Source: Mixophyes australis
Taxonomy: Eukaryota > Chordata > Amphibia > Anura > Limnodynastidae
Assembly (NCBI GenBank): GCA_036250195.1
Contig: JAVHZZ010000010.1
Coordinates: forward strand, 83,004,757-83,068,756
Length of the DNA stretch: 64,000 nt
Direction: 5' to 3'
This document shows, piece by piece, positions 1 to 64,000 of the stretch (position 1 is its first letter; every line of letters begins with the position of its first letter). Made by a program: the position numbers and the translations under genes. The notes under the pieces are model-generated. The model had not been told where the DNA came from, made no database searches, and saw only the letters and a list, made by a program, of their open reading frames with translations.

Positions 1-140
1 AAGTAGACAAATGTGATGTATTTATTTAATTTGATTATTCATTATGCATGCTCCAGCCCATTTTTATAGGGGAAAGCCTGTGTCCAGTCCTGAGGTCAGT
101 CTCAGTGTGGTGGGGGCAGGAAGTCAGGTATTAAATTAGA

Positions 141-427
141 ACATACTTGCATACTTTGGGCAACTTCTTTCTGGATGAGGGGCGTGACTGGAGGGCGGGA
201 GGGTGCGGGGCGTGGCCAAACGCGTAATTTTGGCCCCGTCCCCCGCGATGAAAATGGCTTTTTGTTGCAGGAGGCAGGGCAAAAATGATGTGATTCACCG
301 CGAATTGCCTAATTTTGAGACGCCAGTAGCGGGATACTGGAGAATTGCCTGCTCTCCTGGGAGACCGTGAGACTGACCTGAATTTCGGGAGTCTCCCGGA
401 CATTCCGGGAGAGTTGGCAAGTATGAA
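141..427. mobile_element. MITE, family D (ends in GGCAAGTATG)
   Basis: This non-autonomous element ends on the right in a stretch reading TCCCGGGAGAGTTGGCAAGTATG in two parts, with a degenerate counterpart (CATACTTGC) on the left. The interior is rich in CCCGG/CCGGG inverted motifs. Related copies lie at 12962-13253, 16922-17198, 26682-about 26900 and 44852-45447. The copy at 44852-45447 is flanked by imperfect 8-bp direct repeats, which suggests a hAT-type origin. No coding potential is seen. Confidence 0.55.
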
Positions 428-2494
428 TTAGAAGCTGCTAGTGGCTCTTTTGCAGGCCTGGACAATTTGATTGGGGTACAATCCCTACTGTCATTCTGTC
501 TACTGTAATATCTACTTGCTTTCATGGATGGCCCAAGTATCTCTTTGCAAGGTTAGTGAAGGTGGTTAAGGGGGCTAATTATTGCCCCCACGAGGTAGCC
601 CTTAATATGACCCGCTGCAATTTATTATGCCTGGGCTGCTGTGTGAGCTGTGGCATAAAACCTCTTCTTCAGCGAGGTGATTTACCTTTTCACTGGCAGC
701 CTAATGCCGGCTAATGGAGAAGGTGCTAACTGCATAGTGCTGTCTCCCGGGAAGGATCTAGCGTATTAGGTGAATGCCGGAGAAATCTATGATTTCTCCA
801 GCGATAACCCTTTAATAAATAAGACAAAGTAGTGAAAGAGCCATTTGCCGGGGGTTACGCTGACATTTTGGCTCTTTACCACTTGTTAAATAGACCCCTT
901 AGTCTCCAGAGACCCTTTCCTATGGTAATCCTAATCGAATCCAATCAACTATTGTCTATGTGGTCACATTAGGGTATCTAATGGAACCTTTTTAGGTCTC
1001 TCCAACAGAATCATCCTGACCACTCTCAATTTCCATCTTAGAAACAGGTGTATTTTTTTCTTGTTTTGGGCTCTGCTTCTCTATAAAATTCGGTTATCAA
1101 ATCCAGTTATTAACATATTCTATTTACGCCCCTTCAAAAACATTCTACTTCATATTCCAGAATTGCTCAGGCAACCTGGCTCCATATGGTATAGATATAA
1201 CACTATATTCATGCATTCTTACGCATGGAATTAACATTTGTGTAAGGCTTGATATCCGTTACCATGTTTATAGGCCTGCCATCCGTCAGTAAATTCACTG
1301 ACGATGAAAACAAACAACATTTTCACAGTAAGAGAAAAAAAATAGAGGTTAGTAAACATAACAGGTTCAATAATACACAGTCACGTCGATCGTTGTAAAA
1401 TGATGGAGGGTCGTACATCCCTCACTTATATTCTCTGATTCCATTGCCGCTTTCAGTTATGGACAAATTTTAATACAGGATAAACAAAATCAGTAAAAAT
1501 TATACATGTCAGTAAATATTAATAAAATTGTCAGTATAAGTATTTGCAATGGTTAGCACCCCTGGTGAGTGCATATATTTTATTCACATACAACATTGTT
1601 TGCCAAAGCACTTGATAAATAATGCTGGTCACAGTACTTAGTAAGCAAAATGGAATGAGAGTGCAATTATTGTTTGGCAATGTGTTCAAAAGGTTGAACT
1701 TGATGGGCCTGTGTTTTTTTTGGAAGCTTTACTATATAAATATATAAGCTAATATGTGTCTATGTAATAAACTTTTTAACATTTCAACAACCAGGTAGCA
1801 TTGTTCTATTCCTTAATTCTTCAATTTGAATACCTCTTAGATTGTAAGCTTATTTGAGCAGGACCATCTTTACCTTCTATTTCTTGCCTTTACATGCCAA
1901 CTATTCCGGAGGGGAGGCTAGGTGGCAAGTGCAGGGCGGAGCATGGTGACATGATTGCGATTCATGAAGTGGGTAGGATCCCTGCAGTGGTACCATATAT
2001 AATACGGGGGTAACTGAGCACTGGCTTAGTTTTTCTCTGGTTTTGTCTCAATATATTGTCTTATGTTGTCTTAGCACCTATCTATCAAGCCTATATAAGG
2101 CTCATTTGGATGTGGACCAGAAGCCAACCCTTGCTAAATGTAAGACCCTATGACTGGGAGGTGAGTGCATCTGATTTAAACTGCATTTTAATGGTGTTAT
2201 ACGTCAGTGTAGGACCCACATACATTGAGGTACCATTGACACTGGGATACAGTCTTAAATGTTTTGATCAAAACATGAACCAATACCTCATGTTTTCATA
2301 TTGCTAGATACACACAGATATGCAGTGTTGAGGATAAGCACTGACAATTTTTGTTTTGTATACATAAAGAGCATTTATATTGCCATCGTGCTGGTATCAT
2401 GTATAATATGGGCTATCTTAACAATAGCATTTAAATTCAATTTTCTTTTTAATAAATGTTCTGATAGGCAAAAATACGTAACGTTCAGCTTATC
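428..2494. other. Gene-free stretch left of the provirus
   Basis: No coding exon, RNA gene or promoter could be supported here. The stretch at about 570-900 has inverted-repeat character typical of a degenerate MITE: GGGCTAATTATTGCCCCC near its left end, and repeated 'gccgg' and 'ctccgg' motifs. About 1843-1890 carries a short fragment (AGATTGTAAGCTTATTTGAG) resembling the L2-like 3' tails seen elsewhere in the window. The rest is AT-rich and unremarkable. Confidence 0.4.
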
Positions 2495-2498
2495 GTAC
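2495..2498. repeat. Target-site duplication GTAC, left copy
   Basis: GTAC lies immediately outside the TG of the left LTR, and the same four bases lie immediately outside the CA of the right LTR at 12324-12327. A 4-bp duplication is normal for gamma- and epsilon-type retroviral integrases. Because the two copies match, the two LTRs and internal region arrived as one integration and have not recombined with another provirus. Confidence 0.85.
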
Positions 2499-3337
2499 TG
2501 TTATGTGCGTATTGTCGCTAACCAATAACGATTGTCGAACCTCGATTTGTGTTTCCAACGCACAAAGATTTATTCGCAATAAGTGGAAAAAATATGCTCA
2601 AGCGAAGTAATAGTAAATACAGCCGTTACTTATCGCAGGCACTCTGGATCCAGTGCAGTCATTCAATCCTGAAGTCTGGGGACAAGATGTCTGCACTCTG
2701 GATCACAAGCTGCTGCTTATATACACAATCAAATACAGTAATACAATGAAGATGGTATGGCTTGCATCTATTGGTCCGGGTCTCAGGAATGTCCAAGGGG
2801 TCGTCAATCATTGGCTGGTTCATCCTAAGGAATCCAAAGGAGGGGGTCATCTCTGCAGGGGGTATGCTCTGCTCTTCCCGCCAGAATTCCTTAGTCTTAA
2901 GTAGTTCATAATTCCCTATCATTCATAACTTGCGTATGCACTCTGCGATTCCCTCGCAGAGTGCACCAAACAGTAGGATATGTAACAAGGTTCGTTATGA
3001 TACCACTCATGATGTTATTCCTTTAACCCGTTCTGTGTATTTCACTAATATGCATGTAACTCTGATATAACATATAAATACTACTATATTTCGACATAAC
3101 TGACTATGTGTTGCAACTACCAATAATGTGTACTATTTTATAAGTATGCGTGTTTGTGCGAATGTATGGTAAAAGACCAATTACTGTTGCTGCCACGTGT
3201 AGTGGATGCGTACGCCCTTTCACGCCGTAGCGTGCCCTTGTACGTCGATGCGTACCGTACGCATCTTTTCAGACAAAGACAACCAAGTTTGCTAGACTTT
3301 AATTGATATGACTTTATCCAATTTGCTGACTTCGACA
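2499..3337 (-). repeat. 3' LTR of the provirus
   Basis: This is the downstream copy in the sense of transcription. On the minus strand a TATA box (TATATAAG, plus 2716-2723) and an AATAAA signal (plus 2569-2574) bracket the expected R region, with U5 running from there to 2499. A perfect 12-bp-arm palindrome lies at 2937-2965, about 215 bp upstream of the TATA box. The outer U3 part (3170-3270) is CpG-rich and repeats a GATGCGTAC-like motif, which could bind transcription factors or be a methylation target. In this copy the AATAAA would direct 3' processing of proviral RNA. Confidence 0.93.
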
Positions 3338-3351
3338 GTTCCACCCTTTGA
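3338..3351 (-). other. Polypurine tract (plus-strand primer)
   Basis: Read on the minus strand, AAAGGGTGGAAC abuts the TG of the 3' LTR. This is the place and composition expected of the retroviral polypurine tract, which resists RNase H and primes plus-strand DNA. The run is interrupted by one T and ends with C next to the LTR, so it is a modest rather than ideal tract. Confidence 0.7.
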
Positions 3352-3366
3352 TAGTGTAATAAACTA

Positions 3367-5157
3367 TCACCCAATCACCGTTTCAAGTTCAGGATTATAC
3401 AATACTTCTTCACAGACCATGATCTCGGTATCTGGTACCACCCTTTCAGTCTCTTTCTCAGTGTTACTCCCATGAGACCGTTTTCCACACTTCAACACAG
3501 TAGGAACACATTTGACAACTAAACCAGTTGCTAAGATGACACCCAGTATAAGGAGAAGGAGCTTACCTACACTAGCAACCATTTCCTGTACCCACTCCCC
3601 CAGACCGGAGAACCATTTTGCTGGGTTCAACCATGAGAACCAACCCGCCACCTTTTCCCCGACCTCATATAACGAAGAATTATGGCTCTTTCGAAATTCC
3701 CATTTCAGCTGCAAAATTTCATCCATCTTCCGGTCTATAACCTCTTTAGGGTCTTCCGTATTATTAGTAATGTACGTGCAACATTTGACACCGAACTGGG
3801 TGGCCAGTGTCACACAGTACCCACCAGTAATAGAGGTGAGATAATTTAGTACCAGTCTATGTTGCACCAACTCCTTCTTGTACGCTTGTAGCTCCCTTCC
3901 AGTATACCTGAAAGTGTCATCATACATCTCGGTGATATTATCTATTAATTTAGCTAGGTCTTGGATATATTTAAAGTTTAATGTTCCCCGAGCGGTCCTG
4001 GTGAGATCTAGAGCAACCATAACTTGGAAACCAGCAGTTTCACTAATCAATTTTGTAGCTATGGGTTCCTCACCAGGAATCATATTTCTCTTGCCACGGT
4101 GTTCATACTGTGTGTGTATGTATGGTGGTGATGTAGTCTTGTGAATATCTACCATTTCTTCATGAGTAATAGTCATGATTTCAGGAACCAGTTTAGCTAT
4201 AAAACACAAGCCCTTGGAACTCGGAGTCACCCAGGAATAAGCTTTCCTTCCACAAACAAAATACACATCATCAGGGAGAACATAAGGAACAGTATGCCCA
4301 TGAATTATATCACACAGAGTTTTGATAAAACTACCCAGGCCTAGTGTCTCCATCTGCTTTAGACACGTGTCGGCATTAATGATATTTTCACATTTATCTG
4401 TAGAGACTTTTCCAATAGATACCTTCTTATGTTTGGTTATACGCCCTAACTTGTGACTTCCATCAGCATTCCTGCCTAGTAGTGACCTTGTGAGTCTCTC
4501 TCTAAAATGAGTGTGGCGAGCCATTGTCTGATCTGATAGGTCAGCCTCCCAATTCTCCAGGCGCTTTGCATGAGATATGTTTAGGCACAGCAAAGATCTG
4601 CCTATGGAGTATTGTCGAAGCGTCAGACTAGGGGACCTAGTGTTATTGTACCTCCCTTCTATGGGCCTCCCACCCCTTAATTCGAGTACTTCGGATATGT
4701 TTAGAGGGAATGGCACTAGTCCTATGTTATGCTGCCCTTGAGGCACGTGAGAGCACACCCAACACTCAGTTTGGTTTAGCACCTTACCCACCAGGGAGTA
4801 ATAATCCTCCAAAGGATGCCCGCCTATATTCAGAGTACTGGGGGACTGGCATCGTTGGATGCATCTCTCGTCAACTAGGGAGTTGCAGAACTTGCAGATA
4901 CAATACTCATCAGACAATAGCCCCTCACACTGCCTCCGAGTTCCTGAGCTAGCAGACCTTTTCATAACCCCTGGACCAAGTTTGATAATGGGCTGCTCAG
5001 GATATCCTATTAACTTTTCTTCGGCCTCTATTTCATCCGTATCACTCCCAGAACTCTCCTCCGTCCTCCATCCTCCTTCACAAAAATAGAATGTCCTAGA
5101 AAAAGTAAAAACAAGGAAAATCCTGGAACAAAAGAAAAACAAAAACCGCCACTCCAT
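3367..5157 (-). CDS. env: Retroviral envelope glycoprotein (env), intact
   Basis: The product has 596 residues from the ATG at 5157; the frame is open slightly upstream, but only from a TTG. The ATG sits 2 nt after a good splice acceptor (TATCTTTCCAG, AG at 5161-5160), as expected for a spliced subgenomic env mRNA. The N-terminus (residues 1-26) is a strongly hydrophobic signal peptide rich in Phe. The surface subunit holds a CWVC motif (about residues 132-135), the CXXC type that isomerises disulfides in gamma-type envelopes, and several N-glycosylation sites. A furin-type RGKR lies at about 354-357. The transmembrane subunit has a heptad-like stretch, a Cys followed by CC (448, 459-460) and an anchor at about 532-550, then a tail of about 45 residues. 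Oddities are that ten residues rather than six separate the Cys from the CC, and that the sequence after the cleavage site is polar, not a typical fusion peptide. Function as an active envelope or captured syncytin-like gene is not shown by sequence. Confidence 0.9.
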   Translation of the reverse strand: MEWRFLFFFCSRIFLVFTFSRTFYFCEGGWRTEESSGSDTDEIEAEEKLIGYPEQPIIKLGPGVMKRSASSGTRRQCEGLLSDEYCICKFCNSLVDERCIQRCQSPSTLNIGGHPLEDYYSLVGKVLNQTECWVCSHVPQGQHNIGLVPFPLNISEVLELRGGRPIEGRYNNTRSPSLTLRQYSIGRSLLCLNISHAKRLENWEADLSDQTMARHTHFRERLTRSLLGRNADGSHKLGRITKHKKVSIGKVSTDKCENIINADTCLKQMETLGLGSFIKTLCDIIHGHTVPYVLPDDVYFVCGRKAYSWVTPSSKGLCFIAKLVPEIMTITHEEMVDIHKTTSPPYIHTQYEHRGKRNMIPGEEPIATKLISETAGFQVMVALDLTRTARGTLNFKYIQDLAKLIDNITEMYDDTFRYTGRELQAYKKELVQHRLVLNYLTSITGGYCVTLATQFGVKCCTYITNNTEDPKEVIDRKMDEILQLKWEFRKSHNSSLYEVGEKVAGWFSWLNPAKWFSGLGEWVQEMVASVGKLLLLILGVILATGLVVKCVPTVLKCGKRSHGSNTEKETERVVPDTEIMVCEEVLYNPELETVIG

Positions 5158-5214
5158 CGCTGGAAAGATAGTTCTGAGGCAACGTCTCTGGTTCAGGTGT
5201 CTCAACTGCAGGCT

Positions 5215-8200
5215 TTAGGTCTCCCGGAACAGGCTCACAAGTGACAGCTCTATGTCGTCGGTCTGAGTCTTGTCTTGCACTTTCTCCGGATTATGGACTC
5301 TCCTGCAGTGGGTGGAATGGACCCAAGTGTCTCTCTCTACAACCTTCAGTGATGTAGTACTGGTCAGCAGCACTTGGTACGGGCCTTCCCAACGGTCTGT
5401 TAAACAACCTGAACGTAAGAAATTGCGGATCATAACATAGTCTCCAGGTTCAACATCATGACAGTTCGTCTCTGGCATACCAGGTGACAGCATTTTTAGT
5501 TTTTGTTGTTGTTGTTTCAGCTGTCTACTCATTCTTATAAGATATTGTACAGTCACTTCATTATTACACTTTAAGTCGTCTTGTGGACTCACGATCAAAT
5601 GAGGTTGTCGTCCGAACAGTATCTCAAAGGGGGACAGATTAAGAGGAGGTCTAGGAGTGGTTCGAATGCTGTGGAGGACCAACGGCAAAGCCTCAGGCCA
5701 TGCCAACCCAGTTTCAGCCATTATCTTACCTAGTTTGTTCTTTATAGTACCATTTGCTCTCTCCACCTTACCACTGGCTTGTGGTCGGTAAGGGGTGTGA
5801 AGTCTGCTACTGATTCCCATGAGTTTACACATATTTTGGAAGACATCACCAGTAAGGTGGGTACCCCTATCACTTTCAATGATTCTAGGGATACCGAACC
5901 TACACACAAAGTCTTGTACAATTTTCTTTGCAGTGAACACAGCAGTATTAGTGGCTGCCGGATATGCTTCTACCCAACCGGAAAACACATCAATACACAC
6001 TAACACATACTTTAGATTCCTGCACGGTGGTAGTTGGATATAGTCAATTTGTATTACCTGAAAAGGTCCGTCTGTAGGAGGGATGTGGGATGGCTCAGTT
6101 GGAATAGTTTTCCCAACATTTTTCCTCAAACAAGTAAGACATGACATTGCTTTCTTACCAGCTTGAGAGGAAAATCCGGGAGCACACCAGTATGCTCTCA
6201 CCAGTTTGCACATACCTTCTTTACCCAGGTGAGTCAGGCCGTGTGCTGCTTCAGCCAGGCTTGGATAGTATGTTCGGGGAGCTACAGGCTTACCTTGTCC
6301 ATCCCTCCAGAGTCCTGAGGACTCTTGGCCACATCCCTTCGCCTTCCAGACCGCCTTCTCCTGCAGGGAACACAAATCTTGCATTTCAATTAATTTCTGC
6401 GTGTCTAATGTCTGAAAAACCATCATAGTCTCGGTCGATACAGTCATAGGTTGCCCTGCTGCCCATTTAGCAGCTTCGTCTGCCCTGTTGTTGCCCAATG
6501 ACACTGGGTCCTCTTCAAAGGTATGGGCTTTGCACTTTATGACGGCTACTGTTCTGGGTAATTGTATCGCTGTCAGAAGTCCTTTTATGTGTTGTGAATG
6601 TGCTACTGGTGTACCTGCTGCTGTCGTAAAGTTTCTAAGACGCCAAAGGGCCCCAAAATCGTGCACTACCCCGAAGGCGTACCTAGAGTCAGTATATATA
6701 TTGGCTGATTTACCCTCTGCCAATTCACATGCTCTCCTTAGTGCTACCAGTTCCGCCACCTGGGCTGAGTGAGGTGGGCCAAGGGGTTCAGCTTCTACCA
6801 CATCCTGATCGTCTACAACAGCGTAACCAGTACATAGCTCTCCTGTCTCTGTCTGTCTATGGCAACTTCCGTCTGTATAAAACGTAAAATCTACATTTTC
6901 TAAGGGGGTGTCACGTATGTCGGGCCTTGCAGTAAAGGTCTGATTCAGGTGTTCCATACAGTCATGCGTGTCAGTATTCTTGCCTAACTCATCATCAACC
7001 AGGGTCTCCTCACCTCCCACCCTTTGTGTCTCTTGAGACACATACGGAAGGTATGTAGCTGGATTTAGGGTGCTACATCGTTTGATGGTGATGTTTGAGG
7101 GTGCCATCAGGGCTAGTTCCCACTTTGTGAATCTAGCTGAAGAAACATGTCTGGTTTGGGCTGAATTTAACAGAGCTGATACAGCATGGGGTGTATAGAT
7201 GGTTGAATTATGTCCTAATACTACATCCTCGCTCTTACTTACTAGAAGGGCCGTTGCTGCTACACTTCTGAGACATGTTGGGAGTGACCTTGCCACATTG
7301 TCTAATTGTGCACTGTAGTATGCTACCGGTCTGCTAGCGTCACCATGTTTCTGTGTGAGGACACCTGCTGCACAGCCATCAGCTTCTGTACAAAATAGCT
7401 CAAAAGGCTTTTCATAATCAGGTATTCCCAATGCAGGTGCTCTTGTCAGACTATCTTTAAGGTTAAAGAACGCTTGCTCTGACTCTTCTGTGTGTACGAC
7501 ACGTTCTGGTTTTGAGGAAGAGACTAGCTCCTGCAATGGTAATGCCAGAATAGAAAAACCTGGGATCCATGACCTACAGTATCCACACATCCCCAAGAAA
7601 GTACGAATCTGCTTCTGGCTCTGTGGCAGGGTCATGTGTTGTATGGCCTCAATTCTGTCGGTTGTCAGGTGTCTTAGCCCCTTAGTGAGGCAGTGTCCTA
7701 AGTATTTGACCTTAGTCTGACATGGCTGTAATTTATCCTTTGCCACCTTGTGCCCTGTTTGTGAAAGATGAAGCAACAACAATTTAGTATCATGTAAACA
7801 TGACATAAAAGAATCAGAGCACAACAACAAATCGTCCACATATTGAATTAGAACAGACCCATTGTGGGGTTGAAAGGATTGCAAACAGTCATGTAAGGCT
7901 TGGGAGAAAATACTGGGGCTGTCAATGAACCCCTGGGGTAGTCTGGTCCATGTGTATTGCACTCCCCTGTAGGAGAATGCAAAAAGGTATTGGCAGTCAG
8001 GGTGAAGAGGGACTGAGAAGAAAGCAGAACATAGATCAATGACAGTAAAATGACTGGCAGACGGTGGAATCTGCATGAGGATGACAGCTGGATTCGGCAC
8101 TACGGGGAATTGGCTCTCAACAACTTTATTAATTCCCCTTAAGTCCTGGACTAATCTATAGCCCCTCCCCCCATTCTTCTTCACAGGGAAAATGGGACTA

Positions 8201-8889
8201 TTTGCTGTACTGGCTGTACGAATTAAAATCCCTTGTTGTAACAGCCTCTCAATAACAGGATATACCCCTAGTTCCACCTCCGGTTTTAATGGATACTGTG
8301 GGATTTTTGGAGCTATCCTACCACTTTTTAGATTGACCATGACAGGGGCTACGTTTGCCATCAGTCCAGTGTCCTGTCCATCTCTGGTCCATAGGGAACC
8401 TGGTATTTCCAGCAACATCCCCTTTACTTGAGGTGGACTTTGTTCTATAACAGGAGAGTGTAACATTAACCTTTGAGGGGTGTCCAATATGTCCTGTACC
8501 TCATGTGCAACCTTCTCGGGTATATCTAGGAACACACCATCTGAAGTACAGTATATGACACATCCCATTTTACATAACAAGTCTCTCCCTAGTAAGTTAG
8601 TAGGAGATGCTGCAGCTAAGAGAAACGAATGCTTAGTATGCAGAGGGCCGATAGTAACTTCAGCGGGTTTAGTTAGAGGATAATGTAACACTTTTCCCGT
8701 TACCCCCATAGCTGGAATGGTTTTACTGGTCACCTGTAGATTGAAAGGAGAGGTTATCACAGATCGGGCCGCCCCTGTATCTACAAGAAAAGTTTGTTTC
8801 CTACCAGCTATGTCAACTATCATTGTTGGTTCTTCACTCTGACTCTCAGTTAACCTCACTGGCTGTAGACTACAGGTATGACCTGACCC
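5215..8889 (-). CDS. pol: Pol: protease, reverse transcriptase, RNase H, integrase (readthrough)
   Basis: The 1224 codons follow directly in frame after the gag TAG. There is no ATG near the start, so expression is expected only as a Gag-Pol readthrough product. Numbered from the first codon after the TAG: aspartic protease LVDTGA (DTG 37-39); RT palm QYVDDLLL (350-353) with an LPQG motif ahead of it; RNase H TDGS (D673), E713 and YTDSRYA (D734); integrase zinc domain H883, H887, C917, C920; and the DDE core D949, D1007, E1043 with the standard 35-residue D-E spacing, followed by a C-terminal domain. Every catalytic residue looked for is present and no internal stop or frameshift occurs. The frame ends in TAA at 5217-5215, and env begins 57 nt later without overlap, unlike the overlapping pol/env of murine gammaretroviruses. 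Confidence 0.95.
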   Translation of the reverse strand, partial: GSGHTCSLQPVRLTESQSEEPTMIVDIAGRKQTFLVDTGAARSVITSPFNLQVTSKTIPAMGVTGKVLHYPLTKPAEVTIGPLHTKHSFLLAAASPTNLLGRDLLCKMGCVIYCTSDGVFLDIPEKVAHEVQDILDTPQRLMLHSPVIEQSPPQVKGMLLEIPGSLWTRDGQDTGLMANVAPVMVNLKSGRIAPKIPQYPLKPEVELGVYPVIERLLQQGILIRTASTANSPIFPVKKNGGRGYRLVQDLRGINKVVESQFPVVPNPAVILMQIPPSASHFTVIDLCSAFFSVPLHPDCQYLFAFSYRGVQYTWTRLPQGFIDSPSIFSQALHDCLQSFQPHNGSVLIQYVDDLLLCSDSFMSCLHDTKLLLLHLSQTGHKVAKDKLQPCQTKVKYLGHCLTKGLRHLTTDRIEAIQHMTLPQSQKQIRTFLGMCGYCRSWIPGFSILALPLQELVSSSKPERVVHTEESEQAFFNLKDSLTRAPALGIPDYEKPFELFCTEADGCAAGVLTQKHGDASRPVAYYSAQLDNVARSLPTCLRSVAATALLVSKSEDVVLGHNSTIYTPHAVSALLNSAQTRHVSSARFTKWELALMAPSNITIKRCSTLNPATYLPYVSQETQRVGGEETLVDDELGKNTDTHDCMEHLNQTFTARPDIRDTPLENVDFTFYTDGSCHRQTETGELCTGYAVVDDQDVVEAEPLGPPHSAQVAELVALRRACELAEGKSANIYTDSRYAFGVVHDFGALWRLRNFTTAAGTPVAHSQHIKGLLTAIQLPRTVAVIKCKAHTFEEDPVSLGNNRADEAAKWAAGQPMTVSTETMMVFQTLDTQKLIEMQDLCSLQEKAVWKAKGCGQESSGLWRDGQGKPVAPRTYYPSLAEAAHGLTHLGKEGMCKLVRAYWCAPGFSSQAGKKAMSCLTCLRKNVGKTIPTEPSHIPPTDGPFQVIQIDYIQLPPCRNLKYVLVCIDVFSGWVEAYPAATNTAVFTAKKIVQDFVCRFGIPRIIESDRGTHLTGDVFQNMCKLMGISSRLHTPYRPQASGKVERANGTIKNKLGKIMAETGLAWPEALPLVLHSIRTTPRPPLNLSPFEILFGRQPHLIVSPQDDLKCNNEVTVQYLIRMSRQLKQQQQKLKMLSPGMPETNCHDVEPGDYVMIRNFLRSGCLTDRWEGPYQVLLTSTTSLKVVERDTWVHSTHCRRVHNPEKVQDKTQTDDIELSLVSLFRET

Positions 8890-8892
8890 CTA
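8890..8892 (-). promoter_or_regulatory. Gag/pol amber stop with readthrough context
   Basis: The single in-frame TAG separates gag from pol, with no change of frame. The sense sequence after it, TAGGGGTCAGGTCATACC, begins UAG-G and is G-rich, like the spacer of gammaretroviral readthrough sites that fold into a pseudoknot. Pol has no initiation codon of its own, so programmed stop suppression is the simplest way to make it. A second possibility, that the TAG is an inactivating mutation, is unlikely because the position matches the family design. Confidence 0.8.
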
Positions 8893-10512
8893 GCGCTGAC
8901 TATTATTTTCTCGCGCAGCATTAGCTGCTATAATATGCGCGGGTAGCTGTGTGTTCTCTTGCCTATGTGTGTTTCTCCGTGGAGGATACCTATATGATTC
9001 CCCCCTTGATGTTTCTTTCCTTGCTTCTGGACAGAATCTCCTTATGTGTCCCTCTTTCTTACAGTGAAAACATACCATGGCCTTTTTACTTGAGTTGTAT
9101 GCTTGGTATGATTGTGGTTGTGTGTGTATTCCTTCTAAAGCCTGAATACTCACCGTCATCAACCTATCACCTTTCTCTTCTTTTTTTCGAAAGATATTTT
9201 TGTCATGTTCCACAGCAGACTCCCTAAGAGAGTCTACTGTGATACCTCTCCAGTTAGGTAATGAGGTTTGTACCCTTGTTTTTAAATTTTCCCTAAGACC
9301 ATCCATTAACACTCCTACAGCTACTTCCCTGTGATGTGGATCCTCTCTTATGTCAGTTACTCCGGTAAAGTGTGTTATTGATGCTAGCGCCCTAGAAAAA
9401 TAGTCTGCTGCTGTTTCACTATCCTTTTGCTTAATGGTGAAAATCTTACTCCAATTTACTACTACTGGAAAATAGATGGCTAAATGTTTGACAATTTGTT
9501 CTATATTCTTTTGGTTAATCTCATCAGTCAAGGTGTCATCTTCCTTCAACAAACAATCTTCAATGAATTTTTGTATGTTAGTATTGGGAGGAAGACACGC
9601 CCTCAACACTACACGCCAATCCTTATTGGTTGGTTCGTGGGCATTTCCTAAGTCTTTAACAAATTTCTGACACTTAGCCAACTCTTTTCTAGGATCTGGG
9701 AATTCAGTCATAATGGAACGTAATTCTGATCTAGTCCAGGGACAATGCATTGTAACATTTCTTAAAGGAACTACACCATCCTTGTCCGGTTTCCCATTGG
9801 GAACTGATATGGTGCGGACTGGGAACGCACCCTCTGGTACACTGACTTCAGGGGACACTACAGGATTTGCTAGTTCTAGATTTAAAACGCTTTCACTTCT
9901 AGTGATCACGCTACTCTCACCTATCTCAGCCATTTTCTCATACTTGCGCTGAGCCTTTAGTACACTAACAGCATGGGCAATGGCCGAAATCACAGTGGGT
10001 TCATCTTCATTTTCAGATACACTTGGTTGAAACTGGCTTAAAACAGGGTACAACTTAGCAATCTTTCTATTTTCAGTTTTAACAACGGCTGTACTTACCC
10101 CTCCCGCCACATAAGGTGGCGGGGGCGCGCTTGCGCTGAGTTCGCCACGCTTCGCAACGGTTACATCCGCCTTGCGCGCGCTTTTCGTCACGCCTACTTC
10201 CGGTTTGCATTCGCTGCTCTGCCACGTGTTACCTTCCATTTGCCACAATTTTAAACAATCATTATGTCTATTTCTCTTTTTCGTTGACTTAATCAACCAA
10301 ACTTTATCTCTTACGTTATTTAGTACTTCTGAATAAAAACTTCCTATTGTTGGGAAAGGCCTATCACAATCTTTGGTCATCTTGACCCACGTGTCGCAAT
10401 ACGCAGTTGCGTATGCACCATATTTCTTAAACATAAGATACCTAGCTGACCCCAGCGGTCCTTCCTTAAGCAGCACAACATCAACCATCTCTAGCGTTTG
10501 CTTCGCACCCAT
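8890..10512 (-). CDS. gag: Gag polyprotein, intact
   Basis: The product has 540 residues and starts with an ATG at 10512 (MGAKQ). Gly2 is the expected N-myristoylation site for membrane targeting of matrix. A proline-rich late-assembly motif PPPPY sits at 130-134, in a segment of GC- and CpG-rich DNA (plus 10085-10215) corresponding to the p12-like region. The capsid segment includes a major-homology-like region around the QKDSETAADYFSRAL stretch. A single nucleocapsid zinc knuckle of CX2CX4HX4C form starts at residue 481 (CFHCKKEGHIRRFC). One knuckle, PPPY and the in-frame TAG after residue 540 all agree with a gamma/epsilon-type Gag. The frame is uninterrupted. Confidence 0.94.
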   Translation of the reverse strand: MGAKQTLEMVDVVLLKEGPLGSARYLMFKKYGAYATAYCDTWVKMTKDCDRPFPTIGSFYSEVLNNVRDKVWLIKSTKKRNRHNDCLKLWQMEGNTWQSSECKPEVGVTKSARKADVTVAKRGELSASAPPPPYVAGGVSTAVVKTENRKIAKLYPVLSQFQPSVSENEDEPTVISAIAHAVSVLKAQRKYEKMAEIGESSVITRSESVLNLELANPVVSPEVSVPEGAFPVRTISVPNGKPDKDGVVPLRNVTMHCPWTRSELRSIMTEFPDPRKELAKCQKFVKDLGNAHEPTNKDWRVVLRACLPPNTNIQKFIEDCLLKEDDTLTDEINQKNIEQIVKHLAIYFPVVVNWSKIFTIKQKDSETAADYFSRALASITHFTGVTDIREDPHHREVAVGVLMDGLRENLKTRVQTSLPNWRGITVDSLRESAVEHDKNIFRKKEEKGDRLMTVSIQALEGIHTQPQSYQAYNSSKKAMVCFHCKKEGHIRRFCPEARKETSRGESYRYPPRRNTHRQENTQLPAHIIAANAARENNSQR

Positions 10513-11484
10513 TGTGAAAGCAACCTATTTCTCAACGCTACGCAAAAAGACTTTTTACCTGTTCTCCTTTCAAACAGAACTTACTAGAGATTTTTTTTAT
10601 CCGTGGACGGTTTCACAGGCTACGCCCACGCACCTCCTAACCCAGAAATATCACTATGGACAACAGAAATATCAGCTCCTCGATATCCTGGCTCTCCACA
10701 AAATTCTGTTGAGTATTACTGAACTGGTAGTACCGGGGTTTTATACCCGTTTGTACCAGCGTAATTCCTCTCAGCCGTTCAACCCAAGTCACAAGCACGG
10801 TTGTACAACCATGCGGTCCGATCGCACCGCTTAGCAATACTAACTATTACTAAACTTTGCGATTACTCTTGGGGAGAAAGTTTCCAAAAGCTTTTTAACT
10901 GTTCTCTTTTCAAACAGGGCTTTTGCTGCCAGTATACCTGCCTTGTATACTACCTCGGTTGCAAGCCCGCCTCGTCAAGCGGCAACCGATATCCCTGTCT
11001 TTTTGACAGTAAATCAACTTTCACTTCAAAATCATACAATCACAAAACACATACACCTTAGTTTTCTGCGCAGAAAATCAACAATATTCCCAACAATAGT
11101 GATAGTGTTTCAGAGACTTTCACAAGTGATTTATACTATGCATGTATAACTATCAAATTGATTGTTTAACCACGTGGCAAGTTTACCGGAAGTTCGCGTA
11201 CGCACAGCAGGAAGTACACATACGCTAAACAATGCAATACAGTTAAAACGCACAATGACAGAAAAAAGAAACAGTTTTCTCTTTTGTCCCTAGGTTCTAG
11301 TTAGCGTGCCCTAGATAATGCAAAACGGACATTCGGTTTCGCAACACAGAGTAAAATTCAGGTTTTGAACACCATGCGTTCTTACCCGTTTATGACGCGT
11401 CTCCACCCTTTGTTGAGGAACCGAAATCCGTTGGTCTTGCGTATCATCGGCAACGAAACCTCCAAAGCTCACGAGCCCCCAAAT
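10513..11484 (-). other. Proviral 5' leader (PBS, splice donor, presumed packaging region)
   Basis: The leader has 972 nt between the 5' LTR and the gag ATG, long for a retrovirus but within the gamma/epsilon range. A strong donor, ACGG|GTAAGA, lies at plus 11386|11385 and is the best candidate for the env subgenomic splice. A second weaker donor-like AACAG|GTAAAA falls in a duplicated 32-nt motif (10551-10582 and 10891-10922, 28/32 identical) that can form a CTGTT...AACAG stem. Such hairpins are typical of encapsidation signals, but that role here is inference. No upstream glyco-gag frame could be supported. Confidence 0.7.
11464..11481 (-). other. Primer binding site, tRNA-Pro-like (partial match)
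   Basis: Three bases after the 5' LTR, the minus strand reads TGGGGGCTCGT and then GAGCTTT. The first 11 bases are complementary to the 3' end of vertebrate tRNA-Pro (ACGAGCCCCCA), as in murine leukaemia virus. The remaining seven do not continue the match. Either a shorter primer duplex suffices or an unusual tRNA is used. Confidence 0.7.
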
Positions 11485-12323
11485 TGTTATGTGCGTATTG
11501 TCGCTAACCAATAACGATTGTCGAACCTCGATTTGTGTTTCCAACGCACAAAGATTTATTCGCAATAAGTGGAAAAAATATGCTCAAGCGAAGTAATAGT
11601 AAATACAGCCGTTACTTATCGCAGGCGCTCTGGATCCAGTGCAGTCATTCAATCCTGAAGTCTGGGGACAAGATGTCTGCACTCTGGATCACAAGCTGCT
11701 GCTTATATACACAATCAAATACAGTAATACAATGAAGATGGTATGGCTTGCATCTATTGGTCCGGGTCTCAGGAATGTCCAAGGGGTCGTCAATCATTGG
11801 CTGGTTCATCCTAAGGAATCCAAAGGAGGGGGTCATCTCTGCAGGGGGTATGCTCTGCTCTTCCCGCCAGAATTCCTTAGTCTTAAGTAGTTCATAATTC
11901 CCTATCATTCATAACTTGCGTATGCACTCTGCGATTCCCTCGCAGAGTGCACCAAACAGTAGGATATGCAATAAGGTTCATTATGATACCACTCATGATG
12001 TTATTCCTTTAACCCGTTCTGTGTATTTCACTAATATGCATGTAACTCTGATATAACATATAAATACTACTATATTTCGACATAACTGACTATGTGTTGC
12101 AACTACCAATAATGTGTACTATTTTATAAGTATGCGTGTTTGTGCGAATGTATGGTAAAAGACCAATTACTGTTGCTGCCACGTGTAGTGGATGCGTACG
12201 CCCTTTCACGCCGTAGCGTGCCCTTGTACGTCGATGCGTACCGTACGCATCTTTTCAGACAAAGACAACCAAGTTTGCTAGACTTTAATTGATATGACTT
12301 TATCCAATTTGCTGACTTCGACA
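11485..12323 (-). repeat. 5' LTR of the provirus
   Basis: This copy drives transcription leftward. The TATA box is at plus 11702-11709, the AATAAA at 11555-11560 and the U3 palindrome at 11923-11951, each exactly 8986 bp from its partner in the 3' LTR. It is identical to the 3' LTR except at four sites, three of them clustered within 13 bp near 11978-11990. U3 contains a CACGTG E-box-like site near 12180 and several CpGs. Confidence 0.93.
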
Positions 12324-12327
12324 GTAC
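12324..12327. repeat. Target-site duplication GTAC, right copy
   Basis: This directly follows the terminal CA of the 5' LTR (plus orientation) and matches 2495-2498. Confidence 0.85.
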
Positions 12328-12961
12328 AATTCATAGCCTTGCAAGTCTCCTGTGTAGTTTCCCATGGGACATGTATGAACCTTCTATGCAGAGGGCTGAT
12401 CCAAACTATTTTCCAGAGAAAACCCTACCTGTAACTCTCCAACTGTTTTGGAATGAACGGTAGGGCAAGCTGGGACTTGTAGTTCCAGACATCTGGCCAG
12501 CCACAGCTTGTGTATGCCGATAAAAGGAAGTAGTTGCTTCTGCTCTTGTCGATAGATACATAGTTTTTTGTCTGTATCACACAAAACCTCCCCAAGTTAC
12601 ACTAAACTCTGGGTTTAATTCCCATGGTCATGGTATCTGCTATTCTTTGTTCGTCAGTCAGCCACGTCTCCCTCTAGCTTCCGACAACTCTGAGCCGAAC
12701 GCCAACTAGGTGAAAGGAGAAAGGATCTGAAGTCAGGAGCCGTCCTGCATATTAACATATCTGTAGGTGTACTTTGGATTGAGGAGCCTGCACACAGTGG
12801 TACAATAATGCAATACAGGTCTAAGCAGCTAAATCTACTTTATCATATTTAAAACTCAGCCTATTGTTTTAGATTTGATTAAGCATACTACAGCTATGGA
12901 CAAAAGACTGCATATGAAACAGACAGCAAAGCTTAAAGTTATATGTGCAAATACTTTTATC
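12328..12961. other. Gene-free stretch right of the provirus
   Basis: No gene is seen. A short CTGGGACTTGTAGTTCC segment (about 12470-12486) resembles half of the ZNF143-like motif carried by the hAT MITEs at 42228 and 46528, so an old fragment of that family is likely. The rest shows no recognisable structure. Confidence 0.35.
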
Positions 12962-13253
12962 CATACTTTTGAAAGTTGGCTTCCGGGAGCCTGTCGGGGG
13001 AGGTGGGCGTGATGGGGGGGCAGGCTCCAAAATTCACATCATTTTGGACCCACCCCGTGACGTAATGACGCAAACGCATAATTTTACAGCGGGGGGGGGG
13101 GGGCAAACGCTGCGATTCCCAGTGAATCCCGCATCTGCCCACTTCCTAGTGAAGTGGGCAGATGCGGGAGATTGCCACACTCTCCCGGGAGTCCGGGAGA
13201 CTCTCACGAAATGCGGGAGTCTCCTGGACATTCCGGGAGAGTTGGCAAGTATG
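12962..13253. mobile_element. MITE, family D
   Basis: The left end reads CATACTTTTGAAAGTTGG (degenerate) and the right end GAGAGTTGGCAAGTATG. The interior includes a G11-type homopolymer (about 13090-13103) and a short inverted pair CCGCATCTGCCCACTTC / GAAGTGGGCAGATGCGG around 13141. Same family as 141-427. Confidence 0.6.
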
Positions 13254-13799
13254 CTTTTATCATCATCGCTAATATATGTCTAGACTAGTGTTGGGCAAAA
13301 GACACCCCTAGGGCTGCATATCGTCTTCTGAGCCTTTACTTGTGGCCCCTGGCTCCTTCCTGATATATTGTCAGATTTGGTTATTATGGCCTGACACTTG
13401 TTTAAAATGCCTGCCAATATTTTATTACAGATAGGTGTCATTTTCTTTGATTAAATGTATTATTTTAATTTATTAGTGAGATTAACGGTAATGTGTGGCC
13501 CTTTTGAAGGTTAGAGGGCCGCCAAAGTGTATCAGGTTGTCCATCACTATTCTTTATGAACGTATTATATAGTGCAATAAAATGTGCACTTACAGAAATA
13601 AGTACATGCATAAAATTATACAATGTAAACTCATAAATAAGAGTGCACAGGGAGGGTATACTTATGTATTGGTGCTGTGTGTGGAACAGTTGACCTGAGG
13701 AGTGACACGTAGTGTACATTAAGCCACATGTGTTGCTGTAGAAGAATCATAGGCTCCCATGAATCCTGCTGTGTGAATGCAGCGTGATACACAAATACT

Positions 13800-14090
13800 A
13801 TCAGGCCCGGCGCTCCCATTAGGCAAGGTTAGGCACTTGCCTAGGGCGCCGGGCTCTGGAGGGCGCCACAGAATGGTAAATGACTTTAAAACTGTGCCGC
13901 GACCGCTGACCATACCCGTCACAGCCGCCGCACAGCATTCAGATGCACGGGGAGGGGGGAAGAGGCTATTGCTCACCACCGCCGCCTCTCTGCTCCGTCT
14001 CCTCCCCTCCACTTACTAGTGTCAGTGAGTGGAGGGGAGGAGACGGAGCAGAGAGGCGGTGGTGGTGAGACAAGGTAAGGAAAGACGGTA
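13800..14090. repeat. Interspersed repeat containing a 45-nt-arm hairpin
   Basis: The left part (GGCCCGGCGCTCCCATTAGG... CCTAGGGCGCCGGG) belongs to a dispersed GC-rich repeat. A relative, with CCCAGGGCGC motifs, is at 51170-51325. Its right part is a near-perfect inverted repeat: arms 13972-14016 and 14025-14069 match at 43 of 45 positions around an 8-nt loop (14017-14024). No coding potential is seen; the structure is consistent with a foldback element. Confidence 0.65.
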
Positions 14091-14198
14091 TAAGCAGAGA
14101 TAAGTAAATCTCATTGTATTTGTTTGGTTCGGGGGACTGAAATTATTTGGAACTTTATACAGAGAGATCAAAAATTTTACATACTGACAGCACTTCTT

Positions 14199-14305
14199 GG
14201 GGTAAATTTATTAAACCGCTGGTTTGAAAAAGTGGAGGTGTTGCCTATAGCAACCAATCAGATTCTAGCTGTCACTTTGTAGAATGCACTAAATAAATAA
14301 TAACT
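14199..14305. mobile_element. Foldback MITE, family A (half copy)
   Basis: Family A consensus runs from a GGGTAAATTTATTAAAC-type end through GTTGCCTATAGCAACC and AATCAGATTCTAGCT into its own inverted complement, forming a hairpin of about 170 bp. Only the left half survives here. It is cut off by the family B element starting at 14306. Other copies: 23247-23429, 24637-24722, 28390-28531, 29549-29723, 30190-30353, 31706-31852, 40595-40767, 52686-52830. Confidence 0.7.
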
Positions 14306-14610
14306 ATGGGCCTGATTCATTAAGGATCATAACTTGAGAAACTTCTTATTTCAGTCTCCTGGACAAAACCATGTTACCACGCAAGGGGTACAAATCGACT
14401 TTTTTTTTGCATGCAAGGAAAATACTGGTTGTGTTTTCATGTAGCACACAAATACTTTATGGCTTTATTTTTATACTGCAATTAAAGTTAATCTATGACA
14501 TGCTGTATCCCAACTATAAATCTGTCCCTACATTTTAAATTTTCCTCTCCTTCTAATGCAACATGGTTTTGCCCAGGTGCAAAGTTACTCCTTTTCTTTG
14601 CTTTGCTCCT
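14306..14610. mobile_element. MITE, family B (GGGCCTGATTCATTAAGG ends)
   Basis: It begins GGGCCTGATTCATTAAGG, continues with CAAAACCATGTTACC, and its right side has the complementary CAACATGGTTTTGCC. The extreme right terminus is degraded where Tc1-like sequence begins (about 14605). A full copy with both ends is at 33054-33383 and a partial one at 19130-19376. Confidence 0.65.
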
Positions 14611-15712
14611 AACTCAATAACAGGCCCTTTTTGTGCAAACTGCTCCAGGTCTCCCAGATTTGAAGGGTGCCTTCGGTACCACAGGTGTCCTATGGGGTTT
14701 ATATCTGGACTCATTGTTGGCCACTTTAGAGCAGTCCAACATCTTGTCTTCAACCATTCCTGGGTGCTTTTCGAAGTGTATTTGGGTCATTGTCCTGCTG
14801 GAAGACCCATAACCTTCGAAAGAGGCCCAGCTTTCTGACACTGGGTTAAGCATTGTGCTCCAAAACAGGCCGGTAATCTCCAGATTTCATGATGCCATGT
14901 ACACCTTCATGGCATCCAGTTTAGATGCAGCAAACCAACCCCAAAATATCACTGAACCTCCTCCGTGTTTCACTGTAGACAAGGGTTCTTTATTGGAAAT
15001 CTTAATTTTCTTTCTGTATACATAGGGATGATGAGCTTCACCAAAAAGCTCTAATTTGGTCTCATCTGTCTACTGGGAACACTCCCAGAAGAAATTTGGC
15101 TTGTTCAGGTGTGTTCTGGCAAACGCCACTTGGGTTGAACGAGTTGGACCTTGTGTCTGAAGGTCAGCAGTCGATCGCTCCACCATTCGAAGAATCCTAC
15201 GCTGCAATCTTCCATTAAGCTTTCTCTTCCCAGGGCGATGGGCTGTAGTGCCATGCGCCTTAAACTTCCTGATAACATTACGTGCGATGGAAACTGGAAC
15301 ATCAAGGTCCCTGGAGATTGATTTGCAGCCTTGAACTTGTCCATTCTTGGATAAAATTGTTTGTCTGACCTCAGACAGTTCTCTCCATGGTCATTGCAGT
15401 ACATACAGTGACACAAAACAGGAGGATGAGTCGTTCTCTCTATTAGAGCTTGTTTTAATGACTGATTCCTATATTGCAGGCACCTGCTACTCACCACAGG
15501 TGAGTTCAAATCCAAATTGAAGGAGAATCACCTGCTTGAAATCTAATTATTTCCAACTACTTCTAAAATATGCCACTGATTTTATCAGGTCCATTTAAGG
15601 AACCAAAGAAATACATATGTGGATACCAAAATATTTTTTTAATATCAACAATTTTCTGGAAGAAATGATGCCTTATTAGAAAAAACTCAAGGGTGCCAAT
15701 ATTACTGGCCAT
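14611..15712 (-). pseudogene. Tc1/mariner-like transposon remnant, dead transposase
   Basis: The minus strand encodes fragments of a Tc1-type DDE transposase in shifting frames. A QQDNDPNTLRK motif (second catalytic Asp region) lies near 14790, a WPTMSPDINPIGHLW motif (third catalytic region, expected SPDLNPIE) near 14700, and helix-turn-helix-like N-terminal sequence around 15180-15350. In-frame stops and a frameshift separate the two catalytic motifs, so it cannot be active. The right end (GGGTGCCAATATTACTGGCC, about 15692-15712) looks like a Tc1 terminal repeat. The left end is lost at the junction with the family B MITE. Confidence 0.75.
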
Positions 15713-16921
15713 AACAGTAGCAACAAATAACTGTCTTCTGTAGTTCTGTAGACAGGAGAGGTGTATATAACATTATATTCACTTATATCTCAAACTATTC
15801 CCCACTAAACTCTATATTGTGTACAGTGTAAATTACACATGTAATTCACTAGTTATACATTTTTTTATTCCCATTATACAATATATGTATATTTAATGGT
15901 GTTCTTCAGATTCATTACATTCTACAAACTCATTTCATGCTAATAACTGTGAAAGTCATGTTTGCCCTTGTGCTAATGATTTATTAGTACGTGTCTCCTG
16001 TGTGCCATGTGTGTAGAGAGTGACACCTGTGTGCGCTAAGCCAGCTGCTCGCTTGTGTTCTTGTTGCTTAGCATGTTCTTTGGTTGTTCTGTAAACGCTG
16101 ACTTTGGAGACTGTGATGACATAGTTTCCTGGTCTATCTTGGCACGCAGATAGCGTATGGAAGTTACACACGATACTGCCGTGGCAGAGCTTGGAGCACT
16201 ACAATGCCCATCATGTCATGTTTACTGTAATTGATTATAATATATTTAACCAATGAGACTATTCACCAGCCTCCAAGGTTTAAAGTGCTTCTTAAATACT
16301 CACCTGTTCATCCATGCCTGCCATGCAGCTAACTCCTTGTTTGTTGGTCCATACTGCCTCTGCCCACATTCTCACTACATGTCACCCCTCCCAACTAGGT
16401 TGGGAACTGTGCTTGCCTCTTGCATGTTCTGTACCAGGCTTTCTGTTTGTTATATACATTTCCTATTTCACCTTATGTACTATGCATAATTTTTTGCTAT
16501 TATCGCATTTATGCTTCTTCAATTTTCTGTCTTTTGCTTGCTACGCTGTGCTCTATTTCCCCATTGTACGACTCTGCAGAATTTTACTGTGCCATTTAAA
16601 TTAATAATATTAATACATGATTTAGCATTTAAAATAATTATTTTAAATAAATATTACCTTATGGTTCTGGAGAATAGATATAAAGTAAGAGTTATATCAA
16701 TGTATCCCATCCATTTATCCTTCTTACATAACTATCCCTCTTTATTTCATAATACCAATAAAAACTTATTGCAATAATGCAAAAAAAAGACAAGAGAGTA
16801 ATAATTACATTCCAAGTGACAGATATTTAAAACCTGGTAGTGGCGCTTGCAATCAGGGACAGTTGGCAACTATGTGATGGTTGCTTATTAACCTTGCTGA
16901 AAGGTGCATATTGGCACTAAA
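15713..16921. other. Gene-free AT-rich stretch
   Basis: No exon, RNA gene or element boundary could be supported. About 16370-16620 is pyrimidine-rich and resembles the 3' tail region of the L2-like LINEs (ACTAGGTTGGGAACTGTGC and TGTACCAGG motifs), but the match is too weak to delimit. Confidence 0.3.
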
Positions 16922-17198
16922 ACATACTTACCAACTCTCCCGGAAAGTCTGGGAGACTCCTGAAATTCCGGTCAGTTTCCCGGATTCCTGGGCGAGCTGG
17001 CATTTCTCCCGCATCTCAAAATGCACTTACTACAATTATGCGATTCACCCGGAATTGCGTCATTTTGGCCCTGTCCCCCGCAAAAAATCTGCATTTTACT
17101 CGAGGGGGTGGGGACAAAATGAAGCAATTTTAGGTGCCCTGCCCCCTTCCGCCCTGACCCTCTCCCGGACGTAGCCTACTGGAAGTAGGCAAGTATGC
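16922..17198. mobile_element. MITE, family D
   Basis: The left end reads CATACTTACCAACTCTCCC and the right end GAAGTAGGCAAGTATG, with CCCGG-rich subterminal repeats. Same family as 141-427. Confidence 0.6.
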
Positions 17199-17569
17199 AC
17201 TAAAACCATAACAACCAATCATGAACAAGTTTCTATTTGTCTATAGCAAGTTAGACATTGAAAGATAAAGTCCTATTGGTTGCATGATATGACATGATAT
17301 GTTTTGTTAACATGGATCTGTGGAACTGTCTATTATTTTGCTAGAAACCTATAGTTCATCTATTTTGTTGTAGATACAGCGCTCTTTATCTTATTATGCA
17401 TGCCGTGTAAGTTTAGGTGAAGAATAATTACATAAAGATGTATTATGATCATGTCAAGCAGTGAAGCAATGTTGGGGAGTGTAGTATCTATGTCTGGACC
17501 CCATGTGGCATGCATAGATGTACCTGTACTGCACAAATATGTCATGGAAAGTGTAGCTCCAATGGCAGT

Positions 17570-17745
17570 AGCCAATGGCAAGAATATACGTTTTGTTCTT
17601 GACCATCAGGTCCAGGTGTTGGGCCATTCCCAGGCTCATTCATCAAGATGCTGGGCGATTCCCAAACCCATTCGTGGAGGTCTGGGAATGGTCAAACCCC
17701 TTGATCTGATGGTTAAGAACAAAACGTATATTCTTGCCATTGGCT
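17570..17745. mobile_element. Palindromic MITE (AGCCAATGGCAAGAATATAC ends)
   Basis: The 176-bp foldback element has long inverted arms. The left arm begins AGCCAATGGCAAGAATATAC and continues through GTTTTGTTCTT; the right arm is its complement with few mismatches. A second inverted motif, GGCCATTCCCAGG-like, lies in the centre. The family is unassigned, and no copy was noticed elsewhere in the window. Confidence 0.65.
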
Positions 17746-18690
17746 GTCTGCAGGAATAACGCTGAGAGGTAGCACTTGCTGGTCCAGCATATTACCTGAA
17801 TGTCTGAACTACTGCCACCCACTAGGATCACCCCCTCGTGGACCTTTGTTTTACTTTTTCGCCTACAATACAGTTCTGTTGAGTTTCATTTATAGGGTAT
17901 ACTAGCGTTTTTGGTTGTGTAAGGAGGGAGTCGGTGTATGATCTACAAAACACAGTGTCCTCCACCTAGTAGGACTAGAAAAAGTTATACTTATCTGATC
18001 GTAGCCGTGGAGTGCTATAGGTGGTCTTTACCTTTATTTTATGTTCTTTACCTTTATTTATATATTCTTCAACTTTTTATATGCTTTGTTGGTCCTTTCA
18101 CACAGTACTGGGATCTTTTTCACATCCCACCCCTCATCTATATTCCAGCCATCTAATATATCCTAGCCCTATAATACCTATTCCCATACCCACATGATGT
18201 CACTACCAATTGCCCCCCTTCTCCTTGTACGTCTCTTTATCACAACTGTCCCAGTTCCTCCACACAGCCTTCTCCCACCCAGCTTGCCTTAGTACCCATT
18301 ATAACCCTCAACTCTTTGTTGATTAGCGCACATTAACATGCCACATCTTCAAACCATCCATAGGTTCTGCACTCTCTTCTCACAACATAGGGATATTCTT
18401 CCCATCCTTCACTTCCATTTTTACCTCGCTCATACACTCCTAACGCTTATCCCTTACGCCTATATTCACATCCTCTTTCCAGTCATATCTCCCATCCTAA
18501 TCTGCAACGTACACAAAATATGTTTATCGCATGTCGCACTGCATGAAATCAGGTCCATTTGCAAAAAATAGGCACAAGATGTCACTAATGTAATTTGCGC
18601 TGAGGTCCTGCAGTTATACTCTTTTGTAAATGACCCTTAAACCTTTCACTAGTTGATGCTGACAGATGGAGGATAAATATAGGATAAATA
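17746..18690. other. Gene-free pyrimidine-rich stretch
   Basis: The plus strand from 18,020 to 18,500 is C/T-rich with repeated CCCATCC/CATATT-type words but no reading frame of interest. No recognisable element ends are seen. Confidence 0.3.
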
Positions 18691-18691
18691 T

Positions 18692-18998
18692 TAGTGGTTA
18701 GCACTTCTGCCTCATGAGTTCGATTCCTGACCATGACCATACCTGTGTGGAGTTTGTATGTTCTCCCCTTGTTTGCGTGGGTTTCCTCTGGGTGCTCCGG
18801 TTTCCTCACACACTCCAAAAACATACTAGTAGGTTAATTGACTGCTATTAAATTGACCATTGTGTCTTTCGGTATATGTGTGTCTGTGCGTGTGTGTTAG
18901 ACTGGAAGCTCCAATGGGGCAGGGACTGAAGTGAGTGAGTCCTCTGCACAGCGCTGCGGATTTAATGGCGCTATATAAATGGCTGATGATGATGAGAT
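18692..18998 (+). mobile_element. tRNA-derived SINE, 5'-truncated
   Basis: It contains AGTGGTTAGCACTTCTGCC and a B-box-like GAGTTCGATTCC, then the conserved segment GTGTGGAGTTTGTATGTTCTCCC ... GGTTTCC ... CCAAAAACATACTAGTAGG. It ends in GGCGCTATATAAATGGCTGATGATGATGAG. The TGGCTC of the A box is missing, as is the ACAGCACTGGGG segment present in the other copies. The middle resembles vertebrate V-SINE-type sequences (from memory, unverified). Confidence 0.7.
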
Positions 18999-19129
18999 AT
19001 CAGGGTGAAACAGGTGAATAGCACCTCATTAACTAGAAATTTTGATATAGATAAATATATACTTCTAATATATTGTGTATTTCTTGGAGGGGTCAACGGC
19101 TGCATACGAGACCCTTAAAATCTTGAATG

Positions 19130-19376
19130 GTGCTCACCATGGTTACACTGATTTTCTAATACTATTAAACACTGGCTGTTTTTTTCATGTAGCATACAAA
19201 TACTTGATAGCTTTATTTTTACACTGAAATTTAAAGTTGATCTAGGACATGCCCTACCCCAACTATAAATCTGTCCCCACATTTTAAATTTACCTCCCCC
19301 TCCAATGCAACATGGTTTTGCCCAGGTGCAAATTTACTCCTTTTTTATGCTTTACTCTCCTTAATGACTCAGGCCC
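19130..19376. mobile_element. MITE, family B (partial)
   Basis: It shares CTGTTTTTTTCATGTAGCA and CAACATGGTTTTGCCCAGGT with the copies at 14306 and 33054, and ends AATGACTCAGGCCC, an altered terminal repeat. The left end is not identifiable. Confidence 0.5.
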
Positions 19377-20161
19377 AGTGACTTTACATGATGTACAATA
19401 ATGTGATCATGTGAATATAGTGAACTATATATATATATTGTAATGTAATTATTTCCCTGTGCATATAGTTTGTGATAATATTCTATTTTATATAGTGATT
19501 TGGATTTGGTACATTGTGTGTCTGGTATATAGCATTCCAGAGCTGGCTGTTTATCCTGTATACAGAGCTCTAGATGCAGGACGCTGTGTACTCCATGCTG
19601 TGTAACTCTATTTGTGTCTCTGCCAGGCCTATTTGCATGAGAAATAAGCAAGCAGTTCAGGCTCTGACCCTGTGTCCTTTCAACAGTTCTGTGCTCGCAA
19701 GCTGCCTAATATCCAAATCCAGTGGTTCAGAGCTCAGACAATAGGGTCTCTTTCTTTGGGAACATAGGAGGCCAACAAGAGGAATTAAGACTTGTAGAAA
19801 GTCCAGTTACCCACAGGAATTTAGGATTGCAGGAAAGGTCATTAGCTAAGTATGTTAAATCTGTTGTGGAGGTGCTAACGGGTTAATAACTGGCCTATTG
19901 GGTGTTTTTGGATAATTTTATTGATAGATAACAAACACTAAATATTGAATTTTAACACCAATATGTCAAGGGCAAGATTCTACTCAGCAGCCCGTTAGGA
20001 ACATTTTAAAGGAAAATAAATGCAAGTGGCCCAGTGACCCAGCTCAAGGTAGAGCACTATGGATCCAGCCCAGGGGGCAGATGGTCCCTGCCCCCCCCAG
20101 CCCAGCTTGCCATTGGCGATGTAAATGTAATCTTTACACTGTGATGTAGTGACATACTCGC

Positions 20162-20838
20162 TGTCACGCCTGAGGATCTGTCTGTACCCGGATTGGGTTG
20201 TATCTCTGGAGCTGGACTGGTGACTACATGGACAAAGCTGGGTGGCCTGATAATGTTTTTCTGCATGTAGTGAAAGGACTGGGGCCGATGGTGATTACAC
20301 TAACAGAGGAGAGCAAACAGGAACTGGATTTCTGTAACCAGATTGCAGTAACTGGAATGGAACCAGACTTGAACCAGAATGCAGACTGCACTTTCAGAGC
20401 TGGACTATTAGCAAACCCGCAAACCCGGTTAGCATCTGAAATACAACATTGCACTGGCAACAGGTAAGGGCTCCAGGAAGTTCTTTTATAGTTGTTGTTG
20501 ATTCTTGATTGGAGACTGCGGTCAGCTGGGCAGAAGCAGCACTCTGAGTTGCTGAGATGGATCAGGTGACTATATCCAAGATGGCAGCTCTCATGAACTG
20601 GTTTTGGAGGTAATCTGAAATGGAGGCTGTTATTACCTGATTGGCTGAAAAGAATCATGTGACCGAATCCAAGATGGCCACACCCATGCTCTGATTCTGG
20701 AGGGATCTCTGGAGTGGAGACAGACTGGACAACATCTTACAGAGAGGTCTGAAACCAGCAGAACCTGAGGACTGCAGGGACAACTTGGAAAGGCAGCGAA
20801 GAGGTAAGTGACAGAACTTGAGAGCCTGGTGTGTGACA
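20162..20838. mobile_element. Candidate solo LTR
   Basis: The 677-bp segment starts TGTCAC and ends GTGACA (short inverted ends, TG...CA). It is flanked by CTCGC on the left and CTTGC on the right, a possible 5-bp target duplication with one mismatch. The interior repeats 'aagatggc' and 'actgga' words, as LTRs often do, but no clear TATA or AATAAA was found. Ty3-type or retroviral origin cannot be decided. Confidence 0.35.
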
Positions 20839-21856
20839 CTTGCCTACATTTTGGACCTCCCCTAGTGTAGCAGGAAGAGAGGCCATAAAGACATGAATCA
20901 CGTCATCCAGCGAGGATTAAGACATGAATCGCGCCAACAAGGTCACGCCAGACCCTCTTTACAAGAAGGAGAGGCGGGATCTGGGAGGAGCAGTGGTGTA
21001 AGAGGTGCAGTGTTTTGTTTTTTTTTCAGCAAATTGGCATCATATGTAATATTTAGATGTTACAAAGAAGGCAGGAGCAGAGCTGATCTCTGCCTCTTAA
21101 GAGGTGATGGAGGACGGAGGAGGGGAGAGAGCTGTGCTTTAATGATTAATCTCATTAACATATGTATGCACCCTGGCCCAGACCCAATTCTTCCACTACA
21201 CACACCCAGAGTAGATGCCACACAAAGCGACACCAAGGAGGCGAATATGGAGAAAAACAGAAATGCATCAATGCTCCATATTTGCCTCAGTACATAGACC
21301 CCGTAGTACAGACAGTATCACACATTATAAATCTTAATTGGACTGCACCACGTGTGCTGTTTGGAGGTATGTGTTTCATCCGCTATGGTATACAGGAGAA
21401 TAGTGCTATCATTGGTCTGATCCCCTTACTTGTCTGTCAATTCTTTCTTTTTAAATCTAATTATTATTTCTTTCTCTACTGTGCCTCTTTTAGGTCTGAT
21501 ATACATACATCTACTCTTTGGATCCCAAAAGTCTCTGAGGTTCTAATTTAAATGGGAACTCATCAAACATTCTTGTTATTTATTCCTTTCCATGTCCCTT
21601 AGGTATGGCAACAGATCTGCTGTGTAGATACCATAGTCATATATACCGGAGTCATATACAGCACACATTCTATATTACTAGATTAGGAGTTGCCATCAGG
21701 GGGTACAGGGGAGCCATATACATGGTGCAGCGGTATAAACCTTGGTAGCTCTCAGCCCCATTGCGCCACTTGGTTGTTACTTGTAGGGGAGAACACTGGG
21801 AATCAGTAACGAGCAAGCAATGGCCATGTGAATGATGAGTACATGGTGGAAGCTGC

Positions 21857-22724
21857 CATACACTAGCCACCAGATTGGAGGCCCTACCATACACTAGCCA
21901 TCAGATTGGAGGCCCTACCATACACTAGCCACCAGATTGGAGGCCCTACCATACACTAACCACTAGGTTGATAATCCTGCCATACACTAACCACCAGATT
22001 GGAGGCCCTACCATACACTAGCCACTAGGTTGATAATCCTGCCATACACTAGTCACCAGATTGGAGGCCCTACCATACACCAGCCACCAGATTGGAGGCC
22101 CTACCCTACACTAGACACCAGATTGGAGGCCCTACCATACACTAGCCACTAGGTTGATAATCCTGCCATACACTAACCACCAGATTGGAGGCCCTACCAT
22201 ACACTAGCCACCAGATTGGAGGCTCTACCATACACTAGCCACTAGGTTGATAATCCTGCCATACACTAGCCATCAGATTGGAGGCCCTACCATACACTAG
22301 TCACCAGATTGGAGGCCCTACCATACACTAGCCACCAGATTGGAGGCCCTACCATACACTAGACACCAGATTGGAGGCCCTACCATACACTAGCCACTAG
22401 GTTGATAATCCTGCCATACACTAACCACCAGATTGGAGGCCCTACCATACACTAGCCACTAGGTTGATAATCCTGCCATACACTAGCCACCAGATTGGAG
22501 GCCCTACCATACACTAGCCACTAGGTTGATAATCCTGCCATACACTAGCCACCAGATTGGAGGCCCTACCATACACTAGCCACCAGATTGGAGGCCCTAC
22601 CATACACTAGCCACCAGATTGGAGGCCCTACCATACACTAGACACCAGATTGGAGGCCCTACCATACACTAGCCACTAGGTTGATAATCCTGCCATACAT
22701 TAACCACCAGATTGGAAGCCATAG
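21857..22724. repeat. Minisatellite: 28 tandem 31-bp units of two types
   Basis: Exactly 28 head-to-tail units of 31 bp, with no insertion or deletion. Type A (20 units) reads CATACACTAGCCACCAGATT then GGAGGCCCTAC. Type B (8 units: numbers 4, 6, 10, 13, 18, 20, 22 and 27) differs in the second half, CTAGGTTGATAATCCTGC. Degenerate sequence continues to about 22,830. No coding frame runs through it and no promoter is nearby. Confidence 0.95.
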
Positions 22725-23246
22725 CATACACTCGCCATACATCCACATCCATATTGATAGTCCTGTCACACAATAGCTTCCCTATTGGAGGTCCCGCCAA
22801 ACACTAGTGTCAAGTCTCAAGGTCTCACTGTTGGTCTTACAGTTTGGGACTGTTTCACGGGGTGAACTGCTCCAATCACCAATTATATTGGGGTTTTTTG
22901 TAACTTGCCAACTTAATAGCTGAGTTCAGTTTCCTGTAACATCGTCCTGCCTCTTACATGCCCACACTTTGCTTTTAAATAAGCAGGAGATAGGCAGACA
23001 GCTGCCAATACTGTTGTTCCCAAGGACCAGGTCAGGTACATGATATAGGTGATATGAAGGTTCTGTTGGGGTTTGGGATAGTTCTAAAACCCAAGTTATG
23101 TTTATGATTAGAATTTAGACCTCGACAAGAGCAAACGCTTGGGGTAGGTGTAGATTAAGGATTTTACTAGTGTTAGAGTTATGTCAGGGCTATGATAAAA
23201 CTGGCAGAATAACATTTGATTGCTTTGTACACTGACTGGGAAGATT

Positions 23247-23429
23247 TAGGGGCAGATTTATCCCACCTTCCAAGAAAGGAAAAGTCAAGGTGTTGCCTTT
23301 AGCAACCAATCAGGTTCTAGCTATCATTTTGTAGACTGTGCTAGATAAATGATAGCTAGAAAATGATTGGTTGCTATGGCCAATACCTCCACTTTTCTGT
23401 TTTTGAAGGTTTGATAGATTGAGCCCTTA
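23247..23429. mobile_element. Foldback MITE, family A
   Basis: Both arms are present (AGCAACCAATCAGGTTCTAG ... GATTGGTTGCTATGG). The ends are divergent, so this is an older copy. Confidence 0.7.
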
Positions 23430-24265
23430 GAGTCACGAGCAACTTACTTTAAACAAGTGAATGCCCTATTTAAAAAAAAAAATGGTTGAGGGCTAATATA
23501 TATATATGCTCAATAATAATGTCCAAGATTTGGAGAAAGCTTCTTTGATCCCTTTATATAAAATGGCCCAGCATGTTTGTTTAATTGTGCTTGGTACTCA
23601 AACAGACGCAGCGGGCATCACTTCTAAACTAAGAACATGTAATGTCTTGTCTGCGTCCCAGTTTCCTACTTCAAATCAAAAGGATTCCTTGTGAAAAGAG
23701 AAGACAATAATCCAAGGAAGTTAGCATATCTAGAAGTCCGTGCATTCATTCTGTGCATTTGCTGGTCTGGCATTATAAAAAAATACATTGCAGGAAAATA
23801 TTTCTACGGCCTTATCAAAAGCAAGATGAGCCCACAGTTACGTTTTATTTATTTGTGGTTGTTGTGTGAAACTTAGTTACAAATGACCCAAACAAATTGA
23901 TTACTTTTATAGAGTGCATTCTCTATCATTAAACGTTTCCTAATTTTACACATGATCTCAAAGTCCATTTAAAAACACCAGATCATGTCAGTGTGACATT
24001 AGTACACAATTTGCATTATAATCAGAAATGTGTAACCCTTGATGTGCCTTCATACAGTTTAAAGGACTCCAAGTTACTGCTTCAAGTTAATGTGATAGTG
24101 ATATATAACACACAGGAAATATTATTTTTTATCATTTCTGTTGCAATTTTACATTTCTATCTAGTTTCCCTGCATTTTTGATATAAGGAAGAAAAACTGT
24201 GGACGTCTTTTACAAGTGATGCACAGAAAAGACAAATCAGAAAAGAGAATTAATGGGTAATATTT

Positions 24266-24266
<1 letters not shown>

Positions 24267-24302
<36 letters not shown>
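24267..24302. repeat. (TA)n microsatellite
   Basis: An almost pure TA run of about 18 units directly precedes the tail of the inverted SINE at 24308. Similar TA runs are at 34543-34570, 38752-38783, 41170-41203, 51819-51850 and 63427-63443. Confidence 0.9.
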
Positions 24303-24303
<1 letters not shown>

Positions 24304-24307
24304 CATA

Positions 24308-24616
24308 ATCATCACCATTTATTTATACGGCGCCACTGATACAGTAGCGCTGTACAGAGAGCTCACTCACATCAGTCCCTGTCCCATTGGAGCTTTACAG
24401 TCTAAATTCCCTAACATACATAAAGAGACAGACAAAGAGAGAGACTAGGGTTCATTTTGATAGCAGCCAATTAACCTACCAGTATGTTTTTGGAATGTGG
24501 GAGGAAACACACGCAAACACGGGGAGAACATACAAACTCCTCACAGATAAGGCCATGGTCGGGAATTGAACTCATGACCCCAGCGCTGTGAGGCAGAAGT
24601 GCTAGCCACTTAGCGC
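24308..24616 (-). mobile_element. tRNA-derived SINE
   Basis: The copy is inverted, with tail ATCATC...TTTATTTATACGGCGCCAC on the left. It then shows the complements of the conserved central segment and of the tRNA-like head (CATGACCCCAGCGCTGTGAGG, GCTAGCCACTTAG). The A-box end is lost. Confidence 0.75.
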
Positions 24617-24636
24617 GTGTGTGTGTATGTATATTT

Positions 24637-24722
24637 TAGAGAATAATACCTAGAATCCAATTGGTTGCTATGGGCAACATCTCAACTTTTCCTTTTTTAG
24701 AAGGTTTGCTAGCTCTACCCCT
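24637..24722. mobile_element. Foldback MITE, family A (half copy)
   Basis: Only the right arm is present (AATTGGTTGCTATGGGCAAC ... CTACCCC). Confidence 0.6.
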
Positions 24723-26681
24723 ATATACACACACATGGGGAAGAGTACAATAGTCAGCAAACACCAAGCCTAGTCGAGCTGCAATGTTTGCCTGATTAGT
24801 CGCTCTGATCATAAAAATGCGATATTTAGAATGTGAGTTCTGTGTATGTGTATAAGGTAAACTTTCAATATCAGAAAAAAATAATGTTTTGTATTTTTCT
24901 TGGTGACGTGAGATTAATGAAACCATATGATACCTTACAGTCAGGGTTGCCAGTCCTTGTATTGATAATTTTATTTAAAAATTAAACAATGGCAAATATT
25001 TTTTACTGATACATTTAAAATTATGTAAAAAATGTATTACAAAGTGTATCGGGATAAAATGTTAACCTGGGAAATTAAAACAGAGGCCTCTCAACCCCAT
25101 TTAAACCCAAAACTTTTGATGGGATGAATGCTATGCAAAATTTAGGGGCCTGTTTAACAATCATCTTCAAAAAGGATGATTTTTTTCTTTTTAATTGCCA
25201 CTTATCGCGGCGGCAACAATTCTCTTATTGCTGCAATTTATTAAAATCTCACAGAGGCAGCTGAGCGATACTGAGGTGCCCTGACGATACTGTCCTGGAG
25301 TGGTAAGGGTTAATGTGAAGAAACGGAGTCCCACTGGACTGAGGACTTTTTATTCATCACCCGTTTCTCATGGTTTAATGTACTTTTTAATCCTTGGCCC
25401 AATCTAAGTATATACACCAGAGCATCAGTGTATTATGTGTATTGTTATTTCATGTTATTAGGTACATTTTGGCCTTGTTATCTGCAATATTGTATGTATA
25501 AGAAATTTAAAGACTGCTCCCATATTGTGTAACAATAGCAGGACAGCAGAAGCCATATTGCATGACAGAATGGGAAGTCGTGTTAGCAAGGTAGTTGAGT
25601 TAGCAAAGAAAATTACCATTTGTCTCAAATGTCCATTGTTATGATGTGCTGCATAGATCTGAACTGTTAGTAATGAGAACAATGTCTGAGTGACTGTTAA
25701 GATAGTTAGCTGGGAGCCCAAGTTAATTAAGTCAACAAGTAATCTGAGAGGTCCGATGATGTGCAATGTGTCTCCACAGTACTATACTGGCTAAAATAGC
25801 ATTGGGAAATGTGTTAACATGTATCAATTTAAATGTTATTGTATCAAAATGTATCTCAGACTTAGATTGTGTAAGGCTGCAGATACAATGTGTCAAATGT
25901 CTTAATGTTTCACGCAAGTGTTACGTGTCATGTTATTCCCTGATGTAATATTGTAACCTTTTGTTAAGTGTATCCAGCCAAATAGTTAATTCAGTCAAGG
26001 CATTCCATTGTATATTCAAGGTAACAGAGACTGTATGTCTAACAGTTAAAGTGTCCACTTCTGCTGAATGGGCGAGGATTAGGACATCTTGACCCTACTA
26101 CCTGTTTAGACAGTCAAAAATATAAGGAGAGCAGAATGTCAGTAGATTCATTCTATCTTGGAGGAGCCTGGTGTATGTTTCACCAGCACAATGGACTCTG
26201 GGTCAGGCATTGTGGTGTTGTCGGAGGAAACCCTACCAGGACAGAGTCTGTGTGAGCCAGTAACCCAGGCTGGACGACATAGAAACTGTCTAGCTAAACG
26301 GTAGCGGTAATACTGCGGGAGGATAAGTCTCTGAAGGGCACTAAGATCGTTACTTTGAAGTGCTGACTGCAAGAGGTTGCTGGAGTCTACACTTTAGCAT
26401 TTACCCTGTGCCTTGTGAATGTCTTATGGTGTTGTGCTGTCATTATAAAAAATATTTTGGATAACTAAGAGTATTTTCCACACAGTTAACTTACCGCTTT
26501 CCTGGCCAGTCTCCACAGATGGCGATAACCGAAAAGGTTTTGTGGGGGTTCAAGTACAACTGCGATACTTGTTAATGTCACACAACGTGCAGGATATTAG
26601 TGGATGTCACAGTGCTAGACCTTGGGCTCGATTTCACTTGTGTTATCTGCATGCAGTTTGCTTATTCTCCTAGCATTCGTG
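24723..26681. other. Gene-free stretch with a possible LTR
   Basis: No host exon was found. A 1272-bp segment (25291-26562) is bounded by the same 6 bp, CGATAC, on both sides (25285-25290 and 26563-26568). It has TATA-like and retroviral-U5-like character near its right end, and could be a solo LTR. It starts TG but does not end CA, so the call is weak. The remainder is AT-rich without features. Confidence 0.25.
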
Positions 26682-26900
26682 CATACTTCCCCTACTCTCC
26701 CGGAATCTCAGGGAGTCCTCCGGGACTCGTAGGCAAACCTCCCGGATCCTAAAAAATGCAGAAATTCTGAATATTGGGAAGGGGGGGTTAATCATGTCAT
26801 TAAGCCTCATCCCCGCTACTCAATGCCGTGAATTTCAGCATTTTATCGTGGAGATGGAACTATGGAGTGGCGCAAAGACGTCCGTGGTCCTGGTAGACAC
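26682..26900. mobile_element. MITE, family D (left part)
   Basis: The left end CATACTTCCCCTACTCTCCC and CCCGG-rich subterminal sequence are present. The right terminus is not found, so the boundary is approximate. Confidence 0.45.
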
Positions 26901-28389
26901 ATACGTTGCAACTGTCCCTATTTTAGCAGGACAGTCCAGATTTTAGGGCTATGCCCTGTGGGTGGGAATGATGGGGGGGAAGGGAGATATATAATGGGCA
27001 GCCCTCTGAGGGCCTGGCCACATTGAGATTTAGAATTTAGAAGACCTGTAGAGCCTTCTAAAACAATGTAAACTCGATATGTAAATTTAGAACATTCAAC
27101 ATTATATTTCTGTAAATTTATGCAATGAGGATTGGCTGGATGTCTTTAAGACATTATTATGAAGTTAGACACATTTTCTGGCATGCTCTGAACAAATGCT
27201 CCTTTAAAATGGTCCTGATACAAGTTTATGGTGTGACAACTGAAGCACAAAATAACCAGGAAAATACATCTATGGTATAATCTTATCTGGTTGCATCTGC
27301 AAGTTGCTTAGTAAACTGTATGTTGCTGAAGTTCTTATAATTCGGTTTCTCATATACTTCCCTCTTCTATAAAAGGAAATTATACTCATACTAATTAGTA
27401 GTCATAGTAATCAACTGACCGCATATATATAAAGCATTGCAATCATTTCATACGCTGAGGGCTACAGAGCAAGCAAAAGGCATTATATTATTTCAAATAC
27501 CACATTCTGAAGATTGTACTTATAGATATAAAATGAATAGTTTAATAGTAATGTGCATGTTCGTCCCCGACGTGCATTCAGCACCTTGTTTCCTCTTGGT
27601 GGTTTCCCTTTAATGAAATTCTTCTTAAATGGTTGTGGTAGAGTTAGTTCTGCATTTACATGACATGGTAATAACTATCGGAATGCTGCAAGTTAGGGCT
27701 ATACTTGTGCTTGATCTGCCCTGGCTTCTGATAGTATGAATAGAAGGACTCTAGATTAATAACTGCAACCAGATAACTGTATCATATTGATTTTGGGCTC
27801 CACGATTTTGACAAAACCAACAGCTGATGTAAATAACATTCAGAGCAATAATTCCCATGTTGCCCCATGAAAACTGCGATCATAGACCATGAGCTTAAAT
27901 GAATGCAGACATGGATTAGAGGGTATTCTGCAGTAAAAGATGCACCATGGCAAACGTTTTTTGCAGTGAACTTGACTATCCTGAGTGTCAGGACTGCGCG
28001 TCCTAGTGGGTTCTTTGAAATCACCAAGGCGGACTGTTGCAAACAAAATGCAGCTGTATTTTATAATAGGCAGTACACGGTATGTGGATATAAGGTTCAC
28101 TAGATGGATGTTAATATTCACATAGAGCTAAGGACACAGTGGCTGGGTCTTTGGGTGAACCCTTCAAGGATCCCAGCAGCTCGGCCTCATAATCACCCCT
28201 CTAACGCAAGGTTGGGCAAGAGCAATGTCTTTTTGTTTTAGGCAGATATGCAAAGCCACTGAGTCCTATCGATTCATGGTTACAGTTTATACCTGGAATG
28301 GAGGCGCAGTTCCTAGTCACTAGGCCATGGACACCCTTCCAGTCCCCTGGTCACAGGTTATATTCCCTTCAATTTTCCCAAAACAATTT
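26901..28389. other. Gene-free stretch
   Basis: A short motif near 26905-26950 (CAACTGTCCCTATTTTAGCA, then GGACAGTCC) looks like the end of another dispersed repeat. Beyond that no gene or element could be supported. Confidence 0.3.
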
Positions 28390-28531
28390 GAGGGTAGATT
28401 TATCAAGCTTTCTAAAAAGGAGAAGTGGAGGTCTTGCCCATAGCAACCAGTCAGAGTCTAGCTATCATACTCTAGAACGTATTAGATAAATGATAGGTAG
28501 AATCTAAATTGGTTGCTATGGGCAAAATAGT
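28390..28531. mobile_element. Foldback MITE, family A
   Basis: The left arm is complete (GGGTAGATTTATCAAGC ... AGCAACCAGTCAGAG). The right arm stops after GGTTGCTATGGGCAAAATAG. Confidence 0.65.
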
Positions 28532-28867
28532 TAAGAACAGACTCTGTGATTTTACTATGACCAAGACATGTTACATGGAAATCTATAGAAGCTATAGTAA
28601 TACTATACCCTTTTGGATACCATTAGCTACTCCACAACACACGTAGCAAAATGAATTCAGGGGCTGTTGTGGGGCTTTTTGGAATTTGGACTAACAAAAC
28701 ATTTATGGTGAAACGCGCATGTAATGTAGTTGAATAATTCTAGTAAATTATTGCATTATTTTTCTTCTCACACTTTGACATACATTTTAAATCCTCCTAT
28801 TATGTAATGTTTATGTCAAATTTTATATTGGGACACAGCTGGCTAATTTGATTAAACTAAAAAGAAG

Positions 28868-29540
28868 TGTGGGATAAATTCAGCGCTATTGGTTCCTCAA
28901 AAGGCCAACAGATAGCTATATCCGATGAAGGATAGAAAAAAATTATAATAATATAGCAGAGTTACACCCTAATAATAACGTACAAATAGTCAGTCCGCTA
29001 AACAATCCTCTAATTATCACACTATAAAGTGCCGACAGCGCTCTCTTAATAGAGCTTCCGCGTTGTTCATATCAGCATGTAGATGTGTGAGTGGGAGGTG
29101 GTTCTGTTATTATTCATACATCCAATCCTTTTAATATGTCCAAATACACACACACAATCTTTAACAATAATTATAAAAAAACCGGTCACAATTCAAAAGG
29201 AGATGCGGTTGCTCATACGAGAAGGCAGAAGAAAATCACATGGAAAAGCTAGGTGGTAGTTCCGGATTATTAACACATGAGTTCTCTGTGAGGGTGTTCT
29301 CTTCCAGGATAGGCAGCCTGTTGTCCAATATACCACCGACGCGTTTCGACTGCTGAATGAGTGTTTACAAGGTAGTAAGATGGTACTCTTTGAGGTTCTA
29401 TATATACCTCTACTTCCTAGTTAATTTGATTGTCAGGGGCCACAAGCTGGTGACATAGTGATTCCAACCAAGGTCTCTCAGTAATATGTCCCAGTAAGTA
29501 CTTTATTTGTCTGGGCCCCATAAGTCTAGTCAAGTATAAA
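28868..29540. repeat. Unclassified interspersed repeat (GACGCGTTTCGAC motif)
   Basis: It carries CCACCGACGCGTTTCGACTG near 29333, a motif that recurs in non-coding amphibian repeats, and AT-rich blocks without any frame. Boundaries are approximate and the class unknown. Confidence 0.3.
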
Positions 29541-29548
29541 CAGTGCTA

Positions 29549-29723
29549 GGGGTAATTTTATCAAGCTGCGGGTTTGAAAAAGCGGAGATGTTGCCTATAG
29601 CAACCAATCAGATTCTAGTTATCATTTATTTAATACATTCTATAAAATGAAAGCTAGAATCTGATTGGTTGCTATAGGCAACATCTCCACTTTTTCAAAC
29701 CCGCAGCTTGATAAATTTACCCC
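29549..29723. mobile_element. Foldback MITE, family A (full)
   Basis: Best-preserved copy: GGGGTAATTTTATCAAGCTG at the left and CAGCTTGATAAATTTACCCC at the right. Nearly the whole 175 bp folds on itself, with the GTTGCCTATAGCAACC core in each arm. Confidence 0.85.
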
Positions 29724-30189
29724 GTAGACTCTATATCTATTTTTTGTTATTGCTGCAATGTTCTGTTATTGAAGTGAAACTATAGGTGGCAGCCATTTCT
29801 CTTGGTTACAGATTTCATAAAGTCACACTGATTGAAGATTTCATAAATTTAGTGAATGTGATAGATCAAGTAAGGGTTACAGATAATAAATAAACATATC
29901 ATTCAAAAAGTGCAAAACTGTGACCAAATAGGCCCCGCCCTAATTCACACATACTAAAGCCCAACCTACCCAATCTCTCTCATCCACACCTGTGTTAACT
30001 TGAGGTCGTGTCCATATAGTGGTCCACAAATTAGGACAGTCCCAATAGAATCAGGACTGTTGGAAGGTATAAATAAATGCTACCTTATACTGCAGAACAA
30101 AACTGTACATTTACACAAGAAGGTGCAGCAATACAAAAAAAAAAATCCAAAAACTATAGCACATATGTATGTAAACTGGTACAACTAAC

Positions 30190-30353
30190 TTTACTAAACT
30201 ACGGGTTTGAAAAAGTGGAGATTTTGCCTATAGCAACCAATCAGATCCTAGCTGTCATTTTGTAGAATGCACTAAATAAAAACTAGAATCTGATTGGTTG
30301 CTATAGGCAACATCTCCACTTTTTCAAACCCGCAGTTTAGTAAATATACCCCT
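30190..30353. mobile_element. Foldback MITE, family A (full)
   Basis: Both arms are complete (TTTACTAAACTACGGGTTTG ... CCGCAGTTTAGTAAATATAC). It lies only 470 bp from the previous copy. Confidence 0.85.
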
Positions 30354-31705
30354 TGATATTTGCATGTATTTTCTACACTACTAGAAAAATGACAGAACCT
30401 GATTTATTGCAGTTCACCAATTTCATAAATTTCACTAATATATCTCATCATTGCTCTCCAGGATGGGTAGGTCATTCTGGTCTACTGTATGATGGATTAT
30501 ATATAATTTTACCTCAGAAAAATTTATACATAAGCTCCAACTCATATTGATAAATACAAATAAGATTCTTTGTGCAGAATTACATACACCTGTGTGTTTT
30601 ACTGAATATTCATTGAAAAATGTGACAATAGCCTGTTTTTATGGACGCATTTCCCATTTGAAGATTTGGATTTACATTCCAAAATGTATAAACAGAACAC
30701 AGACAAATGTACTCCATGACTCCAGGTGCCTGTTTTTCCCAAAAATTATATTTGGCAGCTATTAAACCTAGTTCTAGTAACTGGTGCACCAGAAAATTTA
30801 ATAATATGAAAACCCTATTAATCTAATTATGAGTTACCGGTACGTTTGTCATGAAAGAGTTAAGTCTTTTGTACAATTCTCTCTGCAGTCTACAGCTGTT
30901 TATTTAAAAAAAAAATCCTACATATTTGGATCTACTTTCAGATTAAAAAAAATGAGAGCTAAACTATTAAAGAGCAAGTGGTTTTCACGGAGTCACAGGC
31001 AAAGTACAATGGACTATGTGTGCTGTCTGGGGAACTATTGGGGGTTAGATTATTGGGCAAATTATGTAATGAGAACATGGCTGTTTTTAGCAGTGTTTGT
31101 GCTCATTGTAATTAATTTGTACATATTTGATAACAATTTACTGTAATGGAATTCATTATATCTTGTATGTATCTCTATTTTAAAACACATATGCTTCATA
31201 ATAATTCTATAGGTATTGGACAATAAATGTAAAGATATGGATAAATAAGGGACACCAAGCATATTAAAAGCAGGGACGTCCACACAGACGAGGTTCATGT
31301 GTTAATTAAGTAAATAGCACTCCACCATGGGCCGTGGCGGACTTAAGACTTTTTTAGGAGGGTGTGGGGGGGGGGGGGGGGGTATTTAGCATATCCCCCT
31401 CCCCCTTCACTCTGATTGGTGGGCCCTGCTCATTTCTTCACTTTTAATGGACCTGGCGGCTGAGAAACAGACAGAAGATGCCACTCAGTCGCTACAAATG
31501 TGTTTAAAACATAATCGAGCAACCAGACAGGACCATCTATCAGGCAGACGTATGTAATGTACATATAGTGTGTGTGTGGGAGGGGGATTGCTGTGAACCT
31601 TTCCCCCCCCTGGATCCGTCACTGGATCAGGGTCAGCTATAAAACTGCTGGACTCACTGGGTTACCTACAACTATGGCTAGCATGGCTGTAAGATGATGT
31701 CTTAG
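30354..31705. other. Gene-free stretch
   Basis: No exon is seen. About 31,325-31,620 is a G/C-tract-rich repeat fragment (G12 run near 31368, TGGATCCGTCACTGGATC at its right side). Confidence 0.3.
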
Positions 31706-31852
31706 GGGTATATTTACTAAACTGCGGGTTTGAAAAAGTGGAGATGTTGCCTATAGCAACCAATCAGATTCTAGCTGTCATTTTGGAGAATGCAATAAAT
31801 AAATGAAAAACTAGAATATGATTGGTTGCTATAGGCAACATATCCACTTTTT
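31706..31852. mobile_element. Foldback MITE, family A
   Basis: The left arm is complete. The right arm is truncated after ATATCCACTTTTT. Confidence 0.75.
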
Positions 31853-33053
31853 AGTGACTTTGAAAGAGGGGTGATTGTTTGGGGTGCATTTGGCAAGTGC
31901 CAACTCTGCTGCTAACACTATCCTGAAACTGCAAAAGGTAAGCTTTTTGGCTGTAGTGTTCAAAAATGCAGTGAACACCGGAGATATTGGATAAACCTAT
32001 TAATAAATAGGTCTAATACTCTATTTTGCCATATTCCTGCCAAAACTGATGTTTTAAAAGTCTTAAGTAGGCCCCTTAACCTTGGCATAATTCACTACAT
32101 GTGGTTTGGTGTTTATACTTTCTACAGTATTCTCAAACCCTTGATATCTACTTTTCTAATCACTTGCAGTGACATACAAAGTGGAATAAGTGAGCATCCC
32201 TCTCTGGCTGGAGCCTTAGGGCCTGTGGAGCCTATTTAAGGTCGGAACTTCAGACTTTTAAATCGCCCACCGTTTGCCTGTATAAGAAGTGCCGCTCCTG
32301 GCGTATAGCTAGAGCTGTACTGGAATCTATCCTCCCTTCTGGTGAGTATTGATCAGGACAACATATCTCCCTTACAATTGAAAGTGGCCTATGTTATCAG
32401 TCAGCAGAGATATTTGAAACTGGACGATTACTATTTATGCCACCTTTGCTCTGTTATAGGAGACACAACTTTCACGTGAACTATGTGCTGTGTCAATACT
32501 GCTGTTTGTTCATTAGAGCGCCTTCAATGGTGTTACTTTAGTACACAATAGCTCTTAACTTGCTCTAAATTCCTTTGTATCACTGAGGACTATAAACGGA
32601 TCCTTTATGTACATTATTATGATTGTTATTTGAATTATACAAGGTCTATGTAATATATATATATTAAAAAGATTTCCTTTTGGAGCGCACATCCATTTAT
32701 CTATATAATTAATTTTATGTTTTGTCATTATATTGATAATTACACTTAATGGATAGTTTTTTAATTATACTTGGCCATTTAATTATTTCTATTTTGTTTT
32801 TTCCCTTCCTGCATTAGCGTTGGTCCATCTAATTGTCCTTTTTCTCTCTGCAGATTGTGGAGATTTCTCTGAGGCAGTCTGGTTTTGGTTCATTATATTA
32901 TTGTCTGATTTATCTCCCTATAGGTTGTGTTTTGAGCACTTACAAGATATTTCGCCATGGCCCAAACCTCAGGCCATCATTACTCCATGACCTGGGTATA
33001 TAAACTTTATAAATTTATTTCAGTTGTACAATATTAGCATTACCTAATAACAA
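31853..33053. other. Gene-free stretch
   Basis: No coding exon, RNA gene or clear element end is visible. Confidence 0.3.
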
Positions 33054-33383
33054 TGGGCCTGATTCATTAAGGATCTTAACTTGAGAAACTTATTTCAGTC
33101 TCCTGGACAAAACCATGTTACAATGCAAGGGGTGCATATTAGTATTTTGTTTTGCACATAAGTTAAATACTGACTGTTTTTTCATGTAGCACACAAATCT
33201 CAACTTTACATTTCAGTGTTCAAATAAGCTATCAAGTATTTGTGTGCTACATGAAAAAACTGTCAGTATTATGTATTAATAGTAGTAGTATTATGTGCAA
33301 AACAGAATACTAATTTGCACCCCTTGCATTGTAACATGGTTTTGTCTCTCAAGTTAAGATCCTTAATGAATCAGGCTCAATGT
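33054..33383. mobile_element. MITE, family B (full, palindromic)
   Basis: The left end TGGGCCTGATTCATTAAGGA and the right end TCCTTAATGAATCAGGCTCA are inverted. The inner pairs CAAAACCATGTTACAATGCA / TGCATTGTAACATGGTTTTG and CATGTAGCACACAAA / TTTGTGTGCTACATG extend the hairpin through almost all of the 330 bp. Confidence 0.85.
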
Positions 33384-34536
33384 CTTTAAGGAATTATACT
33401 CATGTTCGTTTTTACATCTTGGAGATAAGGTGCTCTGTATGTGGAGGGCAAAACAAATTAAATGAGAATGAAATGGCCCACATTGATTGTCTGCTAATGT
33501 CCTGAATGTGAAATACGTATGTACACTAACGTTGCCCTGTCACCTATACCCAGTTGAGGCACTTATTCATGCTTCAGTCATGTGACTAGTTCCTACTGAG
33601 TAGATAGGTTGAATATTAATTTGGCCCACAAAATGGCCGCCTCTATTGTGTGTAGGTAACAGGTCCACGTAAAGTCTCCACAAGCGTCTGACACTACTTT
33701 GTTAAAGGAATTTTTTTTTTCCAGACTGTAGGCCTTTAATCTCTCCACGTTGTTAAGTGCTGATGATCATGTGAAGAGGATCTGGTCAAAGCGGACGGAA
33801 CCTGACTGAATGTGAGATGATCACGTGATCAGTTTAGGATTGGAGCATGTGGTCAGTAAGAGAAGACAATTACACAGGGCGTGTGGCAGGGCCCAAAATA
33901 CAAACATAGCCTGTCACTTCATGCTAGCCAGCATTAGGAGTAATGGAGGAGAAGGTTGATAATTGTGATCAAAGAAAATGTATTCATAGTACTAAAGAAC
34001 TCCATGCAAAGCTAAAAAAATATATTTTTGGATGGAGCTGAGAGAATGTATAAAACAAAAGCTTAATAATTATATCAAATTTCAAAGTGAGAATTTTACT
34101 TGCTAAAAATGAAGATGAAAAAATTATAACTATATTATAACCATACTTACATAAAAAGTTACTATATCTTCAAAGAATATAAGAAACGCGAAAGTGAATG
34201 TTCATTTATTAAAATAAATGTCTGCACATGTGCACCAAAATCCATATACAGTATATATACTGTTACAGTTATGTATTCATATAAAGGGATTGCAATGTTG
34301 TTTTTACTCCAATGTATGAACATTAAATTTTAATATTTATACTTTGATGCAATGTCAGTTAACAATTAATTGCATTATATTTAACACATATCTTAAAAAA
34401 AATAAAAATAAAGAATCCTTTATACATACACACAAGAAAAATCAATTGTTGAACCCCTTTAAAAAGGGTGCACTTGTTTACATGGAATTTCCACCTGCAT
34501 TTATGAAGACATGTTAAATCATAGCATAGAAATAAG

Positions 34537-34576
<40 letters not shown>

Positions 34577-34785
34577 TTATATATAGACAATTAGAAAAAT
34601 TACATTGGGATAAAGTATTGATGTGCTTTCCAATGTACGCCTTTTCCAATGCCTGCGCTCAATATTCTGATTATCCATTTGCAGTAATTTGTACTGAATT
34701 TAAAAAAATAAATCTTTTAAAGTGTTTTGTTTGTCCGGTTCACTAATGGAGAAGTACAACCAAGAGTTTCTGTATACACACAAAT
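33384..34785. other. Gene-free stretch with (TA)n
   Basis: AT-rich DNA with a TA run at 34543-34570. No gene is seen. Confidence 0.35.
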
Positions 34786-35122
34786 ATCATCATCATTTAT
34801 TTATATAGGGCCACTAATTACGCAGCGCTGTACAGAGAACTCATTCACATCAGTCCCTGCCCCATTGGGGCTTACAGTCTAAATTCCCTAACGTCCACAC
34901 AGACAGACAGAGAGTGAGAGACTAGGGTCAATTTAGATAGCAGCCAAATAACCTACCAGTATGTTTTTGGGGTGTGGGAGGAAACCGGAGCACCTGGAGG
35001 AAACCCAGGCAAACACAGGGAGAACATACAAACTCCACACAGATAAGGTCATGGTCAGGAATCGAACTCATGACCCCAGTGCTGTGAGGCAGAAGTGCTA
35101 ACCACTAGGCCACTGTGCTGTC
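34786..35122 (-). mobile_element. tRNA-derived SINE (full length, inverted)
   Basis: The tail ATCATCATTTATTTATATAG is on the left and the tRNA-like head on the right (AACCACTAGGCCACTGTGCT, the complement of the A-box region). The complement of the B box is GAATCGAACTC near 35060. It is collinear with the copies at 58738 and 60201. Confidence 0.8.
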
Positions 35123-37446
35123 CTAGATATGGGTGATCTCGCAATTTTTGTGGTATTAAATTATATATAAATATATATATAATGAATTAAAGTTGTGCTG
35201 TCCTTAAATGGCTGTTTATATCCTAAAGCAGCACTTGCTATTTATTCCAACATGCTTGGTGTAGGAGTCTGTGTCTGAAGGTTACATTTACTTCATGAAC
35301 CTGGGGCATGATTTAACACAGTAAGATAAGCTTGTTTTTGTACATCATGTCTATTCACATAGGCTGTTCGGGGCACTACTCACCTGATCCTTCCTAAAGT
35401 ACCAGCCCCGTGCTTATCAAACAGGAATTCTGAGTTCATCCGACAAACAGGCTGACGTATGTGCAGCAAATAAGGCTTCAGATTAGATATTAGGCATTAT
35501 CTGGCCTTTATTATCATTATATACCTACTGAGGGCAGATAACAGACCTTCATGTCATCTTTGTTTGTACAACGGTGAAATATCACACACTTGTCCCACTT
35601 ACAACATATGCAGTTACGGGAGGCTTGCCATGTATAACAAACTATACCGTTTTTAATACTCATTAAATATGTAATGTGTTATGTTTAAAAATGCCAATAA
35701 CTGAATTGAATCTAGAGATAAATACAAGCCAGGGTCCTATACATATATTATAGTTTCACTGGAAGTAATCAGCTGTGTACTGTTATCAAGAACGTGCATG
35801 CTAGACTAATGAGCTGTAATTCTACATAACTCTCAATATTTACCACCGTAATAACTGAGGTGTGATAAAAGGGTTTAATCTTTAGTCTCTTAAACAATCA
35901 TTACATTCAGCTTATGTGCTTAGATTTCAGTGGAATGGCTACAATATAGGAGTGATTTGATGTTCCTTTTACCAATCGTAGTTATACTTTGTAGTCCTAT
36001 TACTAGAGTCCGCTGTAGGTGTGTTGTTGTTTTTTTTTACATTTTTCAAGAAAATGGATACATTCACTTTGTGAACCTAGGCGGTCGCTTGGGTGCCAAG
36101 GGGCACCTAAAATACTGTTACTCATTCAGTATTTTTAATATCCCCATGGCGTCCCACCTCTGCGTGCCAGCAGTTGTCATGGTGGAGCAGCGGCTTCTTA
36201 CTAGTGAGGCTGCCGGCTACTGCTCCTCCATGTTGTTAGTGGGCTGGGAGTGTGGTCCTTGGTTATGATGTCTCAACCTTGTACCCCCAGTCTGTCAGAG
36301 GATGCCGCTTCCTGCTGTATAAGAGAAGTTGGGGGCGGGGTAAGAGGGTGGCCTGGTTAGCCTATGAGGAGGGGAGGCGTCCAAGGAGGTGGGGTTGCGC
36401 CTAGGGTACCTCCGCCAGCCATGTCATTATGTGACTTATAAGGTGTGCTCTCACACCTCCCAGCATTTCAAAGAACCAAAGAGGGCCACAGAAATAACAA
36501 ACTAAACCTATAATACAAGTTTACAGGTAGTAATAAAATATACTAATGTTTAGTTAAAAATTCCAATAACTTGAGATAATTGACGTGTTGGGGGCAATAC
36601 AATTGTGCGCAGAGTCATGCCGGAGGCTCACATGATGAGGCTCCGTGAGATGTTACAGTACTAAGACATTACGTACCGTAATACCTGGGCACATCACGCA
36701 AGGCTTTAATAGGACTTTGTGCACAATTGATTTCTCCCCTGTAAGTGATTTTGCTGTCCAGTTAAGGATAGACTATCGTTCGCTGTTACCTGTCATGTTC
36801 TTAAAAGGTAGCTAAAAGAGACTGGCTGCTTTTACACGCACATAGTGTACGTCGCACTATTTAAAATACAATTTTATTCAAAAGTGCTAGTTTCCCTATC
36901 CAAATCCCTAGCCAAATCCATGGCTACATTTAGTTTTATAAATGAATATTTAATGCAAAACACATTTAGAAAATATTTTATTTTTTTTAAGTATAAATAA
37001 TTTCATAACAACAAGGATAGTTTTATTGTAGCAGTACGGTTTAGTTTTACTGTGGGTATATATTGGTGCAAATTAAGAGTCTATTGAATTGGGCAGCACT
37101 TGCCAGGCTTTGTAAATAGTCAGTGGGACTGTTCTGGACCTTATTTTCTATAAGAAATTAGAGGGTTGAAAAATAATCCCAATTTGGGGGTTCACTCAGC
37201 TTTAATTATATGATGTGAACATAATATGACAAATCTGTCATAAGGTAGTTGAAATAGGGCAATATATTGCAGAATTTGTGTAAATAAACAAATATTCTGC
37301 AAACAATTTCAAATTCACCAGCAGGGTTCTGGATTGTATAGTGTATGAAGTGTATAGGTTAATTGTTCAGCAGCCTCTGTATGCACCCATAACTCTACAC
37401 ATTTCTAAATGACTCCTTATATTTATAGTATTTATCAGAACACTAA
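35123..37446. other. Gene-free stretch
   Basis: No exon was recognised. 36070-36420 is a GC-richer repeat-like block (GCTTGGGTGCCAAGGGGCAC and GGGGCGGGGTAAGAGGG). Otherwise AT-rich. Confidence 0.3.
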
Positions 37447-38571
37447 AGCTGGGTACACACTACAGAAAATTATTGCTTTCTGTAACGATTGAAAGTACCC
37501 ACCAGCATGCAGATTTATGTGCACACTTACACGATTTACCTTTTAGATCTGTGAATTCCATCTCTCATAACGATCTGCGGGATAGATTGTGAATTCTATG
37601 GAGATCCGCCTACACTGCTGGTGGTGAGTACATACACGCTGCCACATTTGCACAACATCGTTCCATCGTTGATCATGATTTTTAGGAAGTTTATAAAACC
37701 AAATCAAATGATAGGATGTGCTTTGGCGCGCTAAGACATGGTCGTGGGAGAGTGCATGGTAATGCAATATTATTATTATTATCCTTTATTTGTTAGGCGC
37801 CACAAGAGTTCCGCAGCGCCGTACACAGCACAAACAGTAGACTATACAGGTTAAGACATTACTGAACAATAAACAATAAATACCAAAACTTTAGAAACTC
37901 CAGGCAGGCTAATGTCTGTAAAGACGGAGCAGAAGAACAGGTATGGACACAGGAGGGAAGAGGGCCCTGCTCAAATGAGCTTACATACTAAGGGAGGGTG
38001 AACAAAACTCAAGCACAAAGGGAGCCAGTTGACGTATAAGGGAGAGAATAGGGGCAGGGAGGACAGGTTAGGTGGAAAAATTGGTAGGCTTTAAGGGACA
38101 GGTGGGTTTTGAGTGCCCGTTTGAAGGAGCACAGAGTAGGAGAGAGACGGGTGGAGCGGGGGAGGTCGTACCAGTGAAGGGGGGCTGCACAGGAGAAGTC
38201 CTGGATTCTGGAGTGGGAAGAGGTGACCAGGGTGAAGGAGAGGCGGCGGTCATTGGCCGAGCGCAGGGAGCGGGCAGGGGTGTGAATGGAGAGGAGGTTA
38301 GAGATATAGGGGGCAGTGGACTGGGAAAGAGCCTTGTACGTGGTGGTGAGGAGTTTGAAAAGGATTCTGTAGGGGAAGGGGCGCCAGTGAAGGGCAAGGC
38401 AGAGAGGGAAAGCAGAGGAGGAGCGGCGAGAGAGGAAGATGAGACTAGCCGTCGCATTGAGAATAGAGCGGAGGGGGGCAAGGTGGGAGGTCGGTAATAT
38501 CTGACCAAACAGTCATTTATCGTGTGCTCAGCATGATTATTGGATGAAAAACCTGTATTGTGTACCCAGCT
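37447..38571. mobile_element. MITE, family F (AGCTGGGTACACACTACAG ends), with nested LINE
   Basis: The ends read AGCTGGGTACACACTACAG on the left and the complement of a close variant on the right (TGTATTGTGTACCCAGCT), flanked by TAA on both sides. A LINE 3' fragment (37767-38500) interrupts it, so the MITE is the older insertion. A second, uninterrupted copy is at 41785-42206 in fads1 intron 1. A TAA flank would fit a PIF/Harbinger origin, but this is tentative. Confidence 0.7.
37767..38500 (-). pseudogene. L2-like LINE 3' end (ORF2 C-terminus), 5'-truncated
   Basis: The minus strand from about 38490 to 38050 reads without a stop as the C-terminal domain typical of L2/CR1-clade LINE ORF2. 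Motifs in order: ILNATASLIFLSRR, LALHWRPFPYRILFKLL, TYKAL, TAPYISNLL, ARSLRSANDRRL, and DFSCAAPLHWYDLPRS. It lacks the reverse transcriptase and has no start codon. It is followed by a 3' UTR with GAGCAGGGCCCTCTTCC and TGTACGGCGCTGCGG, and by an (ATA)n microsatellite tail at 37767-37782, as such LINEs have. The opposite strand is also open (38072-38497), but that is a shadow. Confidence 0.8.
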
Positions 38572-38744
38572 TAAAGGGAACATTTCCAACGCAGTTTAGA
38601 AAATAAATGCAGATATCTACTAGGGACACCTTTTCCTTTGCACCAAATGTGATATATGTCACCAGCTGTATTGTGAAACCAGTGTGTGAGCAAGTGACCA
38701 CCAGGCACCATGGTAACTCGCAGTATCAGTATATATACGTCAGA

Positions 38745-38751
<7 letters not shown>

Positions 38752-38783
<32 letters not shown>
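38752..38783. repeat. (TA)n microsatellite
   Basis: TA run of about 16 units, 300 bp upstream of the fads1 promoter region. Confidence 0.9.
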
Positions 38784-38788
<5 letters not shown>

Positions 38789-39049
38789 TTATTAATATTA
38801 ATATTACCTCCTGTTACTAACACCCCTTACATACAGAACTACGTCACCGGTGCTCTCCTGATTTTGTGGAACTAAAGTCCAAGCCTATGAACATGCAGTC
38901 TGATGACTTCACTTATATGACATGTGCTGCTCAATACAAAATAAGCAGTTACTCTGTATTAGGCCATGTCACCAGCCGTAAACTGCACAGTTTCAGCTCC
39001 CATTACAGGGCTCATCAGCGCCGCCTTCCGGCCACTTCGGGTGAATGAA

Positions 39050-39535
39050 TGAGAAGTCGTCATTGTCTGATTAAATAAAGCTGCCCTATACAGATTGGAT
39101 GTAACGGGCTTTCTTGGCGTGAGCGGGCTCTATACAATATAGAGAACACGCCGTGGATTGGCTGTTATGTCACTCTGCTGGTCGCCGTCCCGCCAATCAG
39201 TGGGAACGGGCGGATGCTAAGAAAGCCGGACACTTGACTGGTCAAGAGAGCGGAAAGGGGGCGTGTCCTGCAGCCGCAGTCCAGGAGCCTCTGGTGCTGA
39301 AGCTCAGAGCGTTGCTGCCGGGCGGAGGGACAGGAGCGCTGCGCACAGAGGTTGCGGGCAGGGCATAGAGCGCTGCGGGCAGGGCATTGAGGCTGCGGGA
39401 AGCGCATAGAGCGCGGTGCAGACAGGGCATAGAGCGCTGCGGGCAGGGCATTGAGGCTGCGGGAAGCGCATAGAGCGCTGGGCAGACAGAGGTTTTACGG
39501 GAATTAAAGGGATGGGCAATACATAGAAGTGACAG
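39050..39535 (+). promoter_or_regulatory. fads1: fads1 promoter and probable 5' non-coding exon (GC-rich)
   Basis: This is a CpG-rich block in otherwise AT-rich DNA. Two CCAAT boxes in opposite orientation, ATTGG at 39157-39161 and CCAAT at 39193-39197, lie 36 bp apart. NF-Y sites of this kind are usual at vertebrate FADS promoters. A consensus splice donor GACAG|GTAGGT at 39535|39536 suggests a 5' UTR exon joined to an exon carrying the ATG, with a possible acceptor TTACAG at 39840. That acceptor has a poor pyrimidine tract, so an unspliced leader is also possible. A 64-bp direct duplication lies at 39361-39488. Confidence 0.6.
39361..39488. repeat. 64-bp tandem duplication in the fads1 CpG island
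   Basis: Two copies (from 39361 and 39425) of a unit beginning GGGCATAGAGCGCTGCGGGC. Each unit itself holds three imperfect ~20-bp repeats of GGGCAT(A/T)GAG-type sequence. This is probably inside the 5' non-coding exon. Confidence 0.85.
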
Positions 39536-39863
39536 GTAGGTGTGCATGCATAAGGACACTGGGGATGGTATGTTATGAATAGAGGGGCTGCTAGGGGTAG
39601 ACAGAGGGGCAGGATTGGGCATATGACATGTACAGAATATTCAGCACTGTATGTTAGATGTGACTAGTGCACACCTATGAGCAGTGTATACAGTGTCCAG
39701 TATATATAGTCTATGTTGTGCTACAGATCAAGTATGTATAGGCAGTGTACAGAGAACCTATAGTCTATACTGGCAGTATATTATACAGTGCAACTCTGTG
39801 TAACGTGTGTAGACAGCCACATAGCAAAGTACAATTACAGACAAGGTATACATAGCTGAAGCC

Positions 39864-41163
39864 ATGGGTTCTGCAGGAGAACTTGCTCACTACACATGGG
39901 AGGAGGTCCAGAAGCGATGTACCCGCGAGGAGCGATGGCTGGTCATTAACCGTAAAGTGTACGACATCACAAGATTCTGCATGAAGCACCCTGGAGGGCC
40001 ACGAGTCATCAGCCACTATGCGGGCCAAGATGCCACGGTGAGTGGAGTCACAGCCCTCAGTTCAGCCACCACATATGGATAGTGCCATATAGCAAAAGGC
40101 AAAAGATCCAAGGTTTCCTAACTTGGGCTTATGTTCATGGGCCTAGTAGGATAGACTTATGAGCAGTCTGGCAGCCTCAGGTCTAGCATAAAGTTCTGGA
40201 GAACTGCAAAAGTGGTCCATCAGCTACCAAGCCCAGTGCCAGAGTTATAGGAAGCTTTCTTGTGGTTCTATGTAAAGGAGCATATGAGTTCTACCAACTA
40301 ATAAACTAATTATTAGTCACATTTTCATATTTTGTTGGTGACTATTTTCTAAACAGTTTTATAAGCAATGATGTACTTGTTTGGCGTTGGTTCTGACGCT
40401 GATTCCCACATTTAACCGAAGTCCTGTGATTTAAAAGTGATCACTAACTAAATGCAAATTGCCTTCTATAAAACCACTATTTTGTAATGTTATCAAATAT
40501 ACATGTATACGTTTCTGGAGCTGAGAAGATATTGGAGATAAAGATGTGATCATGGGGTAGATTTTACTTATGCATACCAGACTTTCTGACACTAAGGGCT
40601 AGATTTACTAAACTGTGGAAAAAGTGGAGATGTTGCCCATAGCAACCAATCAGATTCTAGCTATCATTTTGTAGAATGTACTAAATAAATGACAGAGAGA
40701 ATCTAATTGGTTGCTACAAGCAACATCTCCACTTTTTCAAACCTGCCTTTTAGTAAATCTAGCCCTAAGTCTATTGAAAGGTGGTGCAGTCAGTCTCTTT
40801 TAACTAGTAAATGCCTGATAACAGGGGACAATATGCACTCTGCTGCACAGCCATTGAAAATTCAATGTGAAAAGTCCCAAATTCTATTGAAATGTATTAA
40901 GTTTCACATCTATGTTTGTGAATGTAAAAAATGCATATTATTGCTTAATGAACTTTATATTATCGGTTTTGTAGGCGTTTACAACGAATTGATGCAGAGC
41001 AGTGTAATGATGTGAAGCAGGCAGGATTGTAACACTATGTTCATATCATAGACAAGTTCATGCAACTGATATAACACAGCAAAGTTCCATCTCATAAGTG
41101 GCTATATACCATACATCTAATATATGTACTGCTTTAATATATATGTGTGTGTATATGTGTGTG

Positions 41164-41205
<42 letters not shown>

Positions 41206-44200
41206 GTGTGTCTATGTATTTATATATATATGTGTGTATGTGTTTACTGCTTGCACCATATGCAGTCATTCATTTTACACCTATACGTGTATATTCCGTA
41301 TACACAGAGCTTCCTATTCTGCACAGTGTCAGGTGTTAGCTGTTCTCTGTTCTCTGCACTGGCTGTATATATCCATTCACAGGATTGGTCCAGCCTTGTG
41401 GTTCCACCATCTGTTCAGCCCACTCCCCCGCCACAAGCATCTCTCTCCTCCTCTTCATCCCCCAGAGGCGGGCTTCTGTTTTAGTACACAGCATCCGGCA
41501 CAGATTAACCTCTTGCATGCCAGAGGAGGGGGTCTTCCCACAGCAATGGTTTCTAGGATAAGCTGTTGAGTCTGTGTGTGAATAATACAAAAGAGATGAG
41601 AATAAATACATATTTTATTTATTTTCTAGGGTCAGGTTTTGACATATTAAAAAAAATAACAGATTGGGATGATAGTTGTGTGAAATGTTATTTGCACTGC
41701 AAGTTTTTGTTCACTTTGTCTGCAGAAATGGGTTAAGAATGTATTTCACTACAGCTGGACAAGTGCTTTTGTGTATGTGAATAAGGCTGGGTACACACTA
41801 CAGATTTTTCACCCGATTATCAGGCCAATCACACGATAAACGACCGTTAGGTCCGATATCACATTAGTATGTGCACTCCAATGATCATGTTTTATCGTTC
41901 CAAAGCACATCGCATCGTTTGATTTTATAAATGGACTAAAAATCTCTATAAACGATGGAACACTGTCAGTTAAATTCTGCAGTGTGTATGCACTAACGCC
42001 CAGCAGTGTAAGCTGATCTCTATGGAGTGTGCAGAGTCACGATCTTTTCAGCTGGGGGTTATGAGAGATGAAGATCACATATCTGAAGGTAAATCGTGTA
42101 AACCGTATATATTGTGTACACATGAATCGGCATGATGATCGGGACTTGGTAAAAAAACAATAATGATAACGCTTTGAGAGAAACCTTCTGTAGTGTGTAC
42201 CCAATCTTAGGTTATATTGTACTATACCAGTATTGGCTAACCTGTGACACTCCAGGTGTTTGTGAAACTACAAGTCCCAGCATGCTTTGCCAATATATAG
42301 CAGCTTATTGCTGGAAGGGTATGCTGGGACTTGTAGTTTCACAACACCTGGAATGTCACAGGTTAGCCAACACTGTACTATACCAATGTGTGAGGTTTGT
42401 CATGTACACAACTGAAGTATATGTGTCTGTCTAGGATCCATACACTGCCTTTCACATTGATAAGGAGCTGGTGCAGAAGCATATGAAATGTCTACTGATT
42501 GGAGAACTGGCACCCGGACAGCCTTGTATGGAACCCAGCAAGAATGTAAGGAGTCCCTGTGGTCTTACAGACAGTGTTTACTTCCCTGTGACTCGTCTGC
42601 CCTGTTGCTGATGTTTCTCCACTCTCTCCCAGGCTGCTATGGTGGAAGATTTCCGTGCATTGCGCTCCACCGTGGAGCAGATGGGTCTCCTCAACCCCAA
42701 TAAATTCTTCTTCTTTTGTGTCCTGCTACACATACTGCTGCTGGACGTACTGGCCTGGGTGAACCTGTATTATTTTGGTCCCTCTCTTATATCATTCCTG
42801 GTCACCGCTTTGCTTCTTGGCACTGTACAGGTAGGGGAAATGCCAGCAGGTGCTTACAGCTGCGTTTTACGGCTTGTGTCTGTTTTCTGCAAATATCTCA
42901 CCGCCGACCCTGCATGTTTCAAATATAAGTACTTTGTAATTTTGTGTAATATAGACATATGGATCAAACCACATCCTTCTGTACCAGTTTGATAGATGCC
43001 TCTTGTCACTATTCTGTGCTGCTGGGGGACCCTGCTCCTTTCATTATCAAACTCTCAGTCTGTGGCTCCCCACTTAACTCTTGACACTGCTCCTGTCACC
43101 TGCAGAGACGGTCCTCCCACAATAACATCAGCACACGCAGCTCCTTAAGTAGTCTGTGCTGCTGTAAATTTTCTGGTGGTCTCATAGGCTGCAGTCTGTT
43201 TTATCCTCTCCCATGTCAAAAGTAAGGACATCCCAGGCGAACAGGAGCTGAATATTGCACAATAAAATGAAAATCCATAGAGTTCAAGTTTGTGTGTCCT
43301 TGGAACAAGTGAGATTAAAAGTATCAACTCGCTATCTTCACTAGAGTAATTGAGTGTGTTTGTTTTAGTACAATTTGCTTATTGGTTCAGTGATTCTTCC
43401 GTTTTACTTGCATTCCAGGTAGAAAACCTCAAATTCTAAGAGGCAGTCAGTGAATATTGGCTGCATGATTTGTCCTCTTACAAATTTGGGACACACCAAA
43501 GAGTAGCTGATCACTAACCAGGCATAAATAGTAGATAGCATACTGCTTATGGAAATATCTGGAAACCGGGTCCTATAGACAGCAAATGTTTTATGTTTTT
43601 AATCTCTTGTTTTATTCACTCTCTGGATTATTTATATCTCTATATAACAGATGAATGTCTCTTATTCTGATACCAGCTGTTACATTCTGTGTCAGAATTT
43701 GTCCTATTGTTTGTACATCGGTCTCAATCTATCTGTATGTCCTGCACTTTAACTGTAGTGTATAGGAAAGATTATACCACCCGGTGTGTAATTATAACTG
43801 TCCTCACATGTGTTGTACTCTGAGGCGGTCTCACTATTCTATTTAATAAGATCTTAGATTGGGGTGGTCTCTGGGGTCTTTCAAGCTGTCTGACTAAGTT
43901 CTTATCTGTCGCAGGCTCAGGCCGGATGGCTGCAACATGACTTTGGTCACTTATCGGTTTACAGCAAATCGAAATGGAATCACCTTGTACATAAATTTGT
44001 GATTGGACAGCTGAAGGTAAGAGCCAATATATTGTCACAGGGAAAGACTTGTCATCTCTTGTAATCTACATTAACAGTGAATCACCCTGCTGCGCAGTGG
44101 GGGGGGTGTTGCCTGGATGATGCAAATCGCATTGTCACCCCCCCTCCCTCCTCCCTCCCCTGTATTTGGACCTCCTCTCCGGGATCTCCCAGAAAAGTAT

Positions 44201-47200
44201 TTAAGTATTATATTAACTATGACTTTATACTTTGGTAAGGATCACTATACCCGGATGTCATGCTGTGAAGATCATTATATTCTTATAATTAACAAGTGAT
44301 TGTAATATATGTATATATTCCTGTGAGTGATAACTGTATAAATGGTGAGATCTGATGTCATCACTTTGAGTGTTTATTAGGAAAACTTGTGTATTATAAG
44401 GAATCAGTGACCCGTTGCTGTACAAGAACTAGTCTTGGAACTCCATGACCTGTATAAAAGCCTTTAGCTTGTGACCTCACTTGGTTGTATGGTTACAGAG
44501 TGACTTACAGTATGGAGTACGTTATACCATATATATTCCTGTGAAGATCGTTATCTCTGTATATCTGTCTGTGATTAACACTGTCTGTATATATTCCTGT
44601 GAGGATTGTTATCTCTGTATATGTTTCTGTGAGGATCATTATCTATCTCTGTATATGTTTCTGTGAGGATCTCTGTCAATCTATTGTCCTTGCAGTAATG
44701 CCTTTCACTGTATATTGCTTCTGTGAGGATCACTGTCTTTTGTGTTCCTTCTTGGGTGCTCTATAGTCTTACTCGTGCCCACAATATGCCATCTGTCTTT
44801 AGGATGTAAGCTCTCATGAGCAGGGCCCTCTTTCCTTGTGTTCTCCTCCCCATACTTGCCAACTGTCCCTGAATGTCAGGGAGACTCCATGAAATAGGGG
44901 TGATCTCCCTCACTCCCTGAAGAGTCCGGCATTCTCCCTGATGCTGAGCCAGTACAAGACGTGGTTGGCTTCACCATCTCTGGCATGATGACGCAATTCA
45001 GAAATTGTGTCCTATGTCCATGTATTGATGCCTATGGAGGTGGCCATTTTCATGGAGACCAAGATTTAATCAATGCCTGACAAGACAACATGACTTCAGT
45101 AATGGAGACAGAAATGTAAAAGACACTTCAGTCTCTAGAGATTCATTAGCTGCTTTTCTTTTAACGCATAGTTGCCTACTCTCCCGGAATGTCCGGGAGA
45201 CTCCTGCATTTCTGGGAGACCTCCTGGGCTCTCGGGAGAGCAATGCAACCTCCCAGTTCTCGCCCCGCAATAGATAAGTGGCACAAATATCGCGTCATCT
45301 TAGCCTCACCCCGTGCTATAATTGGCCAAAATTGTGACAATCGTTTAGGGGGCGAGGCCAAAATGATGCGATTGGTCAAGACCCGCCCCTGCACGCCCAC
45401 CTCCCGGGGGTCTCCCTGAAGCCAATGAGGAAAAGTTGGCAAGTATGCTCCTACTACTTTTGGACCACCCTCTGTGTACCTCTTAGCCTGCTTCCATACC
45501 CCTGTTTTCTTAAGCTCAGGCCCACTCACCCTGATCACTATGATCACACTCGCTGCCCCGTAAATAATTTGATTTGCTTTAACGTTTTATCTGTATGTTT
45601 GTTTATTCAGTATGTCTGGTCTTTCTATTTTCATCTTCATGTATCATGTAATGTGTACTGGATCCCTGCTTTTTGTATATGTCTTGTACAGCACCGCAGA
45701 CCTCTTGTGGCGCCTTATAAATACAATATAATAATTCCTTTTGTTGTGTCCTCTTTCCCCATCTTCCTCTCCTTAAACCCAGGGTGCTCCAGCCAGTTGG
45801 TGGAATCACTTGCACTTCCAACATCATGCCAAACCCAACTGCTTCCGAAAAGACCCTGACATCAACATGCACCCACTCTTCTTTGCCCTGGGCAAGAAGC
45901 TATCAGTGGAGGTGAGTGCAAGTAGTAAGGTGGTGTTATTGAAAATGGAACTGGGCGAAATATCAGAAAAGTTCGGCCTCCTCAGAAAATCATTGATAAC
46001 CTGATCAGCACACACTGCCTTATTTCTTTGAAAGTCCTTCACACCTTTCCATCACTGACTTACTGTTGATGAATGTTCCATCTGCCATAAAATGTCTTGA
46101 CAGACAAGCTCATTGTTGCAAGTTCTTAAATGAAAAGCAAGTAGCTCTGTCTTACAAAACACGGCAAAGCCACTCTGACGCTGCTTAAGTGATTTTTAGA
46201 CTCCTGGAACCCGGAACTCAGAGAGAGAATTCTCTTGAAGTCATCAGTGTTACACCTACATGCCTGTGTGTGTCGTTCATCCTGCAGGAGGCCCACATGT
46301 CAAAGGAACAAGCTCCCTTGATCATTGGGCTGTGTGTACTGCACACCCTGTAATTATGTAAGAGACTGTTATCCTGGATTTTAAATTAGATGCTCGTATT
46401 TGTTTTAAGTGGCTATATAAATACACAGCCCTTGCTTTTGCCATGAAACCAGGCTATGGTGCCTTGGCCTTAGGATCTTTGCAGATCTTATACATTGTCA
46501 ATGCAACCATGCAGTCACACCCTATATCAGTGTTGGCTAACCTGTGACACTCCAGGTGTTGTGAAACTACAAATCCCAGCATGCTTTGCCAATATATAAC
46601 AGCTTATTGCTGGAAGGGTATGCTGGGACTTGTAGTTTCACAACACCTGGAGTGTCACAGGTTAGCCAACACTGCCTCAAATGCTTCCTGGTTCATTTAT
46701 TAAATCTGATGTGAAACCACTGCTCAGTTTGCGCAGTTGGATCACATCAGGGCTGACCACTGACACCTGCGGCCACGCCCATCTCCCAGCTGTATTTCTA
46801 GGCATGCCTGAATCTGATTGGTTAGACTTTGCTCCGGTCCTGTTTAGGAATGTGCTTTGTTTTGGGTTCACATACACATTGCCAATTTGCCGATTTCTCC
46901 ACCAACATCTCTGTGTGTGTGGCTAGTCTTAGCAAGGTGGACAGACAAGAGCAAAACATGTATTTATGATTATGAATGTAACAATCAGAAAAAAGGGATC
47001 TGTGCTTGGAAAATGCGATCAGTGTCAATTTTTAGCCATAGCAAAGGCAGGTTTTTAACAAGTTCAGTGGATGGTAGTTGCTAGAGGAGAGTTTGTCATG
47101 ACGTGGGTAATGCTCGCAACCCACTGCTCTCTAGTTCATGTGCAAACGTCTGCGTAGACCAGAAGAGGGCGCCACAAGAATGAGTAATAAACCTCAGAAA

Positions 47201-50200
47201 AAGTGAGTTTATCAGACCTAAACACATTTAGAAGCGCCAGTGTGACACCAGCCTAAAAGGATTATTGGGAGTGATTACAGATCTTATGTCCAGATTACTC
47301 CAAGGAAGACGATAGGGTTTGAGAGATTATCTCATAGTATTTTTCTCCTGTCTGTCATTCCTCCACAGCTCGGGATAAAAAAGAAGAAATATATGCCCTA
47401 TAATCACCAGCACAAGTACTTCTTTCTGAGTGAGTACATGTCTCTGTACACCAAGAGAGGGGGAGAACATTGCTCACACCCTTACAGTATGACATTATCC
47501 TGCCCTCTTCTCTCCGTAGTTGGTCCTCCAGCGCTGCTTCCTCTCTATTTCCAGTGGTACATTTTCTACTTTGCTGTACAGCGCAAGCAGTGGGCGGTAA
47601 GTACCTTTATATTGTATAATTCACTCGGAGGATCATTTACCAACCGCAGAAATGCTTCTGTACCGCCTAGCACATTTCAAGGTGCTCACCCACTTACTGA
47701 TCCCGTGTGTCCAATTAAAAGTATATTGATGAGTCATTTCCTCAGCCACCTCCAAAAAATAAAGTCCTTATCAGGGAAGTAGAAGGCTGTGTCTCGTATT
47801 GCATGTGGATGTAAAATTACTCGCAATGGCTTGCCTTACCCGCGCCCGGCAAGAAGCGCTCCCAATCCACCTAATTCCATCCAACGGACAGTGTACACTG
47901 TTGCACCCCAGTAGATGAGATCATAGGCCCCACAAATCCATGCATCTACCTGTAAAGTGGGTGCATTTGTGTGACCGTAGGGTGTAGCAGCACTAAAGAG
48001 AATTAAAGCTGCCGGTTTTCAAGGTTATAAATGAGTCTTATTGGCTGTTTTGTAAAGCGCTACGGAATTTGCTGACGCTATATAAATAGATGATGATGAT
48101 GATGATGATGTTTCATTCCTCTCCACAGGACTTGGTCTGGATGATTTCATTCTATGTGCGATTTTTCCTGTGTTACAGCCCGCTGATTGGGATTGGTGGC
48201 AGCATCAGCATGTTCATGATAGTCAGGTACGTATTTAAAACACATTGGAAACATTTGTTAGAGAGAGAATGAAACACCTGTGTCTTCTTGGACTCCCCGG
48301 TAATAATTGTGGCGTCATCAAGATGTACATTGTTCTGCATTCTTTGTAGGCAAATGTATTTGTATAACTGACGTGAATTTCTTTAGTATGTTCCATGGAA
48401 GCTAAGCGGTAGTTTTGCTTTTGTGGTAAGTGCTCCTACGTTCACTGGTTTGGCTGTGGTTCTCTTACATTGCAGACCAGTTATTTGTTCAGTGTGTTTT
48501 ATATGGTTGAAGAGTAGCTACGGAATATGTCTGCTCTTAGGTTTCAGAGCTGTTAGGGGTTTGTCTCTCTAGGCTCCTTTACAATAGACTAGATTGTAAG
48601 CTCTCAGGAGCAGGGCACTCTCTACCCTTTATTTCAAGATCTGCATTTGTTATGACTACCTTTTATGTTTACTCTTGTTAGATAAGTTATTCACAGCAAC
48701 AGTGTGTTGCCCTGTTTTCAGTAGGCAATTTCAGATAGCAATCCGATTTTATGCATTAGAAGCTATTCTAGCAAGTTGTAGTGTCCAACATGGTTCTTTA
48801 AAAAAGCAAAAAAAAAAAAAGGTTTGAGTTGTTACCCTTTAATGGATTTTGAGGGGTCGCTACTTTGTATGGTTCAATTCATAGTAGAAATAGTGTTCTC
48901 AGGTTCCAGAATAAGTAACTTGTTATATAGTGTTCTGAGGGTTTTTTTTTTTTACACAAACTCACTTGTTACTAAAGTACTTCCTCAAAGTTCTGCAATA
49001 GAATAGCAAAGCTAATGCGATTCTACTTGTTGTTTTATTGCATTTTAGATTCTTGGAGAGTAACTGGTTTGTGTGGGTGACACAGATGAATCACATTCCA
49101 ATGAACATAGACTACGATCAGAACAAAGAGTGGCTTTCTGCACAGGTGATCTGCTTCCCTTTTTTTTTTTTTTTTTGTCATATTTACATTGGAGATCATT
49201 TAAGAAGCGCAAAAAGACCAAAGCTCAGTGCAATGTCTGCTTTGGTCCCATTAGGGGTGGATCTAGATTGTATTTTTAGGAGGAGGTGTATGATTTAGGC
49301 CCCGCCCCCATTTTTTTAAAAAAAATTCTAACGGTGTGCTCCCTGCGGCTGCACACTATTTGCAGGTCAGTGTTGCTGTCATGAGTGTTGTAAACACAGT
49401 CAGAACGCCCGAGCAGGGTTCTGTCTGCCTGTCTGTGCTGACAGTGACACTGACCTGCACGTAGTGTGCAGGTGCAGGGAGAATGCCCATTTGCTAGGGG
49501 GGGAGGGGGAGGGTGCAATTTATCCCAGCCTTTATACACAGACCAGAATGATTTATACTGGTTAGTCACGTGTCCTATTAATATTCATGTACATGGACTC
49601 TGTAGTTTTGCCCATTTGAAATCTAGTTAGTTTCCCTTCTTACAGGTTAGAAGTGACGTAATCTGTAGTTCCTGAACCCTTCATGTCTCAGTACCCCTGG
49701 TATACTCTATCTCACACATGTCTTACCTTCTATCTCCCTCAGCTGCAAGCCACTTGTAACGTGGACCAGTCTCTGTTTAACGACTGGTTCAGTGGACACC
49801 TCAATTTCCAGATTGAACATCAGTAAGTAAATTAAACCGGACTCAAACTGTTTTATCTTTCTCTCACACTACTTCACCATTGTCACTTCTACCTACAGTT
49901 TATTCCCCACCATGCCACGGCACAATTACTGGAAGGTCGCTCCTCTCGTCCGCTCACTCTGCAAGAAGTACAGCGTTGACTACCAGTCCAAACCACTGTT
50001 TACTGCCTTTGCCGATATAGTCCAGTAAGTGACTTCATTTAGGCCTCTGCCACCTTGGGCTGTCTCTCTCCCAAACTGTATATATTTCCTGCCATTCTCT
50101 AACTCTGAAATGGTCCTCTCCTCTGTCTATGTAACAGGAGTAATGTCATCGATAGTAGGAGCACCCTTTTTTGAATACAGGCATGATAGACATAAATAGG

Positions 50201-50352
50201 TTATATCTCCTTCTTAATGCCTAGCTTGCATGGGGTCTACAGCTACGATTCTTTCCCATTGAATATTAATGTGTTCTAATTTCCATTTTACTTCCTGCAG
50301 CTCTCTCAAAGAGTCCGGTGAGCTATGGCTAGATGCCTACCTGCACAAGTAA
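39864..50352 (+). CDS. fads1: Fatty acid desaturase 1 (delta-5, front-end), complete 12-exon gene
   Basis: The ER membrane enzyme inserts a delta-5 double bond into C20 acyl-CoAs (to arachidonate or EPA). Coding exons: 39864-40037, 42435-42545, 42633-42830, 43915-44016, 45783-45911, 47369-47429, 47520-47596, 48129-48226, 49049-49145, 49743-49822, 49899-50024, 50301-50352. All introns are GT-AG, phases are consistent, and the sum is 1305 nt or 434 residues (human FADS1 about 444). The start ATG has a strong Kozak context (AAGCCATGG). A cytochrome b5 domain occupies about 1-90 with heme motif HPGG at 42-45. Histidine boxes are HDFGH (169-173), HFQHH (206-210) and QIEHH (372-376; Gln replaces the first His, as in all front-end desaturases). 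Hydrophobic spans lie near 118-160 and 260-316. FADS1 rather than FADS2 is favoured by local wording such as [26 protein letters not shown] and [20 protein letters not shown], and by its position convergent to fen1. The delta-5 specificity itself is inference. Confidence 0.95.
40595..40767. mobile_element. Foldback MITE, family A (fads1 intron 1)
   Basis: Full copy with ends AGGGCTAGATTTACTAAAC and its complement. It lies within intron 1 (40038-42434). Confidence 0.8.
41170..41203. repeat. (TA)n / (TG)n microsatellite (fads1 intron 1)
   Basis: A TA run is preceded by alternating TGTGTG/TATGTG and followed by TATATGTGTG, an expandable purine-pyrimidine tract of about 100 bp in all. Confidence 0.85.
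41785..42206. mobile_element. MITE, family F (fads1 intron 1)
   Basis: The ends are GGCTGGGTACACACTACAG and the complement of GATTGGGTACACACTACAG. Inner inverted pairs such as ACGATAAACG / CGTTTATCGT-like and AACGATGGAAC words are present. It is uninterrupted, unlike the copy at 37447. Confidence 0.75.
42228..42375. mobile_element. hAT-type MITE, family E, with perfect 8-bp target duplication (fads1 intron 1)
   Basis: The inverted ends are CAGTATTGGCTAACCTGTGA and the complement of CAGTGTTGGCTAACCTGTGA. TACTATAC lies directly outside both ends, an 8-bp duplication that marks hAT transposition. Each arm carries ACTACAAGTCCCAGCATGC (or ...CATACC), which matches the known ZNF143/THAP11 binding motif. 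Confidence 0.9.
44790..45740 (+). mobile_element. L2-like LINE 3' UTR fragment, split by a family D MITE (fads1 intron 4)
   Basis: The left piece (44805-44851) carries GTAAGCTCTCATGAGCAGGG and the right piece (45448-45740) runs to GCACCGCAGACCTCTTGTGG, then CGCCTTATAAATACAATATA. This is the same tail, in the opposite orientation, as the LINE at 37767-38500. No ORF2 sequence is present. Confidence 0.65.
44852..45447. mobile_element. MITE, family D, nested in the LINE tail
   Basis: The ends are CATACTTGCCAACTGTCCC and AAAAGTTGGCAAGTATG. The flanks CTCCTCCC and CTCCTACT match at 6 of 8 bases, consistent with a decayed hAT-type 8-bp duplication. A second left end (GCATAGTTGCCTACTCTCCC, about 45168) inside it suggests two overlapping copies. 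Confidence 0.65.
46528..46674. mobile_element. hAT-type MITE, family E (fads1 intron 5)
   Basis: Ends CAGTGTTGGCTAACCTGTGA and its complement. It is about 95% like the copy at 42228, including the paired CTACAAATCCCAGCATGC / GCTGGGACTTGTAGT motifs. The flanking duplication is not clear. Confidence 0.85.
48048..48113 (+). mobile_element. LINE/SINE 3' tail fragment with (ATG)n (fads1 intron 7)
   Basis: TTGTAAAGCGCTACGGAATT, then TGACGCTATATAAATAGATG and (ATG)7. This is the shared 3' tail only. It ends 15 bp before the acceptor of exon 8 (48129), so the ATG tract lies within the branch-point region. Confidence 0.7.
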
Positions 50353-51056
50353 TGATATTGGCCTGCGTGCCACGCTGCAGGATCTGCTGCTGAGGTCTGA
50401 GGAGCCTAACGAGACTGGGTCAGCTACTGCTGCAAAGACTGTACTTTGAACATTCGCTTAGTGTCTGGTCTGTGATAGGACAGACTGGCACCTCTTCACC
50501 CCGCAGAGCTGTAGATGAAATGTCGGCCCATCGAAACTATGAAAAATGATTCCATTGTACCCCCCAGATCTTTAAATACTCCACCAAAAATATTTCCAGA
50601 ACTTTAAAATGTTGTACTGTACGGTTTCAGCTTGGCTATAGAAAGTAAGGAAGGAGCAATGTGTGTTATAATGCCATGTGATAATTAAAGTGGATCAAAG
50701 CACATAATCTCCCCATTAAGTGATAAACCAGAATACATTCCAAATTACATAATTCGGACAATATCAGCCCTTTGGCTGGTTACCATAATGATCCCTCTAA
50801 AGTTGCATACCATAAATTCTAAGTATGAAATTAATTATGATAGTACAAACAATTTACTGAATGTTATCGTTCATATTTTATTTCCCCTTTAAACTGATAC
50901 TTTGCAGGGGAAAAAAAATGATCATTTTACCCAGAAATGTGGAATAATATGGACAATGGACTGAAGTTTTGTGTTGCTCTCAGAAATGTATTGTATAAAC
51001 AGGACTTTCCCATTTCCACTGGGGGCTAAAGCACCTTTTCTAACATGAAACTACAT

Positions 51057-51062
51057 AATAAA
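51057..51062 (+). terminator. fads1: fads1 polyadenylation signal
   Basis: AATAAA lies about 705 nt after the stop codon. It is the first canonical signal; an ATTAAA occurs at about 50,685 and another AATAAA near 51,694, so alternative ends are possible. Confidence 0.6.
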
Positions 51063-51169
51063 CAAGCAGGGCTTTGTTAGTACCATTCTGATGGAGTCGC
51101 GCTCCATCTTCAAACACAGATACTGGACACTGACTTGTCAATGTGCGTGCTGATACTATGACCCAGGGC

Positions 51170-51325
51170 CGTAACTAGGGCTGTGCGACAGGGGCGACCG
51201 CCCAGGGCGCAACGCTGAAGGGGGGCGCAATTTAGGAATATTTTGGGTTAATTTGGTTAAAATTGAGGGCTAGGGGGGCGGCATTTGTCTTTCTCGCCCA
51301 GGGCGCTAGAATTCTAAGTTACAAC
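51170..51325. repeat. Interspersed repeat (AGGGCCGTAACTAGGGC ... CCCAGGGCGC)
   Basis: A short GC-rich element related in wording to 13800-13860. No coding potential. Confidence 0.5.
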
Positions 51326-51808
51326 TCTGCTATGACCAAGTCAACAGCTTGTTATTCCTATACACTGAAGCAGTGGTACTCAGAGAAGGAGCTGTGTACG
51401 TGACTAAACCCCTCCTTGACAGTAAGTGATCACCTTGAGCTGGACATTGTATTACAAGCAAGGAATCCTCCACAAATGCCTCTCTCCTTCAGAGCCTACA
51501 CTCACTCCCGCCGACATCATGAGGTTTCTAAGATGATGCTGCCAATATTTTTGAGGTCCTTTTGGCGATTGGGCTGTTTTGTAGTTTTATACCAACTATT
51601 CATATTTATTCTTGCCAATAGACTAATTAAACTAATTTTAATGGTTTTGATTGTGTATGGGAATCAATCCACGGTTTGATTTCATTGCAACAATTAATAA
51701 AGTAATTTCTGACGGCTACCTTTGACAGATGGATGTATGTGTGAATTTTGTACAGGATTTGACTCACAATAACCAGTCAATAATTTACTTATATAAATTG
51801 GTGCTTTA

Positions 51809-51851
<43 letters not shown>

Positions 51852-52685
51852 TTAACCCGTGCATGATACTCATGCATTCTAGTCAAATCAAGCTACTTAA
51901 GGTGTTAAAAAGGTTCTTGTCATGCATTTGGGCCATAGCCCAGGTCTCAACCACCAACCACTCCTCACTGTCACCCCCGGCAACCACCAACCACTCCCAA
52001 CTGTCACCCCCGGCAACCACCAACCACTCCCAACTGTCACTTCTCCTTCAAGAAATATATATATTTTTTTTAAATCTTTATAAACACTTTTAACAATTAA
52101 CAAATTAAAAACATCTTAGTTTACCAAATTTCAGCCCTTTCTGAATTTTTTTCCCCACACACACTAAGAATTTAGTAGGTCAGTGTATAACTCCGCCCAG
52201 CAGGTGGCGCTGCAGCTTGGTTTTATTTTTTCCACGCACACACCACTAGACATTTATATTATAGATTCTTCTTAGATATGAATTGTTTGTATTCCTATAA
52301 TAAAGCTTTCCATGTTGTTGTCTGCACTGCCTTAAGTCATCAAGTATCAGACAAAGCTAACATAATGGATTTACTGGATAGTTACAAGACTTTCTGTCCT
52401 GTCTGGTTTTATTATGAAGATATATTTCTAATCTCTGCAGAATAAGGAATCGTCACTTTACTACATGGATGGACTACAGGTGGCCCAACGACCCTGGTCT
52501 TGCAGGTTCCATTCTTATTAAAACGGGGAAGTCATTCTCTGCACAGTACAGGGAAGGTCACTGTGCTCTGCCACCTTCTTCTCTGCTGCCCTGTAAAGTC
52601 TGGAGGGTTACTCCTGCATCCCTCCCGCTACTTCAGGTTGCCCCACACGTCTTTACTACATTTGGATCATCTCTGTCAGAGACTA
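51326..52685. other. Gene-free interval between fads1 and fen1, part 1
   Basis: It holds a (TA)n run at 51819-51850 and a 33-bp tandem repeat (51948-52046). No exon is seen. Confidence 0.4.
51948..52046. repeat. Minisatellite, 3 x 33 bp
   Basis: Three exact-length units starting CAACCACCAACCACTCC. Unit 1 differs by CTCAC for CCAAC, and unit 3 has a changed end. Confidence 0.9.
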
Positions 52686-52830
52686 GGGGCAGACTTACGA
52701 AAAACTTCCAAAAATAAAGTTAGATTGGAAGTGTTGCCCATAGCCACCAGATTCTATCATTTATCTGATTGGTTGCCATTGGCAACACCTCCAGTTTCCC
52801 TTTGTAGAAGTTTTAGTAAATAGGGATTAT
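52686..52830. mobile_element. Foldback MITE, family A
   Basis: A diverged copy: GGTTGCCATTGGCAACACC in the right arm and GAAGTGTTGCCCATAGCC in the left. Confidence 0.65.
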
Positions 52831-55798
52831 GTAGAGTTAGGAGTAGATTTCCTGAATTTAACTAAGTGTCAGTGTGGTGGGATCCAAGAACTTTTACAAT
52901 AGATACTATTGTGTCTCCATTACGCAACTGACCATAAAAACTGATTCCAGGACATTGGGTCTTGGGCCACAGGTTGTAGCTCTGCTCTACAGTGCTAGGT
53001 AGGTAAACTATACCGCTTCCACTGTTTTGGCCTCTGGCTGCAGAAGCTCCCCTCTACATTACTATATGACTGATTTAAAAATCTACAATTTGCTGATTAA
53101 GAATTGTAATGAGCTTATCTGTGGAGTGAAGAGGCTCATAGCCCCTGGCATTTGTTACATGCTTATTTAACGTCTGAAAAAAGCATCTAAACAGGCTGAT
53201 GCTAGATACCATTGTTCCTAGTTATCACGATACCCACTGTTGTTGTTACAAGCATTTGCTAGTAGCATTGTGCTCTATATTTTGCATTCTATGGGTACAT
53301 ACATTGGGGAAGTCCACAGTGAGCTCTTAAATGCTCATAATAAATACAATTGATGCGCACTAGTGGGTATGTGGACTGAAGAAAATTAAGGCAATGAAGA
53401 CAGATGAGGTCACAGACTTGTGTGCAAAGCAAGTGAGCAACTGATAAACCATGTTTTAAGGGCAGCTGTTCTGACATCAAAAGAAAGGTAAGGCAGCAGG
53501 TGCAGACTGGGAACTTAGACTGGAAAGTAGTGGCCTGTTATAGGCAGGACCAAATTGTCAGTAGGCAAAGTCTGATCATTATAAGGCAGGGTGCCATGAA
53601 TGTGCCCCAGGTATAGGTGTATGCGTGGCTTAGAAGTCACACAGCTGTATCTTTAGACACTGCTAGGCCACCCTCCAACCCCGGCAAACACACCAGCAAT
53701 GTGTTGCGAGCCATACTGTACCTCCTCCCTGCAATAAGAACAAATTCCTGGTGGTGTGAGACAGTCCCTCACAGTCAGCAGATAGTGCTGTTCTCTCCTA
53801 CCTGTTCTTGCAGCTTTAAAAAACAAAAAAAACACCTGCTGGTGACTTAAGACGAGTTGCTGCTTGGCTGGATCCTAGAATGTTAAGGCTGTTTAGAAAA
53901 GAGCTCCTACTCACCTGGAAAGCACAAAATAAAGCAACTCCCCCAACCGGGTTGGGTACGATATAACTATACTGAGAATTCCGACACGCAGAATCCCTGC
54001 AAAAAAAAAAAAGCGAAAGACTTAAAAAATTAAAGAAAATGAAACACTTACCCTCAAGCCGGCGCTGGAGATGACCGATGGAAACAGCATGGCGACAGCA
54101 AGGTATTCCAATGACAGAACTGCAATTTGACGTCATTGCGACGTCTGTCAATCTAAATTTAAACCAGCAATGTGGGGACCCCTAAGGTTAAGTGTTTAAA
54201 TACTTAATCCCACATTGCCGGTTTAAATCGTAAAAACAATTACCACCGCCCCAACCAGCCCTGAAAGTAAACTAATAGTATGTTTAAAGAATAGGCCTCC
54301 ACCCTACCAACCAAACTCAAAATTAAATCGCATTCACGTTTAATAAATAGGACTCTTTTCCACAATGAGTCAACATTAATTAGCCCCATCAAACTGACAT
54401 ACCATCAATACCCTCAACATAACACCTCAAATTTAAGAGCCCCCCATAATGATTTCACAAATATAAAACAATTGAAAAATTACAAGGTGGAACCAAGGTG
54501 GTAGTCATCACATAAGACAGTTGGGTGGGGGGGGTTGATAATGTGTTTTGCTTTGATATTAACTACATTGTGGTACCTAATGTAGCAACACCATGTACTT
54601 TTGTAATACCGTGGCTTGGAAAATCTCTTATTCTAAAAACATGCTCATTTGAATACAGAAAACATGAATATTTCACATGAAAAACTATTTGCAGGCTATG
54701 GGGTAGATTCAATTCCCTGCTTTGTTCTTTAGAACACGGCCCAAAACATTACTACGGTAATAGCTGCTCATCATTACTGTTACTACGGTAATTTCTCCAC
54801 CGAACTTTGCTCTCAGCTGTGTAGGGAATTGAATCTACCCCTATATTTTACGATGTGCTAGAGGTTGTTTATAGCCTTCATTCCCAATAGCTAACAAGTG
54901 TCTCATGATATATAAACAATAGGACTGAAGCATCTTTGGATGCAGCCGAGACATTCCACACCGCAGAGTGACACCATCTATGGGAAGTGATACGCAGATT
55001 TATCTTTTTAACAGTTGGAAACAATTTATAGATTTTAAGCCACAGGCCAAACTAGCACCATTATAGCCACACTATATAACTTTGGTATTATTTGGATTAG
55101 CAAATGAGCCACTACCAGCACTGATCAGAGGTGGACCAGACATTGTGTGTTTGAGGTAGGGGAATCAATGTGAAAAAACAGCATTATATGCGGTGGATGC
55201 TACTTTTCCAGGCAGACTGGAATGATTCCTTGGCCACACTGCTGACAGTTATTGGAGAATTTGGAAGTTCTGCCATAAGGATAAAATGGAAAAACAATCC
55301 ACCCAGTTCCCTATGGATGTGGCTGATCGGGCACAACTCTTAGATAAAACACTCTACTATCACAATTCCAAAAGCGTACGGTATTAACATATCTCTCCCA
55401 CTGTGAAAGTTTACTTTTCTCCATAGAGGATGCCCTGGTAAATGAAGGAAAATGGGCCTTGTGGTTGATTAAGAGGTGTGTTGGCATCAGGATCAGCGAT
55501 CGTTAAGCCTGCTCTAGTTTCAACTTGCTGTACGTGTGATCAGTGCAGAATTAACACAAAGTATGAACAGTAAATACCAAAACCTGAATGTTTAATGAGG
55601 AATGTCCTCAGAACTAAGTCAGTGGTTTGTAACCGACAGCCCAGAAGCCATATCTATCCCTCTTGACCAAAGTAATTTCCTCGCTTTGGCCCTGTGATTC
55701 TGATTAGGTAGACTAAGGGTTCATATTATTTAGCAGGTTAATCCATAATCGTTAAATAAAATTGTAGATTTGACCAAAGTATTTTCCATATTCGCATT
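52831..55798. other. Gene-free interval between fads1 and fen1, part 2
   Basis: Besides the MITE at 54700-54841, a short inverted pair TTTAAACCAGCAATGTGGG (54160-54178) / CCCACATTGCCGGTTTAAA (54211-54229) marks another non-autonomous repeat. No exon could be supported. Confidence 0.4.
54700..54841. mobile_element. Palindromic MITE, family G (GGGGTAGATTCAATTCCCT ends)
   Basis: The ends are GGGGTAGATTCAATTCCCT and AGGGAATTGAATCTACCCC, with inner TTACTACGGTAA motifs on both sides. It is 142 bp and non-coding. Confidence 0.8.
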
Positions 55799-55804
55799 TT
55801 TATT
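55799..55804 (-). terminator. fen1: fen1 polyadenylation signal
   Basis: AATAAA on the minus strand, 128 nt beyond the fen1 stop, giving a short 3' UTR. Confidence 0.7.
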
Positions 55805-55931
55805 CGTCAAACCATAGTAAACAAACATTCAAATGAGTTTCTTTATATTTTTTGTGAACAGACATTTACACACATACTACTAACTATCAAAAAACAGTTC
55901 CCATACTCCTCTCTGATCAGTCTATATCCAC

Positions 55932-57080
55932 TTATTTGCCCCTCTTAAACTTCCTTGCTGGGGTGCCTGCAGTTTTTGCCTTTTTCTTGGCTGAGCCTTT
56001 AACATCCATCTCTTTCCTTTTGGTGGAGCTGATGGATCCAGTCACTTTGAAGAAGTCCTCTAGTCGCCCCTGTGTGCTGCCATGACGGTTCTTAGACAGC
56101 TTCTTGGCCCCATTCCTTATACGGTCCTCACTGAATTGTTTTTCTCCACACATGAAGGCCACCAAAGCATCCTCATCTGGGTCAACCCACTTTAAATCCA
56201 CGCTGTTTAAGTCAACCACCTCTGGCTCTATAAAGAGCTGTCGAGCCTCCTTGTGCAGCCAATTTTCGGGCACGGGGTACTTCTTAAGGTCTATATTATC
56301 CATGATCTCTTCAATAGTCTTATGCTGTCGGATCAGTTCTATAGCCCTCTTTGGACCAATACCTCGAATGGTCTCACAGTAATCACTGCCCAACAGTATA
56401 CAGAGGTCTATAAACTGCTCTTGTGTGATACCGATTTCCTCCAGGGCCCGGCTGAGGTGAAACTCTTGGATAGGCAACTTCTTGGCCTCGCTAGCGGTGA
56501 GATGACGCAACAACAGAGGGGTGCCAAAGGTCAAAGCGTCCATATCTTCAGTAGCTGCAGCGTAGACCTTTCCAGCTTTCACCAAGGCAGCACATGTAGC
56601 CTCTGCCTCGCAAGGTGCTTCCACATATGGGATGCCCATTAATCCAAGCAGTTTCTTGCACTCCTCGTTGTGCTGCTTTGTGACCTTCACAAGCCTCTTA
56701 TTGAATTTCTCAATATTCTCCACTTCCCCCGCCTCTTGTGCAGCCTCTAGCTGCTTCTCAGCCTCTGCCCTCCTCTCACTACGCTTGGCCAACTCGCCGG
56801 ACTTCAGCTGTGGAGGCTTCCCATCAAACACATAAACTGGCTTTATACCGTGCTCCACCATGCGAATTGTACGATAGAACATGCCCATTAAGTGGCTGGT
56901 GGTCTCACCATCCTCATTCTGAAGCACGTTGCCATCCTGCCGTACCGCAATAAGGAACTGGTAGATACACATAGAAGCGTCCACTGCCACTTTCCGCCCA
57001 AAGTAACTCTTTATGTCATTGTCTTTTATGGCTCCAGGTGCCACGTCGGCAATCAGTTTGGCCAATCCTTGAATTCCCAT
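55932..57080 (-). CDS. fen1: Flap endonuclease 1, complete, intronless coding region
   Basis: The nuclear structure-specific 5' nuclease removes RNA-primer flaps in Okazaki-fragment maturation and long-patch base-excision repair, working with PCNA. It has 382 residues from the ATG at 57080 (MGIQGL). The frame is open 19 codons further upstream, but that is 5' UTR after the splice acceptor. Gly2 forms the mature N-terminus in the family. Metal ligands are all present at canonical numbers: D34, D86, E158, E160, D179, D181, D233. The XPG-N domain spans about 1-107, XPG-I about 122-193 ([17 protein letters not shown]) and the H2TH region follows GSDYC. The PCNA-interacting box QGRLEDFF is at 337-344, followed by a lysine-rich nuclear-localising tail. 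Coding in one exon with a separate 5' UTR exon is the usual vertebrate fen1 design. It is convergent with fads1. Confidence 0.98.
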
Positions 57081-57342
57081 TGCAGGATGGTACAGAAAGA
57101 TGAAGTCAACAGGGCAAGTAAATTTATATCTGATCAACCTGAAAAAAATAAGGAGTTTGTTTTTACATTTGTGATGGTACCGTGGATATCAATATACTGT
57201 ATGTACATGCCTAAATACATACTGATGTTATTTAGAGATCACATAGTTTAGTAAGATTTGTCACTAATAAAGAAAATATAGAAGGAACAAAGAAAATATA
57301 AAATTTTGCGTATGCGAGATGCTTTGTTTAATAACACACTAT

Positions 57343-57492
57343 ATCATCATCATCATCATCATTTATTTATATAGCGCCAACATATTCCGTAGCGCTTTAC
57401 AATTGGGGACAAACATAATAAACTAATAAACAAACTGGGTAAAACAGACAAAGAGGTGAGAAGGCCCTGCTCGCAAGCTTACAATCTATGGA
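57343..57492 (-). mobile_element. L2-like LINE 3' tail, inverted
   Basis: (ATC)n, then ATTTATTTATATAGCGCC, TTCCGTAGCGCTTTACAATT and GGCCCTGCTCGCAAGCTTAC. This is the same 3' module as in 37767-38500, without ORF2. Confidence 0.7.
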
Positions 57493-58737
57493 TACTAATA
57501 GGTATAGCTTTTTTTGTATTAAAGATGACATTTAACTTTTGAGCAAATACATTTTTGACATATTGCAAAGTGCACTATATAAGTGCACAAACAAAAAAGT
57601 GGCTGATTGGAAGGGAAGATTGAGAATCATGCCGCATATTGCTCTAACATAACTCACTGTTTTCTAATGTTCAGGTGGAGAGAACATATAAGACAAGTAT
57701 TTTTAAAACTTATAGAGTGCCCAAGACATTATATTAAAAAAAATTGTATAAATTCTGGTTCTAATGGTTCCTGGCTGATGCACTTCAGGTGCAGAGAAAA
57801 TAAGGAGGAAGGGTAGAGCGTATAAGGGATAACCAAGGTCAGTCACCAAGTTGATAAATGACCATGTCTAGGGCTCACAATTAGGGATCTATGGGGGACT
57901 ACTACTCTGTTTATCAGGTTCCGAAATTCGGAGCTTGATCCCGACAGCTAACACCATCTGAAGATGACGTTAGCCTCTCTATCCAATAGGGGGAGCATTG
58001 CAGTAGAGGAATCTTCTCCCGTGTTGCTCCCCATCGTCAATTGACCAAGGCAAAAAGAACCTATATGTAAAGTGATGCTGATCACTTAACTAGAAATTAT
58101 TTGCTGGCACAGGCTCCTATTGAAGCCTCTGTCCCAACTAATCAATTGGCACATTAATTAATTTCTTATTATTGAAATAAAAACTATAACAAGAGCAATA
58201 TACAATGTATTATAAATAGACATGCCTCCTAGGATCCTGTAAGTAGCACTTGTCAAGTTGACACTGCAAATTGACTTGTACACTGTGGGGAAATTGATGG
58301 TGACATAACTGTGGATAAACTATGTTGATATTGACTAGAATACAATATATTTTTCCAAACTGCATAACACTCAACCTTTTTGATTTTAAATTTGCACCTA
58401 AGGATACATTTAGCATCTTAGGAATGTTGGTTTCACTAGGAATACCTTTCTTTTTGTTTACCCTACTTAAGCAAATAATATATGTATGCAGGTTATAATA
58501 ATGTGAATATATTTTGATTGGTATGGCATGTGTTAACATTACAGACATGCAACCACAGGCTGTAACACTAGAAGTGTTGTGGAAGATATCTCAGTCTTAC
58601 TAGACCCTGATCATCTGTATTGCTCTACACCCCAGTGATTCATTTTACTACAACGTCAAAATAAACTAAAATGCATGCATCTGGATCTAGGAAAAAACAG
58701 AACCATTCACATGATACTATAAATATAAGCAGTTATG

Positions 58738-59040
58738 AGCACAGTGGCTCAGTGGTTAGTACTTCTGCCTCACAGCACTGGGGTCATGAGTTCAATTCCC
58801 GACCATGGCCTTATCCGTGTGGAGTTTGTATGTTCTCCCCTGTGTTTGCATGGGTTTCCTCCCACTCTCCAAAAAAACACACTAGTAGGTTAATTGGCTG
58901 CTATTAAATTGACCTTAGTCTCTCTTGATCTGTGTGTGGGAATTTAGACTGTAAGCTCCAATGGGGCAGGGACTGATATGCGTGAGTTCTCTGTACAGCG
59001 CTGCGGAATCAGTGGCGCTATATAAATAAATGATGATGAT
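58738..59040 (+). mobile_element. tRNA-derived SINE (full length)
   Basis: The RNA polymerase III A box TGGCTCAGTGG is at 58745-58755 and the B box GTTCAATTCC at 58790-58799. The conserved central segment follows (GTGTGGAGTTTGTATGTTCT, GGGTTTCCTCCC, CACTAGTAGGTTAATTGG). The tail is CAGCGCTGCGG...GGCGCTATATAAATAAATGATGATGAT. The tail resembles the L2-like LINE tail, which would let the LINE machinery mobilise it. Confidence 0.85.
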
Positions 59041-59489
59041 TTATATAAACTGGCTGTATACAGTCAAACAAATGTGCCAATTAATACTAAAAACAATTAG
59101 CACTCTGTCCTATTGGATTCCGATTGGGGATGGAGCAGATATCGAGGTGGGTATAACTGTGATCATAGAGGGTCTCATTAAACTGTGCTAGGGGACCTAC
59201 ACCTTTCCAGTTACACCCTATATATGGGGGCATCTTAATTGTGATCACCCCCATCTCTTTCTGATCTAGAGTATGGGACATTATGGGGAATCTCCCCCCA
59301 CTAACAGCAATATAACAGCTGCAATGACCTGTAGTTCTTGCCGATGTATATAGAAAGCTGCATGTCACATCCATATACACCAGAATGACAGCTGTGCTGC
59401 CCTATGTGATGACATGACCGTGTAATGTAAGATATAAGCACAGTGATGACCATATGACACCGGAGAACACCGCTCAGCACCATACTCAC

Positions 59490-59859
59490 CACGTCCCGGA
59501 ATTTTCGCGGGCAAGTGCTGATGTCACACAATTTCCCGCCACTCTGTCGGGTCGCCGACATTGGACGCGACAGCGGCTCTGATTGGCTGACCTGTACAGC
59601 TGTGCGCTGTGATTGGTTAACGTGGACCATGTTGCACGCGATTGGGAGGATTGAGTTTCAGGAAACGGCGCCATGATGGGGTTGGCAGTGAGAATGACAG
59701 ATGCCGCGCTGTGATTGGATGCTTTGCTTCCTCGGCCTCTGTGATTGGCTTCCCGGGATTCTGGACGTTTGTTCCGCTTCCAGCATCCCTTGCGTCCTTT
59801 TTCCCAGCCGTGTTCACTGTAGGAGACGTGGCGGAACCGGGAGCGGTGTCACCGGAGAC
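59490..59859. promoter_or_regulatory. Bidirectional fen1 / tmem258 promoter with E2F and CCAAT boxes
   Basis: The block is CpG-rich. E2F-like sites TTTTCGCGGG (59502-59511) and TTTCCCGCC (59532-59540) lie next to the fen1 non-coding exon. Five ATTGG (CCAAT on the fen1 strand) pentamers are at 59582, 59612, 59641, 59714 and 59744, spaced 30, 29, 73 and 30 bp. E2F plus paired NF-Y sites is the standard design of replication-gene promoters such as fen1. No TATA box is seen for either gene. Transcription start sites cannot be fixed from sequence. Confidence 0.75.
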
Positions 59860-59862
59860 ATG
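59860..59862 (+). CDS. tmem258: Probable first coding exon end of tmem258 (ATG only)
   Basis: ACATG|GTGAGG places an ATG directly before a consensus splice donor, about 270-360 bp from the fen1 non-coding exon on the opposite strand. In mammals TMEM258, a small two-pass subunit of the oligosaccharyltransferase complex, lies head-to-head with FEN1 and shares its promoter. The gene identity is inferred from this synteny. No downstream tmem258 exon was recognised before 64,000, so the rest should lie in or beyond a long first intron. Confidence 0.4.
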
Positions 59863-60046
59863 GTGAGGAGAGGGCTGGGGGCTATGGTGGTGTAGTGCGG
59901 TGTATTATACTGGTCGTAGGCATCCCTGGGACCTGTGGGATAATCTACGTGTACAGGAGTAATTCCCCACACACAGCAGGTCATGTGACCCCAGGAGCTG
60001 GGAATCCGGGTCCTCGCTAAACCCTCTCTGCCTCTGGCTGGCAGGG

Positions 60047-60066
60047 AATGCTGGGACTTGTAGTTC
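60047..60066 (-). promoter_or_regulatory. ZNF143/THAP11-like motif
   Basis: The minus strand reads AACTACAAGTCCCAGCATTC, matching the ACTACANNTCCCAGCATGC class of sites found near many vertebrate housekeeping start sites. It lies about 185 bp inside the presumed tmem258 transcript. The same words occur in the family E MITEs, so it could be a relic of one, but no MITE ends are present here. Confidence 0.5.
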
Positions 60067-60200
60067 TAGCTCAATCCGCCAGGTTGTGTTATCCTGGCCC
60101 AGTGTCTCCTGTCCTTATAGTAGGTGACTGAGTCTGCGTTACCATATCTCCCTGCTGTCACTATTTTTTTTTCCCCCAAATATCACCACTATCAAATATA

Positions 60201-60536
60201 ATCATCATCTATTTATATAGCGCCACTAATTCCGCAGCGCTGTACAGAGATCTCATTCACATCAGTCCCTGCCCCATTGGGGCTTACAGTCTAAATTCCC
60301 TAACATACACACACACAGAGAGAGAGAGAGACTAAGGTCAATTTTGATAGCAGCCAAATAACCTACCAGTATGTTTTTTGGAGTGTGGGAGGAAACCGGA
60401 GCACCCTAAGGAAACCCAGGCAAACACGGGGAGAACATACAAACTCCACACAGATAAGGCCATGGTCGGGAATCGAACTCATGACCCCAGTGCTGTGAGG
60501 CAGAAGTGCTTAACCACTTAGCCACTAAGCTGCCCA
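60201..60536 (-). mobile_element. tRNA-derived SINE (full length, inverted)
   Basis: The tail ATCATCATCTATTTATATAG is on the left, and the head complement (CTTAACCACTTAGCCACTAAG, in two parts) on the right. An (AC)/(AG) microsatellite is embedded at 60305-60335. Confidence 0.8.
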
Positions 60537-62125
60537 CTGCCACTGTGCTGCACAGTATGATTTCTCTTTATACTTGACGCAGTCTCCATGTCCAGACTTA
60601 TTCTCTGGCCTCTTTTTAATATTTAAAAGGAGTTTTTAAAGTGAAATACAGTTACTTTATAACAAGGTTGAGGTTCATTAAAACTGCTCAGCAACGAAGT
60701 GACCCAGGCAATGTTTTTATGCTGAGACTGGTAATTCCACTGGTCTGGTCTCTAGTCTGAGTGGTAAAAATGTGTACTGGATACTTTTATTGTGAGTATT
60801 GACAGCTCTGGGTGCTATTTGTGTTTTTGTATGGTTATTACAATTACAGACCCCCCCCCCCCCCTGCTGATCAATTAAGTAACAACAAAAAAATATATAT
60901 AAATCTTTGGGCTAACAGTGCTGAGTGTGCAGGAGCTGTATGATATTTTAACAAAATTAACATGTATGTTTGATATGCTCAGAATTATCTATCAAAGAAC
61001 ACACATGCTTGAAATAAAATGTATTTTTGGATGATCTTTATTATTAATTATGTGAGATTTTGTTGTGAAAAAGAAAGAAGACAAACCAAGGGGTCGGTAT
61101 ACCTCTGTGCAAACACTTTACTGCTGTAATGTAAAGTAATCCAGGATTTTAGATATTCCACTTGGAGTAACAGGCCAACAGTCTGTTGACTTAGATAGCA
61201 TATTTATCGAACCTTAAAACATGCGGACACTACTGTTTCCTCATGGTTTAAGCATTTTTTAGTTTCCTAGGCTTCTGTTAAATTTCAGATATATATCCTG
61301 CATTAGTATTGCAGAATTCCCAGAATTCTCAATGGGACTGTGGTCTGGGCTAATTTATCAAGCTCGGAAAAGCTTAGCTGAAGATGGCATTAATGATTCT
61401 ATCCTATGGGGGAGCATCACAGATGACGGATCTTCAGATCCATTTCCGTCAGGCTTTCTGTTTCCTCTCCATTATCTAATGAACCTGACTGCGCATGCGC
61501 GACCTATGGTAAAGACTTCAGGTCAGAACTGAAACACAAGTGTAACATGGTCATCTTGGGACAGCGTTTTATGGTATGTGCTGTCTCAGCATGACTTTTT
61601 GATAAATGGCCCCCAGTACTTTATCCCTAATTGCTGTGAAAGTGTCGATAAGGGATGATGTATGTGCCATTTTGCGGTGACTCGTAAATAGACTCCTTGG
61701 CCTCCCCATACACCAGTGCACTCCTTAAAAGTTTTGCTAAAAACCAGATTTAACCTAACCCAAAGAAGTTGCTTCAAATCAAGTTACCCTTTTATTATTC
61801 TTCAATGGTGTGCAGTAGGATATCCCTGTGATTATGACAGTAGGCCCAACAGCCATGTCATGTTTTTTCTAGGGGGTTGTTTTGTGTTTTTTTTTTTTTT
61901 TAAGCCTTATCAATAATATATAAAACAAACTTAATCTCTGGCGCTAATGTGGAGCTCAAATGTCTATATGGGAGACACAATAACTTCCAGGTATCAAATG
62001 CAGCAACTCCCAATAGGAGGTAGTGTTAGACCTCCCAACAAGATAGACAAAAAGAAAACAGAGAGTCGCGCAGAAGTTACCTAATTAGGCATTTAATAAA
62101 AATTAATAAAGATTAAAATAAACAG
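60537..62125. other. Gene-free stretch (presumed tmem258 intron 1)
   Basis: No exon was recognised. 61345-61520 and 57880-58060 share wording (AGCTCGGAA / GGGGGAGCAT(C/T)(A/G)CAG), pointing to another dispersed repeat family. A C15 run lies near 60851. Confidence 0.35.
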
Positions 62126-62824
62126 AATAAAAATCTTCAAATACGATAAACCACAATAGATATATCATAGAATATAAGCCTGTATATACACTTGTCCTTA
62201 AAGGACAAGAATAAAGAGCTCCGATGTCAATTCAATAAAGAACGGACCACATAGCTTCAATTGCAAATATATGTATACACACAGATAGATATAACCTGAT
62301 AAATTATATAGCACCAGCTGGTAATGGTTGTTTGTAAAATCATTGAATTTGCTTTCTTTCCAGATCGTAAATTACTAATATATAGGCATGCAATCGCCGG
62401 CTTAAATGAGCAGGGGTTTTCTTCTAATAGATGAAATTTCTTGCCGCGGCTTAGATGTAACTTGAACCCTGCATATAGAGCCACAGTCCGTAAATTAAGC
62501 TTCCAACTGAGGTACTGTTTCTTACCACAACAGCGGCTATCTCAAATAAAAGTCCACATACCTCTGTAGTTGGAGATGGTTCCGTGATTGCAGCCAGCGA
62601 TAGGCGGATTGCATGCCTATATATTAGTAATTACGATTGCTTGATCTCTATCAGGACAGTTCTCAGGATACATTCTATGAAGTAACAAGTTTTATTGCAT
62701 GTACATGTGTATTTTTTTCTAATCATCATCTAAGTGGAAGCTTCCTTTTTTTTCCTTTCAGTCTGGAAAGAACGCAAATTCAATGATATATCTATTGTGG
62801 TTTATCGTATTTGAATATTTTTAT
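62126..62824. repeat. Large interrupted inverted repeat
   Basis: The left arm 62126-62166 (including ATACGATAAACCACAATAGA) is complementary to 62784-62824. CATTGAATTTGCTTTCTTTC (62341-) pairs with 62762-62785, and ATTACTAATATATAGGCATG (62371-) with 62603-62636. The first two blocks are contiguous on the right side but 175 bp apart on the left, implying an insertion in the left arm. No coding sequence; class unknown. Confidence 0.65.
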
Positions 62825-64000
62825 TATATTTATTAATACTATGTGTTACCTTTTAAAGGGCTTGTGAGCTAGCATGCCTCAAGTCTATTTAAACTGGCTA
62901 TCCAGTGTTCTCTGATAAATCAGATTGCAGTACGTTTTTAAGGACAGAGAAGGTTGAGCTGCATGCATACAAGATAATCTACAAACCTATCTATAGAAGC
63001 TGATTTGTGATTAAGCCATCTATAAATATGGGAAAACCGTATGGAGACAAGAACATTGCCTTAAGGAGGACCCCCAGGTAACCTCTAAGAGGGCTAGAAT
63101 TAAAGCCACAGATGGACACAAACAAGGATCTATTTAATAATTAGGAGTGAAATCACTTTAGTGCATGTGTTTAAATACCCGAGCATTGAAGTTTGCTTAA
63201 CAGTATTATACAATGCAAATCTAGAAATAATGACAGGTCAACTGTCCATGTTCCATTTCATACTGCGTTTCATTACAGATCTTCAATTGAGTTTTAACAG
63301 TTGAATGGTTTGGTCATGGGCGAGATTAAAACAGACTAAAGAAATCCGTTTTATAAATACTGCAGATATGGTAATTATTCCACAATTTTGGATAATGGAG
63401 ACAGTGAAGAGATCTTTCCAAGCTTTATATATATATATATATTGCTTCTGTCACCACTTTTGTGGACCCGAAAGACTCTAGCCATTTTGTATGCCCTGAA
63501 AAATTGACCAGATGAGAAAATCGTTTAGTGAGGAGACAGCAGGTTTACCAAGGACCGAGCCCTAAGGCTTAGATTAACTCCATCTGGTCTGGCACATGTT
63601 GACTATTACCTCATAAACAAACATTCTCCGTTTCACATACTGGAGTGAATGTGTGGTTATATTTTGTTGGGGGGGAGGTGTTATTAATGTGCTCAAAAAC
63701 AGCATTGGAATGATAGTTGCAGTTCTGTCTGGTTAATAAAGATTAGCGCTCCCCATAGAGTGTTCATTGATTGAGCAGCCAATAGCAGTGTTGTCAGAGA
63801 TTAATGTGGTTTCCTGATAGCAATAGACCCAAATAAATAATTAATGACTTTGAAGAACTTTGCAGGATTTGAAGTGTTTTGGTAAAAATTGTCAGAATAT
63901 TATTGGGCTTTGGCTACAACTTTTTGCCTAATGCTTGAACATCTTCAGCAGAGTCACTTACTTTCCATCAGTCTGTAAGATCTGTTACCCAGGGAGCCTC
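62825..64000. other. Gene-free stretch to the window end
   Basis: No exon, including no recognisable tmem258 exon. There is a short TA run at 63427-63443 and a G-run near 63671. Confidence 0.35.

What the first reader, a model, noticed from the sequence alone, without database searches (positions are those of the whole stretch)
2499..12323. Young, structurally intact endogenous retrovirus with all frames open
Both LTRs are 839 bp with four visible differences (about 0.5%). A matching 4-bp target duplication, a PBS, a PPT and uninterrupted gag, pol and env with all catalytic residues are present. Retroviral families are usually degraded in vertebrate genomes, so this copy may be polymorphic, transcribed or even mobilisable. 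It appears to belong to a gamma/epsilon-like lineage in an amphibian, a group with few described proviruses.
Basis: partly seen in the sequence, partly recalled or inferred. Interest (0 to 1): 0.78.

Follow-up and report, generated by a model that had tools for sequence, protein, structure and literature searches.

The report
Young intact retrovirus in frog genome
A retrovirus that inserted itself into the genome of a frog close to the Australian barred frogs, perhaps one or two million years ago, still has all three of its main genes open, and its surface protein departs from a pattern described as fixed in its protein class.

Summary
On the minus strand, 2499-12323 is a complete class I provirus: 839-bp LTRs differing at 4 sites, GTAC duplication, a partial tRNA-Pro-type PBS, and open gag (540 aa), pol (in frame after one UAG) and env (612-codon ORF). 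Flanking FEN1 matches the frog Mixophyes fleayi at 395/401 residues. LTR divergence suggests 0.8-2.4 million years. A neutral-decay model with assumed indel rates leaves such a copy intact with probability 0.07-0.38, so open frames alone do not show function. RT places it with two unnamed relatives (100/100); the deeper place is unresolved. The less ordinary part is Env: a search of 5.8 billion proteins, limited to relatives sharing exact words, gave 3, two of them annotated in Australian frogs. All four have ten residues where the TM CX6CC motif has six, and His/Asn at two ISD positions reported invariant in 37 sequences (PMC11575397), although one solved viral GP2 also shows His/Asn there. 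Copy number, polymorphism and expression were not testable (genome search did not complete). Young intact provirus: known kind. Env: new variant, function untested.

The parts
2495..2498 (.). target-site duplication GTAC, left
12324..12327 (.). target-site duplication GTAC, right
11485..12323 (-). 5' LTR, 839 bp, begins TGTCGA and ends TAACA; TATA box near 11703-11709 and AATAAA at 11555-11560
2499..3337 (-). 3' LTR, 839 bp, 4 differences from the 5' LTR
11464..11481 (-). primer binding site; first 11 nt match tRNA-Pro, 13 of 18 in all
   Evidence: tRNA sequence recalled
10513..11484 (-). 972-nt stretch between 5' LTR and gag, including the PBS; one splice-donor-like site at 11386
8890..10512 (-). 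gag, 540 aa; begins MGAKQT (myristoylation-type, recalled), PPPY, one CCHC; ends in UAG 8890-8892; a simple major-homology-region pattern was not found
5215..8889 (-). pro-pol, in frame after the gag UAG (listed ORF 5215-8859, 1214 aa): protease, RT, RNase H, integrase with MLV-type C-terminal domain
3367..5205 (-). env ORF, 612 codons, in the same frame as gag and pol, 9 nt after the pol stop; first Met at residue 17 (5157) followed by a hydrophobic signal-like stretch
4753..4764 (-). SU CWVC (CXXC) motif, residues 148-151
4087..4098 (-). furin-type site RGKR, residues 370-373
3778..3867 (-). ISD plus expanded CX10CC, residues 447-476 (30 residues instead of 26; H at ISD position 3, N at position 8)
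3484..3594 (-). membrane anchor of TM, by hydropathy
3339..3349 (-). polypurine-like tract AAAGGGTGGAA before the 3' LTR

Best explanation
[quoted passage not shown] Shown: two LTRs, target duplication, three open genes in one frame, pol separated from gag by a single in-frame UAG, and a gamma-type Env with three related proteins. Inferred: transcription from the LTR TATA box; pol made by UAG readthrough as in gammaretroviruses; env made from a spliced RNA; Env cleaved at RGKR into SU and TM and linked through the CWVC of SU and the last cysteine of TM, but with a TM loop four residues longer than the standard one. The insertion is about 0.8-2.4 million years old at 1-3e-9 substitutions per site per year (0.2-6.1 with counting error).
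For: LTRs, duplication and motifs; ORFs and Pfam domains; RT-RNase H matches a solved MLV-type p80 RT (4hkq, XMRV by recall) at E 5e-150; host FEN1; three-row RT lineage with support 100/100; whole Env matches Syncytin-1 at E 1.1e-7; Env relatives and alignment; age and decay model, rate range from PMC12822217 passages.
Against: PBS complementarity stops after 11 nt and the PPT is weak. No stable hairpin follows the UAG (z 0.69; 148 of 200 shuffles fold as well), so readthrough rests on frame alone. The stretch after the furin site is only mildly hydrophobic (best 15-residue mean 1.09; the control stretches in that call fell outside TM and are not valid). The TM piece alone matches no Env family in Pfam. 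Both Env structure models failed (mean pLDDT 31.4 and 37.8).
Confidence: 0.93

Rival explanations
1. Env has been taken over by the frog as a host gene (syncytin-like or receptor-blocking), and this explains the open frame.
For: Env relatives are annotated in Mixophyes and Pseudophryne; the HR1-to-loop part is 76-95% identical to the window while SU is 47% identical in two of three relatives and 88% in the third; the Pseudophryne one is annotated syncytin-2-like.
Against: gag and pol are open too and the LTRs are nearly identical. The M. fleayi relative is another copy whose gene model lacks both ends, the anchor and the last cysteine. Neutral decay allows intactness.
Confidence: 0.05
2. The LTR identity is an assembly or gene-conversion product, and the insertion is older than it looks.
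For: Three of the four LTR differences sit within 12 bp (P 0.0019, post hoc), as a conversion tract or one complex event would give.
Against: No Ns and an exact target duplication; open frames over 7050 coding nt fit a young age.
Confidence: 0.07
3. A pol from one lineage with an Env from another (recombinant virus), as in XtERV-S.
For: The Pseudophryne Env is 53% identical, but the only Pseudophryne pol among the 120 listed hits (P0059) falls with other frogs, not with the window.
Against: Only the best 120 of 585 pol hits were listed, and a matching Pseudophryne pol may be unannotated.
Confidence: 0.2

Closest known systems
Unnamed pol proteins P0001 and P0002 (source lgn, host not given)
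   Same: 81% and 60% identical over RT-RNase H; one clade with the window, 100/100
   Different: host, env and LTRs not available here
Gammaretroviruses (MLV/XMRV)
   Same: gag-UAG-pol in one frame, one zinc knuckle, MLV-type integrase C-terminus; simple genome, 4-bp duplication and tRNA-Pro primer are compared from recall
   Different: RT outside the XMRV group in the 118-row tree though joining is not rejected; no Gag_p30 match at E 0.1; Env has CX10CC; env follows pol in the same frame without overlap
XtERV-S of Xenopus tropicalis (PMC8278194, passages)
   Same: intact frog provirus, in-frame stop between gag and pol, class I (gamma-type) Env
   Different: identical LTRs, class III pol and gag, serine PBS, 5-bp duplication; the bullfrog relative described there has CX6CC
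Env of Mixophyes fleayi LOC142151874 (P0241) and Pseudophryne corroboree syncytin-2-like (P0243)
   Same: 90% and 53% identical over 74% and 72% of the window Env; same CX10C loop and H3/N8
   Different: shorter (469 and 448 aa); P0241 has lost the last cysteine

Membership tests
Endogenous retrovirus (complete provirus) | paired LTRs, target duplication, PBS, PPT, gag-pol-env | tested here: met
   PBS and PPT imperfect
Class I ERV (gamma/epsilon-like) | RT closer to gammaretroviral RT than to foamy or lentiviral RT | tested here: met
   MLV-type p80 RT 504 bits; 7o24 Pr125Pol (foamy, by recall) 189; HIV-2 105; HIV-1 about 86
Gammaretrovirus | RT groups with MLV/XMRV | tested here: inconclusive
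   outside the 27-row set with XMRV (SH-aLRT 97), a set not recovered in the 49-row tree; holding window lineage and XMRV group together not rejected, p 0.249
Gammaretrovirus | Gag p30 domain | tested here: not met
   no PF02093 at E 0.1; Gag similarity seen to 7 of 120 ERV proteins, best E 2.7e-11 in that small set
Gammaretrovirus | gag and pol in one frame separated by UAG | tested here: met
Epsilonretrovirus | RT groups with walleye viruses | not testable with these tools
   no walleye virus RT came up in the 120 listed hits; grouping with five fish elements not rejected, p 0.101
Epsilonretrovirus | Env without gamma-type hallmarks (PMC9967133 on WDSV/WEHV, passages) | tested here: not met
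   CXXC, ISD-like stretch and CXnCC are present
Gamma-type Env | CXXC in SU | tested here: met
   CWVC 148-151; present in 3 of 4 proteins, P0243 lacks that part
Gamma-type Env | constant 26-residue ISD plus CX6CC | tested here: not met
   30 residues; CX10CC in 3 of 4, CX10CY in 1 of 4; H3 and N8 in 4 of 4
Gamma-type Env | N-glycan site in or near HR1, common in non-mammalian members | tested here: met
   LIDNIT in 3 of 4, LIDNII in P0241
Gamma-type Env | hydrophobic fusion peptide at TM N-terminus | tested here: inconclusive
   best 15-residue mean hydropathy 1.09, no valid control
Gamma-type Env | sequence match to Env families | tested here: met
   TLV_coat 24.6 bits against cut-off 22.5 for the window Env; below cut-off for P0241 and P0242, none for P0243 or the TM piece
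XtERV-S-like (class III pol with class I env) | class III pol | tested here: not met

The most novel reading that the evidence does not exclude
Australian frogs carry a recently active retrovirus lineage whose Env links and releases its two subunits through an altered switch: a TM loop of CX10CC with His and Asn at ISD positions 3 and 8, where a published 37-sequence alignment calls N3, D8, the cysteines and the 26-residue length invariant. It would be a natural exception showing which parts of the gamma-type fusion switch are really required. (Probability lowered from 0.4 on re-check: one solved viral GP2 also shows H and N at those positions, and the TM piece alone matches no Env family.)
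Probability: 0.35. Interest if true: 0.62.

Novelty: new variant of a known kind. Interest (0 to 1): 0.48.

Why it matters
It is a fully readable, recently inserted provirus of a class I lineage for which no named close relative was listed, in a group of hosts with few described proviruses. Its Env family breaks a pattern that recent work calls invariant and ties to control of the SU-TM disulfide (PMC11575397, passages). If the Env works, the rule is not universal, and the frog proteins are a natural comparison set. If it does not, the lineage shows how far an Env can drift while its frame stays open.

Tried and rejected
Copy number in the host genome: the same genome search failed 11 of 11 times as unreachable. 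Viral contigs: three scans (pol, pol alignment, env alignment) gave no confirmed relative. Other copies in the window: no LTR or protein match outside the provirus beyond one 19-nt hit at E 0.54. No tRNA gene and no Rfam family at gathering score in the window. A bacterial-type promoter scan of the LTR was not used. Structures: two models failed (mean pLDDT 31.4 and 37.8), so no fold search was made.

Idea rejected: that this Env is specially close to snake arenavirus GP2 (PDB 4n21; virus name recalled), which also shows H and N at the two ISD positions. The window TM matches it at E 0.014, but a fish ERV TM matches it at 5.5e-9 and a pigeon one at 0.0018, so the resemblance is not specific. 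The same calls show that the window TM is further from solved Envs (best E 0.011) than those two (1.4e-9 and 1.1e-12).

RT trees: 4 of the 120 listed homologs were dropped before the tree for over-long or short matches (P0006, P0010, P0065, P0106). The 49-row careful tree used a hand-picked 47 of the remaining 116 plus the window and XMRV. The frog grouping at SH-aLRT 97 was not among the supported sets after XMRV was added; XMRV's letter make-up was flagged as unlike the alignment's. None of three placements was rejected. A pseudoknot after the UAG was not tested; a simple fold was unremarkable. In print: CX10CC gave one paper, on crustacean venom, and CX7CC with retrovir none; other spacings were not searched. 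Endogenous retrovirus with Pseudophryne or Australian frog gave none. The library is open-licence PMC papers only. Papers were seen as search listings and found passages, abstracts included where a passage fell there.
Full report
What is there. The window carries one complete provirus on the minus strand at 2499-12323. Its LTRs are 839 bp and differ at 4 sites. In element orientation they begin TGTCGA and end TAACA, and GTAC flanks both ends. The 5' LTR has a TATA box and an AATAAA signal in the usual order. The PBS begins three bases after the LTR and matches tRNA-Pro for 11 nt, 13 of 18 in all (tRNA recalled). gag has 540 codons and ends in UAG; pol continues in the same frame with no further stop until its own end. 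env is a 612-codon ORF that follows the pol stop by 9 nt in the same frame, with its first Met at residue 17. Pfam finds protease, RT, RNase H and integrase with MLV-type C-terminus above cut-off, a zinc knuckle just below it (19 against 20.8 bits) and TLV_coat just above (24.6 against 22.5). Catalytic motifs are intact: DTG, YVDD, RNase H D-E-D-D, integrase HHCC and D-D-35-E.

Host. A FEN1 gene at 55932-57137 is identical to Mixophyes fleayi FEN1 at 395 of 401 positions; three differences lie in the protein proper and three in the extension before its start codon, one of them the TTG read as Met. The host is therefore a Mixophyes or close relative, probably not the M. fleayi reference itself. 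M. australis has a HiFi assembly (PMC10874372, passages) and is a candidate; this is inference.

Age and what intactness means. At 1-3e-9 substitutions per site per year (range quoted in PMC12822217, passages), four differences give 0.8-2.4 million years; with the Poisson range the span is 0.2-6.1. Three of the four differences lie within 12 bp (P 0.0019, post hoc), which suggests fewer independent events and a younger age, or a conversion tract. A model using the window's own codons, with assumed transition bias and indel rates, gives a chance of 0.07-0.14 (four differences) or 0.27-0.38 (two) that 7050 coding nt stay open neutrally for that time. Open frames are thus compatible with neutral youth and do not show function. 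A comparable intact frog provirus, XtERV-S, is in print (PMC8278194, passages).

Lineage. RT-RNase H is class I: the MLV-type p80 RT scores 504 bits, 7o24 Pr125Pol (foamy, by recall) 189, HIV-2 105, HIV-1 about 86. The nearest proteins are two unnamed ones at 81% and 60% identity; among the 120 listed of 585 hits, named vertebrate ERVs are at 51% or less. The window and the two unnamed proteins form one clade at 100/100. Its deeper place is open. A set of these three with ten others (nine frog rows and one unnamed) had SH-aLRT 97 in the 117-row tree but was not among the supported sets after XMRV was added. XMRV then sat in a 27-row set without the window lineage (SH-aLRT 97), and that set was not recovered in the 49-row tree. 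The data reject none of three placements: with nine frogs (p 0.263), with the XMRV group (p 0.249), with five fish elements (p 0.101). PMC6001957 (passages) reports its gamma clade only in amniotes and its epsilon clade in nearly all jawed vertebrates except birds, from a sample with 4 amphibians.

Env. A search of about 5.8 billion proteins, which reaches only relatives of similar length that share exact five-residue words, gave 3 at E 1e-3: M. fleayi LOC142151874 (90% identity over 74%), an unnamed cluster of 31 sequences (52% over 95%) and a P. corroboree protein annotated syncytin-2-like (53% over 72%). Env has a CWVC in SU, an RGKR cleavage site, an HR1 N-glycan site and a membrane anchor. 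Whole Env matches Syncytin-1 at E 1.1e-7; over the TM part the match is weak (13.6 bits), runs through the ISD and needs a four-residue insertion in the cysteine loop. In 4 of 4 proteins ten residues separate the first two cysteines; the last cysteine is present in 3 and is Tyr in the M. fleayi copy. ISD positions 3 and 8 are His and Asn in 4 of 4. PMC11575397 (passages) aligned 37 gamma-type entry proteins and reports N3, R4, D8 and the three cysteines as fully conserved with a constant length of 26 residues. Here R4 is kept in 4 of 4 and the cysteines in 3 of 4; N3, D8 and the length are not kept. Against reading too much into H3 and N8: a solved GP2 (4n21, snake arenavirus by recall) shows H and N there too, so the longer three-cysteine loop is the more distinctive change. 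Three other ERV proteins in hand (pigeon, fish, lizard) show the usual CX6CC; a fourth with a TLV_coat annotation, P0041, gave no such motif. The HR1-to-loop part is 76-95% identical among the relatives while SU is 47%, 47% and 88%, which fits constraint on TM but is not a selection test.

Limits. No copy number, read, population or expression data could be reached. The Env structure models were unusable. Pfam recognises the TM piece alone as no Env family. Whether Env fuses membranes is unknown; its TM N-terminus is not strongly hydrophobic and no valid control was obtained.

Verdict. The finding is real and correctly located. As a young intact provirus it is a new member of a known kind. Its Env family is a new variant whose function is untested.

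Noticed in passing
55932-57137 (-): Host FEN1 coding exon, 395/401 identical to Mixophyes fleayi.
   Followed up: yes
3367-10512 (-): gag, pol and env all lie in one reading frame, separated only by the gag UAG and by the pol stop plus three codons; in MLV env overlaps pol in another frame (recalled).
   Followed up: partly
333-425 and 13161-13253: A dispersed 93-nt repeat occurs on both sides of the provirus, 81% identical.
   Followed up: no
3350-3368: Short inverted repeat GATAGT/ACTATC overlaps the env stop and abuts the PPT.
   Followed up: no
21856-22737: Tandem array of a 31-nt unit, 28.5 copies, 81% matches.
   Followed up: no
38001-40000: GC-rich stretch (0.50) with strong GC skew 0.263, holding a short tandem array at 39353-39489.
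   Followed up: no
P0242: An unnamed Env cluster of 31 sequences with the same CX10CC loop; its host is not known.
   Followed up: partly
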